DNA from: Anaerostipes butyraticus | GTDB lineage: Bacteria; Bacillota; Clostridia; Lachnospirales; Lachnospiraceae | Assembly: GCF_016586355.1 (NCBI RefSeq) | Contig: NZ_BLYI01000023.1 | Span: forward strand, 1 to 64,000 | DNA: 64,000 nucleotides | Reading direction: 5' to 3' | Notes under the pieces: generated by a model | Databases searched by the model: none | The model's input: the letters and a program-made list of their open reading frames with translations, nothing else | What the model was told of the DNA's origin: nothing | In this document: positions 1-64,000 of the stretch, piece by piece | How positions within the stretch are numbered: the first letter of the stretch is position 1 | Layout of the letters: each line of letters opens with the position of its first letter | Made by a program: the position numbers and the translations under genes

Positions 1-18
1 AAAAATAAAAAAAAGGTG

Positions 19-47
19 TTGACATATGAAGGAAAAAGTAGTAATAT
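19..47 (+). promoter_or_regulatory. Promoter of tRNA-Gly
   Basis: A perfect -35 box TTGACA (19-24) is followed after 17 bp by TAATAT (42-47), which matches the -10 consensus at four of six positions. It lies about 30 bp upstream of the tRNA 5' end, as expected for a sigma-A stable-RNA promoter. The assignment is by eye. Confidence 0.6.
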
Positions 48-78
48 TATTTTTGTCGCTGGACGAGACAGCAGATAT

Positions 79-149
79 GCGGGTGTAGTTCAATGGTAGA
101 ACTCCAGCCTTCCAAGCTGATCACGTGGGTTCGATTCCCATCACCCGCT
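79..149 (+). tRNA. tRNA-Gly (anticodon TCC)
   Basis: The 71-nt cloverleaf has acceptor strands GCGGGTG and CACCCGC with discriminator T, a D-arm GTTC/GAAC, an anticodon loop CTTCCAA reading GGA codons, and a T-arm with loop TTCGATT closed by GTGGG/CCCAT. The anticodon stem has one C-A mismatch at its top pair. The 3' CCA is not encoded, so it must be added after transcription. It stands alone with its own promoter and terminator. Confidence 0.95.
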
Positions 150-158
150 TGGATAAGA

Positions 159-191
159 AAGGATGTATTCATAGGAATATATCCTTTTTTT
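159..191 (+). terminator. Rho-independent terminator after tRNA-Gly
   Basis: GGATGTATTC and GAATATATCC pair around a short ATA-G loop with one G-U wobble and run into seven Ts. It closes the one-gene tRNA unit and separates it from the NYN-domain gene. Confidence 0.8.
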
Positions 192-245
192 GTTTCGTGG
201 GAAATTGTGTTCCTATAAAAAATAAAATGAGAAGAGGAGGTACTA

Positions 246-1196
246 ATGGAAGAAGAAAAACGTCAGTTTGCGGTACTGATCGATGCGGATAATATCAGTC
301 CCAAATATGCACCTATTATATTTGATGAGCTGGATGCCTATGGATTTGCATCGTGCAGGAGAATTTATGGGAACTGGTCAAAATCAAATGGATGGAAAGA
401 AGAGCTTCTCCTGGAATATTCGATTATTCCGGTACAGCAGTTTTCTTATACATCCGGAAAAAATGCCACAGATATGGCAATGGTCATTGACGCCATGGAT
501 CTTTTGTATGGAAATAAGGTAGATGGATTCTGCCTGGTTACAAGTGACAGTGATTTTACCCGGCTGGCGATGAGACTCAGAGAAGAACAAAAATATGTGA
601 TTGGTATGGGAGAGTCCAAGACGCCGGTAGCCTTGACAAGAGCTTGTAATAAATTTATCCATCTTAACCTGATTTATGAACAGGATAAGACAGAAGAGGA
701 AGATAAAGAAGAAGTATTAGAAACAGAAGAAATTGATAATGTAACATCGATTGAAGAAATCTCTCAGACAATCTCATCATTGATCAACGAGAACGGAAAT
801 GAGCCAGTAGATCTGGCGATGATCGGGAATCGTCTGAATGAGAAGTTTTCAGACTTTGATGTAAGAAATTACGGTTATACAAAGCTGAGTGTCTTTATTG
901 ATGAGGAGATGGACAATTTCATCTTATACCAGGAGGATACCAATTGTTATGTAGCATTTAAGGAACTGCCGTCCAGGGAAGTTATAGAAAAAGAAGTCGT
1001 AGATTTTGTAAAAAAGAACGGAGGTTCGCTGGATAATCTTTCGGCGATCACACTGGAACTGCAGAACCGCCATGGAGGATTTCATCCGAAAGATTATGGA
1101 TACAGCAGAATGTCCAGATTTTTAAGGAATATAGGATGTCTTTCCGTAAATGGCAATACCGTAAAATTAAAAGGAAAAAAGAACGGTAAAAAATAG
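246..1196 (+). CDS. NYN-domain protein with two C-terminal OST-HTH/LOTUS domains
   Basis: The 316-residue protein starts with a NYN (LabA/DUF88, PIN-like) domain over about residues 5-150: LIDADNIS near the N-terminus, DMAMVIDAMDLLY, and the acidic LVTSDSDF segment carry the Asp residues that usually bind metal in this nuclease fold. A Glu/Asp-rich linker (about 150-172) leads to two repeats of about 65 residues, each with a GYTKLSVFI or GYSRMSRFL core typical of OST-HTH/LOTUS RNA-binding domains. It is likely a cytoplasmic RNA-binding, possibly RNA-cleaving protein; the target is unknown. The ATG follows AGAGGAGG at good spacing. It is monocistronic and ends at a bidirectional terminator facing the next gene. 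Domain calls are from motif pattern only. Confidence 0.85.
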   Translation: MEEEKRQFAVLIDADNISPKYAPIIFDELDAYGFASCRRIYGNWSKSNGWKEELLLEYSIIPVQQFSYTSGKNATDMAMVIDAMDLLYGNKVDGFCLVTSDSDFTRLAMRLREEQKYVIGMGESKTPVALTRACNKFIHLNLIYEQDKTEEEDKEEVLETEEIDNVTSIEEISQTISSLINENGNEPVDLAMIGNRLNEKFSDFDVRNYGYTKLSVFIDEEMDNFILYQEDTNCYVAFKELPSREVIEKEVVDFVKKNGGSLDNLSAITLELQNRHGGFHPKDYGYSRMSRFLRNIGCLSVNGNTVKLKGKKNGKK

Positions 1197-1231
1197 AAAA
1201 AGTGAGGCAGATTTCTTTGCCTCACTTTTTT
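1196..1231. terminator. Bidirectional terminator between convergent genes
   Basis: AAAAGTGAGGCA pairs perfectly with TGCCTCACTTTT around GATTTCTT. The flanking A and T runs let it serve both the NYN gene on the forward strand and the glutamate synthase-like gene on the reverse strand. Confidence 0.9.
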
Positions 1232-1236
1232 ATATA

Positions 1237-2634
1237 TTATACGTGTTCAATATTGGTATATTCAGAAATTTCATGGTTAGTGGTTTTCAAGTCGTTTATG
1301 TTTAAATCATGGATATTGCTGTGTCCGGTAATTCTTCCGAACATTTCCAGCTCTGCTTTGCAGGCATTCAGATAATTGGCGAGACGTTTTGCGGCCTGAT
1401 CTTCCTGCAGACGTTTTCGAAGTTTTGGATCCTGGGTAGCAGCTCCCACCGGGCAGGATCCCGTATTACAGATCCGGTACTGCTGACAGGCGGCAGCGAC
1501 CAAAGCTGCAGATGCGACAGCTACGGCATCTGCGCCCATAGCCAGGGCCTTGGCAAAATCTCCTGGAAGGCGGAGACCGCCTGTGATTACCAGATCCATC
1601 TGGCTGTTATGCTCATCCAGATATTTTCTGGCTCTGTAAAGAGCAAATATAGTTGGAATGGAGGTATTATCTTTCAGACTGCGGGGACTGGCTCCGGTAG
1701 CGCCTCCTCGTCCATCGATGGTGACAAAATCGGCATCAGCATATGTAATCCATTCCAGATCTTGTTCGATATGTCCTGCGGCAATCTTTACTCCGATCGG
1801 ACGACCATCGGAAGCTTCTTTCAGCCAGTCAACCATTCGTTTTAAATCCTGTCTTGTTTCAATATTTGGAAATTTAGACGGACTTATAATGTCCTGCCCC
1901 ATAGGTTTTTTTCGAATCCTGGAGATTTCTTCCGTTACTTTATCTCCGGGAAGATGTCCGCCCATTCCCGGTTTGGTACCCTGTCCTATTTTTATTTCGA
2001 TGGCGTCAGAATTTTTCAGATTTTCTTCTGTAACACTGTAAAGATTTGGCACATATTCAAAAATATATTTATAGGCAGCCTGTCGTTCGGATGGAAGGAT
2101 ACCGCCTTCTCCGCTGCACATTGCGGTCTTTGTCATGGCACTTCCCCTGGCAAGCGCGGTTTTCATTTCTTTGGATAAAGCACCAAAAGACATATGGGAA
2201 ACGTAGATCGGATGGTAGATAGTCATTGGCTTTTTCGCTTTTTTTCCAATGACAGTTGTTGTATCGACAGGATCGCCTTCGTTAAGAGGAGCAGGGTTCA
2301 GCTGCGCCCCCATGATCAGAATATCATCCCAGGATATGACAGGTTTTAATGTGCCCATGGCATCTATGATTGACTTTCCGGTCAGTGCCATGTGATGGAT
2401 GACGTCCATCTGAGGAAATTCAGCGCTTTCGGATTTTGCGAATTCCTCCGGATAGGCCAGAGGATTGGAAGAGGAAGGAGGTGCTGGGGAATCAGTTTCC
2501 TCTATTTCCTGAAATACGCTTTTTTTTGCGCCGCATGTAGGGCAGACATAAGAATCATCCAAAGATGAAAAAGGAAGATCTTCGGTAGATTCATTATAGA
2601 TATATCCGCAGACGCTGCATTTAAATTTTGCCAT
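1237..2634 (-). CDS. Rubredoxin-fused FMN glutamate synthase-like oxidoreductase
   Basis: The 465-residue protein has an N-terminal rubredoxin-like iron site (KCSVCGYIYN, then YVCPTCGAKK) followed by a complete glutamate synthase FMN/Fe-S barrel domain. In that domain GIGQGTKPGMGG-like glycine loops, VKIAAGH, TIDGRGGATGASP and the Cys cluster CQQYRICNTGSCPVGAAT, a probable 3Fe-4S ligand set, are visible. The glutaminase domain of classical GltB is absent. Such archaeal/clostridial-type proteins are usually annotated as glutamate synthase-related; the rubredoxin head suggests electron delivery from a ferredoxin or NADH-rubredoxin partner. Substrate is unproven. An upstream in-frame ATG exists at 2715, but the start at 2634 is chosen because GGAGGT precedes it and the protein then begins directly with the rubredoxin fold. 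Confidence 0.88.
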   Translation of the reverse strand: MAKFKCSVCGYIYNESTEDLPFSSLDDSYVCPTCGAKKSVFQEIEETDSPAPPSSSNPLAYPEEFAKSESAEFPQMDVIHHMALTGKSIIDAMGTLKPVISWDDILIMGAQLNPAPLNEGDPVDTTTVIGKKAKKPMTIYHPIYVSHMSFGALSKEMKTALARGSAMTKTAMCSGEGGILPSERQAAYKYIFEYVPNLYSVTEENLKNSDAIEIKIGQGTKPGMGGHLPGDKVTEEISRIRKKPMGQDIISPSKFPNIETRQDLKRMVDWLKEASDGRPIGVKIAAGHIEQDLEWITYADADFVTIDGRGGATGASPRSLKDNTSIPTIFALYRARKYLDEHNSQMDLVITGGLRLPGDFAKALAMGADAVAVASAALVAAACQQYRICNTGSCPVGAATQDPKLRKRLQEDQAAKRLANYLNACKAELEMFGRITGHSNIHDLNINDLKTTNHEISEYTNIEHV

Positions 2635-2707
2635 AATTGATACCTCCGTTTCGTTATTTTCAGTTTTTTTCATTATACCACATATCACAAAGTTTCTAAA
2701 GAAAGAT

Positions 2708-2760
2708 ATTGACAACTATCCTTGTCATATCATATAATAATGACAAGAAAAGTTGTCAAT
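2708..2760. promoter_or_regulatory. Palindromic operator/promoter between glutamate synthase-like and XRE genes
   Basis: ATTGACAACT (2708-2717) is the exact reverse complement of AGTTGTCAAT (2751-2760), and CTTGTCAT (2721-2728) mirrors ATGACAAG (2740-2747) about the same centre at 2734. Inside lie a forward promoter TTGACA (2709-2714), 18 bp, TATAAT (2733-2738), and a symmetric reverse TTGACA. A further TTGACAA lies at 2761-2767. The arrangement fits an operator for the adjacent XRE repressor controlling both directions. Confidence 0.7.
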
Positions 2761-2796
2761 TTGACAAGAATCATTATCAAACTGAGAGGTGATGAA

Positions 2797-3012
2797 ATGC
2801 CGTTGTATAATCGTTTGAAAGAATACAGGGCAAAGATTGGAGTGAATCAGCAGCAGATGGGAAAGATGGCGGGGGTGTCACGCCAGACAATCAGTCAGAT
2901 TGAGAGAGGCGATTATTCACCTTCTGTAACATTGGCTCTGAAAATTGCAAAAGTATTTGATGCCAGAGTAGAGGATATTTTTTGGTATGAGGAGGAAGAT
3001 GAAAATGAATGA
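2797..3012 (+). CDS. XRE-family transcriptional regulator
   Basis: This 71-residue protein is a single helix-turn-helix domain: LYNRLKEYRAKIG, then QQQMGKMAGVSRQTISQIERG as the scanning and recognition helices, then YSPSVTLALKIAKVF. It resembles the short Cro/CI-like regulators that precede DUF3169-type membrane proteins in Firmicutes. An earlier ATG at 2722 would fall within the palindromic promoter; the start at 2797 follows GAGAGGTGATGAA and is the one supported. It overlaps the following membrane-protein gene by 8 bp, so the two are translationally coupled. It probably binds the symmetric TTGACAA/TTGTCAA sites just upstream and represses itself. Confidence 0.9.
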   Translation: MPLYNRLKEYRAKIGVNQQQMGKMAGVSRQTISQIERGDYSPSVTLALKIAKVFDARVEDIFWYEEEDENE

Positions 3013-3769
3013 AAGAAAAGGTGAAATTCGAAGAGAAAACCGGAAAGCTTTGAAGAAGTTTACTCTGGTCATCGTAGCAGCAGGTATCGTTGGAGGATTT
3101 GCAGGATTTTTTGGAACCGCATTGAGTGAACAGATTAAGGCCAGTTCAGAAATCTGGACAGAAATCACAGGAAATATTCTATTTTATTTGTTTCCAATTG
3201 TGTTCTTGGTTCTGCACATTGCTTCTTTTGGGATTTACAGCAAGTATAAAAAGATCAAAGATATGTGGGATGGAGAAGATGAGGACAGTGCCAATCAGAT
3301 CGAAGAGAAGATCAGTTATGCAATATGGGCAGAGTATATTGCTACGGCTTTGGGATTCCTGTATTTTGCTCTGATGCTTGGAGGAGAAGTATTTGACTCT
3401 TTTGGATTATGGAAAGGAATTTCAGTTTTTCTTATTTTTGTGATCAACGTGGTGCTGGTTACTATTATGCAGCAAAAATGTGTGGATCTGGAAAAGGAAA
3501 TGAATCCAGAGAAAGAAGGAAGTGTATATGATACAAAATTCAGCGAAAAGTGGCTGGAGAGCTGTGATGAAGCAGAAAAGATGATGATATACCGCTCTGC
3601 GTGGGCTTCCTACAGAGTGATGGGAACTGCCTATGTGGTGGCATGGATCGTTACGTTTCTGGCAAATGAATTTTTTGATACCGGTTTATTTGCCTGCTGT
3701 ATCGTTGTTTTATTATGGATCATTCAGACCAGTGTATACTGTTACAAATCAATCCAGATTTCGAAATAG
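3005..3769 (+). CDS. DUF3169-like six-TM membrane protein
   Basis: The protein (254 residues from this start) has a basic N-terminus (KGEIRRENRKALKKF) followed by about six hydrophobic helices: VIVAAGIVGGFAGFFGT, FYLFPIVFLVLHIA, YIATALGFLYFALML, VFLIFVINVVLVTI, MGTAYVVAWIVTFLA and CCIVVLLWIIQTSVY. Size, topology and coupling to a small XRE regulator fit the DUF3169 family, for which no biochemical function is known. AGGAGG sits 9 bp before the chosen ATG; ATGs at 2987 and 2999 are possible but too close to or before that site. Together with the regulator it forms a two-gene unit, perhaps responding to a membrane signal (inference). Confidence 0.75.
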   Translation: MNERKGEIRRENRKALKKFTLVIVAAGIVGGFAGFFGTALSEQIKASSEIWTEITGNILFYLFPIVFLVLHIASFGIYSKYKKIKDMWDGEDEDSANQIEEKISYAIWAEYIATALGFLYFALMLGGEVFDSFGLWKGISVFLIFVINVVLVTIMQQKCVDLEKEMNPEKEGSVYDTKFSEKWLESCDEAEKMMIYRSAWASYRVMGTAYVVAWIVTFLANEFFDTGLFACCIVVLLWIIQTSVYCYKSIQISK

Positions 3770-3781
3770 ATAAATCCTCTT

Positions 3782-3809
3782 TTGCAGATGCGTTAATTTT
3801 TGATATAAT
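3782..3809 (+). promoter_or_regulatory. Promoter of tatD-ksgA
   Basis: TTGCAG (3782-3787), a 16-bp spacer and a perfect TATAAT (3804-3809) precede tatD. Transcription would start around 3815, inside a 12-bp hairpin. Confidence 0.65.
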
Positions 3810-3810
3810 A

Positions 3811-3847
3811 TGCCCAGGAACAGAGACTGAGTTTTTGTTCCTGGGCA
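3811..3847 (+). other. 5' leader hairpin of the tatD transcript
   Basis: TGCCCAGGAACA (3811-3822) pairs perfectly with TGTTCCTGGGCA (3836-3847). It begins two bases after the -10 box, so it would form at the extreme 5' end of the mRNA. Only three Ts follow, so it is a weak terminator candidate for the upstream gene, and a 5' stabilising or regulatory stem is also possible. Confidence 0.6.
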
Positions 3848-3874
3848 TTTCGTATGAGAAAGGAAAGTTATTTT

Positions 3875-4648
3875 ATGATATTTGAAACGCATGCCCATTA
3901 CGATGATGGGAAATTTGATCAGGATAGAGAAGAACTTCTTGGGGCTATGAAGGAACATGGAATCGGGACTATTGTGAATGTGGGATCCGATATGGAAAGT
4001 TCCAGATGGACAGCAGAAGCAGTCGGCCGGTATCCGATGATGTATGGAGCGGTTGGAGTGCATCCAAGTGAAACAGAAGGGATGACAACAGAAGATATAA
4101 AAGAACTGAAAGAACTGAGTCAGGGTGATAAGATTGTGGCAGTCGGAGAAATCGGGCTGGATTATTACTGGAAAGAACCAGACCGCAGGATTCAGAAAAA
4201 ATGGTTCGAGGCACAGATGGAACTTGCAAAAGATGTGAAACTTCCGATGATCATACACAGCAGAGAAGCGGCAAAAGATACCTATGATATGATGAAAGCA
4301 TCCCATGCAGAAGAGACCGGAGGTGTGATACACTGTTATTCCTATTCCAGGGAGATGGCAAAGAATTTTCTGGATATGGGATTTTATATTGGCGTTGGAG
4401 GCGTTGTTACATTTAAGAACGGCAGGACGCTGAAAGAAACAGTGGCTTATGTGCCTCTGGACCGGATTGTACTTGAAACAGATTGTCCATATCTGGCGCC
4501 GGAACCTAACAGAGGAAAGAGAAATTCTTCTTTCAATCTTATTTATGTTGCCCGGGCGATTGCAGAGATCAAAGGCATTTCTGTGGAGGAAGTCACTGCG
4601 GCAACGGAAGAAAACGCGAAAAAGATGTATCGGATGGAAGGAAAATAG
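3875..4648 (+). CDS. tatD: TatD family metal-dependent hydrolase (DNase)
   Basis: The 257-residue TIM-barrel protein shows the TatD signatures: FETHAHYDDGKF with the metal-binding H-x-H at the N-terminus, AVGVHPSE, VGEIGLDYY with catalytic Glu, IIHSREA, GVIHCYSYS and ETDCPYLAPEP near the C-terminus. The family comprises Mg-dependent 3'-5' exonucleases or DNases of the cytosol. The ATG at 3875 is preceded by AGGAAAG at 8 bp; the in-frame ATG at 3854 has no ribosome site. ksgA starts on the base after the tatD stop codon. The ribonuclease M5 gene that often sits between these two in Clostridia is not present here. Confidence 0.93.
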   Translation: MIFETHAHYDDGKFDQDREELLGAMKEHGIGTIVNVGSDMESSRWTAEAVGRYPMMYGAVGVHPSETEGMTTEDIKELKELSQGDKIVAVGEIGLDYYWKEPDRRIQKKWFEAQMELAKDVKLPMIIHSREAAKDTYDMMKASHAEETGGVIHCYSYSREMAKNFLDMGFYIGVGGVVTFKNGRTLKETVAYVPLDRIVLETDCPYLAPEPNRGKRNSSFNLIYVARAIAEIKGISVEEVTAATEENAKKMYRMEGK

Positions 4649-5509
4649 ATGGAAAAATTAAGCAACCCACAAAAGACAATTGAGGTTATACAGAAGTATC
4701 AGTTTGATTTTCAGAAAAAATTCGGACAGAATTTCCTGATTGACGGGAGAGTCCTGGAAAAGATTATGGATGCTGCGGACATAACAAAAGAAGATTTTGT
4801 CCTGGAGATCGGACCGGGGATTGGAACCATGACGCAGTATCTGGCAGAAAGAGCAAGAGAAGTACTGGCGGTGGAAATTGACAAAAATCTGATTCCAATC
4901 CTGGCAGAAACTTTGTCAGAATATGAAAATGTAGATATATTGAATGCGGATATTCTGAAGACTGACTTAAACAAAATTGCCGAAGAAAAGAATGGAGGAC
5001 ATCCGATCAAAGTAGTGGCTAATCTGCCGTACTACATTACAACCCCTATTATTATGGGATTGTTTGAAAGTCATGTTCCAGTGGAAAATGTGACCGTTAT
5101 GGTGCAGAAAGAGGTGGCCGACCGTATGCAGGCAGGTCCGGGAACCAAAGATTACGGTGCTCTTTCTCTGGCAGTGCAGTATTATGCCGAGCCTTATATT
5201 GCAGCGAATGTTCCTCCGAACTGTTTTATGCCTCGTCCAAAAGTCGGATCTGCGGTGATCCGTCTGACAAAACATAAAACACCTCCGGTGCAGGTAAAAA
5301 ATGAAAAATTATTATTTCAGCTGATCCGTGCGTCATTTAATCAGCGGCGGAAAACACTGCAGAATGGAATCAAAAATTTCAGCGGTCTTAACTTCTCCAA
5401 AGAGGAGGTTGCGGAAGCACTGGAACAGATGGGAGTGTCCCCAACCATCCGCGGAGAAGCATTGACTTTGGAACAGTTTGCGCAGCTGAGCAACTTGTTA
5501 GACGGGTAG
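4649..5509 (+). CDS. ksgA: 16S rRNA dimethyladenosine transferase KsgA/RsmA
   Basis: This SAM-dependent methyltransferase dimethylates two adjacent adenosines near the 3' end of 16S rRNA during small-subunit maturation. The 286-residue protein shows the N-terminal KKFGQNFLID signature, the SAM loop LEIGPGIGTMTQYLA, the acidic VEIDKN turn, the catalytic NLPYYITTPI motif and the C-terminal FNQRRKTLQN segment. Length is normal. It starts immediately after the tatD stop, with the ribosome site (GGAAGGA) inside the tatD tail. Its last 12 bp overlap the end of the convergent DUF6128-like gene, so the two stop codons interleave and no terminator fits between them. Confidence 0.97.
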   Translation: MEKLSNPQKTIEVIQKYQFDFQKKFGQNFLIDGRVLEKIMDAADITKEDFVLEIGPGIGTMTQYLAERAREVLAVEIDKNLIPILAETLSEYENVDILNADILKTDLNKIAEEKNGGHPIKVVANLPYYITTPIIMGLFESHVPVENVTVMVQKEVADRMQAGPGTKDYGALSLAVQYYAEPYIAANVPPNCFMPRPKVGSAVIRLTKHKTPPVQVKNEKLLFQLIRASFNQRRKTLQNGIKNFSGLNFSKEEVAEALEQMGVSPTIRGEALTLEQFAQLSNLLDG

Positions 5510-6478
5510 AATAAAATAACCAAAATTTCCGGTTTTGTGAGGCTGCCGGGGAACTGTGATAAATTCCTGAAAACCAAACAATTTGGAAATAAATGATTTT
5601 TCATTATCAAATATTCCGGGAACTCCCAGATATCGATGCTTTTTTTCTTTATTCCAGGCCAGAAGCAGATGTCCGTAGTTTCCGTAGTTCAGCAGAAGAA
5701 ATCCATTGGTCTGCAGGTGATCCGGGAGATCAGGGATCAATGGAAGATCTTCCAGCTGGATCTTAATGCAAGGAGACATGCCGTAAGAAGGAGGAAGGGG
5801 CAGTGAGGGATACTCCTTCCAGTCAAAGGAAGACTCAACATTTTCCTGATCCTGTTCTTTGGCGTCCTGTTCCAGCTGAAGGGCTTCAATATATTCCGCA
5901 AGACTGGACTGAGGCGCTTCTGACTGCTTTGATTCTTCTCGTTGCTCAGGCTCCGGGGATCTTTCAGAAGGTTCCTCGGATTCTTCGGAAAGTTCTTCTT
6001 CTGGGATCAGTACTTTTTTCTGTGTATCATCCGGAGATTTGTTTTCTTCTGACGATTCGGATGGAAATGATGCAGAAGGCTGATCCGTTTGTTCCTGCCC
6101 GGAAGCCTGATCGAGAGGAAGAAAGCTGCGGATGGTGATCGGATGTTCGTTCCACTCAGAACCAAAAAAATGATCGTTGGAATGATAGATCAGAAATCCT
6201 TCGATCTGATTCAGATCCATGGTCAGAGGATATGTGTTTTTAAATTCAACGATCGTATCGGTTCTTTTGACCGTATCAATCAGAGTTCCTTCCATGGTGC
6301 CATGATGGAACCGATAAAAATAAATTTTGTATTCTAAAGGCTGATCATTTGTTTTTACATGGAAATACAGACGAAGCTGGTTCTGACGCTTTTCAATTTT
6401 TGCAAAACCAACATTGGGTCCTTTGATACCGCGGCTGTATTCGTAAAGATATGATACAATTCTTTGATAGTCAGACAA
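5498..6478 (-). CDS. DUF6128-like protein of unknown function
   Basis: The 326-residue protein has two conserved-looking blocks joined by a disordered linker. The N-terminal block (about 1-125; GIKGPNVGFAKIEKR, a beta-rich region with YKIYFYRF) resembles the domain named DUF6128 in Lachnospiraceae. The linker (about 130-225) is rich in Ser, Glu, Pro and Gln. The C-terminal block (about 240-326) carries NYGNYGHLLLAWNKEKKHRYLGVPG and ends in a Phe/Gly-rich tail. No signal peptide or membrane helix is seen, so it is presumably cytosolic. It appears to start with TTG, since no in-frame ATG occurs near the conserved N-terminus. It diverges from tadA, which also starts with TTG. Confidence 0.7.
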   Translation of the reverse strand: MSDYQRIVSYLYEYSRGIKGPNVGFAKIEKRQNQLRLYFHVKTNDQPLEYKIYFYRFHHGTMEGTLIDTVKRTDTIVEFKNTYPLTMDLNQIEGFLIYHSNDHFFGSEWNEHPITIRSFLPLDQASGQEQTDQPSASFPSESSEENKSPDDTQKKVLIPEEELSEESEEPSERSPEPEQREESKQSEAPQSSLAEYIEALQLEQDAKEQDQENVESSFDWKEYPSLPLPPSYGMSPCIKIQLEDLPLIPDLPDHLQTNGFLLLNYGNYGHLLLAWNKEKKHRYLGVPGIFDNEKSFISKLFGFQEFITVPRQPHKTGNFGYFILPV

Positions 6479-6559
6479 TGCAGTACTCTCTTTTTGATTT
6501 ATCTTATGAGGGGAAAAAAGAAAATATGACGGGAGAAAAAAGATGGGAAGGAGAATCTA

Positions 6560-7066
6560 TTGACACAACAGGAAAAATATATGAAAGAAGCTGTCAGACA
6601 GGCCAAAAAGGCAGCTGCCATTGGAGATGTTCCAATTGGATGTGTTATTGTATTTGAAGATAAGATTATTGCCAGAGCCTATAATCAGAGAAACAAGCGA
6701 AAGACGACGCTGGCGCATGCTGAACTGCTGGCAATTCAGAAAGCCAGCAGAAAACTGGGCGACTGGAGGCTGGAAGGGTGCACGATGTATATCACACTGG
6801 AACCGTGTCAGATGTGCGCGGGAGCTATTGTGCAGGCCAGGATTCCCAAAGTAGTGATTGGAGCAATGAACCCAAAAGCAGGATGTGCGGGATCCGTTTT
6901 GAATATTCTCCAGACAGAAGGATTTAATCATCAGACAGAGATTGAGACGGGAATTCTTGGAGAAGAATGCAGTGAAATGATGTCAGAATTTTTCAGAGAA
7001 CTTCGAAAGAAGAAAAAGAAGGCAAAGGCAGCCGAAAAGGAGGAAAGAAATAAAATCTCCGGTTGA
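6560..7066 (+). CDS. tadA: tRNA adenosine(34) deaminase TadA
   Basis: The enzyme deaminates A34 to inosine in tRNA-Arg(ACG), allowing decoding of CGN codons. The 168-residue protein has the cytidine-deaminase fold with zinc ligands in LAHAELLAI (HAE) and LEPCQMCAGAIV (PCxxC), and the substrate-pocket segment GAMNPKAGCAGS. The start is TTG, six bases after AAGGAG; there is no better ATG. The C-terminus ends in a Lys-rich tail. As in many Clostridia it lies directly upstream of the SRP RNA gene. It should not be confused with the pilus ATPase also called TadA at 50.8 kb. Confidence 0.95.
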   Translation: MTQQEKYMKEAVRQAKKAAAIGDVPIGCVIVFEDKIIARAYNQRNKRKTTLAHAELLAIQKASRKLGDWRLEGCTMYITLEPCQMCAGAIVQARIPKVVIGAMNPKAGCAGSVLNILQTEGFNHQTEIETGILGEECSEMMSEFFRELRKKKKKAKAAEKEERNKISG

Positions 7067-7091
7067 CCTGAAGAAAACTATTTAGTATAAT
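7063..7091 (+). promoter_or_regulatory. Strong promoter of the SRP RNA gene
   Basis: TTGACC (7063-7068), exactly 17 bp, TATAAT (7086-7091). It overlaps the tadA stop codon. The predicted start near 7098 lies about 40 nt before the mature RNA 5' end. Confidence 0.85.
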
Positions 7092-7136
7092 AAACGGTGC
7101 ATCCGATGGATGCGCAGATAATCAAGTCATAAAGCT

Positions 7137-7401
7137 TCCGTGCAGCCGGGGAGGTAGCGGCACCCTTTTTCTGCAATCCGCTATAGCAGAGGTCATGGTT
7201 TGTTTCGGGTTTTCTTCTGTAGAGCTGCCCTTTATAAGTGGCGTTGATATCTGGGTCTCACGCAATAGGAATCTGTGAACCGTGTCAGGTCGGGAACGAA
7301 GCAGCACTAAGCAGAACCTTCTATGTGCCGTGAGGGTGCCTGGGTTGAGTTAACTGTAGAGGTAACGTCTGTGGAAGGAGACACAACGCAGACCGCACGG
7401 A
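7137..7401 (+). ncRNA. ffs: Signal recognition particle RNA, large bacterial type (scRNA)
   Basis: The ~265-nt RNA scaffolds the signal recognition particle with Ffh. It contains the conserved apical domain (GTGTCAGGTCGGGAACGAAG, then CAGCACTAAGCAGAACC) and the opposite strand GTGCCGTGAGGGTGCCTGG. The ends pair (TCCGTGC at 7137 with GCACGGA at 7395-7401), enclosing an Alu-like 5' domain, as in the Bacillus/Clostridium long form. Exact ends are estimated from this terminal helix. The upstream promoter implies a 5' extension removed by processing, as known for B. subtilis scRNA. Confidence 0.95.
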
Positions 7402-7409
7402 TTTTTTTA
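7391..7409 (+). terminator. SRP RNA 3' terminator tract
   Basis: The terminal helix ends in GCACGGA followed by seven Ts and an AT-rich stretch. The closing stem of the RNA doubles as the terminator stem. Confidence 0.6.
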
Positions 7410-7423
7410 TTTTATGGATGGAA

Positions 7424-7452
7424 TTGAACGACGCAGATAAGCGTGATAAAAT
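7424..7452 (+). promoter_or_regulatory. Promoter of relQ-like gene
   Basis: TTGAAC (7424-7429), 17 bp, TAAAAT (7447-7452), followed 38 bp later by the ATG with a strong AAGGAGG. Confidence 0.6.
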
Positions 7453-7490
7453 AATATTAATGCGAAATCAACGACAAGGAGGAACAATGG

Positions 7491-8144
7491 ATGAAAGAAT
7501 TAGAGTTACCTGATGTAAAAGATGTGTTGGTTGAGTATCGGCAGATGCAGCTGCTTTATCGTTCTGCGTTGAAAGAAATTGGTACAAAACTTGAGATTCT
7601 GAATGATGAATTCAAGTTTGTCCATAAGTATAATCCGATTGAACATATCGAATCCAGACTGAAAAGTGAAGAAAGCATCATGCGCAAACTGCTCCGGAAA
7701 GGAGTGGATGTGACAGTAGAGAACATTCAGAAGTACATTGATGATATTGCAGGAGTTCGTGTCATCTGTTCATTTACTCCGGACATTTACCGTATTGTTG
7801 ATATGATATCTTCTCAGGATGATATTGAAGTACTGAAAGCAAAAGATTATATGATCAATCCAAAACCAAACGGATACCGCAGTTACCACCTGATCGTCAA
7901 AGTTCCGATCTTTTTATCTGACAAGGTAATTCCGACCAAAGTGGAAATTCAGATCAGAACAGTAGCGATGGATTTCTGGGCTTCTCTGGAGCATAAAATT
8001 TATTATAAGTATGAGGGAAATGCGCCGGAGTATATTCGTACAGAATTAAAAGAATGCGCAGATATGATCGCGTTTCTTGACAGCAAGATGCTGGCAATCA
8101 ATGAAGAAGTCAGAAGCATCAGACAGGAAGACAGCAGACAGTAG
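7491..8144 (+). CDS. relQ: Small alarmone synthetase (RelQ-type GTP pyrophosphokinase)
   Basis: The 217-residue protein consists of a RelA/SpoT nucleotidyltransferase domain without the HD hydrolase, TGS or ACT domains, so it should synthesise but not degrade (p)ppGpp. Visible motifs are IEHIESRLKSEESIMRKL (ATP-binding Arg/Lys helix), DDIAGVRVIC, the G-loop region KPNGYRSYH with the substrate-stacking Tyr, and KVEIQIRT with catalytic Glu. Size fits RelQ/SAS1, which acts as a cytosolic tetramer. AAGGAGG stands 8 bp before the ATG. It has its own promoter directly after the SRP RNA terminator, so expression probably responds separately from tadA. Confidence 0.92.
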   Translation: MKELELPDVKDVLVEYRQMQLLYRSALKEIGTKLEILNDEFKFVHKYNPIEHIESRLKSEESIMRKLLRKGVDVTVENIQKYIDDIAGVRVICSFTPDIYRIVDMISSQDDIEVLKAKDYMINPKPNGYRSYHLIVKVPIFLSDKVIPTKVEIQIRTVAMDFWASLEHKIYYKYEGNAPEYIRTELKECADMIAFLDSKMLAINEEVRSIRQEDSRQ

Positions 8145-8201
8145 AAACATTTTTCTGTGCTCCATCATATTATATTATCAATAGAGTGAAGGAGTATAGG
8201 A

Positions 8202-8591
8202 ATGGCTGTGAGAGAAGGTTTAGGGGATCTGCCGGTTTTTGATCACAGTATTCTGCCGGGACGTCAGAATGTCATGCAGGAAGAAATAGAAGAAGATGAT
8301 TACCAGTATATCACCAAGATGTATCCTGCAGTCGCCAGAGAAATCCTGGAACTGATCGAGGATTCCTGTGACCGGCTGGAATATGAAGGCAGTATGATGT
8401 TTGATCAGTATATGGACCGGACCAGTGTTCTGGGCATGGCAGATAAGATATACGATAAGATGAAATATCGGGAAAAAGAAGAAGGTATGAAAAAGGACAG
8501 TATGCTGTACCAGATGATTTTAGTGCTGCTTGGCGGCGAGATGTGTCATCGGCGGTGCAGATACAGAAGAAAGAAACGAATGTTTTCTTAA
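8202..8591 (+). CDS. Small conserved-looking protein of unknown function
   Basis: Not recognised. The 129-residue protein has an N-terminal segment PVFDHSILPGRQ, an acidic mid-part and a helical region (DYQYITKMYPAVAREILELIEDSCDRLEY), ending in a very basic tail (CHRRCRYRRKKR) after a short hydrophobic stretch (MLYQMILVLLGGE). It is preceded by GAAGGAG and lies 57 bp downstream of relQ, probably on the same transcript, followed by a strong terminator. Codon use matches its neighbours. A membrane- or nucleic-acid-associated role of the basic tail is only a guess. Confidence 0.7.
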   Translation: MAVREGLGDLPVFDHSILPGRQNVMQEEIEEDDYQYITKMYPAVAREILELIEDSCDRLEYEGSMMFDQYMDRTSVLGMADKIYDKMKYREKEEGMKKDSMLYQMILVLLGGEMCHRRCRYRRKKRMFS

Positions 8592-8606
8592 CAGGAAACA
8601 GTCCGG

Positions 8607-8633
8607 CCGGGGATGTATTCCCCGGTTTTTTTT
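8607..8633 (+). terminator. Terminator after the relQ unit
   Basis: CCGGGGA pairs with TTCCCCGG around a short loop and is followed by eight Ts. Confidence 0.92.
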
Positions 8634-8663
8634 GAATACAACCTTAAAGATTCCTTAAAATGG

Positions 8664-8692
8664 TTGTATAAGCAGATAAAAACGGATAAAAT
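8664..8692 (+). promoter_or_regulatory. Promoter of the large anchored surface protein
   Basis: TTGTAT (8664-8669), 17 bp, TAAAAT (8687-8692); the gene start is 31 bp further on. Confidence 0.55.
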
Positions 8693-8722
8693 GAACCATA
8701 TAAGGATAAAAAGGAGAATAGA

Positions 8723-11212
8723 ATGGATCGAGAAAGAGCAATACAAATTTCGGTATTTGGAGTTATTTTTATTGTTTCTCTTGTTCTGTGGAATTATTTT
8801 TTAGTTGGAAAGAATAATCAGGGAGTCAGAGAGACGGCTCAGGCGACGCTGCCTATGCTTACAATAGAGACAGATGGAGAAAAGATCAATCAGCTGCATG
8901 GATACAGCAGCGATATAGATGCGTCTATGCTTCGGGACAGCCTGACACCGATTGACAATGATTCTTTTAAAGTTTATACAACATCAAAAGGAAGCGAGGC
9001 GGTTTCCTACAAATTATACAACACGGATAATAAAACGGTGCTCGACAGCGGTGAGGCGGCATTTAAAAAGCAGAAAAAGAAATATGCTGCGGAAATCAAT
9101 ATCACAGAGCGTCTGGAATCAGGAAAGACATATCTTCTGGAGCTGTCTGTAACAGACGGCGGGGACACGATCCGGTATTTTACCAGAGTTGTTTATGGGA
9201 CAGGTTTTCATTTAAAGGAGTGTCTGGATTTTGCAAATCAATTCCATGACGCGACTCTGAATGAAGGAAACTCTGAGTTCATCAGCCAGTATATGGAGAC
9301 AAAAGAGGGAACGACAAGCAACAATCTGGCCTATGTTGACTTATCTTCTACAGAAGAAGCTGTAAGTTATGCCGGTCTGAAGCCCCAGGTAGAGGCAGTA
9401 TATCCGGCTGCAATCAAAGAGATTTCTCAGAATGTAACATCTCTGGAAATCCGGTTTATTTTATCAGCGGAAAATTCTGATGGAGTCAAACAGTACTATC
9501 AGGTAAACGAATATTTCAGGATTCGTTATTCCGAAGACCGGATGTATCTCTTAAATTATGAGAGATCAATGGAAGCATATATGAGATATGATACGATCGA
9601 CCGCAGCAATAACAGGATTCTGATCGGAATCGACAGCAGCGATAAGCAGCTGATCAGCAAAGACGGAGGCAAGAAAGCAGCATTTGTTGCGGCCAATGAA
9701 CTGTGGTATTATGATTATCAGAATTCACAGATATATAAAGTCTTCTCCTATATCGGAGAGGATTACAGTGACAGCCGCAATAATTACCCAAAACACGGAA
9801 TTCAGGTCATGGACATGGATGATGATGGAAATATATCTTTTATTGTATATGGATATATGAACCGGGGAGAGCATGAAGGAGAAAATGGAATTTCTGTATA
9901 TCGTTTTTCAGCAGATGACCGGGCAATTGAGGAACTTGCATTTATTCCGACGGAGATACAATATGACTTTATGGTAGAAGATATCCAGAAAGGAGCTTTT
10001 CTGAGTGATGATGATCAGTTTTATTTCTATCTGGACGGATCCATCTACCATGTCGACATTGATGGAAAGAAAAGTGAGATTGTTGCAAAGAATGTTACAG
10101 ATGATATGGCAATCGTAACGGAAAGCGGCATGCTGGCCATCAATGAAAGTGAGAAAAAAGTAAAGGTTATTGATTTGTCTTCTGGAAAGGAACAGACAAT
10201 TTCGGCGGAGGATGGACAGATCATTAAGCCGATTGGATTTATCGAAAAAGATTTCGTCTATGGAATCGGTCAGAAGAAGAATATTGTACAGCAGAAGGAT
10301 GGAACTTCCATGTATCCGCTGGATACCGTATATATCAGAAGCGGAAACAAAAATGTGAAGCAGTATGGCGAGAGTGGAAGTTATATTACAGAGGCTGCCA
10401 TAGAAGGTACAACGGTGACCATGACGAAGTCAAAGAAAAATGGGAATTCTTATAAAAAGATAGAAGATACTTATATAAGATACAAAGAAAATACAGATGG
10501 AAAAGCAGTATATGAATATGGATACAGCAGTACCAAGCTGAACCAGCTGTATCTTGCATTCCCGGATAATGTATATATTCAGACCAGACCTCAGTATATG
10601 TCTGCCAGTGTAAGCGAACAGAAGAAGGGACTGGATATGGACTTTGCTGATGACGCATATAAGTATAAAGAGGCTTACGTTTATACCGGAGGAAAGTTAT
10701 CCGGAGTTTACGCAAATCTTAAAGATGCAATCAGACAGGCAGAAGAAGGCGGAGGAGTTGTTGTCAATTATAATCAGATGTACCTTTGGGAAAAAGGCAT
10801 GACCAACAGTTATGGAAGAGTGACTAATATTTCAACTACAAAGGCTAAGGCGAAAAACGAGACCGATATTGCCTGCATTAAGATGATGGCAGACAGTGAA
10901 GGAAAAGATCTTTCATATAAGGAAATAAGGAAAATGGACGGAGATACATTTGACAAATTGTTTAAGGCTTTTGACAAGCAGGCAGTGAACTATTCAGACT
11001 GCAGTCTGGATGATGTCCTGTATTCCATCAGTAAAAACAGATCGATTATGGCAAAAAGAACAGATGGAACTTATGTCCTTATCATGAGTTATAATCAGCA
11101 GAAGATCCGATATATTGATCCGACGACGGGAGAGTCTGTTCAGGCAGACCGAAACGCAATGAAATCAGAATTTCAAAAGGCAGGAAACATTTTTTACAGT
11201 TATGCCAAATAG
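8723..11212 (+). CDS. Large membrane-anchored extracellular protein, unknown function
   Basis: The 829-residue protein has one N-terminal hydrophobic helix (about residues 8-27, ISVFGVIFIVSLVLWNYFLV) after a short charged start, without a lipobox, so it is probably a signal anchor with some 800 residues outside. The ectodomain is rich in Tyr, Asp, Ser and Lys. Its middle (about 300-560) contains repeated strand-turn patterns such as ELWYYDYQNSQIYKVF, MDMDDDGNISFIVYGY and ISVYRFSADDR that suggest a beta-propeller; the C-terminal third includes DDVLYSISKNRSIMAKR. AAAAGGAG precedes the start. It lies upstream of a penicillin-binding protein, which may hint at a cell-envelope role, but no family is recognised with confidence. 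Confidence 0.75.
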   Translation: MDRERAIQISVFGVIFIVSLVLWNYFLVGKNNQGVRETAQATLPMLTIETDGEKINQLHGYSSDIDASMLRDSLTPIDNDSFKVYTTSKGSEAVSYKLYNTDNKTVLDSGEAAFKKQKKKYAAEINITERLESGKTYLLELSVTDGGDTIRYFTRVVYGTGFHLKECLDFANQFHDATLNEGNSEFISQYMETKEGTTSNNLAYVDLSSTEEAVSYAGLKPQVEAVYPAAIKEISQNVTSLEIRFILSAENSDGVKQYYQVNEYFRIRYSEDRMYLLNYERSMEAYMRYDTIDRSNNRILIGIDSSDKQLISKDGGKKAAFVAANELWYYDYQNSQIYKVFSYIGEDYSDSRNNYPKHGIQVMDMDDDGNISFIVYGYMNRGEHEGENGISVYRFSADDRAIEELAFIPTEIQYDFMVEDIQKGAFLSDDDQFYFYLDGSIYHVDIDGKKSEIVAKNVTDDMAIVTESGMLAINESEKKVKVIDLSSGKEQTISAEDGQIIKPIGFIEKDFVYGIGQKKNIVQQKDGTSMYPLDTVYIRSGNKNVKQYGESGSYITEAAIEGTTVTMTKSKKNGNSYKKIEDTYIRYKENTDGKAVYEYGYSSTKLNQLYLAFPDNVYIQTRPQYMSASVSEQKKGLDMDFADDAYKYKEAYVYTGGKLSGVYANLKDAIRQAEEGGGVVVNYNQMYLWEKGMTNSYGRVTNISTTKAKAKNETDIACIKMMADSEGKDLSYKEIRKMDGDTFDKLFKAFDKQAVNYSDCSLDDVLYSISKNRSIMAKRTDGTYVLIMSYNQQKIRYIDPTTGESVQADRNAMKSEFQKAGNIFYSYAK

Positions 11213-11275
11213 AAGAGGGATGTCTGATAAATTCGTACTATGTCGAATCAAAAACTGTAGTAGTTTTATATTTTA

Positions 11276-11284
11276 TGTTACAAT
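11276..11284 (+). promoter_or_regulatory. Probable extended -10 promoter of the PBP gene
   Basis: TGTTACAAT is an extended -10 element (TGn plus TACAAT) about 58 bp before the PBP start; no good -35 is visible. About 130 bp separate it from the upstream gene without an obvious terminator. Confidence 0.4.
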
Positions 11285-11341
11285 ATAACCATATGAATTC
11301 TGGATTAGTCTCCAGCAATAACAAATGAAAGGTGAAAGAAT

Positions 11342-13603
11342 ATGGCTGAAGAAACTAAGGAAACAAAGAAGATCGTCCCCTGGAAGAGGAATAAGAAAAA
11401 GAAGGAAAAGAAAAAGAACAAAAAGAAGAGAAGAAAGATCCTTGCGGTCATCTCTGTTATTTTTCTGCTTCTTGTAGTGATCTGCTGGTTTGCTTTTGGA
11501 AGAAAAGTCATGCAGCTTCGAAGCGAGGCGAAAGAGATCGTGGAAGAGTCAACCGTGGATACCTTTAAGTCATCTCAGACCAGTGTGGTATATGACACCA
11601 ATGGAGATGAGCTGACGAAGTTTAAGGGAGAAAAAGATGCTTATTATCTGGACTATAAAGATCTTCCGGTATATGCGGTGGCAGCTATGATCTCAGTAGA
11701 GGATCAGAATTTCTATAAGCATAATGGAGTAGACTACAAGGGAGTTCTCCGTGCAGCGGTATCATTTGTCACAAAGGGAGGTGAGATCACTCAGGGAGGA
11801 AGCACCATAACCCAGCAGCTGGCAAGAACTGTATTCCTTAACAGGGAAGTGTCCTGGCAGAGGAAAGTAAAAGAAATGTTTGTTGCGGTAGAACTGGAGA
11901 AGAAATACAGCAAAGAACAGATTCTTGAGTTTTATCTCAATAATGTATATTTTGCCAATGGATACTATGGAATCCAGGCAGCGAGCCAGGGATACTTTAA
12001 CAAGGATGCCAATGATCTGAGCTTGTCACAGATTGCATTCCTCTGTGCAATTCCAAATGCGCCGACGATGTATGATCCGCTTCAGAATAAGGATAAGACG
12101 ATGACAAGGCGCAACAAGATCCTGAAAGATATGTATGAGCAGGACAAGATTACAAAGGATCAGTATGAGAAGGCAATGGATGAGGAAATCACAGTCCAGA
12201 AAGCACAGCAGACGGAAAAGAAGAATTATGTAGAGACTTATGTAATCCACTGTGCTACGAGAGAGCTCATGAAACAGCAGGGATTTGAATTTAAGAATTC
12301 CTTTGATTCTGAGAGCGAGAGAGAAGAATATGAGAATGAGTATGATAAGACATACGCAGAATGTAAAAAGACGCTTTACAGTGCAGGATATCATATTTAT
12401 ACATCCATTGATCCGGACGTGCAGGATCAGCTCCAGAACAGCATAGATAATTCATTGAGTGGATATACAGAAAAGGACAAAAATGGAATTTATCAGGCAC
12501 AGGCATCAGGAACCTGTATTGATAATAAGACAGGAAAAGTTGTGGCAATCGTAGGCGGAAGAGATCAGGAGGATATCGGATATACTCTGAACCGTGCTTA
12601 TCAGAGTCCGAGACAGCCGGGAAGCAGTATTAAACCGCTTCTGGTATTTACTCCGGCGCTGGAAAGAGGATGGACAGCAAGTTCTGTCGTAAATGATAAT
12701 CCGATGAGCAGCAGTGATAAACATCATGTAAACAACTCCGGAGGATCTTATTCCGGACAGATTACACTGCGTCGTGCGGTAGAAAAATCCAGCAACGTTG
12801 TAACCATGCGTATTTATGAGCAGATTGGTCCGGATGCAGCATTAAGTTATCTGGAGAAGATGAATTTCAAATATCTGCAGGATGAGGATTACAAATATTA
12901 TACAACCTGTCTTGGCGGATTCACCAGAGGTACAACATCAGAAGAGATGGCAGCTGGATATGCAACGCTTGAAAATGATGGAGTTTACCGTGAACCGACA
13001 TGTATTACGAAGATTACCACATCAGATGGAAAAGAAGTGATGTCTTCTGATACAGAAAAGAAGACAGTTTATACAGAGTCCGCAGCAAAGAGCATGACAG
13101 ACATGCTGCAGAGTGTAATTTCCGGAGGAACAGGTGTCGGAGCAAAAGTTCCGGGTATTGATACCGCCGGAAAGACAGGAACAACATCCAGTAACCGTGA
13201 CGGATGGTTCTGTGGATATACACCATATTACACAACTGCTATCTGGGTTGGTAGAGATGATAATAAAGAAATGGCATCTTTGAGCGGTGCATCTTATCCT
13301 AAGTCTATCTGGAGTAACTTTATGAATGCAATTCATAAAGGAATTTCAGGAGATGAAGAGCTGTCAGGAAGTGGAAAAGCAGACAGTGGAACGGCTGCGA
13401 CAACAGCTGCCACAGGAGGAAGCTCTTCTTCTGCTTCATCAAGTTCCGCATCAACAACAGCACAGAGTACACAGTCTACAACAGCGGCAACGACAGCAGC
13501 TCCGACAACAACAACTGCAGCACCGGCAACGACAGCGGCGCCGGCAACGACAGCAGCTCCAAGCAATTCAGGAGGAGCTCAGTCTCAGAACGGTGACGAA
13601 TAA
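11342..13603 (+). CDS. Class A penicillin-binding protein (PBP1A-type)
   Basis: This bifunctional peptidoglycan synthase has a very Lys-rich cytoplasmic tail (about 10-32), a single membrane helix (about 33-53), a GT51 glycosyltransferase domain (SVEDQNFYKHNGVDYKG with catalytic Glu, GGSTITQQLAR, and the YLNNVYFANGYYGIQAAS region) and a transpeptidase domain with SxxK in RQPGSSIKPL, SSN in EKSSNVV and KTGTT in TAGKTGTTSS. The last ~85 residues are Ser, Thr and Ala/Pro repeats, probably a flexible wall-spanning and possibly O-glycosylated tail. The start follows GAAAGGTG. The gene ends at a bidirectional terminator facing prs. Confidence 0.95.
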   Translation: MAEETKETKKIVPWKRNKKKKEKKKNKKKRRKILAVISVIFLLLVVICWFAFGRKVMQLRSEAKEIVEESTVDTFKSSQTSVVYDTNGDELTKFKGEKDAYYLDYKDLPVYAVAAMISVEDQNFYKHNGVDYKGVLRAAVSFVTKGGEITQGGSTITQQLARTVFLNREVSWQRKVKEMFVAVELEKKYSKEQILEFYLNNVYFANGYYGIQAASQGYFNKDANDLSLSQIAFLCAIPNAPTMYDPLQNKDKTMTRRNKILKDMYEQDKITKDQYEKAMDEEITVQKAQQTEKKNYVETYVIHCATRELMKQQGFEFKNSFDSESEREEYENEYDKTYAECKKTLYSAGYHIYTSIDPDVQDQLQNSIDNSLSGYTEKDKNGIYQAQASGTCIDNKTGKVVAIVGGRDQEDIGYTLNRAYQSPRQPGSSIKPLLVFTPALERGWTASSVVNDNPMSSSDKHHVNNSGGSYSGQITLRRAVEKSSNVVTMRIYEQIGPDAALSYLEKMNFKYLQDEDYKYYTTCLGGFTRGTTSEEMAAGYATLENDGVYREPTCITKITTSDGKEVMSSDTEKKTVYTESAAKSMTDMLQSVISGGTGVGAKVPGIDTAGKTGTTSSNRDGWFCGYTPYYTTAIWVGRDDNKEMASLSGASYPKSIWSNFMNAIHKGISGDEELSGSGKADSGTAATTAATGGSSSSASSSSASTTAQSTQSTTAATTAAPTTTTAAPATTAAPATTAAPSNSGGAQSQNGDE
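13480..13565 (+). repeat. Low-complexity Thr/Ala/Pro codon repeats in the PBP tail
   Basis: Imperfect 18-bp units such as GC[A/G]CCGGCAACGACAGC repeat in tandem and encode APATTA-like hexads. The array is in frame, so slippage would change tail length without breaking the gene. Confidence 0.8.
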
Positions 13604-13626
13604 GAAGAAACTGAAAAAAACAAATA

Positions 13627-13664
13627 AAAAAGATACCGGATTTGTAAAAATCCGGTATCTTTTT
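13627..13664. terminator. Bidirectional terminator between PBP and prs
   Basis: AAAAGATACCGGATTT pairs with AAATCCGGTATCTTTT around GTAA, with A and T tracts outside the stem on both strands. Confidence 0.93.
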
Positions 13665-13680
13665 GTTCGTGAAAAAGTTT

Positions 13681-14850
13681 TTATTTTTCAAGTTTTTCAA
13701 GGTATTCTTTGATTCGATCTGTTGGATTCAGAAGATCGCTGATGGAAGCGTCGTGATTTAATGTGTCAATTAACAGCGCAACATATTTTCCAACATCAGC
13801 AGATACATACCAGTCTCTGTCAAGAAGTTCCGGAGTCTGATAAGTAAGGTTTGTAGTGATAACCTTCTCAATAACACCCTCTTCTACTGCTTTATCAAAA
13901 ACTTCCAGACCATTTGTGAATAATCCGAATGTAGAGATACAGAATACTCTGCGGGCATGACGATTCTTCAGCTGTTTTGCAACATCAATCATACTCTCTC
14001 CGGAAGAAATCATGTCATCAATAATGAGAACATCTTTTCCATCAAGAGAGTCTCCAAGAAATTCATGAGCTACAATAGGATTTCGTCCGTCAATGACTTT
14101 GGAATAATCACGGCGTTTATAGAACATTCCTACATCTACGCCGATGACGTTTGCCATATAGATTGCACGCTGCATAGCGCCTTCATCCGGGCTGATCACC
14201 ATCAGTTTTTCTTTATCAAATTCGATAGAATCGCACTGTTCCACTAAAGCCTTTACAAACTGATAGGTTGGCTGTACGTTGTCAAATCCGCTGACAGGGA
14301 CAGCATTTTGAACTCTTGGATCGTGGGCATCAAATGTAATAATATTATCAACACCAAGGCTCTGAAGTTCCTGAAGCATAACGGCGCAGTCTAAAGATTC
14401 TCTTGTGCTGCGTTTGTGCTGACGGCTTTCATATAGGAATGGCATGATAACATTGATGCTCTTGGCCTTTGCGGCAGAAGCGCTGATGATTCTCTTCAGA
14501 TCAGAATAATGATCATCCGGTGACATATGGTTTTTGATGCCGCATAAGGAATAAGTCAGGCTGTAATTTAATACATCGACAAGAATATAGAGATCCATGT
14601 CACGCACAGATTCCATGATAACACCTTTTGCTTCACCGGAACCGAATCTAGGACAGGAAGCATTTAAAAGATAGGTATCTCTTAAATATCCGTCACAGGC
14701 AATGGAATTCTGAAACTGCTGATTGGTTTCAGTTCTCCATTTGATGATATAATCATCAATTTCCTTTCCGAGAGTTTTACAGCTTTCAAGGGCAATGATT
14801 CCTAGTTTACCGCCTGGAATCTTAGTAAAATTGCGGTCAGATCGTCTCAT
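13681..14850 (-). CDS. prs: Ribose-phosphate pyrophosphokinase (PRPP synthetase), long clostridial form
   Basis: The enzyme makes PRPP from ribose 5-phosphate and ATP for nucleotide, His and Trp synthesis. The 389-residue protein is longer than the ~315-residue classical Prs and lacks the usual start of that form; it shows PFLYESRQHKRSTRESLDC in the flexible loop, FDAHDPRVQNAVP as metal/ATP site, MVISPDEGAMQRA and the PRPP loop VLIIDDMISSGESM. This long form is typical of Lachnospiraceae. The start ATG follows AAGGAG. Its promoter overlaps the end of dnaI, so it can be expressed independently of the replication genes upstream. Confidence 0.92.
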   Translation of the reverse strand: MRRSDRNFTKIPGGKLGIIALESCKTLGKEIDDYIIKWRTETNQQFQNSIACDGYLRDTYLLNASCPRFGSGEAKGVIMESVRDMDLYILVDVLNYSLTYSLCGIKNHMSPDDHYSDLKRIISASAAKAKSINVIMPFLYESRQHKRSTRESLDCAVMLQELQSLGVDNIITFDAHDPRVQNAVPVSGFDNVQPTYQFVKALVEQCDSIEFDKEKLMVISPDEGAMQRAIYMANVIGVDVGMFYKRRDYSKVIDGRNPIVAHEFLGDSLDGKDVLIIDDMISSGESMIDVAKQLKNRHARRVFCISTFGLFTNGLEVFDKAVEEGVIEKVITTNLTYQTPELLDRDWYVSADVGKYVALLIDTLNHDASISDLLNPTDRIKEYLEKLEK

Positions 14851-14884
14851 GATACATCTCCTTCGTATAATAGTTTATAAGTTG

Positions 14885-14920
14885 TTTATATCATCCAACT
14901 AAAATTAAGTCAAGTTGGAT
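14885..14920 (-). promoter_or_regulatory. prs promoter with inverted repeat
   Basis: On the reverse strand TTGACT (14913-14908), 17 bp and TATAAA (14890-14885) form a good promoter; its -35 box touches the dnaI stop codon. ATCCAACT (14893-14900) and AGTTGGAT (14913-14920) form an 8-bp perfect dyad spanning the -35 box and spacer, a possible operator. Confidence 0.65.
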
Positions 14921-15891
14921 TTCTTAAAACGGATGTCATCTCCGTATATTTTATGCCAGGAATAATGTTCAATAATTCGGGAAAAGATTCGTTCAGAATA
15001 GATGTCCCGAAATTCTTTGACAGACAGATTCGTTGAAATGATTGTGGATTTCTCCCGGATCAAACGTTCATTGAGGCAGTGAAATAACTGGGAAACGACA
15101 AATTTGTTTACCATCTCCGTTCCAAGGTCGTCAATGATCAGAAGATCACACTGGAAAATCATATTCAGCGAGCGTTCTGTATCCTCTTCCTTTTCTCTCT
15201 GAAAGGTGTGCTTTGCAAGGTAATCAAACAGCTGAAATGCTGTTGTATAAACGCATGTATAACCTTTATCCATGATTTCTTTGGCAATGCAGTGGCTCAG
15301 AAACGTTTTTCCTACGCCTGTGGATCCTTGAAACAGAATGTTTTCATGATTTGGAAAACGTTCAAGAAAGCCGCGGCAGTGCTGCAGGATCTTCCGAATA
15401 TTTGCTCTTGGGCTGGGAAGTCCGTCAGGCATCATCTGGTCAGAATAATAATCTTCACGAAATGTCTGAAAATTTTCCCTCTCCAGGAGCCGTTCCATAT
15501 TCGAATTGGAATACAGCAGATTAATGACAGCCTGCTGAAAACACCGGCATCTTTTTTGTCCGATGTATCCGGTATCTTTGCATTGGGTACAATGATAGAT
15601 TGGTTCCAGATAATCAGAAGGATATCCGTGTTCTGTCAGAAGATGTTTCTTCTCCTGGGCAATCCGGTGATTTTCCTCTTTGCATTTTGAAGCAAGAGAG
15701 GGATCGTCACCGGCAATCAGTCTTTTGCCCAGTGCGACAGAATTAGCCGCGATCTGTCGGTCCAGATCGCGGATTTTAGGAATCTTCTGATATATTTCTT
15801 TTTTTCGCTGTTCATGCAGATGATAATTGGAAAGTCTTCGATCTTCATACATCTGCATAATTTTTTGATATTCAAAATTAGATAAGGACAT
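14905..15891 (-). CDS. dnaI: DnaI/DnaC-type helicase loader ATPase
   Basis: The 328-residue AAA+ protein loads replicative helicase DnaB onto DNA. After an N-terminal helical region it has a zinc-site-like cluster HCTQCKDTGYIGQKRCRC (about 97-115), then Walker A GSTGVGKTFLSHC, Walker B LLIIDDLGTE and the sensor segment TIISTNLSVKEF. Cys-rich linker and length fit Gram-positive DnaI. It starts 3 bp after the dnaD stop with its ribosome site (GGGAGAA) inside the dnaD tail, so the two are cotranscribed, as in other Firmicutes where DnaD and DnaI act in the same primosome. Confidence 0.92.
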   Translation of the reverse strand: MSLSNFEYQKIMQMYEDRRLSNYHLHEQRKKEIYQKIPKIRDLDRQIAANSVALGKRLIAGDDPSLASKCKEENHRIAQEKKHLLTEHGYPSDYLEPIYHCTQCKDTGYIGQKRCRCFQQAVINLLYSNSNMERLLERENFQTFREDYYSDQMMPDGLPSPRANIRKILQHCRGFLERFPNHENILFQGSTGVGKTFLSHCIAKEIMDKGYTCVYTTAFQLFDYLAKHTFQREKEEDTERSLNMIFQCDLLIIDDLGTEMVNKFVVSQLFHCLNERLIREKSTIISTNLSVKEFRDIYSERIFSRIIEHYSWHKIYGDDIRFKKSNLT

Positions 15892-15894
15892 AGA

Positions 15895-16956
15895 TTAATT
15901 CTCCCTGATTTCATCGGAAAATTGTTTTTTAAGAAGCTGTTCTTCCAAAGCGTCAAAATCATAATCACGCTGCTTAAAGTTATGTACAGGCTGAGAAGCG
16001 TTGGCGTTCATAAAAGTCTTTGGTGATTTCTGACGCTGATAAAAACTTTTGGCCTGTTCCACGGTTCTGATATGATTATCTTTCCACTGTTTCAGGATTG
16101 TATCCGCATAAGGAAAGCTTGGCTTGTTGATCGCATTGATGGTGCGGTTGCAGGCCTCAATGATCAGAGAAAGATCAAACGCGTCTTTCTCAAGCCATTG
16201 CTTCATGTACTGTTCCTGAATTGGCGCAGGATTCTGGTTCAGTCCAAACGCACGCATAATGGAATAATATTCTTTTTTAAAGTTTTTGCTGTGCGCTTTG
16301 GCCTCATCGACAGTTGTAATGTTTTCCTCATACCAGTTGATCGCAACTGTCTGCATATATCGGAAACTCTTCTTGCCATTGGAAACACAGTGCTCTACCA
16401 GATATTCGATCAGTTCACAGGACATGGAGAGATCTTCATATAGATACAGAAGAATGTTCATGTCTGAGCAGGTAAGCGGTTTTCCGATAAACATCTCACA
16501 TACATAGAGAAGATAGGAGAAACGTTCATCTTCACTCTTCTTCTGGAGTTCAGAAGGAGAAAGTGTCTTCATGGCAGGAATCGCTTCAGCTCCTGAAATG
16601 GAAGATTCTTCTGCGGAAGATGCAGGGGAAGAATCTTCGGTTTCTAAAACGGGCTTTGCGTGTCCCGGAACCGGAAGCAGTTCGATGGACTGAATCTCAC
16701 CGTGATTCTGTGAAATCTTTAAAAGAGATTCTTTCTCCCAGTATTTCAGTGCGCGGGCAACATCCCTCTCCGTAAGTTCCAGCACATCCGCAAGACATGG
16801 AATACTGAAATTGGCTCCCTCAGATACCATACGGAGAAGATAAATATAAACTTTTATGTATTCTCCGTTCGCTCTTATCATATAATGATCTACAAATGCA
16901 TTCGGAAGCAGTGTTCCGCCGGTCGGATATGTGGTTACGACTTTAATATAATTCAT
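15895..16956 (-). CDS. dnaD: DnaD-domain replication initiation protein
   Basis: The 353-residue protein has an N-terminal winged-helix-like region (about 15-90; ERDVARALKYWEKESLLKIS), a Ser/Glu linker, and two C-terminal DnaD/DnaB2-type domains: LTCSDMNILLYLYEDLSMSCELIEYLVEHC and, further on, FDLSLIIEACNRTINAINKPSFPYADTILKQW, where the YADxILKxW signature is the family hallmark. DnaD proteins bind and remodel origin DNA and help load the helicase. It heads the dnaD-dnaI operon on the reverse strand, transcribed from a promoter that abuts a dense DnaA-box cluster. Transcription initiation may therefore answer to DnaA. Confidence 0.9.
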   Translation of the reverse strand: MNYIKVVTTYPTGGTLLPNAFVDHYMIRANGEYIKVYIYLLRMVSEGANFSIPCLADVLELTERDVARALKYWEKESLLKISQNHGEIQSIELLPVPGHAKPVLETEDSSPASSAEESSISGAEAIPAMKTLSPSELQKKSEDERFSYLLYVCEMFIGKPLTCSDMNILLYLYEDLSMSCELIEYLVEHCVSNGKKSFRYMQTVAINWYEENITTVDEAKAHSKNFKKEYYSIMRAFGLNQNPAPIQEQYMKQWLEKDAFDLSLIIEACNRTINAINKPSFPYADTILKQWKDNHIRTVEQAKSFYQRQKSPKTFMNANASQPVHNFKQRDYDFDALEEQLLKKQFSDEIREN

Positions 16957-16988
16957 GGCATGTTCCCCTTTCTTCTAATCTAATTCTG

Positions 16989-17017
16989 ACTATAACCCAG
17001 ATAAATCAAAATGTAAA
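16989..17017 (-). promoter_or_regulatory. Promoter of dnaD-dnaI
   Basis: Reverse-strand TTTACA (17017-17012), 17 bp, TATAGT (16994-16989). It sits immediately downstream, in the direction of transcription, of the DnaA-box cluster. Confidence 0.65.
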
Positions 17018-17025
17018 TAGGCGGA

Positions 17026-17201
17026 GAATCCACACGAAAATTGTGGAAAAGCCTGTGGATAATGTGGATAATGTGGATAATAAATCCAAAATAACGAGAA
17101 TAAGCCATTTACATAGATTTTACAATTGTGGAAAAGAGAAAAAGAAATCCACAGGTTTTCGAATACAAAAATGTGCATAAACCTGTGGATAATGTGGATA
17201 A
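17026..17201. promoter_or_regulatory. DnaA-box cluster between murC and dnaD
   Basis: Five perfect DnaA boxes occur, read as TTATCCACA on the reverse strand: 17054-17062, 17063-17071 and 17072-17080 abut in tandem at 9-bp period, and 17184-17192 and 17193-17201 form a second tandem pair ending next to the murC stop codon. Near-matches are TGTGGAAAA (17042-17050 and 17127-17135), TGTGCATAA (17172-17180), AAATCCACA (17145-17153) and GAATCCACA (17026-17034). The ~100 bp between the two perfect groups is AT-rich. All perfect boxes have one orientation. Confidence 0.88.
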
Positions 17202-18587
17202 CTATTTTTTCAGGAGAGAATTTCCGATAGAATCGACATTTCCGGCTCCCATAGTTATCAACAGATCATTTTCTTTACAATTTTTTAAAATAAATTTTTC
17301 AATATCCTCAAAACTGCTGATATAGTGGACATCTACATCATAAGCAGACATTTTATCCACAATATCTCTTGCATGTACCAGCCCCGTATCTTTTTCACGG
17401 GCTGCGTAGATGTCAGTGATAATCACATGATCGCTCAGACTCAGAGCCTTGGCAAAATCATCCAGGAATGCCTTGGTTCTGGTATAAGTGTGAGGCTGGA
17501 AAATACACCACAGCTCTTCATGCGGATAATTTTTGCAGGCTTCCAGGGTTGCGCGGATTTCTGTCGGATGGTGGGCATAGTCATCGATGATCGTAAATCC
17601 ATGGACCTTTCCTTTGTATTCGAAGCGGCGTTTGGCTCCGGAGAAAGAAAGAAGTCCTTTTTTTACTGCCTCCATCGGAAGATTTAAACGGTCCGCGACA
17701 GCGATTGCCGCAAGTGCGTTATTAACATTATGATCCCCTGTTACATTGAGCTGAATGCGGTCCTGATATACGCCGTTTTTATAGTAATCAAAGGAATCAT
17801 GTCCAAATGCGTCATGTGTGATGTTGTCAGCAGCGAAGTTAAAACGGCTGCGGTCAACGCCAAATGTTACATAGTCGGCTTCCAGTCCATCCGTAATATA
17901 AGAAATATTATCGATCTCACCATTGATCACAAGATATCCGTAATCTGGCAGCTTGTGAGCAAAGGCGCGGAAAGATTTCCTGATATCATCAATATCTTTG
18001 AAGAAATCCATGTGATCTTCTTCAATATTCAAAATAATGCTGATCTTTGGGAAGAACTCAAGGAAACTGTTGGTATATTCGCAGGCTTCTGTGATAAAAG
18101 TATCAGAGTGCCCTACACGGATATTTCCGCCGATAGATTCCAGAATACCTCCGACACTGATCGTAGGGTCGGTGTCTGCTTCTAGGAGAATCTGAGACAG
18201 CATGGAAGTTGTCGTTGTTTTTCCATGGGTTCCGGATACAGCGATCGCGTTCTTATAGTTATGCATCAGCTGACCGAGAAGAGCAGCCCGGCTCATGACA
18301 GGAATGCCTTTCTTGACCGCTTCTTTGTATTCTTCGTTAGTGTCAAAACTGATTGCGGCGGTATAAACAACGAGATCAATATCAGAAGTAATGTTGTCAG
18401 CGGTCTGCTGATAAAAAATCTTAGCGCCCTTTTCCTCCAGATGGTCTGTGATCGGGGAACGATGGATATCGGAACCGGACACGGTAAAGCCTTCCTTTAT
18501 GAGGATTTCAGCAAGTCCGCTCATACTGATGCCTCCGATGCCCATAAAATGAATGTGGATTGGATGATGAAAATCTATCTGATACAT
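17202..18587 (-). CDS. murC: UDP-N-acetylmuramate--L-alanine ligase MurC
   Basis: The enzyme adds L-Ala to UDP-MurNAc in the cytosol, the first peptide step of peptidoglycan precursor synthesis. The 461-residue protein shows the UDP-binding HFMGIGGISMSGLAEIL, the ATP loop AVSGTHGKTTTTSM, EACEYTNSFL, the NxEEDHMDFF motif, GDHNVNNALAAIA and DDYAHHPTEI with the catalytic His region. A longer in-frame reading to 18770 adds a hydrophobic stretch foreign to the family, so the ATG at 18587, preceded by GAAAGGA, is used. It has its own promoter and no visible terminator; its stop codon abuts the last DnaA box. Confidence 0.96.
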   Translation of the reverse strand: MYQIDFHHPIHIHFMGIGGISMSGLAEILIKEGFTVSGSDIHRSPITDHLEEKGAKIFYQQTADNITSDIDLVVYTAAISFDTNEEYKEAVKKGIPVMSRAALLGQLMHNYKNAIAVSGTHGKTTTTSMLSQILLEADTDPTISVGGILESIGGNIRVGHSDTFITEACEYTNSFLEFFPKISIILNIEEDHMDFFKDIDDIRKSFRAFAHKLPDYGYLVINGEIDNISYITDGLEADYVTFGVDRSRFNFAADNITHDAFGHDSFDYYKNGVYQDRIQLNVTGDHNVNNALAAIAVADRLNLPMEAVKKGLLSFSGAKRRFEYKGKVHGFTIIDDYAHHPTEIRATLEACKNYPHEELWCIFQPHTYTRTKAFLDDFAKALSLSDHVIITDIYAAREKDTGLVHARDIVDKMSAYDVDVHYISSFEDIEKFILKNCKENDLLITMGAGNVDSIGNSLLKK

Positions 18588-18663
18588 AATGGTTATGTCC
18601 TTTCTATAATAATTTGTAGGAGTTTTCCGACGCTTTTTCCGGCAGAAAACTATGTTTTTCCTT

Positions 18664-18692
18664 ATTATAAGGCACGGACATGTTTCTTGCAA
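18664..18692 (-). promoter_or_regulatory. Promoter of murC
   Basis: Reverse-strand TTGCAA (18692-18687), 17 bp, TATAAT (18669-18664), leaving a leader of about 70 nt. The 323-bp gap 18588-18910 holds this and the spoVG promoters and otherwise only AT-rich DNA. Confidence 0.7.
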
Positions 18693-18772
18693 GGCACAGA
18701 ATGAAATGAAAAATGACAGAAAAAACAAATATTCAAAAATATGGTAAAATGTAATAATATTTATTAACAAAT

Positions 18773-18814
18773 AGGAAAAAATTTGTTCACATTTAACGAT
18801 AAAAATGATATAAT
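18773..18814 (+). promoter_or_regulatory. spoVG promoter(s)
   Basis: A sigma-A promoter is clear: TTCACA (18786-18791), 17 bp, TATAAT (18809-18814). Just upstream AGGAAAAA (18773-18780) with ACGATAA (18795-18801) loosely resembles a sigma-H promoter, the class that drives spoVG in Bacillus; that second reading is weak. The leader then carries a CGGACTA...TAGTCCG stem (18831-18868). Confidence 0.6.
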
Positions 18815-18910
18815 ATTTATTATCAATAAGCGGACTAGATAAAGAAGAAGTCGGGAATCGATAGTCCGGAAAATTTCAGCTATATTTTATAAAACTAGGA
18901 GGAAGACAAC

Positions 18911-19198
18911 ATGCAAATTACAGATGTACGTATTCGAAAAGTAGCCAAAGAGGGTAAGATGAAGGCAGTAGTGTCTATTACGATTGATAATGAATTTGTG
19001 GTTCATGATATCAAAGTGATCGAAGGAGAGAAGGGATTATTCATTGCGATGCCGAGCCGCAAAGCAGCTGACGGAGAATACCGTGACATTGCGCATCCGA
19101 TCAATTCTGATACAAGAAATATGATACAGACTCTGATTTTAGAGCAGTATGAAGCGATGAAACTTGGTGATATTGACGCTACAGCGCCTGAAGTATGA
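18911..19198 (+). CDS. spoVG: SpoVG regulator
   Basis: The 95-residue protein is a full-length Spo[41 protein letters not shown], then the signature [22 protein letters not shown]. SpoVG is a small site-specific nucleic-acid-binding protein affecting sporulation septation in Bacillus and wall, capsule or virulence genes in other Firmicutes. The ATG follows AGGAGG after a ~90-nt leader with a hairpin. It is monocistronic, ending at a terminator before the DUF951 gene. Together with bofA at 49 kb it suggests a spore-forming ancestry, but does not prove sporulation. Confidence 0.96.
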
Positions 19199-19237
19199 AT
19201 GTGATATAGCGGCTTCTTCTTTTAACAGAATGGTATA

Positions 19238-19269
19238 AGAATCGGGAGTTATTCCTGATTCTTTTTATT
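19238..19269 (+). terminator. Terminator after spoVG
   Basis: AGAATCGGGA pairs with TTCCTGATTCT around GTTA with one G-U pair, followed by a T-rich tail. Confidence 0.85.
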
Positions 19270-19345
19270 TTGGCGGGCGTATGTTATGATAAAGACAAAT
19301 ATAAATAAGAAATGACAGGAATATAAAAATTGAGGAGGTCTTGAG

Positions 19346-19534
19346 ATGGAATTTCATGTGGGAGATGTCATAAAGATGAAAAAGCCGCATCCATGTGGAA
19401 GCAGCGAATGGGAAATTCTGAGAGTCGGCATGGATTTTCGACTGAAATGTATGGGATGCGACAGACAGGTAATGGTGTCACGAAAACTGGTAGAAAAGAA
19501 TTTTCGGGGATTTGTAAAAAATGCTTGCGAATGA
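19346..19534 (+). CDS. DUF951 family protein
   Basis: The 62-residue protein matches the DUF951 pattern: VGDVIKMKKPHPCGSSEWEILRVGMDFRLKCMGCDRQVMVSR, with one Cys in HPCG and CMGC as likely metal ligands. The family is small, cytosolic, widespread in Firmicutes and often found next to rpsF, as here; a role in translation or RNA binding is suspected but unproven. GAGGAGG precedes the ATG. It ends about 97 bp before rpsF, whose promoter starts inside its last codons. Confidence 0.92.
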   Translation: MEFHVGDVIKMKKPHPCGSSEWEILRVGMDFRLKCMGCDRQVMVSRKLVEKNFRGFVKNACE

Positions 19535-19553
19535 ATTAAAATTATGATACAAT
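19525..19553 (+). promoter_or_regulatory. Promoter of rpsF-ssb-rpsR
   Basis: TTGCGA (19525-19530), 17 bp, TACAAT (19548-19553). The leader up to 19631 contains a 7-bp stem CTCTTTT...AGAAGAG near 19583-19602; this is where the S6:S18-binding autoregulatory leader is found in many bacteria, but the conserved motif cannot be confirmed by eye. Confidence 0.6.
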
Positions 19554-19631
19554 ACCAACTCGTGGTATATGAAAATATCCTTGCTCTTTTCAGGGAGAAG
19601 AGAGCCATCAGACCAAAAGGAGGTGCAAGTA

Positions 19632-19919
19632 ATGAAGAAATATGAATTAGCATTAGTGTTAAGTGCAAAGATCGAAGACGAAGAGCGTGCAGCGATGCTT
19701 GAAAAAGTTCAGGCAATGATTACTACAGCAGGTGCTGAGATCACAAATGTCGATGAATGGGGTAAGAAACAGTTAGCTTACGAAATTCAGAAGATGAAAG
19801 AAGCATACTACTATTTCATTCAATTCGAAGGAGAAGCTACAGTTCCTGCAGAGCTGGAAGAAAAACTTCGTATTGAGGAATCTGTATTACGTTTCTTATG
19901 CGTTAAACAGGATGCATAA
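19632..19919 (+). CDS. rpsF: 30S ribosomal protein bS6
   Basis: The 95-residue protein begins MKKYELALVLSAKIEDEER and carries DEWGKKQLAYEIQKMKEAYY, the S6 signature. It binds the central domain of 16S rRNA as a partner of bS18. An in-frame ATG at 19569 lies within the leader without a ribosome site; AAAGGAGG supports 19632. It leads the conserved rpsF-ssb-rpsR operon. Confidence 0.97.
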   Translation: MKKYELALVLSAKIEDEERAAMLEKVQAMITTAGAEITNVDEWGKKQLAYEIQKMKEAYYYFIQFEGEATVPAELEEKLRIEESVLRFLCVKQDA

Positions 19920-19939
19920 TTGACAGGAGGGATCCGAAT

Positions 19940-20383
19940 ATGAATAAGGTAGTATTAATGGGAAGACTGACAAGGGATCCTGATGTGAGATATACTCAGG
20001 GAGACAGACCGTTGGCAGTTGCCAGATATACTTTAGCAGTAAATCGTAGATTTAAGAGAGACAACGAACCAGACGCAGATTTTATTAACTGTGTGGCATT
20101 CGGACGCGCAGGAGAATTTGCAGAAAGATACTTAAAAAAGGGTACTAAAATCGTTGTTTCAGGAAGAATACAGACAGGCAGCTACACAAATAAAGAAGGA
20201 ATGCGTGTCTATACAACGGATGTTGTGATTGAAGAGCAGGATTTCGCAGAAAGCAAGGCCGCTGCAGCGCAGAATATGGCAGCAGATATGCCGATGCCGA
20301 GTGAGCCGAAACCAAGCGCAGCAGCCAGTGATGGATTCATGAATATTCCTGATGGATTGGAAGAAGAGCTGCCGTTCAGTTAA
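19940..20383 (+). CDS. ssb: Single-stranded DNA-binding protein
   Basis: The 147-residue SSB has an OB fold over about residues 1-105 (MNKVVLMGRLTRDPDVRY, FINCVAFGRAGEFAERYLKKG, VVSGRIQTGSYTNKEG, YTTDVVIEEQDF), an Ala/Pro-rich flexible linker, and the acidic tip EEELPFS that recruits replication and repair partners. The tip carries one Ser beyond the usual terminal PF. Its place between S6 and S18 is the standard Firmicute arrangement. Confidence 0.96.
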   Translation: MNKVVLMGRLTRDPDVRYTQGDRPLAVARYTLAVNRRFKRDNEPDADFINCVAFGRAGEFAERYLKKGTKIVVSGRIQTGSYTNKEGMRVYTTDVVIEEQDFAESKAAAAQNMAADMPMPSEPKPSAAASDGFMNIPDGLEEELPFS

Positions 20384-20399
20384 ATAGGAGGTAGAAATC

Positions 20400-20654
20400 A
20401 TGGCTTATACAAAAGGCGATTCTCCAGCAAGAAGAAGAGGCGGACGCAGAAGAAGAAAAGTATGCACATTCTGCACAGAAGCTGATGCTGTAATCGATTA
20501 TAAAGATGTTGCAACATTAAAGAAATATGTTTCTGAGAGAGGAAAAATCCTTCCAAGACGTATCACAGGAACATGTGCAAAACATCAGAGAGCTGTTACA
20601 GGCGCTATTAAGAGAGCTAGACATTTAGCCCTTATGCCATACACAGCTGAATAA
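20400..20654 (+). CDS. rpsR: 30S ribosomal protein bS18 (zinc-binding type)
   Basis: The 84-residue protein has a basic N-terminus ([11 protein letters not shown]), then [59 protein letters not shown]. The Cys pair in CTFC with CAKH makes it the zinc-binding (C+) form of S18. AGGAGG precedes the start, and the operon terminator follows directly. Confidence 0.97.
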
Positions 20655-20668
20655 TTCAGATAAAAGAT

Positions 20669-20710
20669 GCCGGTAAACACTGTGGAATACAGTGTCTGCC
20701 GGCTGTTTTT
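20669..20710 (+). terminator. Terminator of rpsF-ssb-rpsR
   Basis: GCCGG and CCGGC enclose a second stem AACACTGT/ACAGTGTC; five Ts follow. Confidence 0.88.
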
Positions 20711-20813
20711 GTATGGTAAAACCACAGGTATGGACGGAAAATATCAGCAGAGGATCCAGAGTGAATCAAAATAAGAAATATTTCTTGATAGAGGGATAGA
20801 ACAAACAAATTTG

Positions 20814-20842
20814 TGTACAAATTGGACAAGGAGAGGTATAAT
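20814..20842 (+). promoter_or_regulatory. Promoter of gdpP-rplI-dnaB
   Basis: TGTACA (20814-20819), 17 bp, TATAAT (20837-20842). The palindrome ACAAATTTGT (20804-20813) abuts the -35 box. Confidence 0.5.
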
Positions 20843-20890
20843 AAAAGGTAATTGAGAATTCACTTGAAAATACTCGTTTAGGAGCAGGAT

Positions 20891-22954
20891 ATGGATAATA
20901 AAAGTAAAACAAAGATTGATCAGTATCTGCAGTGGCCGATGAAATTGATGCTTTTTCTTGTGCCTGCAGATATTCTTATTTTCTTTTTCAGCGTGGAGTG
21001 CGGAATCATTCTGGCTGTCTTTATAGTATTGGGAATTCTCCTTCAGGCAGCAGGATACCGTTACAGCAGGAATGAGATTATGAAAGAATGCATAGGCTTT
21101 GTTTTTGAGCAGGGGCAGATTCAGAATTATTTGATTCATGAACTTCCGGTACCCTATGTGCTGACAGATGGCAACGGCGTTATTCTATGGTCTAATGCAG
21201 CATTTCATAAGATCGCAGGGGACAGCAAAGGTAAGCATCTTACACAGATTTTTACGGATTTGAACAAGCATTTGCTGCCGTCTGATGTGAATCATACAAT
21301 TTCCCACATTAATTTTGTAAAAAAAGAAGGAGAAAAGGAAAAGAAATTTTTCTATAAAGTAGAACTTAACAGGATCATTGTAGAAAACTTTACCAGTGAT
21401 GATGAGAGCAGTTATTCAAAGCAGATGTTAAAGGATAATTCTCTGATCGCGGCGTATTTCTTTGACCAGACTCTTTTGAAGAAATACATGGAACAAAATG
21501 AAAACCAGAGGATGGTCATTGGTCTGATCTATATTGACAATTATGATGAGATACTGGATGATATTGACGAAGTAAAACGGTCTATGCTGATTGCGGTGGC
21601 AGACCGCAAGATCAGTAAGTTTATTCAAAATGTATCCGGAATCATCAAACGAACAGAGAGAGACAAATATTTTGTTGTGTTTGAACAGAAATATCTGGAT
21701 AAGATTAAGGCAAACAAATTTGCCATTTTAGATGAGATTAAGACCATTAACCTTGGAAATTCCATGCATATGACGCTGAGTATCAGCTTTGGAATCAATG
21801 GCGACACTTACCAGGAAAGTTATGAATACGCATGTGCGGGAATGGATCTGGCCCTTGGACGGGGCGGCGATCAGGCAGTTATTAAAGACAGGGATGAAAT
21901 CTCCTATTTCGGCGGAAACTGCGAAATGGTGGAAAAGAATACCCGCGTGAAAGCCCGTGTGAAAGCACATGCCCTGAAGGAACTGATGGAATCCAAGGAA
22001 AACGTAGTGATCATGGCACATAAGATTCCGGATCCGGATGCCATGGGAGCGGCTGTGGGATTATACCGGCTGGGTCTGTCTCTCGGCAGAAAAGCACATA
22101 TTGTCATGAATGAGATTACCATTTCGGTGCGTCCAATCGTTGATTCCCTGAGCAAAAGCGGGGAATACGATGAAGATATGTTCATCAATAATGAGAGAGC
22201 AATGGAAATCACGGATGACAATACGCTGCTGATCGTTGTAGATGTAAACCATGCTAATTATACAGAATGTGAGGAGCTGCTGTGCCGGACGAAGACAGTA
22301 GTTATTCTGGATCATCACAGGAAGAGCAAAGATATGATCAAAAATCCGGTTCTGTCCTATGTAGAACCATACGCTTCTTCAACCTGTGAGCTTGTTGCTG
22401 AAATCCTCCAGTATGTGGATTCGAAGCCAAAATTAAAACCAATGGAGGCAAATGCCATGTATTTTGGAATGCTGGTGGATACAAACAATTTCGTAAATAA
22501 AACAGGGGTTCGTACATTTGAAACAGCAGCTTATCTGAAACGCAACGGCGCAGATCTTACGATGGTAAGGAAAATGTCAAGAGAGAGCATGGATACTTAC
22601 AGAATCCGCTCAAAAGCAATCAGTCAGGCGGATATTTTGTATGATCATTTTGCAATTACGACATTGGTTGGAATCGGAGTGGACAGTCCGACGGTCATTG
22701 GCGCGCAGGTAGCCAATGAGCTTCTGGATATTGATGGAATCGAAGCTTCCTTCGTACTGACCAGTGTTGAAGAGAGAGTCTATGTAAGTGCAAGATCCAT
22801 TGATGAGATTAATGTGCAGAGAATCATGGAAGAGTTTGGAGGCGGCGGCCATCTGACAGTGGCAGGCGCCCAGCTGGTAGATGTATCTCTGGAGGCGGCG
22901 AAAGAGATTATTATTGAAACTCTCAGGAATATGAAAGAAAAAGGAGATATTTAG
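20891..22954 (+). CDS. gdpP: Cyclic-di-AMP phosphodiesterase GdpP
   Basis: The 687-residue membrane enzyme hydrolyses c-di-AMP to pApA, controlling osmotic and wall homeostasis. Two membrane helices lie at about 18-56, followed by a PAS-like domain (LPVPYVLTDGNGVILWSNAAF), a degenerate GGDEF domain (about 180-330; ISFGINGDTYQESYEYACAGMDLALGRGGDQ) and the catalytic DHH/DHHA1 phosphodiesterase: AHKIPDPDAMGAAVG, VVDVNHANY, ILDHHRKS and the C-terminal FGGGGHLTVAGAQ. Order and length match GdpP. It is one base from rplI and cotranscribed with dnaB, a conserved Firmicute order. Confidence 0.96.
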   Translation: MDNKSKTKIDQYLQWPMKLMLFLVPADILIFFFSVECGIILAVFIVLGILLQAAGYRYSRNEIMKECIGFVFEQGQIQNYLIHELPVPYVLTDGNGVILWSNAAFHKIAGDSKGKHLTQIFTDLNKHLLPSDVNHTISHINFVKKEGEKEKKFFYKVELNRIIVENFTSDDESSYSKQMLKDNSLIAAYFFDQTLLKKYMEQNENQRMVIGLIYIDNYDEILDDIDEVKRSMLIAVADRKISKFIQNVSGIIKRTERDKYFVVFEQKYLDKIKANKFAILDEIKTINLGNSMHMTLSISFGINGDTYQESYEYACAGMDLALGRGGDQAVIKDRDEISYFGGNCEMVEKNTRVKARVKAHALKELMESKENVVIMAHKIPDPDAMGAAVGLYRLGLSLGRKAHIVMNEITISVRPIVDSLSKSGEYDEDMFINNERAMEITDDNTLLIVVDVNHANYTECEELLCRTKTVVILDHHRKSKDMIKNPVLSYVEPYASSTCELVAEILQYVDSKPKLKPMEANAMYFGMLVDTNNFVNKTGVRTFETAAYLKRNGADLTMVRKMSRESMDTYRIRSKAISQADILYDHFAITTLVGIGVDSPTVIGAQVANELLDIDGIEASFVLTSVEERVYVSARSIDEINVQRIMEEFGGGGHLTVAGAQLVDVSLEAAKEIIIETLRNMKEKGDI

Positions 22955-22955
22955 T

Positions 22956-23399
22956 ATGAAAGTTATTTTATTGGAAGATGTGAAATCTGTTGGAAAAAAA
23001 GATGAAGTTGTAGAAGTAAATAATGGATATGCAAGAAATGTACTGTTTCGTAAAAATCAGGCAGTTGAGGCGACAAAAAAATCACTGAACGACTTGAAAT
23101 TAAGAAAGGCTCATGATGAGAAGCTTGCGGCAGAAGCGCTGGCGGACGCAAAGGCTCTTGCAAAGGAGATTGAAGGAAAGCAGCTGGTAGTGAAAATGAG
23201 AGTAGGAAATGGAGGAAGAACTTTTGGTTCCATTTCAACAAAAGAAATCGCGGTTGAGGCAAAGAAGCAGCTGGGCTATGATCTGGATAAAAAGAAGATG
23301 CACTGTGAGCCGATTAAAAGTCTTGGATACCATGATGTAGCGATCAAGCTCCATCCGCAGGTAACAGCGACACTCCGTGTAAAAGTAGAAGAAAAATAA
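22956..23399 (+). CDS. rplI: 50S ribosomal protein bL9
   Basis: The 147-residue protein has the N-terminal rRNA-binding domain MKVILLEDVKSVGKKDEVVEVNNGYARNVL, a long charged helix and the C-terminal domain (GRTFGSISTKEIA to KLHPQVTATLRVKVEEK). The ribosome site AAAAGGAG lies in the last codons of gdpP, so translation is coupled. Confidence 0.97.
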   Translation: MKVILLEDVKSVGKKDEVVEVNNGYARNVLFRKNQAVEATKKSLNDLKLRKAHDEKLAAEALADAKALAKEIEGKQLVVKMRVGNGGRTFGSISTKEIAVEAKKQLGYDLDKKKMHCEPIKSLGYHDVAIKLHPQVTATLRVKVEEK

Positions 23400-23411
23400 G
23401 AGGGATCATAA

Positions 23412-24752
23412 ATGGATGAGGCACTGATAAAGAAGATACAGCCCCACAGCGCCGAAGCAGAAGAATCCGTGATCGGCGCGATGATCATGGACCGTGACGC
23501 GATTGCAGATGTGATCGATATGATCGATCAGGAAGATTTTTACCAGAAACAGAATGGCATACTGTTTGAGACTATGAAAGAGCTGTACCGGGAAGGAAAA
23601 CCGGTTGATCTGATCACACTTCAGGACAAGCTGAAAGGAAAAGATGTTCCGGAGTCTATGAAGAGTCTGGAATTTGTCCGGGATCTCCTGGAATCAGTTC
23701 CCACGTCTGCCAATGCAAAGCAGTATGCAAGGATTGTCAAGGAAAAAGCGACTCTGAGAAAACTGATCAAAGTCAGTGAAGAAATAACCGCAGAATGTTA
23801 TCTTGGCAAGGATGAGGTTTCAGAAATCCTGGATCATACAGAAAAAAATATCTTTGGTCTTCTGCAGGAAGCCAGCGGCAGAGAGGACTTTGTCCCGATT
23901 GATAAAGTCGTGCTGAATACTCTGGATGCCATTGAGCAGGCTGCCAGTTCAGAAGGAAGAATCACAGGAATTGCAACCGGATTTACGGATCTGGATTATA
24001 AACTGTCGGGTCTCCATCCGTCAGAACTGATTATTGTTGCGGCCCGTCCGGCAATGGGAAAGACTGCATTTGTATTGAATATTGCCCAGAGAGCGGCAGT
24101 AAGAGATCATGTTCCGACAGCTATTTTCAGTCTGGAGATGTCAAAGGAACAGCTGGTGACCCGTATGATGGCGATGGAAGCCATGGTAGATTCACAATCT
24201 ATCCGAACCGGAGATCTTCAGGAAACGGACTGGGAAAAAATCATGGAAAGCGCCGGAACTATAGGAAGAGCCCCGCTGATCATTGACGATACGCCGGGTA
24301 TTACCATCGCTGAACTCCGGTCAAAGTGCAGGAGATATAAGCAGATGCACGGACTGGATCTGATCATTATAGATTATCTTCAGCTGATGTCAGGAGGGCG
24401 CCGGACAGAGTCACGTCAGCAGGAAATCTCTGAGATTTCCCGTTCGCTGAAAGCGCTGGCAAGAGAGATGGATGCCCCGGTTATTGCGTTGTCTCAGCTG
24501 AGCCGAAGGGTAGAGGAGAGAAAGCCTGCGAAACCAATGCTTTCGGATCTGAGAGAATCAGGTTCTATCGAGCAGGATGCCGATGTGGTCATGTTCATTT
24601 ACAGGGATGAGTATTATAATGAAGATTCTGAGAAAAAAGGAATCGCGGAAATTATCGTTGATAAGCAGAGAAATGGTTCTACAGGAAGCGTAGAACTGGT
24701 CTGGCTTGGACAGTATACAAAATTCGGAAACAAAGAAAGGGCGCCGCAGTAA
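23412..24752 (+). CDS. dnaB: Replicative DNA helicase DnaB
   Basis: The hexameric helicase unwinds DNA at the fork. The 446-residue protein has an N-terminal helical domain (PHSAEAEESVIGAMIMD), then the RecA-like ATPase: Walker A AARPAMGKTAFVLN, SLEMSKEQLVTRM, Walker B LIIIDYLQLM, and SQLSRRVEERKPAKPMLSDLRESGSIEQDADVV. Length is normal and no intein is present. Its loader DnaI and DnaD are encoded 8 kb away on the other strand. The stop codon lies in the loop of its terminator hairpin. Confidence 0.97.
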   Translation: MDEALIKKIQPHSAEAEESVIGAMIMDRDAIADVIDMIDQEDFYQKQNGILFETMKELYREGKPVDLITLQDKLKGKDVPESMKSLEFVRDLLESVPTSANAKQYARIVKEKATLRKLIKVSEEITAECYLGKDEVSEILDHTEKNIFGLLQEASGREDFVPIDKVVLNTLDAIEQAASSEGRITGIATGFTDLDYKLSGLHPSELIIVAARPAMGKTAFVLNIAQRAAVRDHVPTAIFSLEMSKEQLVTRMMAMEAMVDSQSIRTGDLQETDWEKIMESAGTIGRAPLIIDDTPGITIAELRSKCRRYKQMHGLDLIIIDYLQLMSGGRRTESRQQEISEISRSLKALAREMDAPVIALSQLSRRVEERKPAKPMLSDLRESGSIEQDADVVMFIYRDEYYNEDSEKKGIAEIIVDKQRNGSTGSVELVWLGQYTKFGNKERAPQ

Positions 24753-24768
24753 GTGACGGCGCCTTTTA
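24740..24768 (+). terminator. Terminator overlapping the dnaB stop codon
   Basis: GGCGCCG (24740-24746) pairs with CGGCGCC (24757-24763), followed by TTTTA. The dnaB stop codon (24750-24752) is in the loop, so translation to the end should weaken the hairpin. Confidence 0.75.
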
Positions 24769-24806
24769 TCACTTCTAAACTACAATTCAATAAAGGAGGC
24801 ATGTCG

Positions 24807-25517
24807 ATGTTGTCATTTCTATATCCGCCAGTCTGCCCTCTGTGTCAGAAAGAAATTTTGGAAAAAGGGCAGAATCTATGTAAAAAATGCAGGGAAAAGG
24901 ATATCTTTCTCCACGAACCCCTTTGCTTCTGCTGTGGAAAACCACTGGATCATAAGGAAGAAGAATATTGTCAGGACTGCAGGAAACATCCTAAGAAATT
25001 CATTCGAAATATAGGACTTTGTGTATATGAAGAGCCGGTTAAAAGCTCTCTGTCTGCGGTAAAATATAAGAATAAACGGGAATACGCCGGATTTTATATT
25101 GAGGAGATGAAACGGCGCAGGGGACGGCAGCTGAAAAGCATCTATCCGGATATCGTAGTCCCGGTTCCTATGCATGCGCGAAAACGCAGGAAAAGAGGGT
25201 TTAACCAGGCAGAGATCTTTGCTGCTGGAATTGCTGAGATTACGGGGTGTCCAATGGAACCCCGGCTTGTAAAGAGAGTTCATGATACAAAACCTCAAAA
25301 AAATCTGAATCCGGAACAGAGAAAGAAAAATCTGAGTCATGCATTCCAGGGAGAAAAAGAAATCTATCACAGGCTGGGGCGTCCCGGCAGGATTCTGATT
25401 GTGGATGATATTTATACAACCGGAGCAACTATGCAGGGAGTTGCGCAGGCGCTGCTCCGGATGGGAGCTAAGGAAATCTATGCCTGCTGTATTGCAGTCG
25501 GCAGAGGGTTTTCATAG
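24807..25517 (+). CDS. ComF family phosphoribosyltransferase-like protein
   Basis: The 236-residue protein starts with a Cys-rich zinc module (CPLCQKEI, CKKC, CFCCGKPL, CQDC over about residues 9-65) and ends in a PRTase fold: VPVPMHARKRRKRGFNQAE and the PRPP loop ILIVDDIYTTGATMQG. ComF/ComFC proteins take part in natural DNA uptake in competent bacteria, but homologues are widespread in non-competent ones and no other com gene is nearby. The start at 24807 lies 7 bp after AGGAGG; the ATG at 24801 is too close to it. Confidence 0.9.
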   Translation: MLSFLYPPVCPLCQKEILEKGQNLCKKCREKDIFLHEPLCFCCGKPLDHKEEEYCQDCRKHPKKFIRNIGLCVYEEPVKSSLSAVKYKNKREYAGFYIEEMKRRRGRQLKSIYPDIVVPVPMHARKRRKRGFNQAEIFAAGIAEITGCPMEPRLVKRVHDTKPQKNLNPEQRKKNLSHAFQGEKEIYHRLGRPGRILIVDDIYTTGATMQGVAQALLRMGAKEIYACCIAVGRGFS

Positions 25518-25534
25518 CGCGGTACAGGTTCTTT

Positions 25535-25543
25535 TGCTATAAT
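25535..25543 (+). promoter_or_regulatory. Probable extended -10 promoter of mutY
   Basis: TGCTATAAT is a perfect extended -10 element 30 bp before the mutY start; the -35 region is poor. Confidence 0.45.
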
Positions 25544-25573
25544 AAGAGCGGATTAAACTGGAAAGGATAAAAG

Positions 25574-26617
25574 ATGGAACAAGAACGTTATGATTTAACA
25601 GGATCTCTGCTTCGCTGGTATGATTACAACAAGAGAATTCTTCCGTGGAGAGAGAATAAAGACCCTTACAGGATCTGGGTTTCGGAAATTATGCTGCAGC
25701 AGACAAGGGTGGAAGCGGTTAAGCCGTATTTTGACCGTTTTATGGAAGCGTTTCCGGAAGTCCAGGATCTGGCAGAGGCAGATGATGAAAGACTTATGAA
25801 GATGTGGGAAGGTCTTGGTTATTATAACAGAGCGAGAAACCTCAAGGCAGCAGCCCGGAAAATCGTGAATGAATATGATGGGAAAATCCCAGGTGATTAT
25901 GACGCACTATTATCGTTAAATGGAATTGGAACTTATACTGCAGGCGCGATCGGATCGATTGCTTTTGACCTTCAGGTGCCGGCAGTGGATGGGAATGTTA
26001 TGAGGGTGCTTTCCAGGCTCTGGGGAGATGATTCTGATATTCTCAAAGAAAAGACAAAAAGAGAGATGGGAAAACGCATTCAGGCATATATTCCGAAAGA
26101 CCGGCCGGGAGATTTTAATCAGGCTTTGATCGAGCTGGGAGCGATTGTGTGCATTCCTAACGGAAAACCTCTCTGTGACCGATGTCCGTGGGATACGGTA
26201 TGCAGAGCATACAGAGAAGACCGGATCGATCAGCTTCCTGTGAAGAAACCAAAGAAGGCACGGAGAAAAGAATATAAAACAGTTTTTCTCCTGGAAACGG
26301 AAAACAGGGTCGCTCTGCATAAAAGAGAGGAAAAAGGTCTGCTGGCCGGATTGTGGGAATTTCCAAATGTTTCAGGCCGCTTGGATATGGAAGAAATAAA
26401 AAGCCAGCTGCGGCAGTGGGGAATAGAGTCGGACGATCTGGAACCGGCGGGAAAGGGAAAACACATTTTCAGCCATGTAGAATGGCATATGAAGGGAGTT
26501 AAAATCAGGCTGAAGGAAGCCGTTTTGTCAGAGCAGTTTCAGTGGATTGACAAAAAAGATCTGGAAAATACCTACGCATTGCCTTCAGCATTTGAAATCT
26601 TTCGAAAAGTATTGTAA
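25574..26617 (+). CDS. mutY: Adenine DNA glycosylase MutY
   Basis: The enzyme removes A mispaired with 8-oxoguanine. The 347-residue protein has the HhH-GPD glycosylase domain with catalytic Glu in SEIMLQQTRVEAV, the hairpin LLSLNGIGTYTAGAIGS with Asp in VPAVDGNVMRVLSR, the 4Fe-4S ligands CIPNGKPLCDRCPWDTVC, and a C-terminal Nudix-like 8-oxoG recognition domain (ETENRVALHKREEKGLLAGLWEFP). Length is normal. It lies between the ComF-like gene and an ABC transporter operon, apparently as a single gene. Confidence 0.96.
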   Translation: MEQERYDLTGSLLRWYDYNKRILPWRENKDPYRIWVSEIMLQQTRVEAVKPYFDRFMEAFPEVQDLAEADDERLMKMWEGLGYYNRARNLKAAARKIVNEYDGKIPGDYDALLSLNGIGTYTAGAIGSIAFDLQVPAVDGNVMRVLSRLWGDDSDILKEKTKREMGKRIQAYIPKDRPGDFNQALIELGAIVCIPNGKPLCDRCPWDTVCRAYREDRIDQLPVKKPKKARRKEYKTVFLLETENRVALHKREEKGLLAGLWEFPNVSGRLDMEEIKSQLRQWGIESDDLEPAGKGKHIFSHVEWHMKGVKIRLKEAVLSEQFQWIDKKDLENTYALPSAFEIFRKVL

Positions 26618-26683
26618 AATATTGAAATATACTATACATTGATGAAGAAAATGTATGGAAAAAGAAAAAAAGGAGAGAAACAT

Positions 26684-27502
26684 ATGAAAAGAGTATTGGC
26701 AGTGGTACTTTGCCTGACAGCGTGTTTGGGATTATTTGCAGGCTGCGGTTCCAAGAAAGACAGCGGTGATTCCAAGACGATTGTGATCGGAGCAAGTCCT
26801 TCGCCTCACGCGGATATTCTCAAAGCAGCAGAGGGAGAACTGGAGAAAGAGGGATATAAGCTGGAGATTAAGGAGTATTCTGATTACGTACAGCCAAACA
26901 CAGCGCTGGATGCAGGGGATCTGGATGCAAACTACTTCCAGCATGAGACATATCTTAAGAACTTTAATGAAGAAAAAGGTACAAACCTTGTATCTGCGGC
27001 AATGATTCATTATGAGCCATTTGGAATTTTCCCGGGAAAGACAAAATCCCTGAAGAATCTGAAAAATGGAGCCACAGTGGCAGTGCCGAACGATACGACC
27101 AATGAAGCGAGAGCCCTTTTGCTTCTTCAGTCTGAAGGACTGATCACGCTGAAAGAAGATGCGGGGCTGACTGCTACAAAGAAGGATATCGTGAAGAATC
27201 CGAAAAATCTGGAGATTGAAGAAATTGAAGCCGCTCAGCTTCCTCGTTCAATTAAAGATGTGGATCTTGCGGTCATCAATGGAAATTACGCAATCGAAGC
27301 AGGGCTGAAAGTAAATGAAGACGCCCTTGCTGTGGAAGATGAGGATTCTGTTGGTGCCAAGACCTATGGAAATGTAATCGCGGTCCGCAAAGGAGATGAG
27401 AAAAAAGAATCAATTAAGGCTTTGATCAAAGCTTTGGAAAGCGACACAGTAAGAGATTATATCAACGACAAATACGACGGAGCAGTCGTACCATTATTTT
27501 AA
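26684..27502 (+). CDS. NlpA/MetQ family substrate-binding lipoprotein
   Basis: The 272-residue lipoprotein has a signal peptide with lipobox LFAGC (Cys 21) and the NlpA/MetQ core: IVIGASPSPHADILK, EYSDYVQPNTALDAGDLDANYFQHETYL, and LPRSIKDVDLAVINGNYA. The family binds methionine, often for MetNI, but no metN/metI is adjacent. Instead a polar-amino-acid type transporter with its own binding protein follows 15 bp downstream. The start at 26684 follows AAAGGAG; an ATG at 26639 lacks a ribosome site. No SAM or T-box leader is visible upstream. Confidence 0.88.
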   Translation: MKRVLAVVLCLTACLGLFAGCGSKKDSGDSKTIVIGASPSPHADILKAAEGELEKEGYKLEIKEYSDYVQPNTALDAGDLDANYFQHETYLKNFNEEKGTNLVSAAMIHYEPFGIFPGKTKSLKNLKNGATVAVPNDTTNEARALLLLQSEGLITLKEDAGLTATKKDIVKNPKNLEIEEIEAAQLPRSIKDVDLAVINGNYAIEAGLKVNEDALAVEDEDSVGAKTYGNVIAVRKGDEKKESIKALIKALESDTVRDYINDKYDGAVVPLF

Positions 27503-27517
27503 AAAGGAGAAAAAGTC

Positions 27518-28279
27518 ATGAAAAAGTTTTTAACAGTTGCCCTGGCAGGCGTTTTAGCAGCATCTATGTTATTTACCGGATGCGGTAAAAAGGAAACAGC
27601 AGACGGAGGAGAGATCCCGGATACGATCGTAGTAGGAACCAATGCTGAGTTCCCTCCGTTTGAGTATGTAAATGATGACGGAGATGTTGATGGATTCGAT
27701 ATGGCCGTTATGAAAGAAGTTGGAAAGAAGATCGGATCTGATGTAGAAATCAAAAATATGGAATTCAAATCTCTGATCGGTTCCATGGAATCAGGCAATC
27801 TTGATGTTATTGCAGCAGGAATGACAGTAACAAAAGAAAGAGAAAGACAGGTGGATTTCACAGATTCCTACTACACAGCAAAACAGTATGTAATCCAGAA
27901 AGAGGGCGGAAGCATCAAATCAGCAGATGATCTGGAAGGATTAACGATCGCTGTTCAGGAAGGAACAACAGGAGATCTTCTTGCGACAGATGAAATCAAA
28001 GATTCCAACGTAAAGAGATTTAAAAAAGGTGTGGATGCCGTAATGGATCTGAAAAAAGGCGGATCTGACGTAGTGATCATCGATGCAAACCCTGCACAGG
28101 AATTTGTAAAGGCAAACAAAGGTCTTGAATTGGTAAAAGACTTATTTGATGATGAATCATATGCATTTGCAGTACAGAAAGGCAACACAAAATTAAAAGA
28201 CGCAATCAATGACGCGTTAAAAGAAATGAAAGATGATGGAACTTTTGACAAGTTAGTAAAAGAGTACATTGGACAGTAA
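27518..28279 (+). CDS. Polar amino acid ABC transporter substrate-binding lipoprotein
   Basis: The 253-residue protein has a lipobox LFTGC (Cys 22) and the SBP family 3 fold: VVGTNAEFPPFEYVNDDGDVDGFDMAVMKEVG, LIGSMESGNLDVIAAGMTVTKERERQVDFTDSYY, LTIAVQEGTTGDLLATDEI and the C-terminal DAINDALKEMKDDGTFDKLVKEYIG. It delivers an amino acid such as Gln, Arg, Lys or Cys/cystine to the permease encoded next; the ligand cannot be told from motifs. AAAAAGGAG precedes the ATG. Confidence 0.92.
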   Translation: MKKFLTVALAGVLAASMLFTGCGKKETADGGEIPDTIVVGTNAEFPPFEYVNDDGDVDGFDMAVMKEVGKKIGSDVEIKNMEFKSLIGSMESGNLDVIAAGMTVTKERERQVDFTDSYYTAKQYVIQKEGGSIKSADDLEGLTIAVQEGTTGDLLATDEIKDSNVKRFKKGVDAVMDLKKGGSDVVIIDANPAQEFVKANKGLELVKDLFDDESYAFAVQKGNTKLKDAINDALKEMKDDGTFDKLVKEYIGQ

Positions 28280-28301
28280 TTATTAAGAAAGGCTTTTTAA
28301 A

Positions 28302-28988
28302 ATGGAGCAGTTACAATCAGATATTTATCAGGTATTTATAGAAGCAGATCGTTATAAAATGTTTTTGGACGGTCTGAAGGTTACCATCGGCGTATCCATT
28401 GCCGCCGTTTTGCTGGGAATTCTTCTGGGCATGGTTTTGGCATTGATGAAGATGACGGAGGTAAGAAAAGGGAAAAAGACAATATTTTCAGTGGTTGCCA
28501 ATATTTATATTGACATTATCCGCGGAACACCTACCGTTGTACAGTTATTGATTATTTATTTTCTGGTTTTCCAGACACAGATGGGAATGGTTGCGGGAAT
28601 CGTAACATTCGGTATCAACAGTTCTGCATATGTGGCAGAAATCATACGTGCGGGAATCATGGCAGTGGATAAAGGACAGATGGAAGCAGGGCGTTCTCTT
28701 GGTCTTTCTTATACGGAGACAATGAGATATATCATTCTTCCGCAGGCGGTAAAAAATATCCTGCCTGCTCTGGGAAATGAATTTATCGTATTGATCAAAG
28801 AAACGGCGATCCTCGGATACGTTGCGATCCAGGATCTGACAAAGGCATCTGATTTTATTGTTTCCAGAACTTATATCATGTTTGTGCCTTTGATCGGATG
28901 TGCGTTGATTTACTATGTGTTGGTAAAGATACTGACCATTGGGCTGAATGCATTTGAAAGGAGACTCAGACAAAGTGATATACGTTAA
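28302..28988 (+). CDS. Polar amino acid ABC transporter permease
   Basis: The 228-residue protein has about five membrane helices and the His/Glu/Gln/Met-type permease signatures: [19 protein letters not shown] near the middle and the EAA loop [34 protein letters not shown], the contact site for the ATPase. It overlaps the ATPase gene by 14 bp, indicating coupled translation. One permease gene only, so it presumably works as a homodimer. Confidence 0.93.
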
Positions 28989-29697
28989 AGATTTACATAA
29001 ATATTTTGGAAAGCTGGAAGTATTAAAAGGAATTGACTGCCACATTGGCAAGGGAGAATGTGTCTGCGTTATCGGTGCGTCCGGGTCAGGAAAGAGTACA
29101 TTTCTCAGATGTCTGAATCTTCTGGAAACACCGACCAAAGGAGAAATCATCATTGGAGGAACCAATCTGATGGACAAGAATCTGGATGTGGACGACCTGA
29201 GAAAGAGAGTTGGAATGGTATTCCAGCATTTTAATCTGTTTCCGCATCTGACGATTCTGGAAAATGTGACGCTGGCTCCGATTCGTCATAAAATGTACAG
29301 CGAAAAAGAAGCCAGGGAAAAAGCCATGGAACTTTTGAATCGGGTTGGTGTCGGTGATAAGGCGGATAATTATCCGGCACAGCTGTCCGGAGGACAAAAA
29401 CAGCGTGTGGCGATTGCCAGATCTCTGGCACTTTCACCGGAAGTTATGCTGTTTGATGAGCCAACATCCGCACTGGATCCGGAGATGGTTGGAGAAGTAC
29501 TGGAAGTTATGAAACAGCTGGCACAGGAAGGTATGACGATGGTAGTTGTCACCCATGAGATGGGATTTGCCAAAGAAGTGGCAGACCGTGTCTTGTTCAT
29601 GGATGGAGGAGTTATTTTGGAAGAAGGAACTCCGGAACAGATCTTTGATCATCCGAAAGAAGACAGGACGAAAGAGTTTTTAAGCAAGGTATTATAA
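28975..29697 (+). CDS. Polar amino acid ABC transporter ATP-binding protein
   Basis: The 240-residue ATPase has Walker [15 protein letters not shown]-loop [12 protein letters not shown], signature [16 protein letters not shown], Walker [21 protein letters not shown] and the switch His in [10 protein letters not shown]. It is GlnQ-like. GTG at 28975, 11 bp after AAAGGAG, is preferred; the ATG at 28948 would precede that site and add nine residues unlike the family start. The operon ends at a strong terminator. Confidence 0.93.
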
Positions 29698-29707
29698 AAG
29701 AAGATTA

Positions 29708-29737
29708 AAAAGCAGCTGCGGCGGCAGCTGCTTTTTT
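29708..29737 (+). terminator. Terminator of the amino acid transporter operon
   Basis: AAAAGCAGCTGC pairs with GCAGCTGCTTTT around GGCG, ending in six Ts; also works in reverse for the VanZ-like gene, whose stop lies about 110 bp away. Confidence 0.93.
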
Positions 29738-29849
29738 GATGGGAAAATTCAGTGAAAATAAAAAAGAAAGAGAGATATAATATTTGATCTGTCTGCCGGA
29801 CAAGGGGCGTATTAAAGCGGCATCCTCCCTTTTTGTGTACTTTTATGCA

Positions 29850-31109
29850 TCAATGAAAAATCTGAATGATGATTTTCTTTCCGTAAAAGATCTGGTCTTT
29901 GTAAGTCCCTTCAATGGTCACGAAGGAATCTTTTTTCAAATCCCGGATGCTTCCTTTCTGATCCTTATAGCTGCTTCCATTTCCATATACATTCCGGATT
30001 GTGACAGGAATGTTATCTTTATATTTCATCGGAATATAAAGTTTTGTACTGGTAGAAACAGAACCGCCGTCTTTTAATTCATAGGAATCGATTTTATTGA
30101 TCGTACACTGGCCGTCTCCGGTTTTGCTGACATATCCGGTCAGCATATGAGGGTCATCGGAGCCAAAGCTGATATTGCCTTCGGATTGGTCTTCGTCCAG
30201 ATCTGACAGGACGATCACATCGGCTGTGCCGCTGGAAGTTTTAGAATACCAGATCGTGGCCATAGAATGCTTTTTTATGGAAGACAGCTGGGAGGCGCTG
30301 CAGAGTTTATAGGTTTTTGTCACATGGTTTGGGTTTAATCTGCCATAAGACAGCTCCAGGAAGTAGATGACGGTATCTTTTCCAATGGCAAAATCTGTCT
30401 GCTGCGCATAAGTGTCATCGACAGAATTCTGTACGGTGATTTTTTTATGATTTCCAGAGATAAAATATCCGTTGTAATCTGGCTGACGATCCGGCACTTT
30501 TTCACCGCCAACAGTTTCTTCCTGATAACTGGCAAGTCCCAGCCGGTTTCCGAATTCGAAATATCCTACGGCAGATGCTCCCAGGAAGGCAAACAGAGCC
30601 AGAAGAATGCTGACTTTGTATATGCCGGAAGGTCTTTGGGAAAAGATCCTGGAGATAATCCGGAAACAGACGACACCGAGAAAAGCTCCAATGATATTTA
30701 AGATGACATCGTCTATATCGGCGCTTCCAAGGTAAAAACGGTACTGAAGGATCTCAAATACAAGGCTTATGGCAGCGGCAGACAGCAGGATCACCGGAAC
30801 GGCATGTTTCTTCTTCCAAAGAAGATACAGAAGATAGCCGTACGGCAGAAAAATAAGAGCGTTGCCGGCGATATTGGACACTGCCCATAGAAAGTTTCCG
30901 GATGACATCATGGAAGCAAACGTCCGAAACGTTTGAAAAGGTACAAGGTTCAGAGAACGAAAGCCCTGGTATCCGGCGGAAAAATGTTCCGGCAGAGAGG
31001 CAAGGGAAACATTTCTTAATAAAACAATTTTGATCAGGATTGCCATATAAAAAAGGAACATAAGAAAGAAAAATAATCGAAAACGTTCCTGGCTCATTTT
31101 TTTCTTCAT
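29850..31109 (-). CDS. VanZ-like membrane protein with large extracytoplasmic C-terminal domain
   Basis: The N-terminal ~175 residues form a VanZ-like domain with about five helices and the conserved FVPFQTF-type segment LNLVPFQTF, NIAGNALIFLPYGYLLYLL, and EILQYRFYLGSADIDDVILNIIGAFLG. VanZ members can lower sensitivity to glycopeptides or lipoglycopeptides. A further helix (about 170-190) leads to a ~230-residue beta-rich domain predicted outside the cell (NGYFISGNHKKITVQ, VIYFLELSYGRLNPNH, GDGQCTINKIDSYELKDGG) that is not part of the family core and not recognised. AAAGGAG precedes the ATG. It follows the AgrC/AgrA-like pair on the same strand and is likely in the same operon. Confidence 0.85.
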   Translation of the reverse strand: MKKKMSQERFRLFFFLMFLFYMAILIKIVLLRNVSLASLPEHFSAGYQGFRSLNLVPFQTFRTFASMMSSGNFLWAVSNIAGNALIFLPYGYLLYLLWKKKHAVPVILLSAAAISLVFEILQYRFYLGSADIDDVILNIIGAFLGVVCFRIISRIFSQRPSGIYKVSILLALFAFLGASAVGYFEFGNRLGLASYQEETVGGEKVPDRQPDYNGYFISGNHKKITVQNSVDDTYAQQTDFAIGKDTVIYFLELSYGRLNPNHVTKTYKLCSASQLSSIKKHSMATIWYSKTSSGTADVIVLSDLDEDQSEGNISFGSDDPHMLTGYVSKTGDGQCTINKIDSYELKDGGSVSTSTKLYIPMKYKDNIPVTIRNVYGNGSSYKDQKGSIRDLKKDSFVTIEGTYKDQIFYGKKIIIQIFH

Positions 31110-31131
31110 AATAAACTCCTTTGCGTTTGAT

Positions 31132-31151
31132 AGGGAGATCAGGCAAAAGAA
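31132..31151 (+). repeat. Left copy of a perfect 20-bp inverted repeat
   Basis: AGGGAGATCAGGCAAAAGAA lies between vanZ-like and the histidine kinase gene, on the forward strand. Its exact reverse complement is at 33375-33394, upstream of the response regulator. The two bracket the two-component genes. Confidence 0.85.
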
Positions 31152-31156
31152 GCAGA

Positions 31157-32623
31157 TTAGAAGCCCTGGATCAAAAGACTTTGAACAAAGGTATTGCCTC
31201 TGGTATAGGTGTTTAAAATAATATTGGGATATCTTTTTAAAATGCGGTCTGCAATGAGCAGGCCGTTTCCCCTTCCAAGTCCTTTATCGGAAAGTCCGGC
31301 AATGACTTCTTTCTGAGGCCGGATGGAATTTTCAATGCGTATTTCACAGGCATTTTCCTGTCCGGTCATAAGGAGCTGGATTTCTTTTTCTGCCGTATGG
31401 ACTGCTTCTTCCTTGGCGTTGTCCAGAAAGATTCCAAGAATCCGGATGAAATCGAGAAAATCAATTTCATCAGAAAACAGATGCCAGGGAATCGCATGCC
31501 GGCAGATAAAGCGGATCTGACACTGACTATGTGAGGCCGATGTGAATTTATAATATAAAAATGCCTTGAGTTGTTCATCTTCGATCGGCTGCAGAGAAGC
31601 ATACAGATCATTTTTCTTTAACTCTTCCTGAAAATAAGGATTTACGGCAGTGTGAAAATACTCTTTCAATTTAGAATCTCCACTTTCTTCAATCATATGA
31701 CTCAGAGTGAAGAGGATATTTTTCATATCATGTTTCAGACCTCTGACTTCTGAGAGATTTTTTTCCAGATCACTGTTGTACAAAGTTAAATTTTCTTCAT
31801 GTCTCCGCCTGGCGTTGATAGAAAAACGATATTTTGAAAATTTAAGCAGGATTACAAGAATCAAAAGCTGGATAAAAATAATGCCTGTCGAAAACAGTGT
31901 CGTAAGGATAGAAATTCTTTCATAAAGCAGCTGATACAAATATTCTGTATTAGTCTGGCCGGCGGCAGCGGGAATCTGTAAAAGCAGATATTCAAAAATA
32001 AATCCGATGATAAAAATAATCAGAGAACTGATCAGAAAATTTCTGGCAATCTGGGGATAGGAAAATTCCAGCTGTGATATCTTAAAAAGAATATTCTGGA
32101 AAAAATGCCGGACCAGTACGATCAGCAGAAAATCAATTAAAAGGACACCTGCGGATAACAGCAGAAAAAAGATGATCTTGATCAGCGATGCATTGGGAAG
32201 ATCATTAGTCGTCTGATAATACAGCTGCTGGAATCCCTGGTAGATATAATTTAAAAAGATCTGATTGATCAAAAACAGGATAAATGCCAGCCAGGTGTAT
32301 AAAACTTTGCCGCTCTGCAGTTCGCGTCTTAAAGCGCTGACTCCGAAAAAGACAAAAAATATGAAAAAAATGGAGGCATTGATGATAACGAATGACTGGG
32401 TAATTGCGGTAAATGTTCCTGAAAACAGCAGAAGGTAATCAGGAAATTTCAAATCCAGGAGATTCAGGATACGAATCGCAGATACCCCGGTGAATGCAAT
32501 CACAAAATTTTCCATAAATGTAGTGCCTGTCATCTTAAGAAAAGGAGACAGCAGACTGACGCCGGTGCACAAAATAGAAAATACAAAATAAATCCAAGAA
32601 TATTTACTGGTTGTTGTTTCCAT
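31157..32623 (-). CDS. AgrC-like sensor histidine kinase (GHKL type)
   Basis: The 488-residue kinase has six or seven hydrophobic helices over the first ~270 residues (for example NFVIAFTGVSAIRIL, SFVIINASIFFIFFVFFG, IIFFLLLSAGVLLIDFLLIVLV, IFIIGFIFEYLLL), a coiled coil, the phospho-acceptor His in VRGLKHDMKNILFTLSH, an N-box FLDNAKEEAV and a GHKL ATP lid GLGRGNGLLIADRIL. This is the AgrC/ComD/FasB class, which senses peptides. No agrB protease or agrD peptide gene is adjacent, so the signal may come from elsewhere. It overlaps the regulator gene by 20 bp; AAAGGGG precedes its ATG. Confidence 0.9.
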   Translation of the reverse strand: METTTSKYSWIYFVFSILCTGVSLLSPFLKMTGTTFMENFVIAFTGVSAIRILNLLDLKFPDYLLLFSGTFTAITQSFVIINASIFFIFFVFFGVSALRRELQSGKVLYTWLAFILFLINQIFLNYIYQGFQQLYYQTTNDLPNASLIKIIFFLLLSAGVLLIDFLLIVLVRHFFQNILFKISQLEFSYPQIARNFLISSLIIFIIGFIFEYLLLQIPAAAGQTNTEYLYQLLYERISILTTLFSTGIIFIQLLILVILLKFSKYRFSINARRRHEENLTLYNSDLEKNLSEVRGLKHDMKNILFTLSHMIEESGDSKLKEYFHTAVNPYFQEELKKNDLYASLQPIEDEQLKAFLYYKFTSASHSQCQIRFICRHAIPWHLFSDEIDFLDFIRILGIFLDNAKEEAVHTAEKEIQLLMTGQENACEIRIENSIRPQKEVIAGLSDKGLGRGNGLLIADRILKRYPNIILNTYTRGNTFVQSLLIQGF

Positions 32624-33365
32624 AGATAATCCCCTTTATTTCATTTCTCAGCCGGAAGGAGCAGGGTGCAGAAGCACCGTTAATCAGGCGGATCATGCCG
32701 TCTTCCATGCCGATCATATAACGTTTCTGAACGATCACAGACCGGTGGCTCCGCACAAAGCCATCTCCAAGCCGTTTCATGGCATGCTCCATGGATTCCC
32801 TTACAGTGATGGAAGATCCATTGATCGTATGATAACAGATGCAGTGGGATCTGGTTTTCAGTGCTTCCACATACAAAATATCCTGAATAGGAAGACTGAT
32901 TTCTTCATCGAACCCGGGGCGGAGAGAAATAGATTTCTGATCTTTTTCTTCCGGATGAACGGACAGCTGTTTGTTGGCCAGATAAAGATACTGGTAGCAG
33001 TTACGGTTCATCTTATGGATGTCTGTGGTCTTTTCAATAAATCCGAACGGCTCGGTGCCTGATTTCAGGACGTCTAAAGCCAGTTCATAGTGGTTGGTGA
33101 CAAATACGATTTTTGATCCTGGAGAGACAGCACGGATCTGCCTGGCAAGGTCGATTCCATTAAATTCATTATTTCCAAAATCAAGATCCAGAAAAAATAA
33201 GTATTCTCCCGGGTGGTTTTTCAGATAAGAAATCATATCTTTTCCGCTGGAAGAAATACATACGATTCTTCCGTCCAGCTTCTGACTGGACAGGATGGCT
33301 TCAAGCTGTTCCTGGATGATCTTTAAAATAAACGGATCATCATCACATAGAATAATCTTTAACAT
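32604..33365 (-). CDS. LytTR-family response regulator (AgrA-like)
   Basis: The 253-residue regulator has a receiver domain (about 1-120; ILCDDDPFIL with the acidic pocket, phospho-Asp in FFLDLDFGNNEFNG, switch Thr in VFVTNHYE, Lys in FIEKTTD) and a C-terminal LytTR DNA-binding domain (ILYVEALKTRSHCICYH, ESMEHAMKRLGDGFVRSHRSVIVQ). Such proteins bind pairs of imperfect direct repeats upstream of target genes. It leads the regulator-kinase-VanZ-like unit on the reverse strand. One arm of the 20-bp inverted repeat lies in its 5' leader, 10 bp before the ATG. Confidence 0.92.
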   Translation of the reverse strand: MLKIILCDDDPFILKIIQEQLEAILSSQKLDGRIVCISSSGKDMISYLKNHPGEYLFFLDLDFGNNEFNGIDLARQIRAVSPGSKIVFVTNHYELALDVLKSGTEPFGFIEKTTDIHKMNRNCYQYLYLANKQLSVHPEEKDQKSISLRPGFDEEISLPIQDILYVEALKTRSHCICYHTINGSSITVRESMEHAMKRLGDGFVRSHRSVIVQKRYMIGMEDGMIRLINGASAPCSFRLRNEIKGIIYGNNNQ

Positions 33366-33374
33366 AACATTCCT

Positions 33375-33394
33375 TTCTTTTGCCTGATCTCCCT
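33375..33394 (-). repeat. Right copy of the perfect 20-bp inverted repeat
   Basis: The reverse strand reads AGGGAGATCAGGCAAAAGAA here, identical to 31132-31151 on the forward strand. It is in the leader of the response regulator mRNA, ending just before the ribosome site AAAGGAA. Flanking bases of the two copies differ. Confidence 0.85.
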
Positions 33395-33530
33395 GTGTTT
33401 GTGCTACAAACGTATCTTACAAAAGAATCCGGCAGAATCTATAAATTTACCCGGAATAAAAAATGAACGCCGCAAAAAGAAACAGCAAAATGACGTTCAG
33501 GCCAAAAGACCGGGATTGAGGGCGGATATA

Positions 33531-33559
33531 TTGACAAACATATTTCCTCTTTTGATTAT
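33531..33559 (+). promoter_or_regulatory. Promoter of the D,D-carboxypeptidase gene
   Basis: Perfect TTGACA (33531-33536), 17 bp, GATTAT (33554-33559), 43 bp before the gene start. The remaining gap 33395-33530 shows no further feature. Confidence 0.55.
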
Positions 33560-33601
33560 AAGGAACATCAGAAACAGAAACAAGAGATGAAGGAGGAAAG
33601 C

Positions 33602-34459
33602 ATGAAGAAGAGAAAAAAAATGATCTGGCTGGCAGGAATGCTGCTCATCTGCGGGATGGTCCTGTCCCTGATATTTCAAAATCGAATATTATATGGAATA
33701 CAGAGTCCGTATGCCGCACTGATGGAAAGAGACGGAGACAGGATTCTGGCACAAAAGAAAGGTGAGAAAAAGATGTATCCGGCGTCTTTGACTAAGATCA
33801 TGACATGCCTTGTGGCCCTGGAGCATATTTCAGATCTTGATCGAAAAGTAACCATGGATGGGAATATGATTGATCAGGCAAAAGCCCAGGGAGCGTCCCG
33901 GGCAGGATTTGAAGCAGGAGAAACTGTTACGATAAGAGATCTGCTGTACGGTGCAATGCTTCCGTCGGGAGCAGAATGCTGTCTGCGTCTTTCCAGATAT
34001 GTGACAGGATCAGAAGAAAAAATGGCAGAACTGATGAATCAGAAAGCAGAAAATCTGGGGATGGAACATACGCATTTCGTAAACGTGACAGGTCTTCATG
34101 ACGAAAATCATTATTCAACGGCAGAGGATCTGGCGGTTCTGCTGGATGCGGCTCTGGACAGGAAGGATTTTCGTAAGATTTTTACAACGATGAGCTATCG
34201 AACCTCTCCGTCAAATGTTCATCCAAACGGAATGGTCCTGAACAGTACGCTCTATGAATACAGGGAAGAACTGCAGGTGAAACAGGGAGAATTTCTTGGA
34301 GGAAAAACAGGACATACCAGCCAGGCAGGATTGTGCCTGGCAAGTCTTGTAAACGTCAAGGGAAAAGAATATATACTGGTGACTGCAGGGGCGGAAGATC
34401 ATGGCGGCTCCATTCCGGGACATGTAGCAGATGCGAAGAAAATTTACAGCAAATTATGA
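33602..34459 (+). CDS. Serine-type D-Ala-D-Ala carboxypeptidase (S11)
   Basis: The 285-residue wall enzyme has a basic N-terminus and one membrane helix (about 6-25), then the S11 domain: YPASLTKIMTCLVAL with the nucleophile Ser and Lys, LLYGAMLPSGAECCLRLSR at the second motif position, and GGKTGHTSQAG with KTG. The second motif reads SGAE, where classic DacA enzymes have SGN; this variant is seen in related clostridial proteins. The C-terminal beta domain and amphipathic helix of PBP5 are absent, so anchoring is by the N-terminal helix. It would trim stem peptides or act VanY-like. The start at 33602 follows AAGGAGG. Confidence 0.88.
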   Translation: MKKRKKMIWLAGMLLICGMVLSLIFQNRILYGIQSPYAALMERDGDRILAQKKGEKKMYPASLTKIMTCLVALEHISDLDRKVTMDGNMIDQAKAQGASRAGFEAGETVTIRDLLYGAMLPSGAECCLRLSRYVTGSEEKMAELMNQKAENLGMEHTHFVNVTGLHDENHYSTAEDLAVLLDAALDRKDFRKIFTTMSYRTSPSNVHPNGMVLNSTLYEYREELQVKQGEFLGGKTGHTSQAGLCLASLVNVKGKEYILVTAGAEDHGGSIPGHVADAKKIYSKL

Positions 34460-34576
34460 TTTTTTTGTGATTTTTGCTAAAAATTCTGCTAAGAATTTTA
34501 TAAAAAGCTGGTAAATTTGAAAAGATAGAGCTAAAATAATGGGTGTAGAATCCAGGGTCGGAAAGGAGGCTTTTTT

Positions 34577-34888
34577 ATGGATGGAATTGCAGAAAAACTG
34601 GCAGAAATCGAAAAGACCGCAAGGGCCATTGTAGAAAATGCTGAGAATCAAAAGCATCTGCAGGAAAAAGAGATGCAGGAGAAGAGAGACCTGTTTGATC
34701 AGAAACTGGAAAAGGAAACGAAAGATCGGATCAGTGCCATACGATCGGAATTGGAAGAGAATATGGATGAGATGATGGAACAGCAGGGAGAGCAGAATAA
34801 CAGTGAGATTCAGTTCCTGAAACAAGATTTTGAAAAAAACCATACTGCGTATGCAAAGGAAATTTTCGATAGGATCATTAAGGTTTAG
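34577..34888 (+). CDS. V-type ATPase peripheral stalk subunit G/H-like
   Basis: The 103-residue, highly charged, almost wholly alpha-helical protein (LAEIEKTARAIVENAENQKHLQEKEMQEKRDLFDQKLEKETKDRI) has the heptad character of the V/A-ATPase stalk subunit that pairs with subunit E. Sequence conservation in this subunit is weak; the call rests on its position as the first gene of the operon, its length and its coiled coil. AAAGGAGG precedes the ATG. The upstream 117 bp has an AT-rich hairpin (AAAATTCT/AGAATTTT near 34483-34502) but no clear promoter. Confidence 0.8.
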   Translation: MDGIAEKLAEIEKTARAIVENAENQKHLQEKEMQEKRDLFDQKLEKETKDRISAIRSELEENMDEMMEQQGEQNNSEIQFLKQDFEKNHTAYAKEIFDRIIKV

Positions 34889-34911
34889 CAGGACTTATTA
34901 GGAGGCGGAAA

Positions 34912-35979
34912 ATGATCAAAGATGTGATGGAGTACAGCGGGATCGTAACAAAGATCCGCGCAATGCGTGCGAAATTGCTGAAATCAGAAGATTACCGCAA
35001 GATTGCCGCTATGCAGACGGTGACAGAGGTCATATATTATCTGAAAGAGACAAAGTCTTATGGAAAGCTGATCGATCAGATGGATGAGTCTCTGTATCAT
35101 CGTGGAAATATTGAAAAAATTCTGGTTCAGTCATTGTATGATGATTATACCAGACTGTACCGTTTCGCAAATATGGACCAGAAGAAATTCCTTAAGGTTT
35201 TTAAGAAGCGGTATGAAGTAGATTTAATTAAATATTGTTTAAGAATTGTGTTTAACCACTATAATGCCCCGTTTGATCTGGATTATAAGAAAACATTTTT
35301 TGACCGGTATTCAGAAATAAAGATCGATCAGTTGATCATGTCAGAGAATATCGATGATCTGGTGGATCATCTGAAGAATACCGAGTATTATGCGCCATTG
35401 GCGAAAATCCGGGAATCTGGGGCATCAACATTATTTGATTATGATCTGGCGCTGGAATTGTACTATTTTTCCATGTTGTGGAAGATCAGAAAGGGAAAAT
35501 GGAAAAAAGAAGAGAAAGAGACGATCAAAAAAGATCTGGGAAGTCAGATCGATCTTACGAATCTTCAGTGGATTTACCGGGCGAAGAAATATTATCATAT
35601 GCTGCCGCCGGATATCTATACCCTGCTGATACCGATACAATACCGGCTTACAAAAGATGAATTTAAAAATCTGGTGGAAGCGCCTTCCATTGAAGAGTTT
35701 TTCCGCCATCTGAATGAATCGTTTTATGGACGGAGATATCAGTTTGACGAACAGCACAATGTGGAGAAAATTGAAAAACAGTTTGTGAAGCATATCGTCA
35801 TGAAAGCATATCAGAATCATCCGTATTCTCTTGCAAGCCTTTTGGGATATCTGTTCCTGAAGGAAGAAGAAATTTACCGGATTACGACAGCGCTTGAGTG
35901 TATCCGGTACGGATTGTCAGAAAAAGAGACTCTGAGATATATTCTGCAGGATCCCAGAGATCAAGGAGGTAGTGCCTAA
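34912..35979 (+). CDS. ntpC: V-type ATPase subunit C (AC39/d)
   Basis: The 355-residue soluble, helical protein links the central rotor stalk to the membrane ring. It has the family traits: SGIVTKIRAMRAKLL near the start, internal repeat of helical bundles, and the C-terminal HPYSLASLLGYLFLKEEEIYRITTALECIRYGL, the most conserved AC39 block. AGGAGG precedes the start. Its stop overlaps the first base of the next start codon. Confidence 0.93.
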   Translation: MIKDVMEYSGIVTKIRAMRAKLLKSEDYRKIAAMQTVTEVIYYLKETKSYGKLIDQMDESLYHRGNIEKILVQSLYDDYTRLYRFANMDQKKFLKVFKKRYEVDLIKYCLRIVFNHYNAPFDLDYKKTFFDRYSEIKIDQLIMSENIDDLVDHLKNTEYYAPLAKIRESGASTLFDYDLALELYYFSMLWKIRKGKWKKEEKETIKKDLGSQIDLTNLQWIYRAKKYYHMLPPDIYTLLIPIQYRLTKDEFKNLVEAPSIEEFFRHLNESFYGRRYQFDEQHNVEKIEKQFVKHIVMKAYQNHPYSLASLLGYLFLKEEEIYRITTALECIRYGLSEKETLRYILQDPRDQGGSA

Positions 35980-37931
35980 TGATAGTTAAGATGAAGTTCC
36001 TGAGCATTTCCGGTCCCAGAACGGATATTGACCGGGTGACCAGCAGGTATTTATCGAAATATGAGATGCAGCTGGAAAATGCGATAACGGAATTAAAAAC
36101 CACGGATAATTTACTGCCGTTTATGGATCTGAATCCATATAAAGAACCGCTGGCGAAAGCGGAACAGTATGCGGCTATGCTGCCGGATCAGACAGTGCCG
36201 ATGGATACATCGCTTTCTGCAGATGAGATGATCGATCTGATTCGAAATCTGAACCACGATTATCTTGATATGAAAGCAAAAGAAGAAAAGATCAAAAAAG
36301 CAAAAGAAGAAATTATGGAAAAACTTCATCAGATGGAACCGTTCCAGTCGCTGGAGCTGAATGTGAAAGAAGTGATGCGGTACCGTTATATGATCGTAAG
36401 ATTTGGAAGGGTCAGCCTGGATTATTTCCACAAGCTGGAAAAATATCTGTTTGATGATTTGAATGCGGTATTTCTGGAAGGATCAAGAGATGAAAACTAT
36501 GTATATGGCTGCTATTTTGCGGCTCATAAAGAGTCTGGAAAAGTTGATTCCGTGTTCAAGTCTCTGCATTTTGAAAGAATCAGGCTTCCTGAAGATTATG
36601 ACGGAGTTCCGGCAGCGGTCTGCAGGGAAATGAGACATCAGATTGAACTTCTGGATCAGCAGACGGAGGACATCAGAAAAAAGGTGGGAGGTTTTCTGGA
36701 AGGCCAGGCGGCAAAGATTCTTGGCGCAAAGTATAAACTGGAGGAACTGTCAAACAATTTTGATGTCAGAAAGATGGCTGCCCGCGTGGAAAATGAAGAA
36801 CAGGAAGACTATTATATTTTATGCGGCTGGATGAGCGAGAAAGATGTTGCGGCTTTCATAGAAGAAACAAAAGACGATGACAGAATCACGATCGTAGAAG
36901 AAGAAGGACGGGAGAAATTCTTTGGAGATCCTCCGACCAAACTGAAAAATCCAAGATTTTTTCAGCCATTTGAGATGTTTGTCCGGATGTACGGGCTGCC
37001 GGCCCATGACGAAATGGATCCGACCATTTTTGTGGCGCTGACCTATACCTTTATTTTCGGGGCAATGTTTGGAGATGCGGGCCAGGGACTGTGCCTGTTT
37101 GTATTAGGCGGTCTGATCTATCTGAAAAAGAAGATCAGCCTTGCGGGAATTATCTCCATTGCGGGAATTTTTTCTACATTTTTCGGCTTCATGTTTGGAA
37201 GCTTTTTCGGATTCGAAGGAACGATCATAAAGCCTATTTGGCTGTCACCAATGCATGCCATGATGAAACTTCCGTTTCTGGGACAGTTAAATACGGTATT
37301 TATTGTAGCTGTGGCGTTCGGAATGGGACTGATTCTTCTGGCGATGGTGTTCCAGATCATAAACGCATGGAAACGAGGAGATAAAGGAAACATGCTGTTT
37401 AGTCCCAATGGTGTTGCGGGACTTGTGTTCTATGGATTCCTTGTGATTACCATTGTTTTATATATGACGGGACATAAGACGCCTGGAAATATTATGATGG
37501 TGATATTCCTTGGAGTTCCGATCCTGCTGTTTGTTTTCAAAGAGCCGCTTGGACAGCTGATTCAGGGAAAGAAAGCCAGTCTGGATGAAGGAGTCGGAAT
37601 GTTCCTGATTCAGGGATTTTTCGAATTGTTCGAGACAATGCTGAGTTTCTTTTCCAATACGATTTCATTTGTCCGTGTAGGAGCATTTGCAGTCAGTCAT
37701 GCGGCCATGATGGAGGTCGTTTTAATGCTCGGAGGAATTACAGATGGAGCGGGAAATCCAAACTGGATCATCATTGTATTCGGAAATATTCTTGTATGCG
37801 CTCTGGAAGGCCTGGTCGTAGGAATCCAGGTGCTTCGACTGGAATATTATGAAATGTTCAGCCGGTTCTATCAGGGATCCGGACGGGAATTTCATCCATA
37901 TAACAACCATGCTAAAAAAAGTATAAATTAG
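35979..37931 (+). CDS. ntpI: V-type ATPase subunit I (a-type stator)
   Basis: The 650-residue protein has a cytosolic N-terminal half with a coiled coil (about 95-130 and 215-245) and a membrane C-terminal half with about seven helices: FVALTYTFIFGAMFGDAGQGL, GIISIAGIFSTFFGFMFGSFFGFEG, and the conserved FFSNTISFVRVGAFAVSHAAMMEV whose Arg faces the rotor carboxylate. It supplies the ion half-channels. It is a normal, intact subunit. Confidence 0.95.
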   Translation: MIVKMKFLSISGPRTDIDRVTSRYLSKYEMQLENAITELKTTDNLLPFMDLNPYKEPLAKAEQYAAMLPDQTVPMDTSLSADEMIDLIRNLNHDYLDMKAKEEKIKKAKEEIMEKLHQMEPFQSLELNVKEVMRYRYMIVRFGRVSLDYFHKLEKYLFDDLNAVFLEGSRDENYVYGCYFAAHKESGKVDSVFKSLHFERIRLPEDYDGVPAAVCREMRHQIELLDQQTEDIRKKVGGFLEGQAAKILGAKYKLEELSNNFDVRKMAARVENEEQEDYYILCGWMSEKDVAAFIEETKDDDRITIVEEEGREKFFGDPPTKLKNPRFFQPFEMFVRMYGLPAHDEMDPTIFVALTYTFIFGAMFGDAGQGLCLFVLGGLIYLKKKISLAGIISIAGIFSTFFGFMFGSFFGFEGTIIKPIWLSPMHAMMKLPFLGQLNTVFIVAVAFGMGLILLAMVFQIINAWKRGDKGNMLFSPNGVAGLVFYGFLVITIVLYMTGHKTPGNIMMVIFLGVPILLFVFKEPLGQLIQGKKASLDEGVGMFLIQGFFELFETMLSFFSNTISFVRVGAFAVSHAAMMEVVLMLGGITDGAGNPNWIIIVFGNILVCALEGLVVGIQVLRLEYYEMFSRFYQGSGREFHPYNNHAKKSIN

Positions 37932-37943
37932 GAGGACACCGAT

Positions 37944-38378
37944 ATGACATCAGCAATTAAATTAGTAATTATTGCAGCATTTATTTTAAGCATCCTGCTC
38001 CCTTTTGGATATTTTATGAAGGGAGAGAGAAACAAGAAAAGGTATAAGAGAAGCATCGCGGCCAACATCGTTATGTTTTTTGGAGTTGTGGTCATTGCGG
38101 CAGTTATGCTTTTCGTAAGTGAGCCGGTCCAGGCTGCACAGTCAGCCGCGGATGCGGGCATGGCAACCGGACTGGGATACATTGCGGCAGCTCTTGCAAC
38201 CGGATTATCCTGTGTCGGAGGCGGTATTGCGGTAGCCAGCGCAGCCAGCGCGGCTCTTGGAGCAATCAGCGAAGACCCGACAGCTCTTGGTAAATCTTTG
38301 ATTTTCGTTGGTCTGGCAGAAGGTGTCTGCCTGTATGGACTGATCATTTCATTTATGATTATCGGTAGATTAGGTTAG
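37944..38378 (+). CDS. ntpK: V-type ATPase subunit K (rotor ring proteolipid)
   Basis: The 144-residue proteolipid has four hydrophobic helices (about 5-25, 41-58, 74-103, 118-141). Only the second hairpin has the full proteolipid signature: GLGYIAAALATGLSCVGGGIAVASAASAALGAISEDP and LIFVGLAEGVCLYGLIISF with the ion-binding Glu 126. The first hairpin lacks a carboxylate and is separated by a basic loop (KGERNKKRYKRS). Whether the ring carries Na or H cannot be decided from this sequence alone. Confidence 0.93.
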   Translation: MTSAIKLVIIAAFILSILLPFGYFMKGERNKKRYKRSIAANIVMFFGVVVIAAVMLFVSEPVQAAQSAADAGMATGLGYIAAALATGLSCVGGGIAVASAASAALGAISEDPTALGKSLIFVGLAEGVCLYGLIISFMIIGRLG

Positions 38379-38395
38379 ACTGAGGAAGTGAGAAT

Positions 38396-38704
38396 ATGAA
38401 GATGTATTTAATCAGCGATAATGTGGATACACTGACGGGAATGCGCCTTGCGGGCGTGGACGGCGTTGTCGTGCATGAGAGGGAAGAACTGTATCAGGCA
38501 CTTCAGACGGCAATGAGTGATCCATCCATAGGAATCGTGCTTCTGACAGAAAAGTTTGGGAAAGAATTTCCGGATCTGATCGATGAGATCAAGCTGGAAA
38601 GGCAGATGCCGTTGCTGATTGAGATTCCTGACAGGCATGGAACAGGCCGTAAGAAGGATTTTATTACTTCCTATGTCAATGAAGCAATCGGACTGAAATT
38701 ATAA
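38396..38704 (+). CDS. V-type ATPase subunit F
   Basis: This is the small central-stalk subunit (102 residues) with the Rossmann-like fold: MKMYLISDNVDTLTGMRLAGVDGVVV, IGIVLLTEKFGKEFPDLIDEIK and PLLIEIPDRHG. Length, sequence and place between K and E fit subunit F (called G in the Enterococcus ntp operon). Confidence 0.92.
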   Translation: MKMYLISDNVDTLTGMRLAGVDGVVVHEREELYQALQTAMSDPSIGIVLLTEKFGKEFPDLIDEIKLERQMPLLIEIPDRHGTGRKKDFITSYVNEAIGLKL

Positions 38705-38732
38705 TGAAATTGGTAGAAGGAAGGTGACGGAG

Positions 38733-39320
38733 TTGACCATAGATGAGAAGATTTCTCATATCCAGGGAGCGGCGATGGAAGAAGCCAGAAGCCAGGGAAA
38801 TGAGATCATAAAACAGCATAGAAAAGCCCTGGAGTCCATGTATCAGACTCACTGTCAGGAGGCAAGAATTCAGGCAGATACGAGGATCAAAGCGGAAACC
38901 GCATCGGCGAGGCAGCAGCTGAATACCGCAGTTTCCAAGGGGCAGCTCAGGATGCGCAGGGAATTGAGCGGCGTTCAGATGGAACTGAAGAACAGCCTGT
39001 TTAAAGAAGTTCTTGAACTGCTGAATGATTATATGAAAACAGAAGATTACAGGAAACAGCTGATTTCTTATATCGCCGATGCTGCCAGATTTGCCGGTGG
39101 GCAGCCATTGACGATATATATCAGCAAATCAGATGAAGACAAAAAAGAATATTTGGAGAAGAGCACAGGAATGACTATGACAATCAGCGAGGAAGATTTT
39201 ATTGGAGGACTCCGGTCTGTGATTCCGGGAAAAAATATCCTGATCGATCATTCGTTTAAAGGTGCTCTGGAAAAAGAATATCAGGAATATACCTTTAAGG
39301 GAGGTGGAGCAGGTGAGTAG
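38733..39320 (+). CDS. ntpE: V-type ATPase subunit E (peripheral stalk)
   Basis: The protein (195 residues from this TTG) starts TIDEKISHIQGAAMEEARSQGNEI, a long charged helix, and ends in the globular domain (LLNDYMKTEDYRKQLISYI, EDFIGGLRSVIPGKNILIDHSFKGALEKEY) that holds the A3B3 head. TTG at 38733 is chosen because AAGGAAGGTG is suitably placed before it; a GTG at 38724 is the alternative and would add three residues. Its end overlaps the subunit A start. Confidence 0.9.
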   Translation: MTIDEKISHIQGAAMEEARSQGNEIIKQHRKALESMYQTHCQEARIQADTRIKAETASARQQLNTAVSKGQLRMRRELSGVQMELKNSLFKEVLELLNDYMKTEDYRKQLISYIADAARFAGGQPLTIYISKSDEDKKEYLEKSTGMTMTISEEDFIGGLRSVIPGKNILIDHSFKGALEKEYQEYTFKGGGAGE

Positions 39321-41079
39321 GACTGGAATTATTTATGGAATCAACGGACCTGTCATCTATTTAAAGGGAAATACAGGATTTAAAATGTCTGAGATGGTCT
39401 ATGTGGGAGAGGAAAAACTGGTTGGAGAAGTTATTTCCCTGGACAAAGACCGGACAACCATACAGGTATATGAGGAAACATCAGGACTGCGTCCGGGAGA
39501 GGTAGTGGAAGCCAGCGGCGAAGCGGTTTCTGTTACTCTGGCGCCGGGTATCCTGGATAATATTTTTGATGGAATTGAACGACCGCTGGAACGGATCGCT
39601 GAAAACGCAGGAGCTTTTATTACCAAAGGAATCAGTGTGGATTCTCTGGATATGCAGAAACTCTGGGAAACACATATCACGGTATCAGAAGGGGATGTTC
39701 TCCACGGAGGGGATATTATTGCAGAAGTACCGGAGACGAGAGCCATTGTCCATAAATGCATGGTTCCGCCGGATATAAGCGGAACGGTAGTTTCTGTTGT
39801 GGAAGACGGCAGATATACGATTCATGATACATTGGTGACCCTGGAGTTAAACGATGGAACGACCAGGGATATTACTATGATCCAGCGATGGCCGATCAGG
39901 GTTCCGAGACCGGTTCATGACAGGATTCCGGCAAGTGTGCCGCTGATCACCGGACAGAGAATTCTGGATACGATGTTCCCAATCGCAAAAGGCGGAACTG
40001 CCGCGATCCCAGGAGGATTTGGAACAGGAAAAACGATGACACAGCATCAGATTGCCAAGTGGTCAGATGCGGATATCATTATTTATATCGGATGCGGAGA
40101 ACGTGGAAATGAGATGACACAGGTTTTGGAAGAATTCCAGGAACTGGTGGATCCAAGAAGCGGGAATCCGCTGATGAACAGGACTGTGCTGATTGCCAAT
40201 ACCTCCAATATGCCGGTGGCAGCCAGGGAGGCGTCTATTTATACAGGTCTGACTCTGGCAGAGTATTACCGGGATATGGGATATGACGTAGCCATCATGG
40301 CAGATTCTACATCCAGATGGGCAGAGGCCCTCAGGGAACTGTCCGGCCGTCTGGAAGAAATGCCGGCAGAAGAAGGCTTTCCGGCTTATCTGGCATCCAG
40401 ACTGTCCGCCTTTTATGAGAGAGCAGGCATGATGCATAATCTGAATGGAACGGATGGATCTGTAACGATCATTGGAGCCGTATCTCCTCAGGGCGGAGAT
40501 TTCTCAGAGCCGGTAACCCAGAACACGAAGAGATTCGTAAGATGTTTCTGGGGGCTGGATAAATCACTGGCTTATGAAAGACATTTTCCGGCAATTCACT
40601 GGCTGACCAGCTACAGCGAATATCTGATTGATCTGGCCGGCTGGTACAATGAGCATGTTTCTCCTAAATTTGTAGATTACAGAAACCGGATGATGGCGAT
40701 CCTGAATCAGGAAAACAGTCTGATGGAGATTGTAAAGCTGATCGGAGGAGATGTTCTGCCGGATGATCAGAAACTGACCCTGGAGATTGCAAAGGTCATT
40801 CGCCTGGGATTCCTGCAGCAGAATGCGTTCCATAAAGATGATACATGCGTATCCCTGGAAAAACAGTTTAAGATGATGGAAATTATTTTATATTTGTATA
40901 AAAAATGCAGAGAGCTGGTAGCGAGAGGCATGCCAATGAGTGTGCTGAAGGCTGAGCATATTTTTGAGCGGATCATTTCCATCAAATATGACGTGCCGAA
41001 TGATAATCTTCAGATGCTGGATTTTTATCATCAGGAGATTGATGATTTCTATCAGGCGGTATTGGAAAAGAACGCATAG
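39313..41079 (+). CDS. ntpA: V-type ATPase catalytic subunit A
   Basis: The 588-residue catalytic subunit has the N-terminal barrel ([14 protein letters not shown]), the non-homologous insert (about 120-190; [18 protein letters not shown]), P-loop [15 protein letters not shown], catalytic Glu in [24 protein letters not shown] and the C-terminal helical domain. GTG at 39313 follows AGGGAGGTGG and yields the family-typical start; an ATG at 39262 lies within subunit E. It is intact. Confidence 0.96.
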
Positions 41080-41092
41080 GAGGCAGAAAGAT

Positions 41093-42475
41093 ATGGCAAT
41101 AGAATATTTAGGACTCAGCAGCATCAACGGACCTCTTGTAGTTCTCGAAGGTGTGCAGGATGCGTTTTATGATGAGATTGTTGAGTTTACAGTAGACAGG
41201 AAAACCAAAAAAATCGGAAGAATCATTGAGCTGTTTGAGGATAAGGCAATTATTCAGGTATTCGAAGGCACAGAGAATATGTCTTTGAACAATACAAGAA
41301 CCAGACTGACCGGACGGCCAATGGAAGTCACACTGGCTCCGGATATGCTGGGAAGGACATTTAATGGAATTGGACAGCCGATCGATGGTCTTGGCCCATT
41401 GGTTTCTGACATCCGGAGAGATGTAAATGGTCTGCCGATGAATCCGGTAAAACGTAAATATCCGAGAAACTATATCCGAACAGGTATTTCCGCAATTGAC
41501 GGTCTGACAACGCTGATCCGCGGACAGAAGCTGCCGATCTTTTCCGGTGACGGACTTCCTCACGACCAGCTGGCGGCACAGATCGTAAAACAGGCCTCTC
41601 TGGGAGATGGATCCGATGAACCTTTTGCCATCGTTTTTGGAGCCATGGGAGTTAAGCATGATGTGGCAAATTTCTTTCAGAAGACGTTTGAAGAAAGCGG
41701 AGTTGCGGATCATGTCTGCATGTTTCTGAATCTTGCCAATGATCCGGTGGTGGAACGTCTGATCACGCCGAAAGTTGCCCTGACCACGGCAGAATATCTG
41801 GCATTTGAGTGCAACATGCATATTTTGGTTATTTTGACAGACATGACATCTTTTGCAGAAGCGATGAGGGAGGTATCATCTTCCAAGGGAGAGATTCCTT
41901 CAAGAAAAGGATATCCTGGTTATTTGTACAGTGAACTGGCGGCTTTATATGAACGTGCAGGAATCATTGAAGGGGCAGAAGGTTCTGTGACACAGCTGCC
42001 GATCCTTACGATGCCTAATGATGATATTACCCATCCGATTCCAGACCTGACCGGATATATTACAGAAGGTCAGATTGTCCTGGACCGGGACCTGCATGGC
42101 CAGTCAATTTATCCTCCGATCAGTGTGCTTCCGTCTCTTTCCCGTTTGATGAAAGACGGAATCGGAGAAGGATATACGAGGGAGGATCATCAGGATCTGG
42201 CCAATCAGCTGTTTTCTGCCTATGCTAAGGTAGGAGAAGCAAGAAATCTGGCTTCTGTCATCGGAGAGGATGAATTGTCTCCGATTGATAAGAAATATCT
42301 GGAATTTGGAAAGGAATTTGAAAAGAGATATATCGGACAGGGACATGAAGAAAACAGAACTATGATGGAGACCCTGGATCTTGGCTGGGAACTGCTTCGG
42401 ATTCTTCCGAAGGAAGAACTGGATCGTATTGATACGAAACTGATCGAGAAGTATCTGCCAAAAGAGCAGGAATAG
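41093..42475 (+). CDS. ntpB: V-type ATPase regulatory subunit B
   Basis: The 460-residue non-catalytic nucleotide-binding subunit begins [20 protein letters not shown] and has [18 protein letters not shown] in place of a P-loop, [51 protein letters not shown] and [38 protein letters not shown] precedes the ATG; an upstream in-frame ATG at 40964 lies deep inside subunit A. Confidence 0.96.
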
Positions 42476-42490
42476 AAAAGGGGGAATTGT

Positions 42491-43108
42491 ATGGATCCAA
42501 GAGAATTTCCCACGAAAGGAAACTTAATTCTTGCAAAGAACTCTCTGGCGCTGGCGAAACAGGGCTATGATCTGATGGATAAGAAAAGAAATATCCTGAT
42601 TCGTGAACTGATGGATCTGATCGATGAAGCGAAGGATATTCAGGAGCAGATCGATACGACGTTTACGAGAGCTTATGCCTGTCTTCAGCATGCGAATATT
42701 GAACATGGAATCAGCAAAGTAGAGGAGCTTGCGTTTACGGTTCCGATTGAAGATTCCATACGGATTCAGACAAGAAGCATTATGGGAACAGAAATTCCTT
42801 ATGTGAAATATGACGCACAGGAAAACAGCCTGACTTATTCTCTGAGTGATACCTATGAATCCATTGATATTGCCAGAGAGGCATTCCGCCAGGTAAAAGA
42901 TCTGACGATCAAACTTTCCATGGTGGAAAATTCCGCTTATCGTCTGGCGACAAGCATCAAGAAGACGCAGAAGAGAGCAAATGCATTGAAGAATATTACG
43001 ATACCGACTTACAGTGCCCTGGTTTATAAGATTTCCAACGAACTGGAAGAGAAAGAAAGAGAAGAATTTACAAGGCTGAAAGTCATCAAACGTATGAAGC
43101 AGAAATGA
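42491..43108 (+). CDS. ntpD: V-type ATPase subunit D (central rotor shaft)
   Basis: The 205-residue helical shaft protein starts PREFPTKGNLILAKNSLALAKQGYDLMDKKRNILIRELM and ends with the long return helix (RLATSIKKTQKRANALKNITIPTYSALVYKISNELEEKEREEFTRLKVIKRMK), the signature of subunit D. It is the last gene of the operon, closed by a bidirectional terminator. Confidence 0.95.
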   Translation: MDPREFPTKGNLILAKNSLALAKQGYDLMDKKRNILIRELMDLIDEAKDIQEQIDTTFTRAYACLQHANIEHGISKVEELAFTVPIEDSIRIQTRSIMGTEIPYVKYDAQENSLTYSLSDTYESIDIAREAFRQVKDLTIKLSMVENSAYRLATSIKKTQKRANALKNITIPTYSALVYKISNELEEKEREEFTRLKVIKRMKQK

Positions 43109-43130
43109 CCGGAAGAAATCAGAATTTATA

Positions 43131-43163
43131 AAAAAGGACGAATCCAGATGATTCGTCCTTTTT
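43131..43163. terminator. Bidirectional terminator between V-ATPase operon and gdhA
   Basis: AAAAAGGACGAATC pairs with GATTCGTCCTTTTT around CAGAT; it serves the forward V-ATPase operon and reverse gdhA. Confidence 0.93.
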
Positions 43164-43185
43164 AATGTCCGTTTTAGGAAATGAT

Positions 43186-44532
<1,347 letters not shown>

Positions 44533-44635
44533 TTATGTCCATCGATGTGTATAATATAAGTGTAGTCTAAGCCGACACTTTAAAGCTATCTTATGAAGAG
44601 ATATGTTTGAAAGTATGGCTTAAAATACGTTTAAG

Positions 44636-44663
44636 AAAAGACGAAAAAAGGCGCTGAGGCGCC
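44636..44663 (-). terminator. Leader terminator (attenuator candidate) of gdhA
   Basis: On the reverse strand AAAGGCGC pairs with GCGCCTTT around CTCA and is followed by TTT and CGTCTTTT; an outer AAAGACG/CGTCTTT pairing can extend it. It lies about 20-45 nt after the predicted gdhA transcription start and 120 bp before the ATG. Confidence 0.65.
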
Positions 44664-44681
44664 TTTGGGACGTCTTTGTCT

Positions 44682-44717
44682 TAGTCATATTATATAAGAT
44701 ATGTTATAATATGACAA
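44682..44717. promoter_or_regulatory. Overlapping divergent promoters of gdhA and glycosyltransferase, with perfect dyad
   Basis: Reverse promoter for gdhA: TTGTCA (44717-44712), 17 bp, TATAAT (44694-44689). Forward promoter for the glycosyltransferase: TAGTCA (44682-44687), 17 bp, TATAAT (44705-44710) with an extended TGT. Both -10 boxes are part of an 11-bp perfect inverted repeat, GTCATATTATA (44684-44694) and TATAATATGAC (44705-44715). Confidence 0.75.
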
Positions 44718-44775
44718 TAGTTTTTTGTTCAATACTTTAGCGTATTACCATAGAAAATTAAAAGGAGAACGAAGT

Positions 44776-45492
44776 ATGATATCAGTCGCAATGGCTTTTT
44801 ATAATGGGAAAACATATATAGAGGCACAGATAGAATCTATATTAAAAAATCTTGAAGAGGAAGATGAACTGATCATCTCAATAGATGATGCCAGCGATGG
44901 ATCGGATCAAATCCTGAAAGAATACAGGCAGATGGATCCGAGGATCCGTTTGATCAGGGGACCAGGGAAAGGTGTGGTTCCTAATTTTCAGAATGCGCTG
45001 AAACACTGCAGAGGAGAGATTATCTTTATAGCGGATCAGGATGATGTATGGAAAGAAGAAAAAGCAGCAGAAGTATTGAAGGCGTTTCAGGACCCGGAAG
45101 TAATGTGTGTGGTTCACAATGCGGAAATTGTGGATGGCAGTCTTAAGCCGTCCGGAGAGACTACATTTCAATGGAGAGAAAGCGGAACAGGATTCTGGAA
45201 AAATATGAAAAAGAATTCCTATATCGGATGCTGTATGGCCATCCGGAGGACGATACTGAAAAAGGTGCTTCCAATACCGCGCAGAGTCTGGATTCATGAT
45301 CAGTGGATCGGTCTTCTGGCGGAGCGGCTGGGCAAAGTGGTCTTTTTGAAAAAAACGCTGCTTTTGTACAGGAGGCATGGAGAGAATGTGACGGAACTGA
45401 CCCATGGGACCATTGGTTCCATGATCAAAAAAAGATGGTTTATGTATCGGGAAATAAAGAAAAGAATAAGACAGTGGAAGGCAGAATCTTAA
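44776..45492 (+). CDS. Family 2 glycosyltransferase
   Basis: The 238-residue GT-A enzyme shows ISVAMAFYNGKTYIEAQIESIL, the UDP-sugar Asp motifs ISIDDASDGS and IFIADQDDVWKEEK, and a C-terminal RRVWIHDQWIGLLAERLG with the W(H/D)DQW type acceptor motif seen in rhamnosyl- and related transferases. No membrane helix is seen beyond a weak C-terminal basic region. AAAAGGAG precedes the ATG at 44776; the in-frame ATG at 44725 lacks a ribosome site. It precedes a YfhO-like gene, so both may decorate an envelope polymer. Confidence 0.9.
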   Translation: MISVAMAFYNGKTYIEAQIESILKNLEEEDELIISIDDASDGSDQILKEYRQMDPRIRLIRGPGKGVVPNFQNALKHCRGEIIFIADQDDVWKEEKAAEVLKAFQDPEVMCVVHNAEIVDGSLKPSGETTFQWRESGTGFWKNMKKNSYIGCCMAIRRTILKKVLPIPRRVWIHDQWIGLLAERLGKVVFLKKTLLLYRRHGENVTELTHGTIGSMIKKRWFMYREIKKRIRQWKAES

Positions 45493-45610
45493 TAAAATAT
45501 CAAGATATTTTTTTGGGTTTTGTGTTAATATAAGTCATAATTCGATCATTTTGTGATACCGCCTTGTGTTATGATGTGTGAGGCGCTGACAGTAAAAAGG
45601 AGCTGAATAT

Positions 45611-48262
45611 ATGACAGAAAAAATAAAGAATATCTTGAAAAATCATAAATATCTGATCGGAGCGTTTCTGATTCCGTTTCTGATCATGGAAATCATCGCA
45701 GTGCTTCAGGAAGTACAGCCTTTTGGCACTCAGTCGTTTTTGATCGTAGATGCGCTTCATCAGTATCTGCCGTTCTTTGCGGATTATCAGGAAAAACTTC
45801 AGTCGGCTGACAGCCTGTTTTATTCTTTTCATGGCGGACTGGGTTATAATTTCTGGGGACTGTGGGCCTACTATCTGTCCAGTCCGCTGAATCTTATTAT
45901 CATATTTTTCCCCAAGGATATGCTGAACATGGTACTGAGCCATTTGTTGATCATTAAAATTGCTCTGTGCTGTTTTACCGCAGCGTTTTATTTTTACAAA
46001 CGAAGAGGAAAAGAAGAATTTTCAATCATTGTATTTGGAATGGCATACGGATTCAGCAGCTATATTGTAGGATACAGCTGGAATATCATGTGGCTGGAAG
46101 TGATGATTCTTCTTCCGGTTATTTTATATGGTTTTGACAAGATGATGCAGGGAAAAGGATGGAGAACTTACTGCGCAGCATTGTTTTTATCTTTGTGGTG
46201 CAATTTCTATATGTCTTTTATGACATGCCTGTTTTTGGTGCTGTGGTTTTTGTTTTACGAACATTCGGGAATGAAAGCGTTTTTCAAAAATGGAATCCGG
46301 TTTGCCCTGTGTTCATTATTGTCAGCCGCTATGGCAGCCATTGTTTTGGTTCCGGCTTACATCGGGATCATGAAGACTTCTTCTGCTCAGCTGGAATTTC
46401 CGGAAGATTTGTGGTATGGAACATTTGGCAATATATTTTCGCGGCATTTTCTTGGAACAACACCTCTGACCATGTCGGTAGATGATTCGGATATTAATCT
46501 GTACTGTGGAATCCTGACACTTTTGATGGCTCTGTTTTATCTGCTGTCCGGTCAGATCAGAAAATCCATCCGAATCAGGAAGCTGATCCTCCTGGCCTTT
46601 TTGTTTTTGAGTTTTAATATGCCTGTTTTGGGATATATATGGCATGGATTCCACAATCAGTATGGAATTCCAAACCGGTTTGCGTTTCTTTATATTTTTC
46701 TGCTTATTTCCATGGCGTATGACGGCTACCGGGTTTTTATGGAAAATGGACGCGGACAGGTGTGGAAGATTTATCTGAGTTTTGCAGGATTGTGTATTCT
46801 TTCGGGGATAGCGGCCTATACAGCGGAAAAAGAGATTGAGCAGAAAGCCATTCTCTGGACTGCCGGAATAGGTATAGTCTATCTTTTGATTTTTGGGTTA
46901 TACCAGACGAAGATCCTGAGGAAAAAAATCGCGGCAGGAATTTTGTGCACAGTATTTGCAGGAGAAATTACGGCAATGACTGTAACCGGTTTTATAGAGA
47001 ACGGAACCATTGACGTCAGTGATTATTATCAGGACACACAAGATATACAAACGATCAAGGAAACATATGATAAAGAGGACGAGAACCGAATTGATCTGGC
47101 CAGCGGAAGGATGCTGGATGAAAGCATATGGCATACATTAAACTGTATGACACTGTTTGGATCGACAGCTCAGGGCAGTGTGGTGGATATTATGGATCAG
47201 CTGGGATTTTATACCGGAGTGAATGAATACCTGTATGAAGGAGCTACGCCGTTTACCAATAATCTGTTTTCTATGAGATATCAGATTTACCGGCCATATG
47301 ATTCCAGGCCGACGGCATTCCAGCCGGTGGATACGGTGGGAAACCTGACGGTTTATGAAAACCCATATGATACCTCCATTGGTTATGGAATGTCTGCGGA
47401 TGTGACCAAAAACTGGGATTATGGCAGTCTGAATCCTTTCTATGTGCAGAACAGTCTGGTGGAACAGGCATATGGAATTGATGATCTGTTTGATCTTCTG
47501 CAGACGCCTCAGCCGGAACTGAACAACTGCAGGATCGTTTCAGACAATGGTCAGGGTGAGTATGTGATCGAAAATGAGACTGCCATGACAGATAATGTAA
47601 CTTTCACCATCGTGGCAGAAAAAGATGAAGAGATGTATCTTCATTTTGACTGCGGCCAGGCAGAAAATACGGTTATCGAAAGAAATGGAGAACAGATTAT
47701 GTCCGGCCGTTTAAATGGTCAGATTCTGTATCTTGGACATATGGAAGAAGGAGAAGAAGCCAAAGTCCGGATTCAGCTGGAAGAGGGGACAGACTCCACA
47801 GGAATCCTGCGGCTTACGCTGGCGTCTCTGGACGAATCAGTGATGTCTGATGTATACGGCGAGATGGAATCGCAGTCTTTCAAAATGACAAAGCACGAAA
47901 GTTCACGTGTTGAGGGAAATATTACAATGAAGGAAGATGGGATTGTATTTTTCTCAATGCCGTATGATGAAGGATGGAAGGTTATGGTTGATGGAAAAGA
48001 AACCAAGGCCCAGGCAGTCGGAGATGCGTTTTTGGGGGTCCCTGTTTCAGAAGGGGAACATGAGATTGTGCTGACTTACCGGTCTCCTGGTTTTGCGGCA
48101 GGAGCGGTTCTTACCGGTGCTGGTTTTGTGATCTTTGTGCTGATTACGATCCTGGAGAATCGTAAGAAAAAAATAATGAAATTGAGAAAGTTTTATCATG
48201 GAAAATATGATACACTGGAGGAGAGGAAAGGAGGAACAGGTTATGAAGAAAATATTTGCTAA
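45611..48262 (+). CDS. YfhO-family multi-pass membrane protein (GT-C-like)
   Basis: The 883-residue protein has an N-terminal helix (IGAFLIPFLIMEIIAVLQ), about twelve further helices up to ~450, a large extracytoplasmic C-terminal part, and a final helix (AGAVLTGAGFVIFVLITIL, about 833-853). The start region FLIVDALHQYLPFFADYQEKL and FHGGLGYNFWGLWAYYLSSPLNLI are typical of YfhO, which in Bacillus-like species is needed for sugar addition to teichoic acids. AAAAGGAG precedes the ATG. Its end overlaps the DUF1002 gene by 20 bp, so both are one unit. Confidence 0.9.
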   Translation: MTEKIKNILKNHKYLIGAFLIPFLIMEIIAVLQEVQPFGTQSFLIVDALHQYLPFFADYQEKLQSADSLFYSFHGGLGYNFWGLWAYYLSSPLNLIIIFFPKDMLNMVLSHLLIIKIALCCFTAAFYFYKRRGKEEFSIIVFGMAYGFSSYIVGYSWNIMWLEVMILLPVILYGFDKMMQGKGWRTYCAALFLSLWCNFYMSFMTCLFLVLWFLFYEHSGMKAFFKNGIRFALCSLLSAAMAAIVLVPAYIGIMKTSSAQLEFPEDLWYGTFGNIFSRHFLGTTPLTMSVDDSDINLYCGILTLLMALFYLLSGQIRKSIRIRKLILLAFLFLSFNMPVLGYIWHGFHNQYGIPNRFAFLYIFLLISMAYDGYRVFMENGRGQVWKIYLSFAGLCILSGIAAYTAEKEIEQKAILWTAGIGIVYLLIFGLYQTKILRKKIAAGILCTVFAGEITAMTVTGFIENGTIDVSDYYQDTQDIQTIKETYDKEDENRIDLASGRMLDESIWHTLNCMTLFGSTAQGSVVDIMDQLGFYTGVNEYLYEGATPFTNNLFSMRYQIYRPYDSRPTAFQPVDTVGNLTVYENPYDTSIGYGMSADVTKNWDYGSLNPFYVQNSLVEQAYGIDDLFDLLQTPQPELNNCRIVSDNGQGEYVIENETAMTDNVTFTIVAEKDEEMYLHFDCGQAENTVIERNGEQIMSGRLNGQILYLGHMEEGEEAKVRIQLEEGTDSTGILRLTLASLDESVMSDVYGEMESQSFKMTKHESSRVEGNITMKEDGIVFFSMPYDEGWKVMVDGKETKAQAVGDAFLGVPVSEGEHEIVLTYRSPGFAAGAVLTGAGFVIFVLITILENRKKKIMKLRKFYHGKYDTLEERKGGTGYEENIC

Positions 48263-49100
48263 GTTAATAGCACTGGGTTTATGTGCCATGATGGCAGTTC
48301 CCTGCGTGAATGCAAAGGCAGACAGTACACAGAAATATCTGGCGCTGGGAGCCAGCTTAAGTGCCTCTGAGCAGAAAAAAGTCCTGGATCTGCTGGGGGT
48401 GGATGACATGAGTGACTATCAGGTGATCAAAGTAACAAATAAGGAAGAACATGAGTATCTGGACGGGTATCTGTCTAACAGCGTGATTGGAAGCAGGGCT
48501 TTGTCTTCTGTCACCGTGGAACAGACGGGCAGTGGAAGCGGGGTGAATGTTTCAACTGAAAATATCACATACTGTACTTCCGGAATGTATCGGAATGCGC
48601 TGGTAACGGCAGGAATTGAAAATGCGGAAGTTAAGGTGGCAGGACCATTTAAGATTTCCGGAACTGCGGCACTGGTTGGAGTTATGAAAGCATATGAGGA
48701 AATGACAGGAAAAGAGATTCCGGAAAAAAGCAAAGACGCAGCTACAGATGAGCTGATCACAACCGGAGAGCTGGCAGAGAATATTGGATCTGAAGATGCG
48801 GAGAAGATCATTGCGGACGTAAAGCAGAAAGTAGCGGAAGATAATCTTACATCTGCCGGGGAGATTGGAGATGCCATCGATGAATCTGCCAAAGAACTGA
48901 ATATCAACCTGTCCGATGAAGACAGAAAGATGATACAGGATCTGATGGATAAGATTTCCGGGCTGGATCTGAATGTAAGTCAGTTAAGGGAACAGGCAAA
49001 AGATATTTACGATCAGTTAGGCGGAGCAGAAGGAATTCTGGATAAGATCGTGAACTGGTTTAAAGGTGTTGTCAACTGGTTTAAAAATCTGTTTTCATAA
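48243..49100 (+). CDS. DUF1002 family secreted protein
   Basis: The 285-residue protein has a signal peptide (MKKIFAKLIALGLCAMMAVPCVNAKA) and the DUF1002 core: YLALGASLSASEQKKVLDLLGV, VTVEQTGSGSGVNVSTENITYCTSGMYRNALVTAGI, VKVAGPFKISGTAALVGVMKAYEEMTG. The C-terminal third is a helical, acidic segment, ending in the aromatic amphipathic repeat IVNWFKGVVNWFKNLF, which may touch the membrane. Function unknown for the family. AAAGGAGG precedes the ATG at 48243; translation is coupled to the YfhO-like gene. Confidence 0.88.
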   Translation: MKKIFAKLIALGLCAMMAVPCVNAKADSTQKYLALGASLSASEQKKVLDLLGVDDMSDYQVIKVTNKEEHEYLDGYLSNSVIGSRALSSVTVEQTGSGSGVNVSTENITYCTSGMYRNALVTAGIENAEVKVAGPFKISGTAALVGVMKAYEEMTGKEIPEKSKDAATDELITTGELAENIGSEDAEKIIADVKQKVAEDNLTSAGEIGDAIDESAKELNINLSDEDRKMIQDLMDKISGLDLNVSQLREQAKDIYDQLGGAEGILDKIVNWFKGVVNWFKNLFS

Positions 49101-49117
49101 TCTATGATAAAACGCAT

Positions 49118-49163
49118 ATCCCTCTTTATGTAACCATAGGATTACATAAGGAGGGATTTTTTT
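49118..49163 (+). terminator. Terminator whose 3' arm is the bofA ribosome-binding site
   Basis: ATCCCTCTTTATGTAA (49118-49133) pairs with TTACATAAGGAGGGAT (49142-49157), 16 bp with one wobble, loop of eight. T residues 49157-49163 then run right up to the bofA ATG. AAGGAGGG in the 3' arm is the bofA Shine-Dalgarno sequence. Confidence 0.88.
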
Positions 49164-49433
49164 ATGGAACAGAATCAAATGCTTTTATATGTAATGGCCA
49201 TCGGATGCACGCTGTGTGTTATGTTTGGGATTTATAAAAATCCAGCCTATCTGCTTATTTTACTGATCCGGGGATTCTTTTGCTCTGTACTGGTATACGG
49301 TATTCATATTGTCTGTTCACGAAATGGAATCAGCGCGCCGGTGGATCTGAATTTTTTATCTATTGGAACGGGAGCTTTGCTTGGCCTTCCGGGCATTATC
49401 GTGTTATATGCGGCAGGGATATGGATTATATAA
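49164..49433 (+). CDS. bofA: BofA-like pro-sigma-K processing inhibitor family protein
   Basis: The 89-residue membrane protein has about three hydrophobic segments (MLLYVMAIGCTLCVMFGIY, AYLLILLIRGFFCSVLVYGIHIV, LSIGTGALLGLPGIIVLYAAGIWII), and the last, GALLGLPGIIVLYA, is the BofA hallmark. In Bacillus BofA holds back the SpoIVFB protease that activates sigma-K; in Clostridia its role is less clear. Its ribosome site is locked in the terminator stem just upstream, so it needs either readthrough with stem melting or a nearby start of transcription. Confidence 0.88.
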   Translation: MEQNQMLLYVMAIGCTLCVMFGIYKNPAYLLILLIRGFFCSVLVYGIHIVCSRNGISAPVDLNFLSIGTGALLGLPGIIVLYAAGIWII

Positions 49434-49473
49434 TACTGCACAATGTATTTTTTTAATAAATATAGGAAAACTA

Positions 49474-49502
49474 TAGACAATAAAATGGAAATATTGTAAA
49501 AT
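49474..49502 (+). promoter_or_regulatory. Promoter of the Tad/Flp pilus operon
   Basis: TAGACA (49474-49479), 17 bp, TAAAAT (49497-49502), 24 bp before the prepilin peptidase start, in the only intergenic gap ahead of the operon. Confidence 0.6.
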
Positions 49503-49525
49503 AATGGAACAAGAAAGGAGGGAAT

Positions 49526-50020
49526 ATGATTTTATGGATGCTAATTTATCTGACCCTGGCCGTGATATATGACTGGCGGGATTTTCGAATCCCTAACTGG
49601 CTCAATGCCGCAGGAGCTGTGATCACAGTGATAATCTGTGCATTGCAGGGAATGGAATGGTCTGTTATGGCAGTGGGAGTCCTGATTCCGTTTATGTGCT
49701 GTATCGGACTGTTTTATCTGCGGGCTCTGGGAGGCGGCGACATCAAAGTTCTGATGGTATGTGGTATACCTCTGGGAGCTGCAGTAATTCGTTTTTTGAT
49801 TTTATCTTTTTTGTGGAACGGTGTAATTGCCGTCTGCGTCTTATGGAAGCATCGAAGCTTTCGTCTGAGATTTTCTTATCTGCGTCATTATCTTTCCGGA
49901 TGTCTGAGAGACGGACAAATTACATCTTATGAGAATCCGGATGATGAATCCAAGTATCTGCATTTTACATATGGAATCTTTTTGGCATATCTGACACAGA
50001 TCGTGGGAGGTTTGTTATGA
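49526..50020 (+). CDS. A24 prepilin peptidase (TadV/CpaA-like)
   Basis: The 164-residue membrane aspartyl protease has the catalytic Asp pair in VIYDWRDFRIPNWLN and LRALGGGDIKVLM, within about four helices. The N-terminal methylase domain of PilD is absent, as in TadV. It would cut the leader from the Flp pilin and TadE-like pseudopilins. AAAGGAGG precedes the ATG. It leads the pilus operon and overlaps the next gene by 4 bp (ATGA). Confidence 0.92.
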   Translation: MILWMLIYLTLAVIYDWRDFRIPNWLNAAGAVITVIICALQGMEWSVMAVGVLIPFMCCIGLFYLRALGGGDIKVLMVCGIPLGAAVIRFLILSFLWNGVIAVCVLWKHRSFRLRFSYLRHYLSGCLRDGQITSYENPDDESKYLHFTYGIFLAYLTQIVGGLL

Positions 50021-50844
50021 AAGAAATATGTGTGGGAGTCTGCTGCGAAGACACAAGATATGGGAGAAAACTGATGGAATATCTGAACCATCAAAAAGAG
50101 TTTCCCATGACTGCCTGGTTTTTCGCAGACGAAGAGGCTCTTTGGAAGAAAGAAGAAGAAGGGGTATTTCAAAGTCTTGTACTGTCTGAAGGAATTGAGG
50201 ATCACGGCAGAGAACCGGTCTGCAGGCTGGGGGAAGAGTGCGCCAGCGCAGCGGTAATCGCGTCGGAGATTTATGAAGGACTGAGAGTGAGAAAAAAAGA
50301 AGAATGTCTTGTATACGGCGTATATTCTCCTTTCGGAGGACAGTCTTCTACAAAATTTGCCCTGGAACTTGCCGGAAGAAGACCCATGGTCTATCTGGGA
50401 ATGCAGCCCTATCTTCCATTTCCGTCCAATGAAGAAAATACAGATGAACTGCTGTTTCGGATCCGTCAGAGAAGGGACGACTGTATGGAATACTTTGAAA
50501 GTCATCAGGAAGAACTGGGAGAAGCGAAAGGATTTGCAGGAGCCGGATGTTTTCTTGATTACAGGGAACTGACCATTGATGACTGTCTGTGGTTTTTAGA
50601 ACAGGTTCGGAAAGAGGAAACGGCACTTGTTATTGATATTGGAACGGCGTGTGTTCCCAGCCTTGAATTTTTCCGGATTCTGGACAAGATCTATCTTCCT
50701 GTGACGGAACAGGAAATGAAAACAGATCTGTATGCCGGATTTTTGAAGCAGATGCGAAGATATGGAATCTGGGGGTGCAGCGGCATGGAAGAGGTCGTGA
50801 TATGTAGAAATGAAACAATAAAGGAAGTGGTTTCCCGATTATGA
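50017..50844 (+). CDS. TadZ/CpaE-like pilus localisation protein with degenerate P-loop
   Basis: The 275-residue protein sits where TadZ/CpaE is expected. An N-terminal response-regulator-like part (ICVGVCCEDTRYGRKLMEYLNH) is followed by a MinD/ParA-like domain in which the usual KGGxGKTT loop reads VYSPFGGQSSTKFALELA, so the signature Lys and GKT are altered; other ParA-like strands, RPMVYLGMQPYLPF and ALVIDIGTACVPS, remain. It is likely a non-hydrolysing or weak ATP-binding scaffold placing the pilus machine at the membrane (inference from family). It overlaps cpaF by 4 bp. Confidence 0.75.
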   Translation: MKEICVGVCCEDTRYGRKLMEYLNHQKEFPMTAWFFADEEALWKKEEEGVFQSLVLSEGIEDHGREPVCRLGEECASAAVIASEIYEGLRVRKKEECLVYGVYSPFGGQSSTKFALELAGRRPMVYLGMQPYLPFPSNEENTDELLFRIRQRRDDCMEYFESHQEELGEAKGFAGAGCFLDYRELTIDDCLWFLEQVRKEETALVIDIGTACVPSLEFFRILDKIYLPVTEQEMKTDLYAGFLKQMRRYGIWGCSGMEEVVICRNETIKEVVSRL

Positions 50845-52073
50845 AAGAAGAGATTAAGAATCGGGTAATAGAGCGGCTGGATTTTACGAGAGACATTACG
50901 GACCGCAGATTAAAAGAGATTATCCAGGAGGTGATTCTGGAGATTTCCAGAGAAAAACCGATGCTTCTGGAAGAGAAGATCAAATTATCCAGGGAAGTAT
51001 TTTATGCCCTGCGGAAACTGGATTTTCTTCAGGATCTGCTGGAAGATGAAGCAGTGACGGAGATTATGATCAACGGTTATGAGCATATATTTATTGAGAG
51101 AGGAGGCAGGCTGTACCGCTATCCGGAGAAGTTTTCCAGTGAGGAAAAACTTTACCAGGTTGTTCAGCAGATTGCTTCCAGTGCAAACCGCATGGTTAAT
51201 GAGATGCATCCCATCGTAGATGCCAGGCTGGAGGATGGTTCCAGAGTGAATATCATACTTCCGCCAGTGTCTCTGGATGGGGCTGTTATGACGATCCGTA
51301 AATTTGCAAAAGAACCCATGACACTGGAATGGCTGTGCGAGAGAAATGCCTTTTCCAAAGAAGTGGGAGAATTTTTAAAAATGCTGGTCAGGGCCAGATA
51401 CAATATTTTTATTTCAGGAGGAACAGGGAGCGGGAAAACAACGCTGCTGAACGGCCTGTCTAACTGCATTCCGAAGGATGAAAGAATCATAACCATCGAG
51501 GACTCCGCGGAACTTCAGCTGAATGGGATTGAGAATCTGGTGCGCCTGGAGATGCGCAATGCCAATGCGGCAGGAGAACACCAGATTGACATGAAAGATC
51601 TGATTAAGGCAGCGCTGAGATCCAGACCGGACAGGATCATCGTAGGAGAAGTGAGGGGAGAAGAAGCGCTGTCCATGCTGAATGCGATGAACACAGGGCA
51701 TGACGGAAGCATTTCCACCGGACATGCCAACAGTACAGGAGATATGCTCCGAAGAATTGAAACCATGGTATTAATGGGAGTGGACATGCCCATTGCGGCA
51801 ATCCGCGGGCAGATGGCATCGGCCATTGATATGATTCTTCATCTGGGGCGGCTTCCGGATGGATCCAGAAAACTGATGGAGATAGCAGAAGTAAGCGGCA
51901 TCCGCGGGCAGGAAATACAGATTCATCCGATTTTTGAAAGAAAAGAAAACGGAAGGCTGGAAAAGACAGGGGAGATACTGCATATAGGGAAATTAAAGGA
52001 GTATGGACAGTATGAAAAATATGAGGAACTTATGGGAAAAGTGTTCCATGGAACTGAGGGAGTGGAGACATGA
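50841..52073 (+). CDS. Tad pilus assembly ATPase (CpaF/TadA type)
   Basis: The 410-residue secretion ATPase powers Flp pilin assembly. It has an N-terminal helical region, LEDEAVTEIMINGYEHIFIERGG, Walker A FISGGTGSGKTTLLNGL, EDSAELQL (Asp box), Walker B region RPDRIIVGEVRGEEALSMLNAMNTGHDGS and the His box STGHANSTGDML. Length is usual. It overlaps the TadZ-like gene by 4 bp and the TadB-like gene by about 60 bp. Confidence 0.95.
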   Translation: MKEEIKNRVIERLDFTRDITDRRLKEIIQEVILEISREKPMLLEEKIKLSREVFYALRKLDFLQDLLEDEAVTEIMINGYEHIFIERGGRLYRYPEKFSSEEKLYQVVQQIASSANRMVNEMHPIVDARLEDGSRVNIILPPVSLDGAVMTIRKFAKEPMTLEWLCERNAFSKEVGEFLKMLVRARYNIFISGGTGSGKTTLLNGLSNCIPKDERIITIEDSAELQLNGIENLVRLEMRNANAAGEHQIDMKDLIKAALRSRPDRIIVGEVRGEEALSMLNAMNTGHDGSISTGHANSTGDMLRRIETMVLMGVDMPIAAIRGQMASAIDMILHLGRLPDGSRKLMEIAEVSGIRGQEIQIHPIFERKENGRLEKTGEILHIGKLKEYGQYEKYEELMGKVFHGTEGVET

Positions 52074-52776
52074 AAAAAAGGAACTGGGAAAGGGAACGGT
52101 TCTTGGAATTCTGATCTGCTGGCTGTTTTATGACCGTATCTGGATCGTAATGTTCATATGGCCGCTTCTGGTGCCATGGATGCGTCAGCAGAGAGAAAAA
52201 CGAAAGTGGGAAGAAAGAGAAACTCTGAGAAAAGATGTCAGAGAGATGATGCAGTTTGTAAGCAATGGATTATCAGTGGGATATTCTCTGGAGAATGCTT
52301 TAAAGGCAGCTTATCAGGATATGAAAGAGGCAGGAGGCAGTGAACCGGGCAGGCTGATCAGAGAACTGGAAATTTTAACAGAAACCATCAAGGTGAATTC
52401 TCAGGCAGACCGGCTTCTGCTCCAGATGGCAGACCGGATTGATCTGGAGGAACTGCGTCAGTTTGCGGAGATCGTCTCTATTGTAAAGCGCAGCGGCGGC
52501 AATCTGATCGAGATAGTCAGCCGGACGGCAGAACATCTGGGGCAGTCGCTGCAGATTAAGGAAGAAATCCGGACAGTAACTGCAGCAAAGCGTATGGAGA
52601 AAAAAGTGATGTCTGTCATGCCCTACTTTATTCTCGTTTATGTACGAATCACAAATCCGGGGTATTTCCAGGTGCTCTATGATACAGTTCCCGGAATACT
52701 GCTTTCAACCGTTTGTCTGGCTGCGCTGATTGCGGCCGGACGGTGGGCAGAAAGGGTGGTTATGATTGAAATATAA
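52012..52776 (+). CDS. TadB-like pilus assembly membrane protein (T2SSF domain)
   Basis: The ~254-residue protein has two N-terminal helices (GTVLGILICWLFYDRIWIVMFIWPLLVPWM), a cytosolic type II secretion F domain (MMQFVSNGLSVGYSLENALKAAYQDM, IVSIVKRSGGNLIEIVSRTAEHLG) and C-terminal helices (MSVMPYFILVYVRI, LSTVCLAALIAAGRWA). The start is uncertain: ATGs at 52003, 52012 and 52048 are in frame; 52012 has AAGGAG at 10 bp and is used. It overlaps the end of cpaF. Confidence 0.85.
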   Translation: MKNMRNLWEKCSMELREWRHEKKELGKGTVLGILICWLFYDRIWIVMFIWPLLVPWMRQQREKRKWEERETLRKDVREMMQFVSNGLSVGYSLENALKAAYQDMKEAGGSEPGRLIRELEILTETIKVNSQADRLLLQMADRIDLEELRQFAEIVSIVKRSGGNLIEIVSRTAEHLGQSLQIKEEIRTVTAAKRMEKKVMSVMPYFILVYVRITNPGYFQVLYDTVPGILLSTVCLAALIAAGRWAERVVMIEI

Positions 52777-54082
52777 TTGGATCGAACATCTGGCAGAACG
52801 TCTGCCGGAGCACATAAAAGAAGAACGCAGGGAGGCTGTCAGCGGATACTTTGCAGGCAGCAGGCGCCAGCTGGAAGAGAAGGTAAAGGAAAGTCTCTGC
52901 CGGCAGCTGAAAATGGTTCTGATTTTTACGGTTATTTTCCTTTTCCTTCTTCTGATCATGGGACTGTACGTTCTGATGCAGGACAGAGATATCGTTATAA
53001 CAAGAAATCCAAGGGGAGACGATGTAAAAGAAGAGATGCTGGAAATTGAAGCGGATGGAAAGAGAGATTCTTATGATCTTACAGTCAGGCCCAGAGGATA
53101 CAGAGAGGAAGAGATCGGTGAGGCTTTCCAAAGAGCAGAAACATATTTAAATGACAATATAAAAGGGGAGAATGAATCCATTCACGATGTGGAAAAATCG
53201 TTGTTTCTTCCGGAAAAGATACCAGGAGAAAATATCCAGATCCGATGGGAAAGTGAGGATCCTGCAGTTGTAGATGAGGAAGGAAATGTGTTTTCGAAAA
53301 ATGTAAAAAAGCCGGTGATCGTTTCCCTGAAAGCAGAAGCCAGCTGTCAGAGTAAAACAGAAATTTTTACATTTCCGGTGTGCGTGGTCCCTGGAAAAGC
53401 GGGACAGAAAAAAACGCAGAGGCAGACCGTGATCGAAGCGCTAAAAAAGCTGGAAGAAGAGAATCTTTTCAGAGAGACATTTTCGATTCCGAGAGAACTG
53501 GCAGAGGGAAAGATATTTAGGGAAAACAGTAGAAAAAATATTGGTGCGTGGATTTTTTTCGGAGTGTGTACCATAGTATTTTTCTGGAATAAAGAAAAAG
53601 AATCCTGCAGAAAAAAGCAGAAGATGGCAGAAGAGGATTCGAAAAAGGAATATTCGGCAATCATACAGCGGCTGGTGCTGTTTCTTGAAACCGGGATGAG
53701 CATTCCGGCTGCAATGGAGGAGATATACCGGGAATATAAAAGCAGGAAAAAAGAAATGTTTGTATATGAGGTGATTGGAAAGTCGTGCCGCCAGCTGCAG
53801 CTTGGAGCAGCTCAGGAAGAAGTGTTTCAAAACATAGGAAGTCAGGTGCGCCTGGAGCCATACCGCAAACTTTCTGCGATTTTAATTCAGAATATTACGA
53901 GAGGATCGGATGAATTGTTTGTGCAGCTGAAGTCAGAGGAAGAACAGGCATTTTTTGAGAGGAAAGAGCAGGCAAAACGGAAGGGAGAGGAGGCGAGTAC
54001 AAAACTGCTGGCACCAATGATCATTATGCTGGTTGTGATTCTGGCGCTGCTTATGTTTCCGGCGCTGGCAACATTTACATAA
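52766..54082 (+). CDS. TadC-like T2SSF protein with inserted extracytoplasmic Ig-like domain
   Basis: The 438-residue protein holds the TadC position but is larger than usual. It has a cytosolic amphipathic N-terminus, a helix at about 49-71, a ~185-residue hydrophilic domain (72-256) and a helix at 258-274, then the F domain (AIIQRLVLFLETGMSIPAAMEEIYREY, LGAAQEEVFQNIGSQVRLEPYRKLSAILIQNI) and a last helix at 413-433. The hydrophilic domain contains IQIRWESEDPAVVDEEGNVF followed by PVIVSLKAEA and EIFTFPVCVV, the strand pattern of atrophied bacterial Ig domains. Topology places it outside. It may bind wall or pilus; that is inference. Confidence 0.82.
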   Translation: MKYNWIEHLAERLPEHIKEERREAVSGYFAGSRRQLEEKVKESLCRQLKMVLIFTVIFLFLLLIMGLYVLMQDRDIVITRNPRGDDVKEEMLEIEADGKRDSYDLTVRPRGYREEEIGEAFQRAETYLNDNIKGENESIHDVEKSLFLPEKIPGENIQIRWESEDPAVVDEEGNVFSKNVKKPVIVSLKAEASCQSKTEIFTFPVCVVPGKAGQKKTQRQTVIEALKKLEEENLFRETFSIPRELAEGKIFRENSRKNIGAWIFFGVCTIVFFWNKEKESCRKKQKMAEEDSKKEYSAIIQRLVLFLETGMSIPAAMEEIYREYKSRKKEMFVYEVIGKSCRQLQLGAAQEEVFQNIGSQVRLEPYRKLSAILIQNITRGSDELFVQLKSEEEQAFFERKEQAKRKGEEASTKLLAPMIIMLVVILALLMFPALATFT

Positions 54083-54096
54083 AGGAGGAGCAGGAG

Positions 54097-54258
54097 ATGA
54101 AAAGATTTTTAACGGATGAATCCGGCATGGGAGTTGTAGAGGTGATTCTTATCATAGTTGTTCTGATCGGTCTCGTTATTATTTTCCAGACGCAGATCAA
54201 GACAGTCGTTAACAATATTTTTAAGACGATCACATCGAAAACAGGACAGGTGAAATGA
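54097..54258 (+). CDS. Flp-type pilin (Flp1-like)
   Basis: This short gene encodes 53 residues: a charged leader MKRFLTDESGMG, then VVEVILIIVVLIGLVIIF and a polar tail (QTQIKTVVNNIFKTITSKTGQVK). The G-M-G-V-V-E pattern places a Glu five residues after a Gly, as in prepilins cut by A24 peptidases; this is the expected major pilin. GGAGCAGGAG lies before the ATG at 54097. The stop overlaps the next start (ATGA). It sits in the centre of the operon between TadC-like and DUF5702 genes. Confidence 0.9.
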   Translation: MKRFLTDESGMGVVEVILIIVVLIGLVIIFQTQIKTVVNNIFKTITSKTGQVK

Positions 54259-55724
54259 TAAAGGATGAGAGAGGCAGCATTACGATATTTCTGGCTGCAG
54301 TATTCCTTGTATTTCTTCTTCTGATCAGTATGTGCACGGAAGGAATTTATCTGTATATCGGACGCGGGAAAGCCATGGGAGCCTGTATGGCCGGGCTTTC
54401 CCATGTCAGAGGAAATTATCAGAAGGAACTGGAAGAGAAATATCATATTTTTGCCATGGATCCCAGATACGAAACAAAAGCGGAAGAAGATATCAGCGGG
54501 AAAATAAAAAACAGCCTGGAAGAAAGTCAGGATTCTTTTCATTATGCAGTTGGAAATACGATACTGTCGAAAAAAGTATATCTGGCAGATCAGGGCGGAG
54601 AAGCATTAAAGTATCAGATCAGGGAACTGATGAAATATGAAATGCCGGCAGACCTTTTATCTTCCTGGAAAGACCGGTGGAGCCGTACCAGAGAAGCGGG
54701 AAAAGAAATAGGAAGTATTCGGGATCAGATGGATCAGGATGAAAAAGAAGCACAGGAGAAAGAAGAAGCAGAGGAAAAGGAAAAAAAGGAGGAGAAAGAT
54801 GAAACAGCGCAGGCACAAAGAGAAGAAGATCCCAGAAAAGGATTTATGGAACTGCTCAGGGAAGGCTCTGTCCCGCTGGTTATGGGAAAGCAGAAGGTAT
54901 CTTCCGGAAAGGTACCGATACAATATGGGGAAAAGGATACCTCAAAGGAAACGGCATGGAATTTTATGAAAAAAGGAAAGATGGAACAGCAGCTGGAGGA
55001 AACAGAAAAAATGACTTCAGGGACAGGCATCACGGATGAACTCCCGGCTGTTTTGTACAGTCTCCGTTATTTCAGGAATCTGACATCGAAAGAGGAAAAG
55101 AAAGGAATTCAGTATGAAGTGGAATATCTGATTTCGGGAAAAGATTCAGAAAAAGAAAATCTGGGATCAGTTTTCTGGAAAATGATCGGACTAAGATTTC
55201 CGGTAAATGCGGTCTGTGTTTATCAGGATCCGGCTAAGAAGGAAGAGGCGGGACTGATTGCGGCATCAGTTCTTGGCATTACGGGAATCCCGCCGCTGGT
55301 GGCGGTGGCAAAACATCTGCTTTTGCTGGCGCTCGCTTATGGAGAATCTGTGATAGACGTAAGGAATCTGGCGGAAGGGGAGAAAGTACCTCTGGTAAAG
55401 AATGCTTCCAGCTGGCAGCTGTCTTTTGCGGGACTGGCAGGACTGAACTGCAAAAGAAAACCGGCAGAGCAGGGGCTGTCCTATGAAGACTACCTTGGGC
55501 TGCTGCTTGCCGCACAAAAGGATAAACAGCAGAAATATTTTCGGATGATGGATCTGATCGAAGATAATATACGCAGAGAAGAAAGTGGATTTAAGATAGA
55601 CCGGTGTCTGGTATCCTGTCAGGTTACAACCAATCTTAGAATAAAGCATTTGAGATTTGGCGGGATGACACTTCCGTTTGGAAGCTTTTTCAGCTGGAAA
55701 TTCCAGCGTACAGTATCGTATTAA
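54255..55724 (+). CDS. DUF5702-like pilus-locus protein
   Basis: The 489-residue protein has a class III-like leader (MIKDERGSITIFLAAVFLVFLLLISMCTEGIYLYIGRGKAMGACMAGLSHV) with the G-S-I-T-I-F start of TadG/TadE-type pseudopilins and one membrane helix (about 9-30). A Glu/Lys coiled coil (about 155-195, EKEAQEKEEAEEKEKKEEKDE) interrupts the ectodomain, followed by an Ala/Leu-rich hydrophobic region (about 330-360). The pattern fits DUF5702 proteins of Lachnospiraceae Tad loci; function is unknown. It probably takes part in the pilus base or tip after peptidase processing. Confidence 0.82.
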   Translation: MIKDERGSITIFLAAVFLVFLLLISMCTEGIYLYIGRGKAMGACMAGLSHVRGNYQKELEEKYHIFAMDPRYETKAEEDISGKIKNSLEESQDSFHYAVGNTILSKKVYLADQGGEALKYQIRELMKYEMPADLLSSWKDRWSRTREAGKEIGSIRDQMDQDEKEAQEKEEAEEKEKKEEKDETAQAQREEDPRKGFMELLREGSVPLVMGKQKVSSGKVPIQYGEKDTSKETAWNFMKKGKMEQQLEETEKMTSGTGITDELPAVLYSLRYFRNLTSKEEKKGIQYEVEYLISGKDSEKENLGSVFWKMIGLRFPVNAVCVYQDPAKKEEAGLIAASVLGITGIPPLVAVAKHLLLLALAYGESVIDVRNLAEGEKVPLVKNASSWQLSFAGLAGLNCKRKPAEQGLSYEDYLGLLLAAQKDKQQKYFRMMDLIEDNIRREESGFKIDRCLVSCQVTTNLRIKHLRFGGMTLPFGSFFSWKFQRTVSY

Positions 55725-55751
55725 TGGACATGAGAAAGGAGGTGGAGAAAG

Positions 55752-56609
55752 ATGTTCTCTTGTCAAAAATATTTCTCAGAGAAGGCAGCCCAAAATGATA
55801 AAAAAGAAGCCAGAAACCTCAAGAGGACATCTTTCTCTGCCTCTAAAGATGGTGCAGCAACGGTAGAAGCAAGTCTGATTCTTCCATTGTTTCTGATTGT
55901 TTTGCTGCTGCTGGCATCAGCGGGAGAATTTCTAATGATTCATGGTCAGATTGCCCATGGTTTAAAAGAAGCAGCCTGTCAGGCAGCGACAGCAGAATAC
56001 GCAGCCGGCAGAGCAGGAAAGGGAGGAAAAATTTTATCAGGAATCAGCGCAGGAGCCGTGTTTTTATCTTCGGTAGACCGGCAGTTTCTGGACAGAAGCG
56101 GACTCCTTGGCGGAAGCAAAAAAGCAGCGGCATCAATCCGGCTTACAAAAAATGCGAAGGAAGAATACGAAGCGCAGCTGACTTATACCATACGGAAAGA
56201 GTATCCTTTTCTGCCGGAAATTACAGGTGTTTATACGCAGAAAATACGACAGAAAGCTATGACAGGTTATGTTCCGGATGGTGATGAAAGATCGGAAGGC
56301 ATGGTATATATCACCCCGCATGAAAGTGTGTACCACACAGATTTGAACTGTACACATCTGGCACTGGATATTTCAGTGGATGATGAAGTTGAAAAATATC
56401 TGGAGGGAAAGACAGCATATAAGGAATGTGAAAAGTGTACAAAGTACCATGATGGAGAGATTGTCTGTCTTTATGTGGCGAAAGAAGGGGAGGCGTATCA
56501 TACGGATCTTTCCTGCAGCGGATTAAAAAGAACGGTACAGCAGGTGGATAAAAGCACATTGAAAGGAGTAAAACCATGTCAGCGATGCAAAAAACAGGAG
56601 GATACATAA
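55752..56609 (+). CDS. TadE-like pseudopilin with two C-terminal Cys/His modules
   Basis: The 285-residue protein has a basic cytosolic lead, then DGAATVEASLILPLFLIVLLLLAS (about 33-56), the TadE prepilin motif. The ectodomain ends in two similar modules: VYHTDLNCTHL (C200) followed by YKECEKC (C226, C229), and AYHTDLSCSGL (C255) followed by VKPCQRC (C276, C279). The pattern YHTDxxC...CxxC suggests zinc or disulfide mini-domains. AAAGGAGG precedes the ATG. It overlaps the next TadE-like gene by 34 bp. Confidence 0.85.
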   Translation: MFSCQKYFSEKAAQNDKKEARNLKRTSFSASKDGAATVEASLILPLFLIVLLLLASAGEFLMIHGQIAHGLKEAACQAATAEYAAGRAGKGGKILSGISAGAVFLSSVDRQFLDRSGLLGGSKKAAASIRLTKNAKEEYEAQLTYTIRKEYPFLPEITGVYTQKIRQKAMTGYVPDGDERSEGMVYITPHESVYHTDLNCTHLALDISVDDEVEKYLEGKTAYKECEKCTKYHDGEIVCLYVAKEGEAYHTDLSCSGLKRTVQQVDKSTLKGVKPCQRCKKQEDT

Positions 56610-57097
56610 CAGTAGAAATGAGTCTGATCCTTCCGATGGTTCTTTTTGCCCTCCTTCTGCTGATGGGTTATGTATGCTATTTTATGAACTGCGGAGTGGT
56701 TCAGGGGACGATGGAAGAAATATCAGCGAAAGGGACGGATACATTTCAAGGAGGAGATTATGATACCGGCGAGATATCCTATGCCAGGCTGAATCAGAGA
56801 AATTTGTATACGGAAATGTTTCCGGGGAAAGAAACCGCTGCCGGGGAAGTAAAAAAAGAACTGAAACAAGAATTGTCTGCCCATCTGTTTCTTGGGCGGA
56901 TATCAGATATCAGCGTCAGCAGCGGAATGACTCAGATCAAGGTTCAGGTTGAGACATCGTTTTCGGTGCCGGGAGCTTCGTTTTTGGAAATGTTCGGTAT
57001 CAGAGTATTTCAGCATAAGGGAACATACGAGGCATCATATCTGGAAGAAATGGAGAAAGTAAGGGGATGGAGTGTCATTGAAGGAACAATGGATTAG
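56576..57097 (+). CDS. TadE-like pseudopilin
   Basis: The 173-residue protein starts MSAMQKTGGYITVEMSLILPMVLFALLLLMGYVCYF: a glycine followed by Y-I-T-V-E and a hydrophobic helix, as in TadE minor pilins. The ectodomain (about 40-173) is beta-rich, without Cys modules. AAAGGAG is 7 bp before the ATG. It overlaps both neighbours, so it is tightly coupled in translation and probably made in fixed ratio with them. Confidence 0.87.
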   Translation: MSAMQKTGGYITVEMSLILPMVLFALLLLMGYVCYFMNCGVVQGTMEEISAKGTDTFQGGDYDTGEISYARLNQRNLYTEMFPGKETAAGEVKKELKQELSAHLFLGRISDISVSSGMTQIKVQVETSFSVPGASFLEMFGIRVFQHKGTYEASYLEEMEKVRGWSVIEGTMD

Positions 57098-58247
57098 AGA
57101 AGGATTTTCCAATTATTATACGGTAAAAAAACAGGCGGATATTACTTACGAGAAAAAGATTCTTCTGCAGCATTCGCTGGAATGTCTCCTGCCGTGTGAG
57201 TTTCGTATGGAAGATGAGGAGGAGTACTACTATTTTGAAACAGGAATGTATCTTCCGTTTATGAAAAAGATCAATCAGATAGATCCGGCAGCTTTCTTCT
57301 ATGAATTTTTCTGTTCGCTGGAGGAAATAGAATCCTATCTTCTGAATCTGGATCATCTTAAGATTGAAGAGGGGCTGATCTTCCTGAGAGATGAATGCCA
57401 TCCGGTATTTTGCTATCTCCCGGAACAGGAAAAAAATATCTACGACCAGATCCAGGAGTTTCTGGAAGAATGCATGGAGAAGATCTCATATAATGACCGG
57501 AAAAAAACAAGGATTTACTATGAACTTCACAGCTATCTTGCGAAAGAAAAGCCAAACATCCGTCAGATTAAAGAATTTTTAAAGCCGAAACCGGAAGAGA
57601 AGAAGATAACGGAACAGCAGCCTGCTGCTGAGGAAAGATACAAAGAGAAATCAGAACCTGTGGATGGAAAGAACAGGACAGTTCTGGTGAAAGAAATCAT
57701 TTTGGTAATTCTGTCTTTTTTATGCATTGGAATCGCTGCTTTTTTCACTGTAAAGCTGATGGTCTATGGTCTGTATTACAAGTTTGTTCTGGGGTTTCTC
57801 GGAGCTGTTTTGGGATTTGGAGTGGATGCTGTCTGTCTGCTTAAGATCTTTAAGGAAGAAAATTCAGAAGAAGAGATGGAAGAGGAAGAGACAGAGTTTA
57901 CGAGAAAGCTGACAGAAGATGATCAGAAAACGGTTCTTTTGCTGGAACTGCCCATGGGATATTTAAGAAAGACAGATCAGGATGAGCGGATTGAGCTGAC
58001 AGGAAAAGAGTTTGTTATAGGCAGTCAGGAAAGAGGGACCGATTATCAGTTAAAAGAGGTGGGAGTCAGCAGGAGGCATGTCCGGTTTTGGGAAGAAGAG
58101 GGGGAAGTATGGGCAGAAGACCTGAACTCTACCAATGGTACGAAAGTGAATGGAAAAAGAATTCAGAGACAAAAACTGAACCATGGAGATGTTGTTGTCA
58201 TTGCAAGAGAGGAGTTTTGCTATGAAGAGGCAGTTGGGACATTCTGA
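57072..58247 (+). CDS. DUF6382-like protein with C-terminal FHA domain
   Basis: The 391-residue protein has an N-terminal cytosolic domain of about 170 residues (NYYTVKKQADITYEKKILLQHSLECLLPCEFR, FLRDECHPVFCYLPEQEKN) that resembles DUF6382, two membrane helices (about 212-260) and a C-terminal FHA domain (FVIGSQERGTDYQLKEVGVSRRHVRFW, then EDLNSTNGTKVNGKRI) with the phosphothreonine-binding R, SRxH and N residues intact. It may recruit a Thr-phosphorylated partner to the pilus machine. No Ser/Thr kinase gene lies in the window. The start is GTG after AAGGGG. It is the last gene of the operon. Confidence 0.85.
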   Translation: MSLKEQWIREGFSNYYTVKKQADITYEKKILLQHSLECLLPCEFRMEDEEEYYYFETGMYLPFMKKINQIDPAAFFYEFFCSLEEIESYLLNLDHLKIEEGLIFLRDECHPVFCYLPEQEKNIYDQIQEFLEECMEKISYNDRKKTRIYYELHSYLAKEKPNIRQIKEFLKPKPEEKKITEQQPAAEERYKEKSEPVDGKNRTVLVKEIILVILSFLCIGIAAFFTVKLMVYGLYYKFVLGFLGAVLGFGVDAVCLLKIFKEENSEEEMEEEETEFTRKLTEDDQKTVLLLELPMGYLRKTDQDERIELTGKEFVIGSQERGTDYQLKEVGVSRRHVRFWEEEGEVWAEDLNSTNGTKVNGKRIQRQKLNHGDVVVIAREEFCYEEAVGTF

Positions 58248-58262
58248 TAAATGTGGTACAAT
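58234..58262 (+). promoter_or_regulatory. Promoter of the rhomboid protease gene
   Basis: TTGGGA (58234-58239), 17 bp, TACAAT (58257-58262), overlapping the end of the FHA gene, 36 bp before the rhomboid start. Confidence 0.6.
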
Positions 58263-58297
58263 AAGCAAAATATTGAATCAGAATGGGAGAGTGCAGA

Positions 58298-59224
58298 ATG
58301 TATCAGAAAATCATAGAACTGCTGCGGATCCATGGATATATAAAAAATGAAACGGCGGCTGGTCCGGTTTATGTAAAAACCATAGGAAAGAGCAGCAAAG
58401 GCGTTTTTGTATCATATGATGAAAATCCGGATGGAAGCAGGGTGACTCAGGAAGAAATAGAAGATATGATACGCGAAGGAAAACGGATGCTCGGAGATCA
58501 GACGCCGGTCATGGTTATTTTATTGTCGGAGCATGGAAATCATGTATTTCTGGATCCGGAACATCAGTTTGACGAGCTTTACGGGCCGGTTTCCGCTGTC
58601 CTTCAGAGCAGCAGGAAAATACAGCCGGAAAAAGAAAAGCGGACATGGGCGGCTGGAACTTATAAGGCAACAATTTTAATTTTTGCGGTGAATCTGATTC
58701 TGTTTATTTTGTCAGAAGTATATGGGGACATTGTTTACTATATGGGCGCCAGCCGGCCGGATCTGGTGCTTTATGATCACCAGTTTTACCGGCTTCTTAC
58801 GTCCAATTATCTGCATTTTGGTTGGGATCATTTTTATGGAAACATGGTAACTCTGATCATTCTTGGAACGTTCCTGGAGAGGATCATGGGCAGCCTGTCT
58901 TATTTCCTTTTATATACCGGTTCCGGGATTCTGGGATCACTGATTTCCGCATTTTATTATGAGGCGGCTGGAGAAATCGCCTGGAGCGCGGGAGCCTCCG
59001 GAGCGATTTACGGCATTATCGGCGGTCTGATCGCGCTCCTCATTTTCCAAAGAGAGAGAATCCGGAGGATTGATGGAAGATGGCTGGCGTTTGTCGTATT
59101 TGGAAGTTTATTTCACGGATTTCAGAGTGTGGGAACTGACAACGCCGCTCATATCGGAGGATGTGTCAGCGGATTTATACTGGCAGTGCTTCTACACGTT
59201 CTGTGGACGGGAAAACAAGGGTAA
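58298..59224 (+). CDS. Rhomboid family intramembrane serine protease
   Basis: The 308-residue protein has a soluble N-terminal domain (about 1-115) and six or so helices. The catalytic Ser lies in AWSAGASGAIYGIIGG and the His in DNAAHIGGCVSGFIL; the L1 region LTSNYLHFGWDHFYGNMVTL also fits. Rhomboids cut membrane proteins within the bilayer. The ATG at 58298 follows GGGAGAG; the one at 58283 has no ribosome site. It is adjacent to the pilus operon but has its own promoter. The last 50 bp overlap the convergent histidine kinase gene. Confidence 0.93.
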   Translation: MYQKIIELLRIHGYIKNETAAGPVYVKTIGKSSKGVFVSYDENPDGSRVTQEEIEDMIREGKRMLGDQTPVMVILLSEHGNHVFLDPEHQFDELYGPVSAVLQSSRKIQPEKEKRTWAAGTYKATILIFAVNLILFILSEVYGDIVYYMGASRPDLVLYDHQFYRLLTSNYLHFGWDHFYGNMVTLIILGTFLERIMGSLSYFLLYTGSGILGSLISAFYYEAAGEIAWSAGASGAIYGIIGGLIALLIFQRERIRRIDGRWLAFVVFGSLFHGFQSVGTDNAAHIGGCVSGFILAVLLHVLWTGKQG

Positions 59225-59867
59225 ATGTAGTTCCGTGATTGAGGGCAGAATCCATATGGATTTTGATATGAAGTTCTTCGGCAATCTCGTGAACGACCGA
59301 CAGGCCGATCCCGTTTCCTTTTGGGATAAAGGAAACACCCCGGTAGAAAGCCCGTGCCTGCTGTTCCCTGGTCATGCCGATGCCGGTATCGGATAAATTC
59401 AATACGATGTGCCCTTGTTCCCGGCTCAGGGTAACTGTAATATTTGGCGCCTGACTGGCGCCTTTTTTTCGTTTGATTGCTTTTACCGCGTTGGACACCA
59501 GATTATGAAACATCTGGAGCAGTTTTGCCTTGGCTCCGTACACATAATACGGACCTGGCGAGTCGGTCTGGAGGCGGAAGTGAATGTGTTCACGGTCCAT
59601 CTGATAAGACCAGGATGACTGGATCTCGTGGAACAGGTCAACCAGGTCCAGAGGTTCCATGGCAGCGGATGTGGTGTCAGAAGGCCTGAGAGTCTGCCGG
59701 ATCATTTCAAACAGCGAAGCAAAGTCCTCCTTCATCTTCAGCCAGTGCTCGTCTTTCTTTAATGTGATATTTTCGTTCTCTATGTACTGCAGCTGGCCGT
59801 AGATCAGGGTCAGACTGTTCTTTATCTCATGTGAAAATGCAGCAAGTTCATAAGATTTGTTCATCAT
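59175..59867 (-). CDS. Short cytosolic histidine kinase without sensor domain
   Basis: The 230-residue protein consists of a HisKA-like dimer helix with phospho-acceptor His in LAAFSHEIKNSLTLIYGQLQYI, immediately at the N-terminus, and a HATPase domain (LLQMFHNLVSNAVKAI as N-box, LSDTGIGMTREQ as G1, GNGIGLSVVHEIAEEL as G2). There is no membrane helix and no partner regulator nearby, recalling orphan sporulation kinases, though that is inference. AGGAG precedes ATGs at 59873, 59867 and 59864; 59867 gives the best spacing. Its 3' end overlaps the rhomboid gene by 50 bp. Confidence 0.85.
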   Translation of the reverse strand: MMNKSYELAAFSHEIKNSLTLIYGQLQYIENENITLKKDEHWLKMKEDFASLFEMIRQTLRPSDTTSAAMEPLDLVDLFHEIQSSWSYQMDREHIHFRLQTDSPGPYYVYGAKAKLLQMFHNLVSNAVKAIKRKKGASQAPNITVTLSREQGHIVLNLSDTGIGMTREQQARAFYRGVSFIPKGNGIGLSVVHEIAEELHIKIHMDSALNHGTTFTLVFPSTERVEALPV

Positions 59868-59898
59868 TTTCATTCTCCTGTTTTTTCTTTCTGTTTTT

Positions 59899-59927
59899 AT
59901 TATGAAGAAATTAAAAATCACTTTCAA
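59899..59927 (-). promoter_or_regulatory. Promoter of the short histidine kinase gene
   Basis: Reverse-strand TTGAAA (59927-59922), 17 bp, CATAAT (59904-59899). Confidence 0.5.
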
Positions 59928-59964
59928 TGAAAACAGTGGGTAAAAGTTCGATGGTTTTTTCCCT

Positions 59965-59992
59965 TTTACAATATCTGCGATTATGGTACAAT
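59965..59992 (+). promoter_or_regulatory. Promoter of dnaX
   Basis: TTTACA (59965-59970), 16 bp, TACAAT (59987-59992), 40 bp before the dnaX ATG and back to back with the kinase promoter. Confidence 0.6.
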
Positions 59993-60031
59993 AGCAGAAG
60001 CGAAAAAACTGGAAAGAAAGGGGCATGCGCC

Positions 60032-61627
60032 ATGTCTTATATGGCTTTATATCGAAAATTCCGGCCGACGACTTTTGACGAAGTGAAGGGACAGGATCAT
60101 ATTGTTACGACGCTGAAGAATCAGATCAGGACCGGAAGAATTGGCCACGCATATCTGTTTTGCGGAACCAGAGGAACCGGAAAGACCACGGTTGCCAAGA
60201 TTCTGGCGAAAGCCGTCAACTGTGAGAATCCACAGGACGGGGAACCGTGCAATGAATGCGAGACCTGTCGTGAAATTATAGAGGGAAGCTCCATGAATGT
60301 GATGGAAATTGATGCAGCTTCCAACAACGGCGTAGACAACATCAGAGATATCAAAGAACAGGTACAGTATTCACCGGCTTCGGGAAAATACAAAGTGTAT
60401 ATCATCGATGAGGTGCATATGCTTTCCATAGGAGCGTTTAACGCCCTGTTAAAGACTCTGGAAGAACCTCCGGAATATGTGATCTTTATTTTGGCGACAA
60501 CAGAAGTACACAAGATTCCAATTACGATACTGTCCAGATGTCAGAGGTATGATTTCCATCGGATCACTACAGATACCATCAAACGGCAGCTGGCGGATCT
60601 TATGGAGCAGGAACAGGTGGAAGTGGAAGATAAAGCGCTGGAATATATCGCCAGAATGGCAGATGGATCCATGCGTGACGCCCTCAGTCTTCTTGACCAG
60701 TGCATCGCTTTTTATTTAGGAAAGAAACTGACGTATGATAATGTACTGGAAGTGCTCGGTACAGTGGATATCCAGGTATACAGCCGTCTGCTGGATTACA
60801 TTATGGAAGAAAATATTTCAGATATGATGGATCTTTTGGATGATGTGTCCAGTCAGGGACGGGAATGGTCACAATTTATCACAGACTTTCTGTGGTATCT
60901 GAGAAATCTGCTGCTGGTCGGAAAAGGAACCGCGGCAGGTGAAGCACTGGAAGTTTCTACGGATCAGCTGAAGCTGCTCCAGGAGAAAGCAGCGGGCATA
61001 AAAGAAAACACATTGATCCGCTATATCCGTATTTTGTCAGATCTTTTGAATGAGCTGCGCTATGCCACATCCAAGAGGATTTTAGTTGAGGTAGAACTGA
61101 TGAAGATGTGCAGACCGCAGATGGAAACAGATCAGAACAGTCTGCTGGAGAGGATTCGGCAGATGGAAGAAAAAATGAAGGAATTAATAAAAAACGGAGT
61201 CCGGGTGCAGCAGGAGCCTGTTTCAGTTTCCGCAAAACCGTCACCGCAAAAAAGCGTGGAGGAGCAGAAACAGACTCTGGAAGAACGTTTGCCAAAGGCA
61301 AAGGCAGAAGAACTGACGGATCTGATCAGACACTGGAAAGATATCAGAAGAAATCTGTCGCCGCAGATGAAGTTTGCGCTTCAGAAAGCAAGCCTGATGG
61401 TAAATACAGAAGGAACTGCGTTGAAAATCATGTTTCCAAAAGAAATGAATGTGGAGAGCGGATATCTGCTGGAGAAGCCAGAGCGGATTGAAACTCTGAA
61501 ACAGGAAATCAGCCGGCAGACCGGCCGGGAAATCGAGCTGGAAGTCGGAATACTGGATCAGTCAAAATCAGAGGAAGATATGATCGATCTGGGATGCATC
61601 CATATGGATGTGACAATTGAAGACTAA
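60032..61627 (+). CDS. dnaX: DNA polymerase III subunit gamma/tau
   Basis: This clamp-loader ATPase (531 residues) starts SYMALYRKFRPTTFDEVKGQ and has Walker A GTRGTGKTTVAKIL, the zinc knuckle CENPQDGEPCNECETC, Walker B IIDEVHMLS, sensor 1 ATTEVHKIPITILSRCQRYDFH and a domain III followed by a shorter tau-like C-terminus (about 365-531). No programmed frameshift sequence was recognised. ATG at 60032 follows AAAGGGG; a longer reading from 59927 runs through the promoter. The usual neighbours ybaB and recR follow, but with putP inserted between. Confidence 0.95.
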   Translation: MSYMALYRKFRPTTFDEVKGQDHIVTTLKNQIRTGRIGHAYLFCGTRGTGKTTVAKILAKAVNCENPQDGEPCNECETCREIIEGSSMNVMEIDAASNNGVDNIRDIKEQVQYSPASGKYKVYIIDEVHMLSIGAFNALLKTLEEPPEYVIFILATTEVHKIPITILSRCQRYDFHRITTDTIKRQLADLMEQEQVEVEDKALEYIARMADGSMRDALSLLDQCIAFYLGKKLTYDNVLEVLGTVDIQVYSRLLDYIMEENISDMMDLLDDVSSQGREWSQFITDFLWYLRNLLLVGKGTAAGEALEVSTDQLKLLQEKAAGIKENTLIRYIRILSDLLNELRYATSKRILVEVELMKMCRPQMETDQNSLLERIRQMEEKMKELIKNGVRVQQEPVSVSAKPSPQKSVEEQKQTLEERLPKAKAEELTDLIRHWKDIRRNLSPQMKFALQKASLMVNTEGTALKIMFPKEMNVESGYLLEKPERIETLKQEISRQTGREIELEVGILDQSKSEEDMIDLGCIHMDVTIED

Positions 61628-61633
61628 GGCAGA

Positions 61634-61657
61634 ATGGAGTGTGCGTGCACACTTCAT
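61634..61657 (+). terminator. Hairpin after dnaX (weak terminator)
   Basis: ATGGAGTGTGC pairs with GCACACTTCAT, one G-U pair, tight loop. No T-tract follows, so termination is uncertain; it separates dnaX from putP. Confidence 0.4.
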
Positions 61658-61683
61658 TTGCTTAAAAAAGCAGGAGGATTAAA

Positions 61684-63249
61684 ATGTCGGGAGATACACT
61701 AAAGATATTGTTTGCGATGATCGGATATATGCTGGTTGTCATCGGAATCGGCTTATATTTCGCAAAACGTGCGCAGGCAAATTCAGAAAATTACTTTTTA
61801 GGAGGCCGTTCCCTTGGACCGTGGGTTGCGGCCATGAGCGCAGAGGCGTCAGATATGAGCGGATGGCTGCTGATGGGACTGCCAGGAGTCGCATACTGGT
61901 GCGGACTTGCAGATGCCGCATGGACAGCGGTCGGACTGGCGCTGGGAACTTATGTTAACTGGCTGATCGTAGCAAAACGTCTGAGAAGATATTCAGCGGT
62001 TTCCGGAGATGCCATTACGGTGCCGGACTTTCTGAGCAACCGTTTTCATGAAGACAGAAAGATCATTCTTGCGATTTCCGCAATTTTTATTTTGATCTTT
62101 TTTACTGTTTACGCAGCAAGCTGTTTTGTTACCTGCGGAAAACTGTTTTCTACTTTATTCGGACTTTCTTATCATTCCATGATGATTGCAGGAGCCGTGT
62201 TTGTTGTAGTCTATACGTTTATCGGAGGATTTCTTGCAGAGAGCGCTTCTGATTTTATGCAGGCAGTAGTCATGGTAATCGCGCTGCTGACGATCCTGAT
62301 TCTTGGAACATCCGCAGCCGGAGGTCTTGACGCAGTGATCGCCAACGCAAAAGAAATACCGGGATATTTCTCTATGACATCCATTGCGACACCGGAAACG
62401 GATGCCGCAGGAGTTCAGAATGTTGTCGGAGGAATTCCTCAGTTTGGAGGAGCAGGAAGCTATGGGCTTCTGACCATTATTTCCACACTTTCCTGGGGGC
62501 TGGGCTATTTTGGAGTGCCGCAGGTACTTCTCCGGTTTATGGCAATCCGGAAAGAAGAAGAACTGAAGAAATCAAGAAGGATCGCGACTGTATGGTGCTT
62601 TATCTCTCTGTCAGCAGCCGTTATGATCGGACTGATCGGAAGGGCGTTATTCCCTGCAGAGACCAGTCTGCTGACAGCAGGTGGAGCAGAAAATGTATTT
62701 GTGGTTCTTTCACAGGCACTGCTTCCGGCTGTAATGGCAGGAGTTATTATGGCAGGAATCCTGGCAGCAACGATCAGTTCTTCTGATTCTTATCTTTTGA
62801 TCGCGGCATCCGCGTTTGCGAAAAATATTTATGAGGGAATCATGAAAAAAAATCAGGCAGATGATAAAGTGGTTATGAAAGTATCACGTATTGTACTGCT
62901 TTTGATCGCATTGATCGGTATTGTGATCGCGTGGGATGAAAACAGTGTGATTTTCTCCATCGTATCCTTTGCGTGGGCAGGATTCGGAGCAACGTTCGGT
63001 CCGGTTATGCTGTTTTCACTGTTCTGGAAACGAATTAACCGCGCAGGAGCGATTGCGGGAATGCTTTCCGGAGGAATCATGGTATTTGTATGGAATCGGT
63101 TTTTAAGTCCGCTGGGAGGAGTGTTCGCAATCTATGAACTGTTCCCGGCATTTGTGATTTCCTGTATCGTCATTGTGATCGTATCTCTCTGTACCAAAGA
63201 ACCGTCAGAGCAGATCATAAAAGAATTCGAGCAGGCGGCAGGAAAATAA
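61684..63249 (+). CDS. putP: Sodium/proline symporter (PutP, SSF family)
   Basis: The 521-residue carrier imports proline with Na. It has about 13 helices and the SSF signatures: NYFLGGRSLGPWVAAMSAEASDMSGWLLMGLPG, VAYTFIGGF-like VVYTFIGGFLAESASDFMQAVVM, LSWGLGYFGVPQVLLRFMAI and IMAGILAATISSSDSYLLIAAS, the Na2-site Ser pair region. Length is normal. GCAGGAGG precedes the ATG. It lies between dnaX and ybaB, an interruption of the common dnaX-ybaB-recR order. Confidence 0.95.
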   Translation: MSGDTLKILFAMIGYMLVVIGIGLYFAKRAQANSENYFLGGRSLGPWVAAMSAEASDMSGWLLMGLPGVAYWCGLADAAWTAVGLALGTYVNWLIVAKRLRRYSAVSGDAITVPDFLSNRFHEDRKIILAISAIFILIFFTVYAASCFVTCGKLFSTLFGLSYHSMMIAGAVFVVVYTFIGGFLAESASDFMQAVVMVIALLTILILGTSAAGGLDAVIANAKEIPGYFSMTSIATPETDAAGVQNVVGGIPQFGGAGSYGLLTIISTLSWGLGYFGVPQVLLRFMAIRKEEELKKSRRIATVWCFISLSAAVMIGLIGRALFPAETSLLTAGGAENVFVVLSQALLPAVMAGVIMAGILAATISSSDSYLLIAASAFAKNIYEGIMKKNQADDKVVMKVSRIVLLLIALIGIVIAWDENSVIFSIVSFAWAGFGATFGPVMLFSLFWKRINRAGAIAGMLSGGIMVFVWNRFLSPLGGVFAIYELFPAFVISCIVIVIVSLCTKEPSEQIIKEFEQAAGK

Positions 63250-63297
63250 AAACGGCAGTGATTTAATTGATATAAAAATTTTCAGGAGGGAAATGAA

Positions 63298-63651
63298 ATG
63301 GCAAAAAGAAGAGGCGGAATGCCTGGAATGGGCGGCAACATGAATCAGCTTATGAAACAGGCCCAGAAAATGCAGAAACAGATGGAAGATACAACAAAAG
63401 AATTAGAGGAGACCACATATGAAGCAACAGCCGGCGGCGGAGTTGTGAAAGTAGTTGTTTCCGGAAAGAAAGAAGTTGTTTCCGTGACTCTGGAAGAAGA
63501 AGTGGTAGACCCGGATGATATTGAAATGTTAGAAGATCTTATCGTTGCAGCAACCAATGAGGCTCTTCGCAAGATGGAAGAAGATTCCCAGGCGCGTATG
63601 GGCAAGATTACCGGAGGCTTAGGAGGAATGGGCGGCGGATTCCCATTCTAA
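63298..63651 (+). CDS. YbaB/EbfC nucleoid-associated protein
   Basis: The 117-residue DNA-binding dimer shows [28 protein letters not shown], then [47 protein letters not shown] and a Gly-rich tail. It usually sits upstream of recR. CAGGAGG precedes the ATG. Confidence 0.96.
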
Positions 63652-63657
63652 AGTGAT

Positions 63658-64000
63658 ATGGAATATTACAGCAATCAGATTACGCAGCTGATCGAAGAAC
63701 TGGGAAAACTTCCGGGAATCGGACCGAAGTCCGCAGGACGCCTGGCCTTTCATATTATCAATATGCCGAAGGATCAGGTAAAGAAGCTTTCTGATACGAT
63801 CATCAGCGCAAAAGAAAATGTGCATTACTGCAAAGAATGCTGCACGCTGACAGATCAGGAAATCTGTCCGATCTGTGCCAGCGATGAAAGAGATCACAGC
63901 ACGATCATGGTGGTGGAAGACACAAGAGATCTGCTGGCCTATGAAAAAACAGGAAAATATAACGGAGTTTATCACGTGCTTCACGGAGCGATTTCTCCAA
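63658..64000 (+). CDS. recR: Recombination protein RecR (cut by window end)
   Basis: The first 114 codons are present. They show the HhH region IEELGKLPGIGPKSAGRLAFHI, the zinc finger CKECCTLTDQEICPIC and the beginning of the TOPRIM domain (STIMVVEDTRDLLAYEKTGKYNGVYHVLHGAISP). RecR with RecF/RecO loads RecA at gaps. The start is 6 bp after the ybaB stop with a weak ribosome site, so translation is probably coupled. Confidence 0.95.
   Translation, partial: MEYYSNQITQLIEELGKLPGIGPKSAGRLAFHIINMPKDQVKKLSDTIISAKENVHYCKECCTLTDQEICPICASDERDHSTIMVVEDTRDLLAYEKTGKYNGVYHVLHGAISP

Follow-up and report, generated by a model that had tools for sequence, protein, structure and literature searches.

In model bacteria, the replication initiator DnaA controls its own gene together with a scatter of others. 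According to the accessible parts of the published accounts, DnaA of Bacillus subtilis acts as a transcription factor that activates sda and apparently represses ywlC, vpr, trmE-noc and other targets (PMC4447404). The locus described here, an array of DnaA boxes in front of the dnaD-dnaI genes of Anaerostipes butyraticus, shares with that regulon the placement of DnaA at promoters outside oriC (PMC4447404), binding being predicted in our case, and differs from it in that the accessible text of that work does not name dnaD as a target. In Escherichia coli, DnaA prefers directly repeated boxes 2–3 bp apart (PMC11317965), and the 'double DnaA box' sites at purH, polA, nrdA and mioC are, like our array, direct pairs. 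The 12-bp step of the array (a 3-bp gap) falls within the preferred range, whereas its dominant 9-bp step (a 0-bp gap) falls outside it, and the array further differs in being made of two modules of several boxes. B. subtilis also carries DBCs, dense clusters outside oriC comparable to the one reported here; initiation occurs early when six of them are removed (reviewed in PMC5295017). Unlike these, the present array is tied to one promoter in both position and direction.

Two further systems touch on particular parts of the locus, again as far as the partial text of the sources goes. DnaA-dependent attenuation has been proposed for the E. coli his operon, with DnaA acting on leader RNA and with two mismatches per box (PMC10989985). 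There, as here, box sequences are associated with a terminator-like RNA structure, whereas our hairpin follows a gene and has near-perfect DNA boxes at its base. Upstream of dnaD itself, a WalR ChIP peak is described in Staphylococcus aureus, where a reporter, itself of very low activity, showed no regulation (PMC10746227). DnaD of B. subtilis inhibits cooperative DnaA binding (PMC4447404), so that a loop leading from DnaA to dnaD would close on itself. Our literature search, which most subscription papers fell outside, returned no paper on DnaA boxes in Lachnospiraceae and, in the literature on dnaD promoters or operons with DnaA and on DnaA with terminators, no earlier report of the present arrangement. 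Promoter control by a DnaA-box cluster is, as a kind, already known; new relative to the literature searched are the dnaD target, the abutting geometry at a set promoter distance and the overlap with a probable terminator.

The window, that is, the whole stretch of DNA analysed, comprises 64,000 nucleotides. Its murC-dnaD gap is 245 bp long (positions 16957–17201) and holds ten DnaA boxes: five perfect copies of TTATCCACA and three one-mismatch boxes, all on the minus strand, and two inverted boxes with two mismatches (Table 1). Motif scans thereby reproduced the preliminary description of five perfect boxes, arranged as an abutting triplet and an abutting pair, with about five weaker ones around them, and its statement that all perfect boxes of the gap point in the direction of dnaD. 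Read in the direction of transcription, the distal module runs box-9-box-12-TTATGCACA, followed by an inverted box and then by TTTTCCACA, while the proximal module runs box-9-box-9-box-12-TTTTCCACA, followed by a weak inverted box and the promoter. Pfam assignments agree with the gene names (Mur ligase for murC, DnaB_2 for dnaD, IstB/DnaA-type ATPase for dnaI), and, against GTDB contigs, DnaD identity was 90% to Candidatus Anaerostipes avistercoris, 88% to Candidatus Anaerostipes excrementavium and 74% to Anaerostipes sp. MSJ-23.

Table 1. Features of the murC-dnaD-dnaI region (window coordinates)
Feature	Position	Strand	Basis
dnaI-like helicase loader ATPase, Pfam IstB/DnaA-type ATPase	14905..15891	-	
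dnaD, Pfam DnaB_2	15895..16956	-	
Predicted sigma-A-type promoter of dnaD-dnaI, TTTACA-17-TATAGT	16989..17017	-	promoter scan and genus conservation
Inverted two-mismatch box, between array and -35	17026..17034	+	
Proximal module, one-mismatch box TTTTCCACA, 12 bp past box 3	17042..17050	-	
Proximal module, DnaA box 3, perfect, abutting	17054..17062	-	
Proximal module, DnaA box 2, perfect, abutting	17063..17071	-	
Proximal module, DnaA box 1, perfect; start 63 bp ahead of -35	17072..17080	-	
One-mismatch box TTTTCCACA, retained in 11/11 genus genomes	17127..17135	-	
T-rich run after hairpin	17131..17146	-	
Inverted box, two mismatches, 3' arm of hairpin	17145..17153	+	
Hairpin ATCCACAGGTTT...AAACCTGTGGAT formed from two DnaA boxes; probable intrinsic terminator of murC	17147..17190	-	fold and family covariation
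Distal module, box TTATGCACA, one mismatch, 12 bp past box 2 (3-bp gap)	17172..17180	-	
Distal module, DnaA box 2, perfect, abuts box 1; ATCCACA forms 5' arm of hairpin	17184..17192	-	
Distal module, DnaA box 1, perfect, right after murC stop	17193..17201	-	motif scan, genus conservation
murC, upstream gene, stop abuts array; Pfam Mur ligase	17202..18770	-	

In total, six perfect boxes were found in the window against 0.58 expected, a number reached by none of 100 shuffles, and when the gap was resampled 20,000 times under a first-order Markov model, no resample contained more than two. Chance origin of the array is ruled out by these window shuffles and the resampling of the gap. The whole genome contains 52 perfect boxes versus 8 occurrences of the reversed word; the gap is the densest cluster among the 52, and it accounts for three of the four perfect abutting pairs in the genome (the triplet counting as two).

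Some other motifs lie in or near the gap. murC contains the sixth perfect box of the window, at 17353 on the plus strand. Approximately -310 from dnaD, at the coding end of murC, a TTATCAACA box of the opposite strand is present in all 11 genus genomes and in many of 40 family genomes; its conservation is probably that of the codons. Between the two modules (17100–17125, minus strand) there is a TGTAAA-N5-TGTAAA direct repeat, kept or nearly kept only in a close clade of the genus.

Both modules of the array were retained in 11 of 11 genus genomes. In the genus alignment, mean pairwise identity was 0.885 in box columns (55 of 72 invariant), compared with 0.538 in other columns (18 of 146 invariant), with values of 0.843 for the inverted weak boxes and 0.985 for the -35 and -10 columns. 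The box mask was shifted circularly 247 times, and no shift reached the observed contrast between box and other columns.

Enrichment of boxes upstream of dnaD extended well beyond the genus. Across 31 of 35 named loci (genus loci L095–L098 being left out), 78 perfect boxes fell in the 15.1 kb upstream of dnaD and only 32 in 526 kb elsewhere, and part of the latter were clusters more than 450 bp upstream of dnaD, e.g. in L100 and L106. The reversed word occurred 0 and 4 times, respectively, in the same sequences, and 26 of the 31 loci had at least one perfect box upstream of dnaD. Of 40 further family genomes, 32 carried a perfect box within 600 bp upstream of dnaD and eight carried none, while 26 of 40 had a 9-bp tandem (at most one mismatch) in the same interval; perfect boxes numbered 78 there, versus one for the reversed word. 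Successive boxes in the same direction were most often 9 bp apart (53 times), followed by 12 bp (6 times). Outside the family but within the order, a perfect box was present in five of nine loci (9 of 16 such families sampled); of the four without one, one ends at a contig end. By contrast, no perfect box lay upstream of dnaD in any of 40 class genomes from other orders (up to 600 bp, less in L224, which reaches a contig end). These 40 family and 40 class genomes were hand-picked down ranked match lists, with a match near the N-terminus required, and are not a random draw. Perfect abutting pairs anywhere in the genome were found in 89 of 150 family genomes, compared with 12 of 113 genomes from other orders of the class.

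The box counts within and outside the order mark the array as a Lachnospirales trait that has been lost or weakened in some lineages; a feature common to the whole class was considered and rejected on the 0/40 result. A tandem pair was likewise absent upstream of dnaD from 30 of 126 loci, and taken with the eight family genomes and the four loci from other families of the order, this indicates that some lineages can do without the array or carry it in weakened form. Comparison of the gap across Lachnospiraceae thus finds the boxes conserved, in an element whose complexity goes beyond, and whose conservation goes far beyond, what the window alone could show.

Orientation and gene linkage were followed through perfect abutting pairs. 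Among the 150 pairs listed from 150 family genomes (84 of the 89 matching genomes, a triplet counting as two pairs), 83 lay 0–1000 bp upstream of a dnaD match, in 58 genomes and with the window's own three pairs included. All 83 listed pairs pointed in the direction of dnaD, the position of which was taken from the best-scoring match stretch and in some genomes starts within the gene; the reversed pair pattern had no match in the 150 family genomes. Predicted ORFs separate murC from dnaD in L099, L100 and L115, and 1.4 kb of unexamined sequence does so in L105. The box cluster stays on the dnaD side in all four separated loci, and the idea that the boxes belong to murC was rejected for that reason.

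In L099, L100, L105 and L106, two repeats (CCCCTATATCTTGCAA ... CCCCTAAATG) lie right upstream of the DnaA boxes. We take these to resemble NrdR boxes, in which case dnaD may be co-regulated with nucleotide reduction.

The predicted promoter has its -35 element at 17017–17012 and its -10 element at 16994–16989. An automatic promoter scan was not significant by itself, with two hits against 2.7 expected on shuffling. Across 11 genomes, however, 11 of 12 hexamer positions were invariant, and the good dnaD-dnaI promoter noted beside the array in the preliminary description is supported by conservation. The proximal boxes start at -63/-54 from the -35 element in 9 of 11 genus genomes and at -62/-53 in the remaining two, despite a variable leader. 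Outside the genus, where 69 loci with a tandem pair 60–260 nt from dnaD were surveyed (some sharing a genus), promoters of the chosen score were predicted in 44 of 69 real sequences against 0.11 per shuffled one. Of these 44, 27 lay 34–37 or 43–47 bp past the proximal tandem, compared with 7.7% in shuffled downstream sequence; the genus values and a first distance list were already known when these distance windows were chosen, and the promoters are predictions. Stricter promoter scores gave 17 of 26 (shuffles 8.4%) and 14 of 21 (shuffles 4.3%) within the same windows. The two distance classes differ by the length of one 9-bp box.

Taken as marks of a DnaA-regulated promoter, consensus boxes in or upstream of a promoter in excess of chance, conservation of the boxes with the gene across species, and a position set relative to the predicted promoter (in windows chosen post hoc) are all found at this locus. 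From this arrangement we infer occupancy of the array by DnaA, and we regard it as probable, on comparative sequence evidence, that DnaA controls the dnaD-dnaI promoter through the array, whichever the sign. The suggestion in the preliminary description that DnaA governs the supply of helicase-loading proteins is accordingly the one best borne out, with conserved boxes, 83 co-directed listed pairs, a set distance to -35 and boxes that follow dnaD speaking for it. A point against such control is the near-consensus sequence of the dnaD promoter here, which may do without an activator.

The same description had also proposed titration. In this reading the cluster, in the manner of the B. subtilis DBCs close to oriC, would soak up DnaA near the origin and delay re-initiation, its place before dnaD being incidental. 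This is the densest perfect-box cluster of the genome and, in the three closed (single-contig) genus genomes, the positions are about 0.4 kb for dnaA and about 50–80 kb for dnaD, both of which suit a titration site. In three other single-contig family genomes, however, dnaA and dnaD are 238 kb (G035), approximately 287 kb (G046) and 518 kb (G085) apart. G046 has two perfect pairs upstream of dnaD and G085 a single perfect box, and the weak array in the distant G085 would again fit titration, in a comparison of three genomes only. Pure titration needs neither direction nor promoter distance, for which reason promoter control was ranked above it, nor does it need the array to remain with dnaD once murC has been separated. 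As the main function, titration therefore seems unlikely, since the promoter geometry is not explained by it; it may persist as a side effect of control. A site of the datA/DARS type, inactivating or reactivating DnaA by acting on its nucleotide state, would likewise consist of closely spaced boxes clustered outside oriC, but the promoter-related position and the linkage to dnaD make this very improbable.

As for how DnaA would control the promoter, it is expected to bind cooperatively, forming a head-to-tail oligomer along boxes at 9- or 12-bp spacing. Upstream activators touch RNA polymerase, and DnaA on boxes beginning 33–63 bp ahead of -35 could do so in the same manner, so that the proximal set, at its set distance, would activate from an upstream site, and the supply of helicase-loading proteins would be matched to the level of the initiator or to its nucleotide state. 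The distal set would act over a longer distance; in roughly half of the loci examined it would also provide the stem of a probable murC terminator insulating dnaD from murC. Activation is the likeliest sign because the proximal boxes cover neither -35 nor -10, and we put it forward tentatively. Repression, with a filament spreading from the boxes over the promoter in a negative loop, appears a somewhat less likely form of the same control. A set distance between array and promoter would suit it too, an inverted weak box lies close to -35, and several B. subtilis operons are apparently repressed by DnaA, as far as the accessible text goes (PMC4447404); against it, none of the 11 genus genomes had a forward box with at most one mismatch over the -35 or the -10 element.

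A second aspect concerns the distal module. RNA pairing between distal box 2 and the inverted box was estimated at -19.5 kcal/mol (z = -6.6), with none of 200 shuffles as stable, and in the window this hairpin and its T-run directly follow murC. Our terminator scan, with a loop limit of 3–8, found none in the window. Among 126 loci, 96 had the tandem pair, and 65 of these also had an inverted arm 10–60 nt further on (54 of them outside the genus). In those 54 loci, pairing continued beyond the box-defined arms for a mean of 3.83 bases versus 0.98 in shuffles (largest of 2000: 1.69), the shuffles taking no account of relatedness between loci. At the first position beyond the arms, all four Watson-Crick combinations were represented in the 65 loci (26, 18, 10 and 3 times), which points to a stem kept by compensatory change, with relatedness likewise uncontrolled in the shuffles. 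At least seven T's in the next 12 bases followed the hairpin in 42 of the 54 loci, and 51 of 130 loci, genus duplicates included, passed a stricter screen that required a stem of 9 or more and 10 or more T's in 18. From these features we infer terminator activity: the distal half of the array forms, in about half of the loci, a hairpin that is often followed by T's and is probably the terminator of murC. The arm-to-arm distance was 29–31 in 51 of the 54 loci, a constancy beyond the needs of a terminator that is perhaps due to a constraint at the DNA level.

Could the element then be a murC terminator and nothing else, its likeness to DnaA boxes being accidental? The strong hairpin with its T's, covarying in the family, is what such a terminator would look like. 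It would leave aside the proximal triplet, which lies outside the hairpin, and the 31 of 126 loci with a tandem pair and no inverted arm. In addition, our script found no hairpin with a T-run at the dnaD clusters of L099, L100 and L115, and those of L105 and L106 form weak hairpins only (-6.2 and -3.4 kcal/mol), boxes being kept in all five, while L106 and L115 have a box-free terminator-like hairpin after murC. No convincing terminator after murC was found by script in L099 and L100, so that the terminator and box roles are clearly separated only in L106 and L115. With these loci in view, a terminator alone is scarcely credible, and promoter control by DnaA, with a probable terminator built into the distal module in about half of the loci, remains our preferred reading.

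The preliminary description had further raised the idea that the array is part of an origin; it would then be a second origin or a detached part of oriC. Boxes are dense here and the helicase-loader genes adjoin them. In the A. butyraticus genome itself, dnaA is on a different contig from murC-dnaD. GC skew, computed for four stretches of the closed genome G154 and the left side of G157, ranged from -0.205 to -0.27 to the left of dnaA in G154 and was positive to its right, whereas over the 4 kb containing dnaD it dipped to -0.008 and became positive again with no lasting flip. In the window, skew was approximately zero at 14–18 kb (0.002 and 0.014) and positive on both sides; the genes there run the other way. 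The longest AT-only run, a crude measure, was 9 bp in the gap versus 17 bp in the genome's own dnaA-dnaN gap (oriC2), and the longest ([CT]TA)n run, examined as a sign of DnaA-trios, was six bases in both (TTATTA and CTACTA, respectively), an equality that fits either reading. Neither a GC-skew switch nor an AT-rich unwinding element was thus found at the gap. With the skew flipping at dnaA, which weighed most, and the AT-only run short, the array is extremely unlikely to be an origin, the least probable of the readings considered, and that part of the preliminary description was dropped.

Box pairs also occur at a second gene. Of the other 67 listed pairs, 33 lay within 1 kb upstream of hpf, encoding a ribosome hibernation factor, in 28 genomes, and all 33 pointed in the direction of hpf. 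In A. butyraticus the element consists of a weak box-12-box-9-box in the hpf direction (L131:8692–8775; G000 C46), and the same element was seen in L183–L186, L188, L189, L191, L193, L195, L197 and L199, the loci read being those of its own genome and 11 of 20 places. The weaker box 12 bp before the hpf pair was present in all 12 of these loci, with at most two mismatches in 11 and three in L197. Where a promoter was predicted at hpf (10 of 12 loci), its distance from the pair ranged over 86–295 bp; a fixed distance was looked for and not found, so that a fixed geometry of array and promoter is not general. The literature found for the hpf site does not mention a 'DnaA box'.

Other perfect pairs were placed by eye beside trmB-like, NlpC/P60-like or other secreted-protein genes (L187, L192, L194, L196, L198, L200 and L201), and one family genome had four perfect abutting box pairs around dnaA (L182; G105 C133).

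A broader proposal would be that DnaA of Lachnospirales is a small global regulator of dnaD-dnaI and hpf, acting via a shared element with 9- and 12-bp steps, and that a DnaA-gated terminator in addition sets read-through from murC into dnaD. We consider this speculative and quite unlikely. If true, the gated terminator would link wall synthesis to replication, and DnaA would couple initiation both to the supply of helicase loader and to ribosome hibernation.

A terminator stem built of initiator boxes would be an unusual double use of sequence, and the abutting 9-bp geometry offers a ready test of how a DnaA oligomer is seated on double-stranded DNA. Lachnospiraceae are a major group of human gut bacteria, and a link from the initiator to the helicase loader, kept across much of this family and fixed in position, would constitute a feed-forward or feedback loop in the control of replication initiation.
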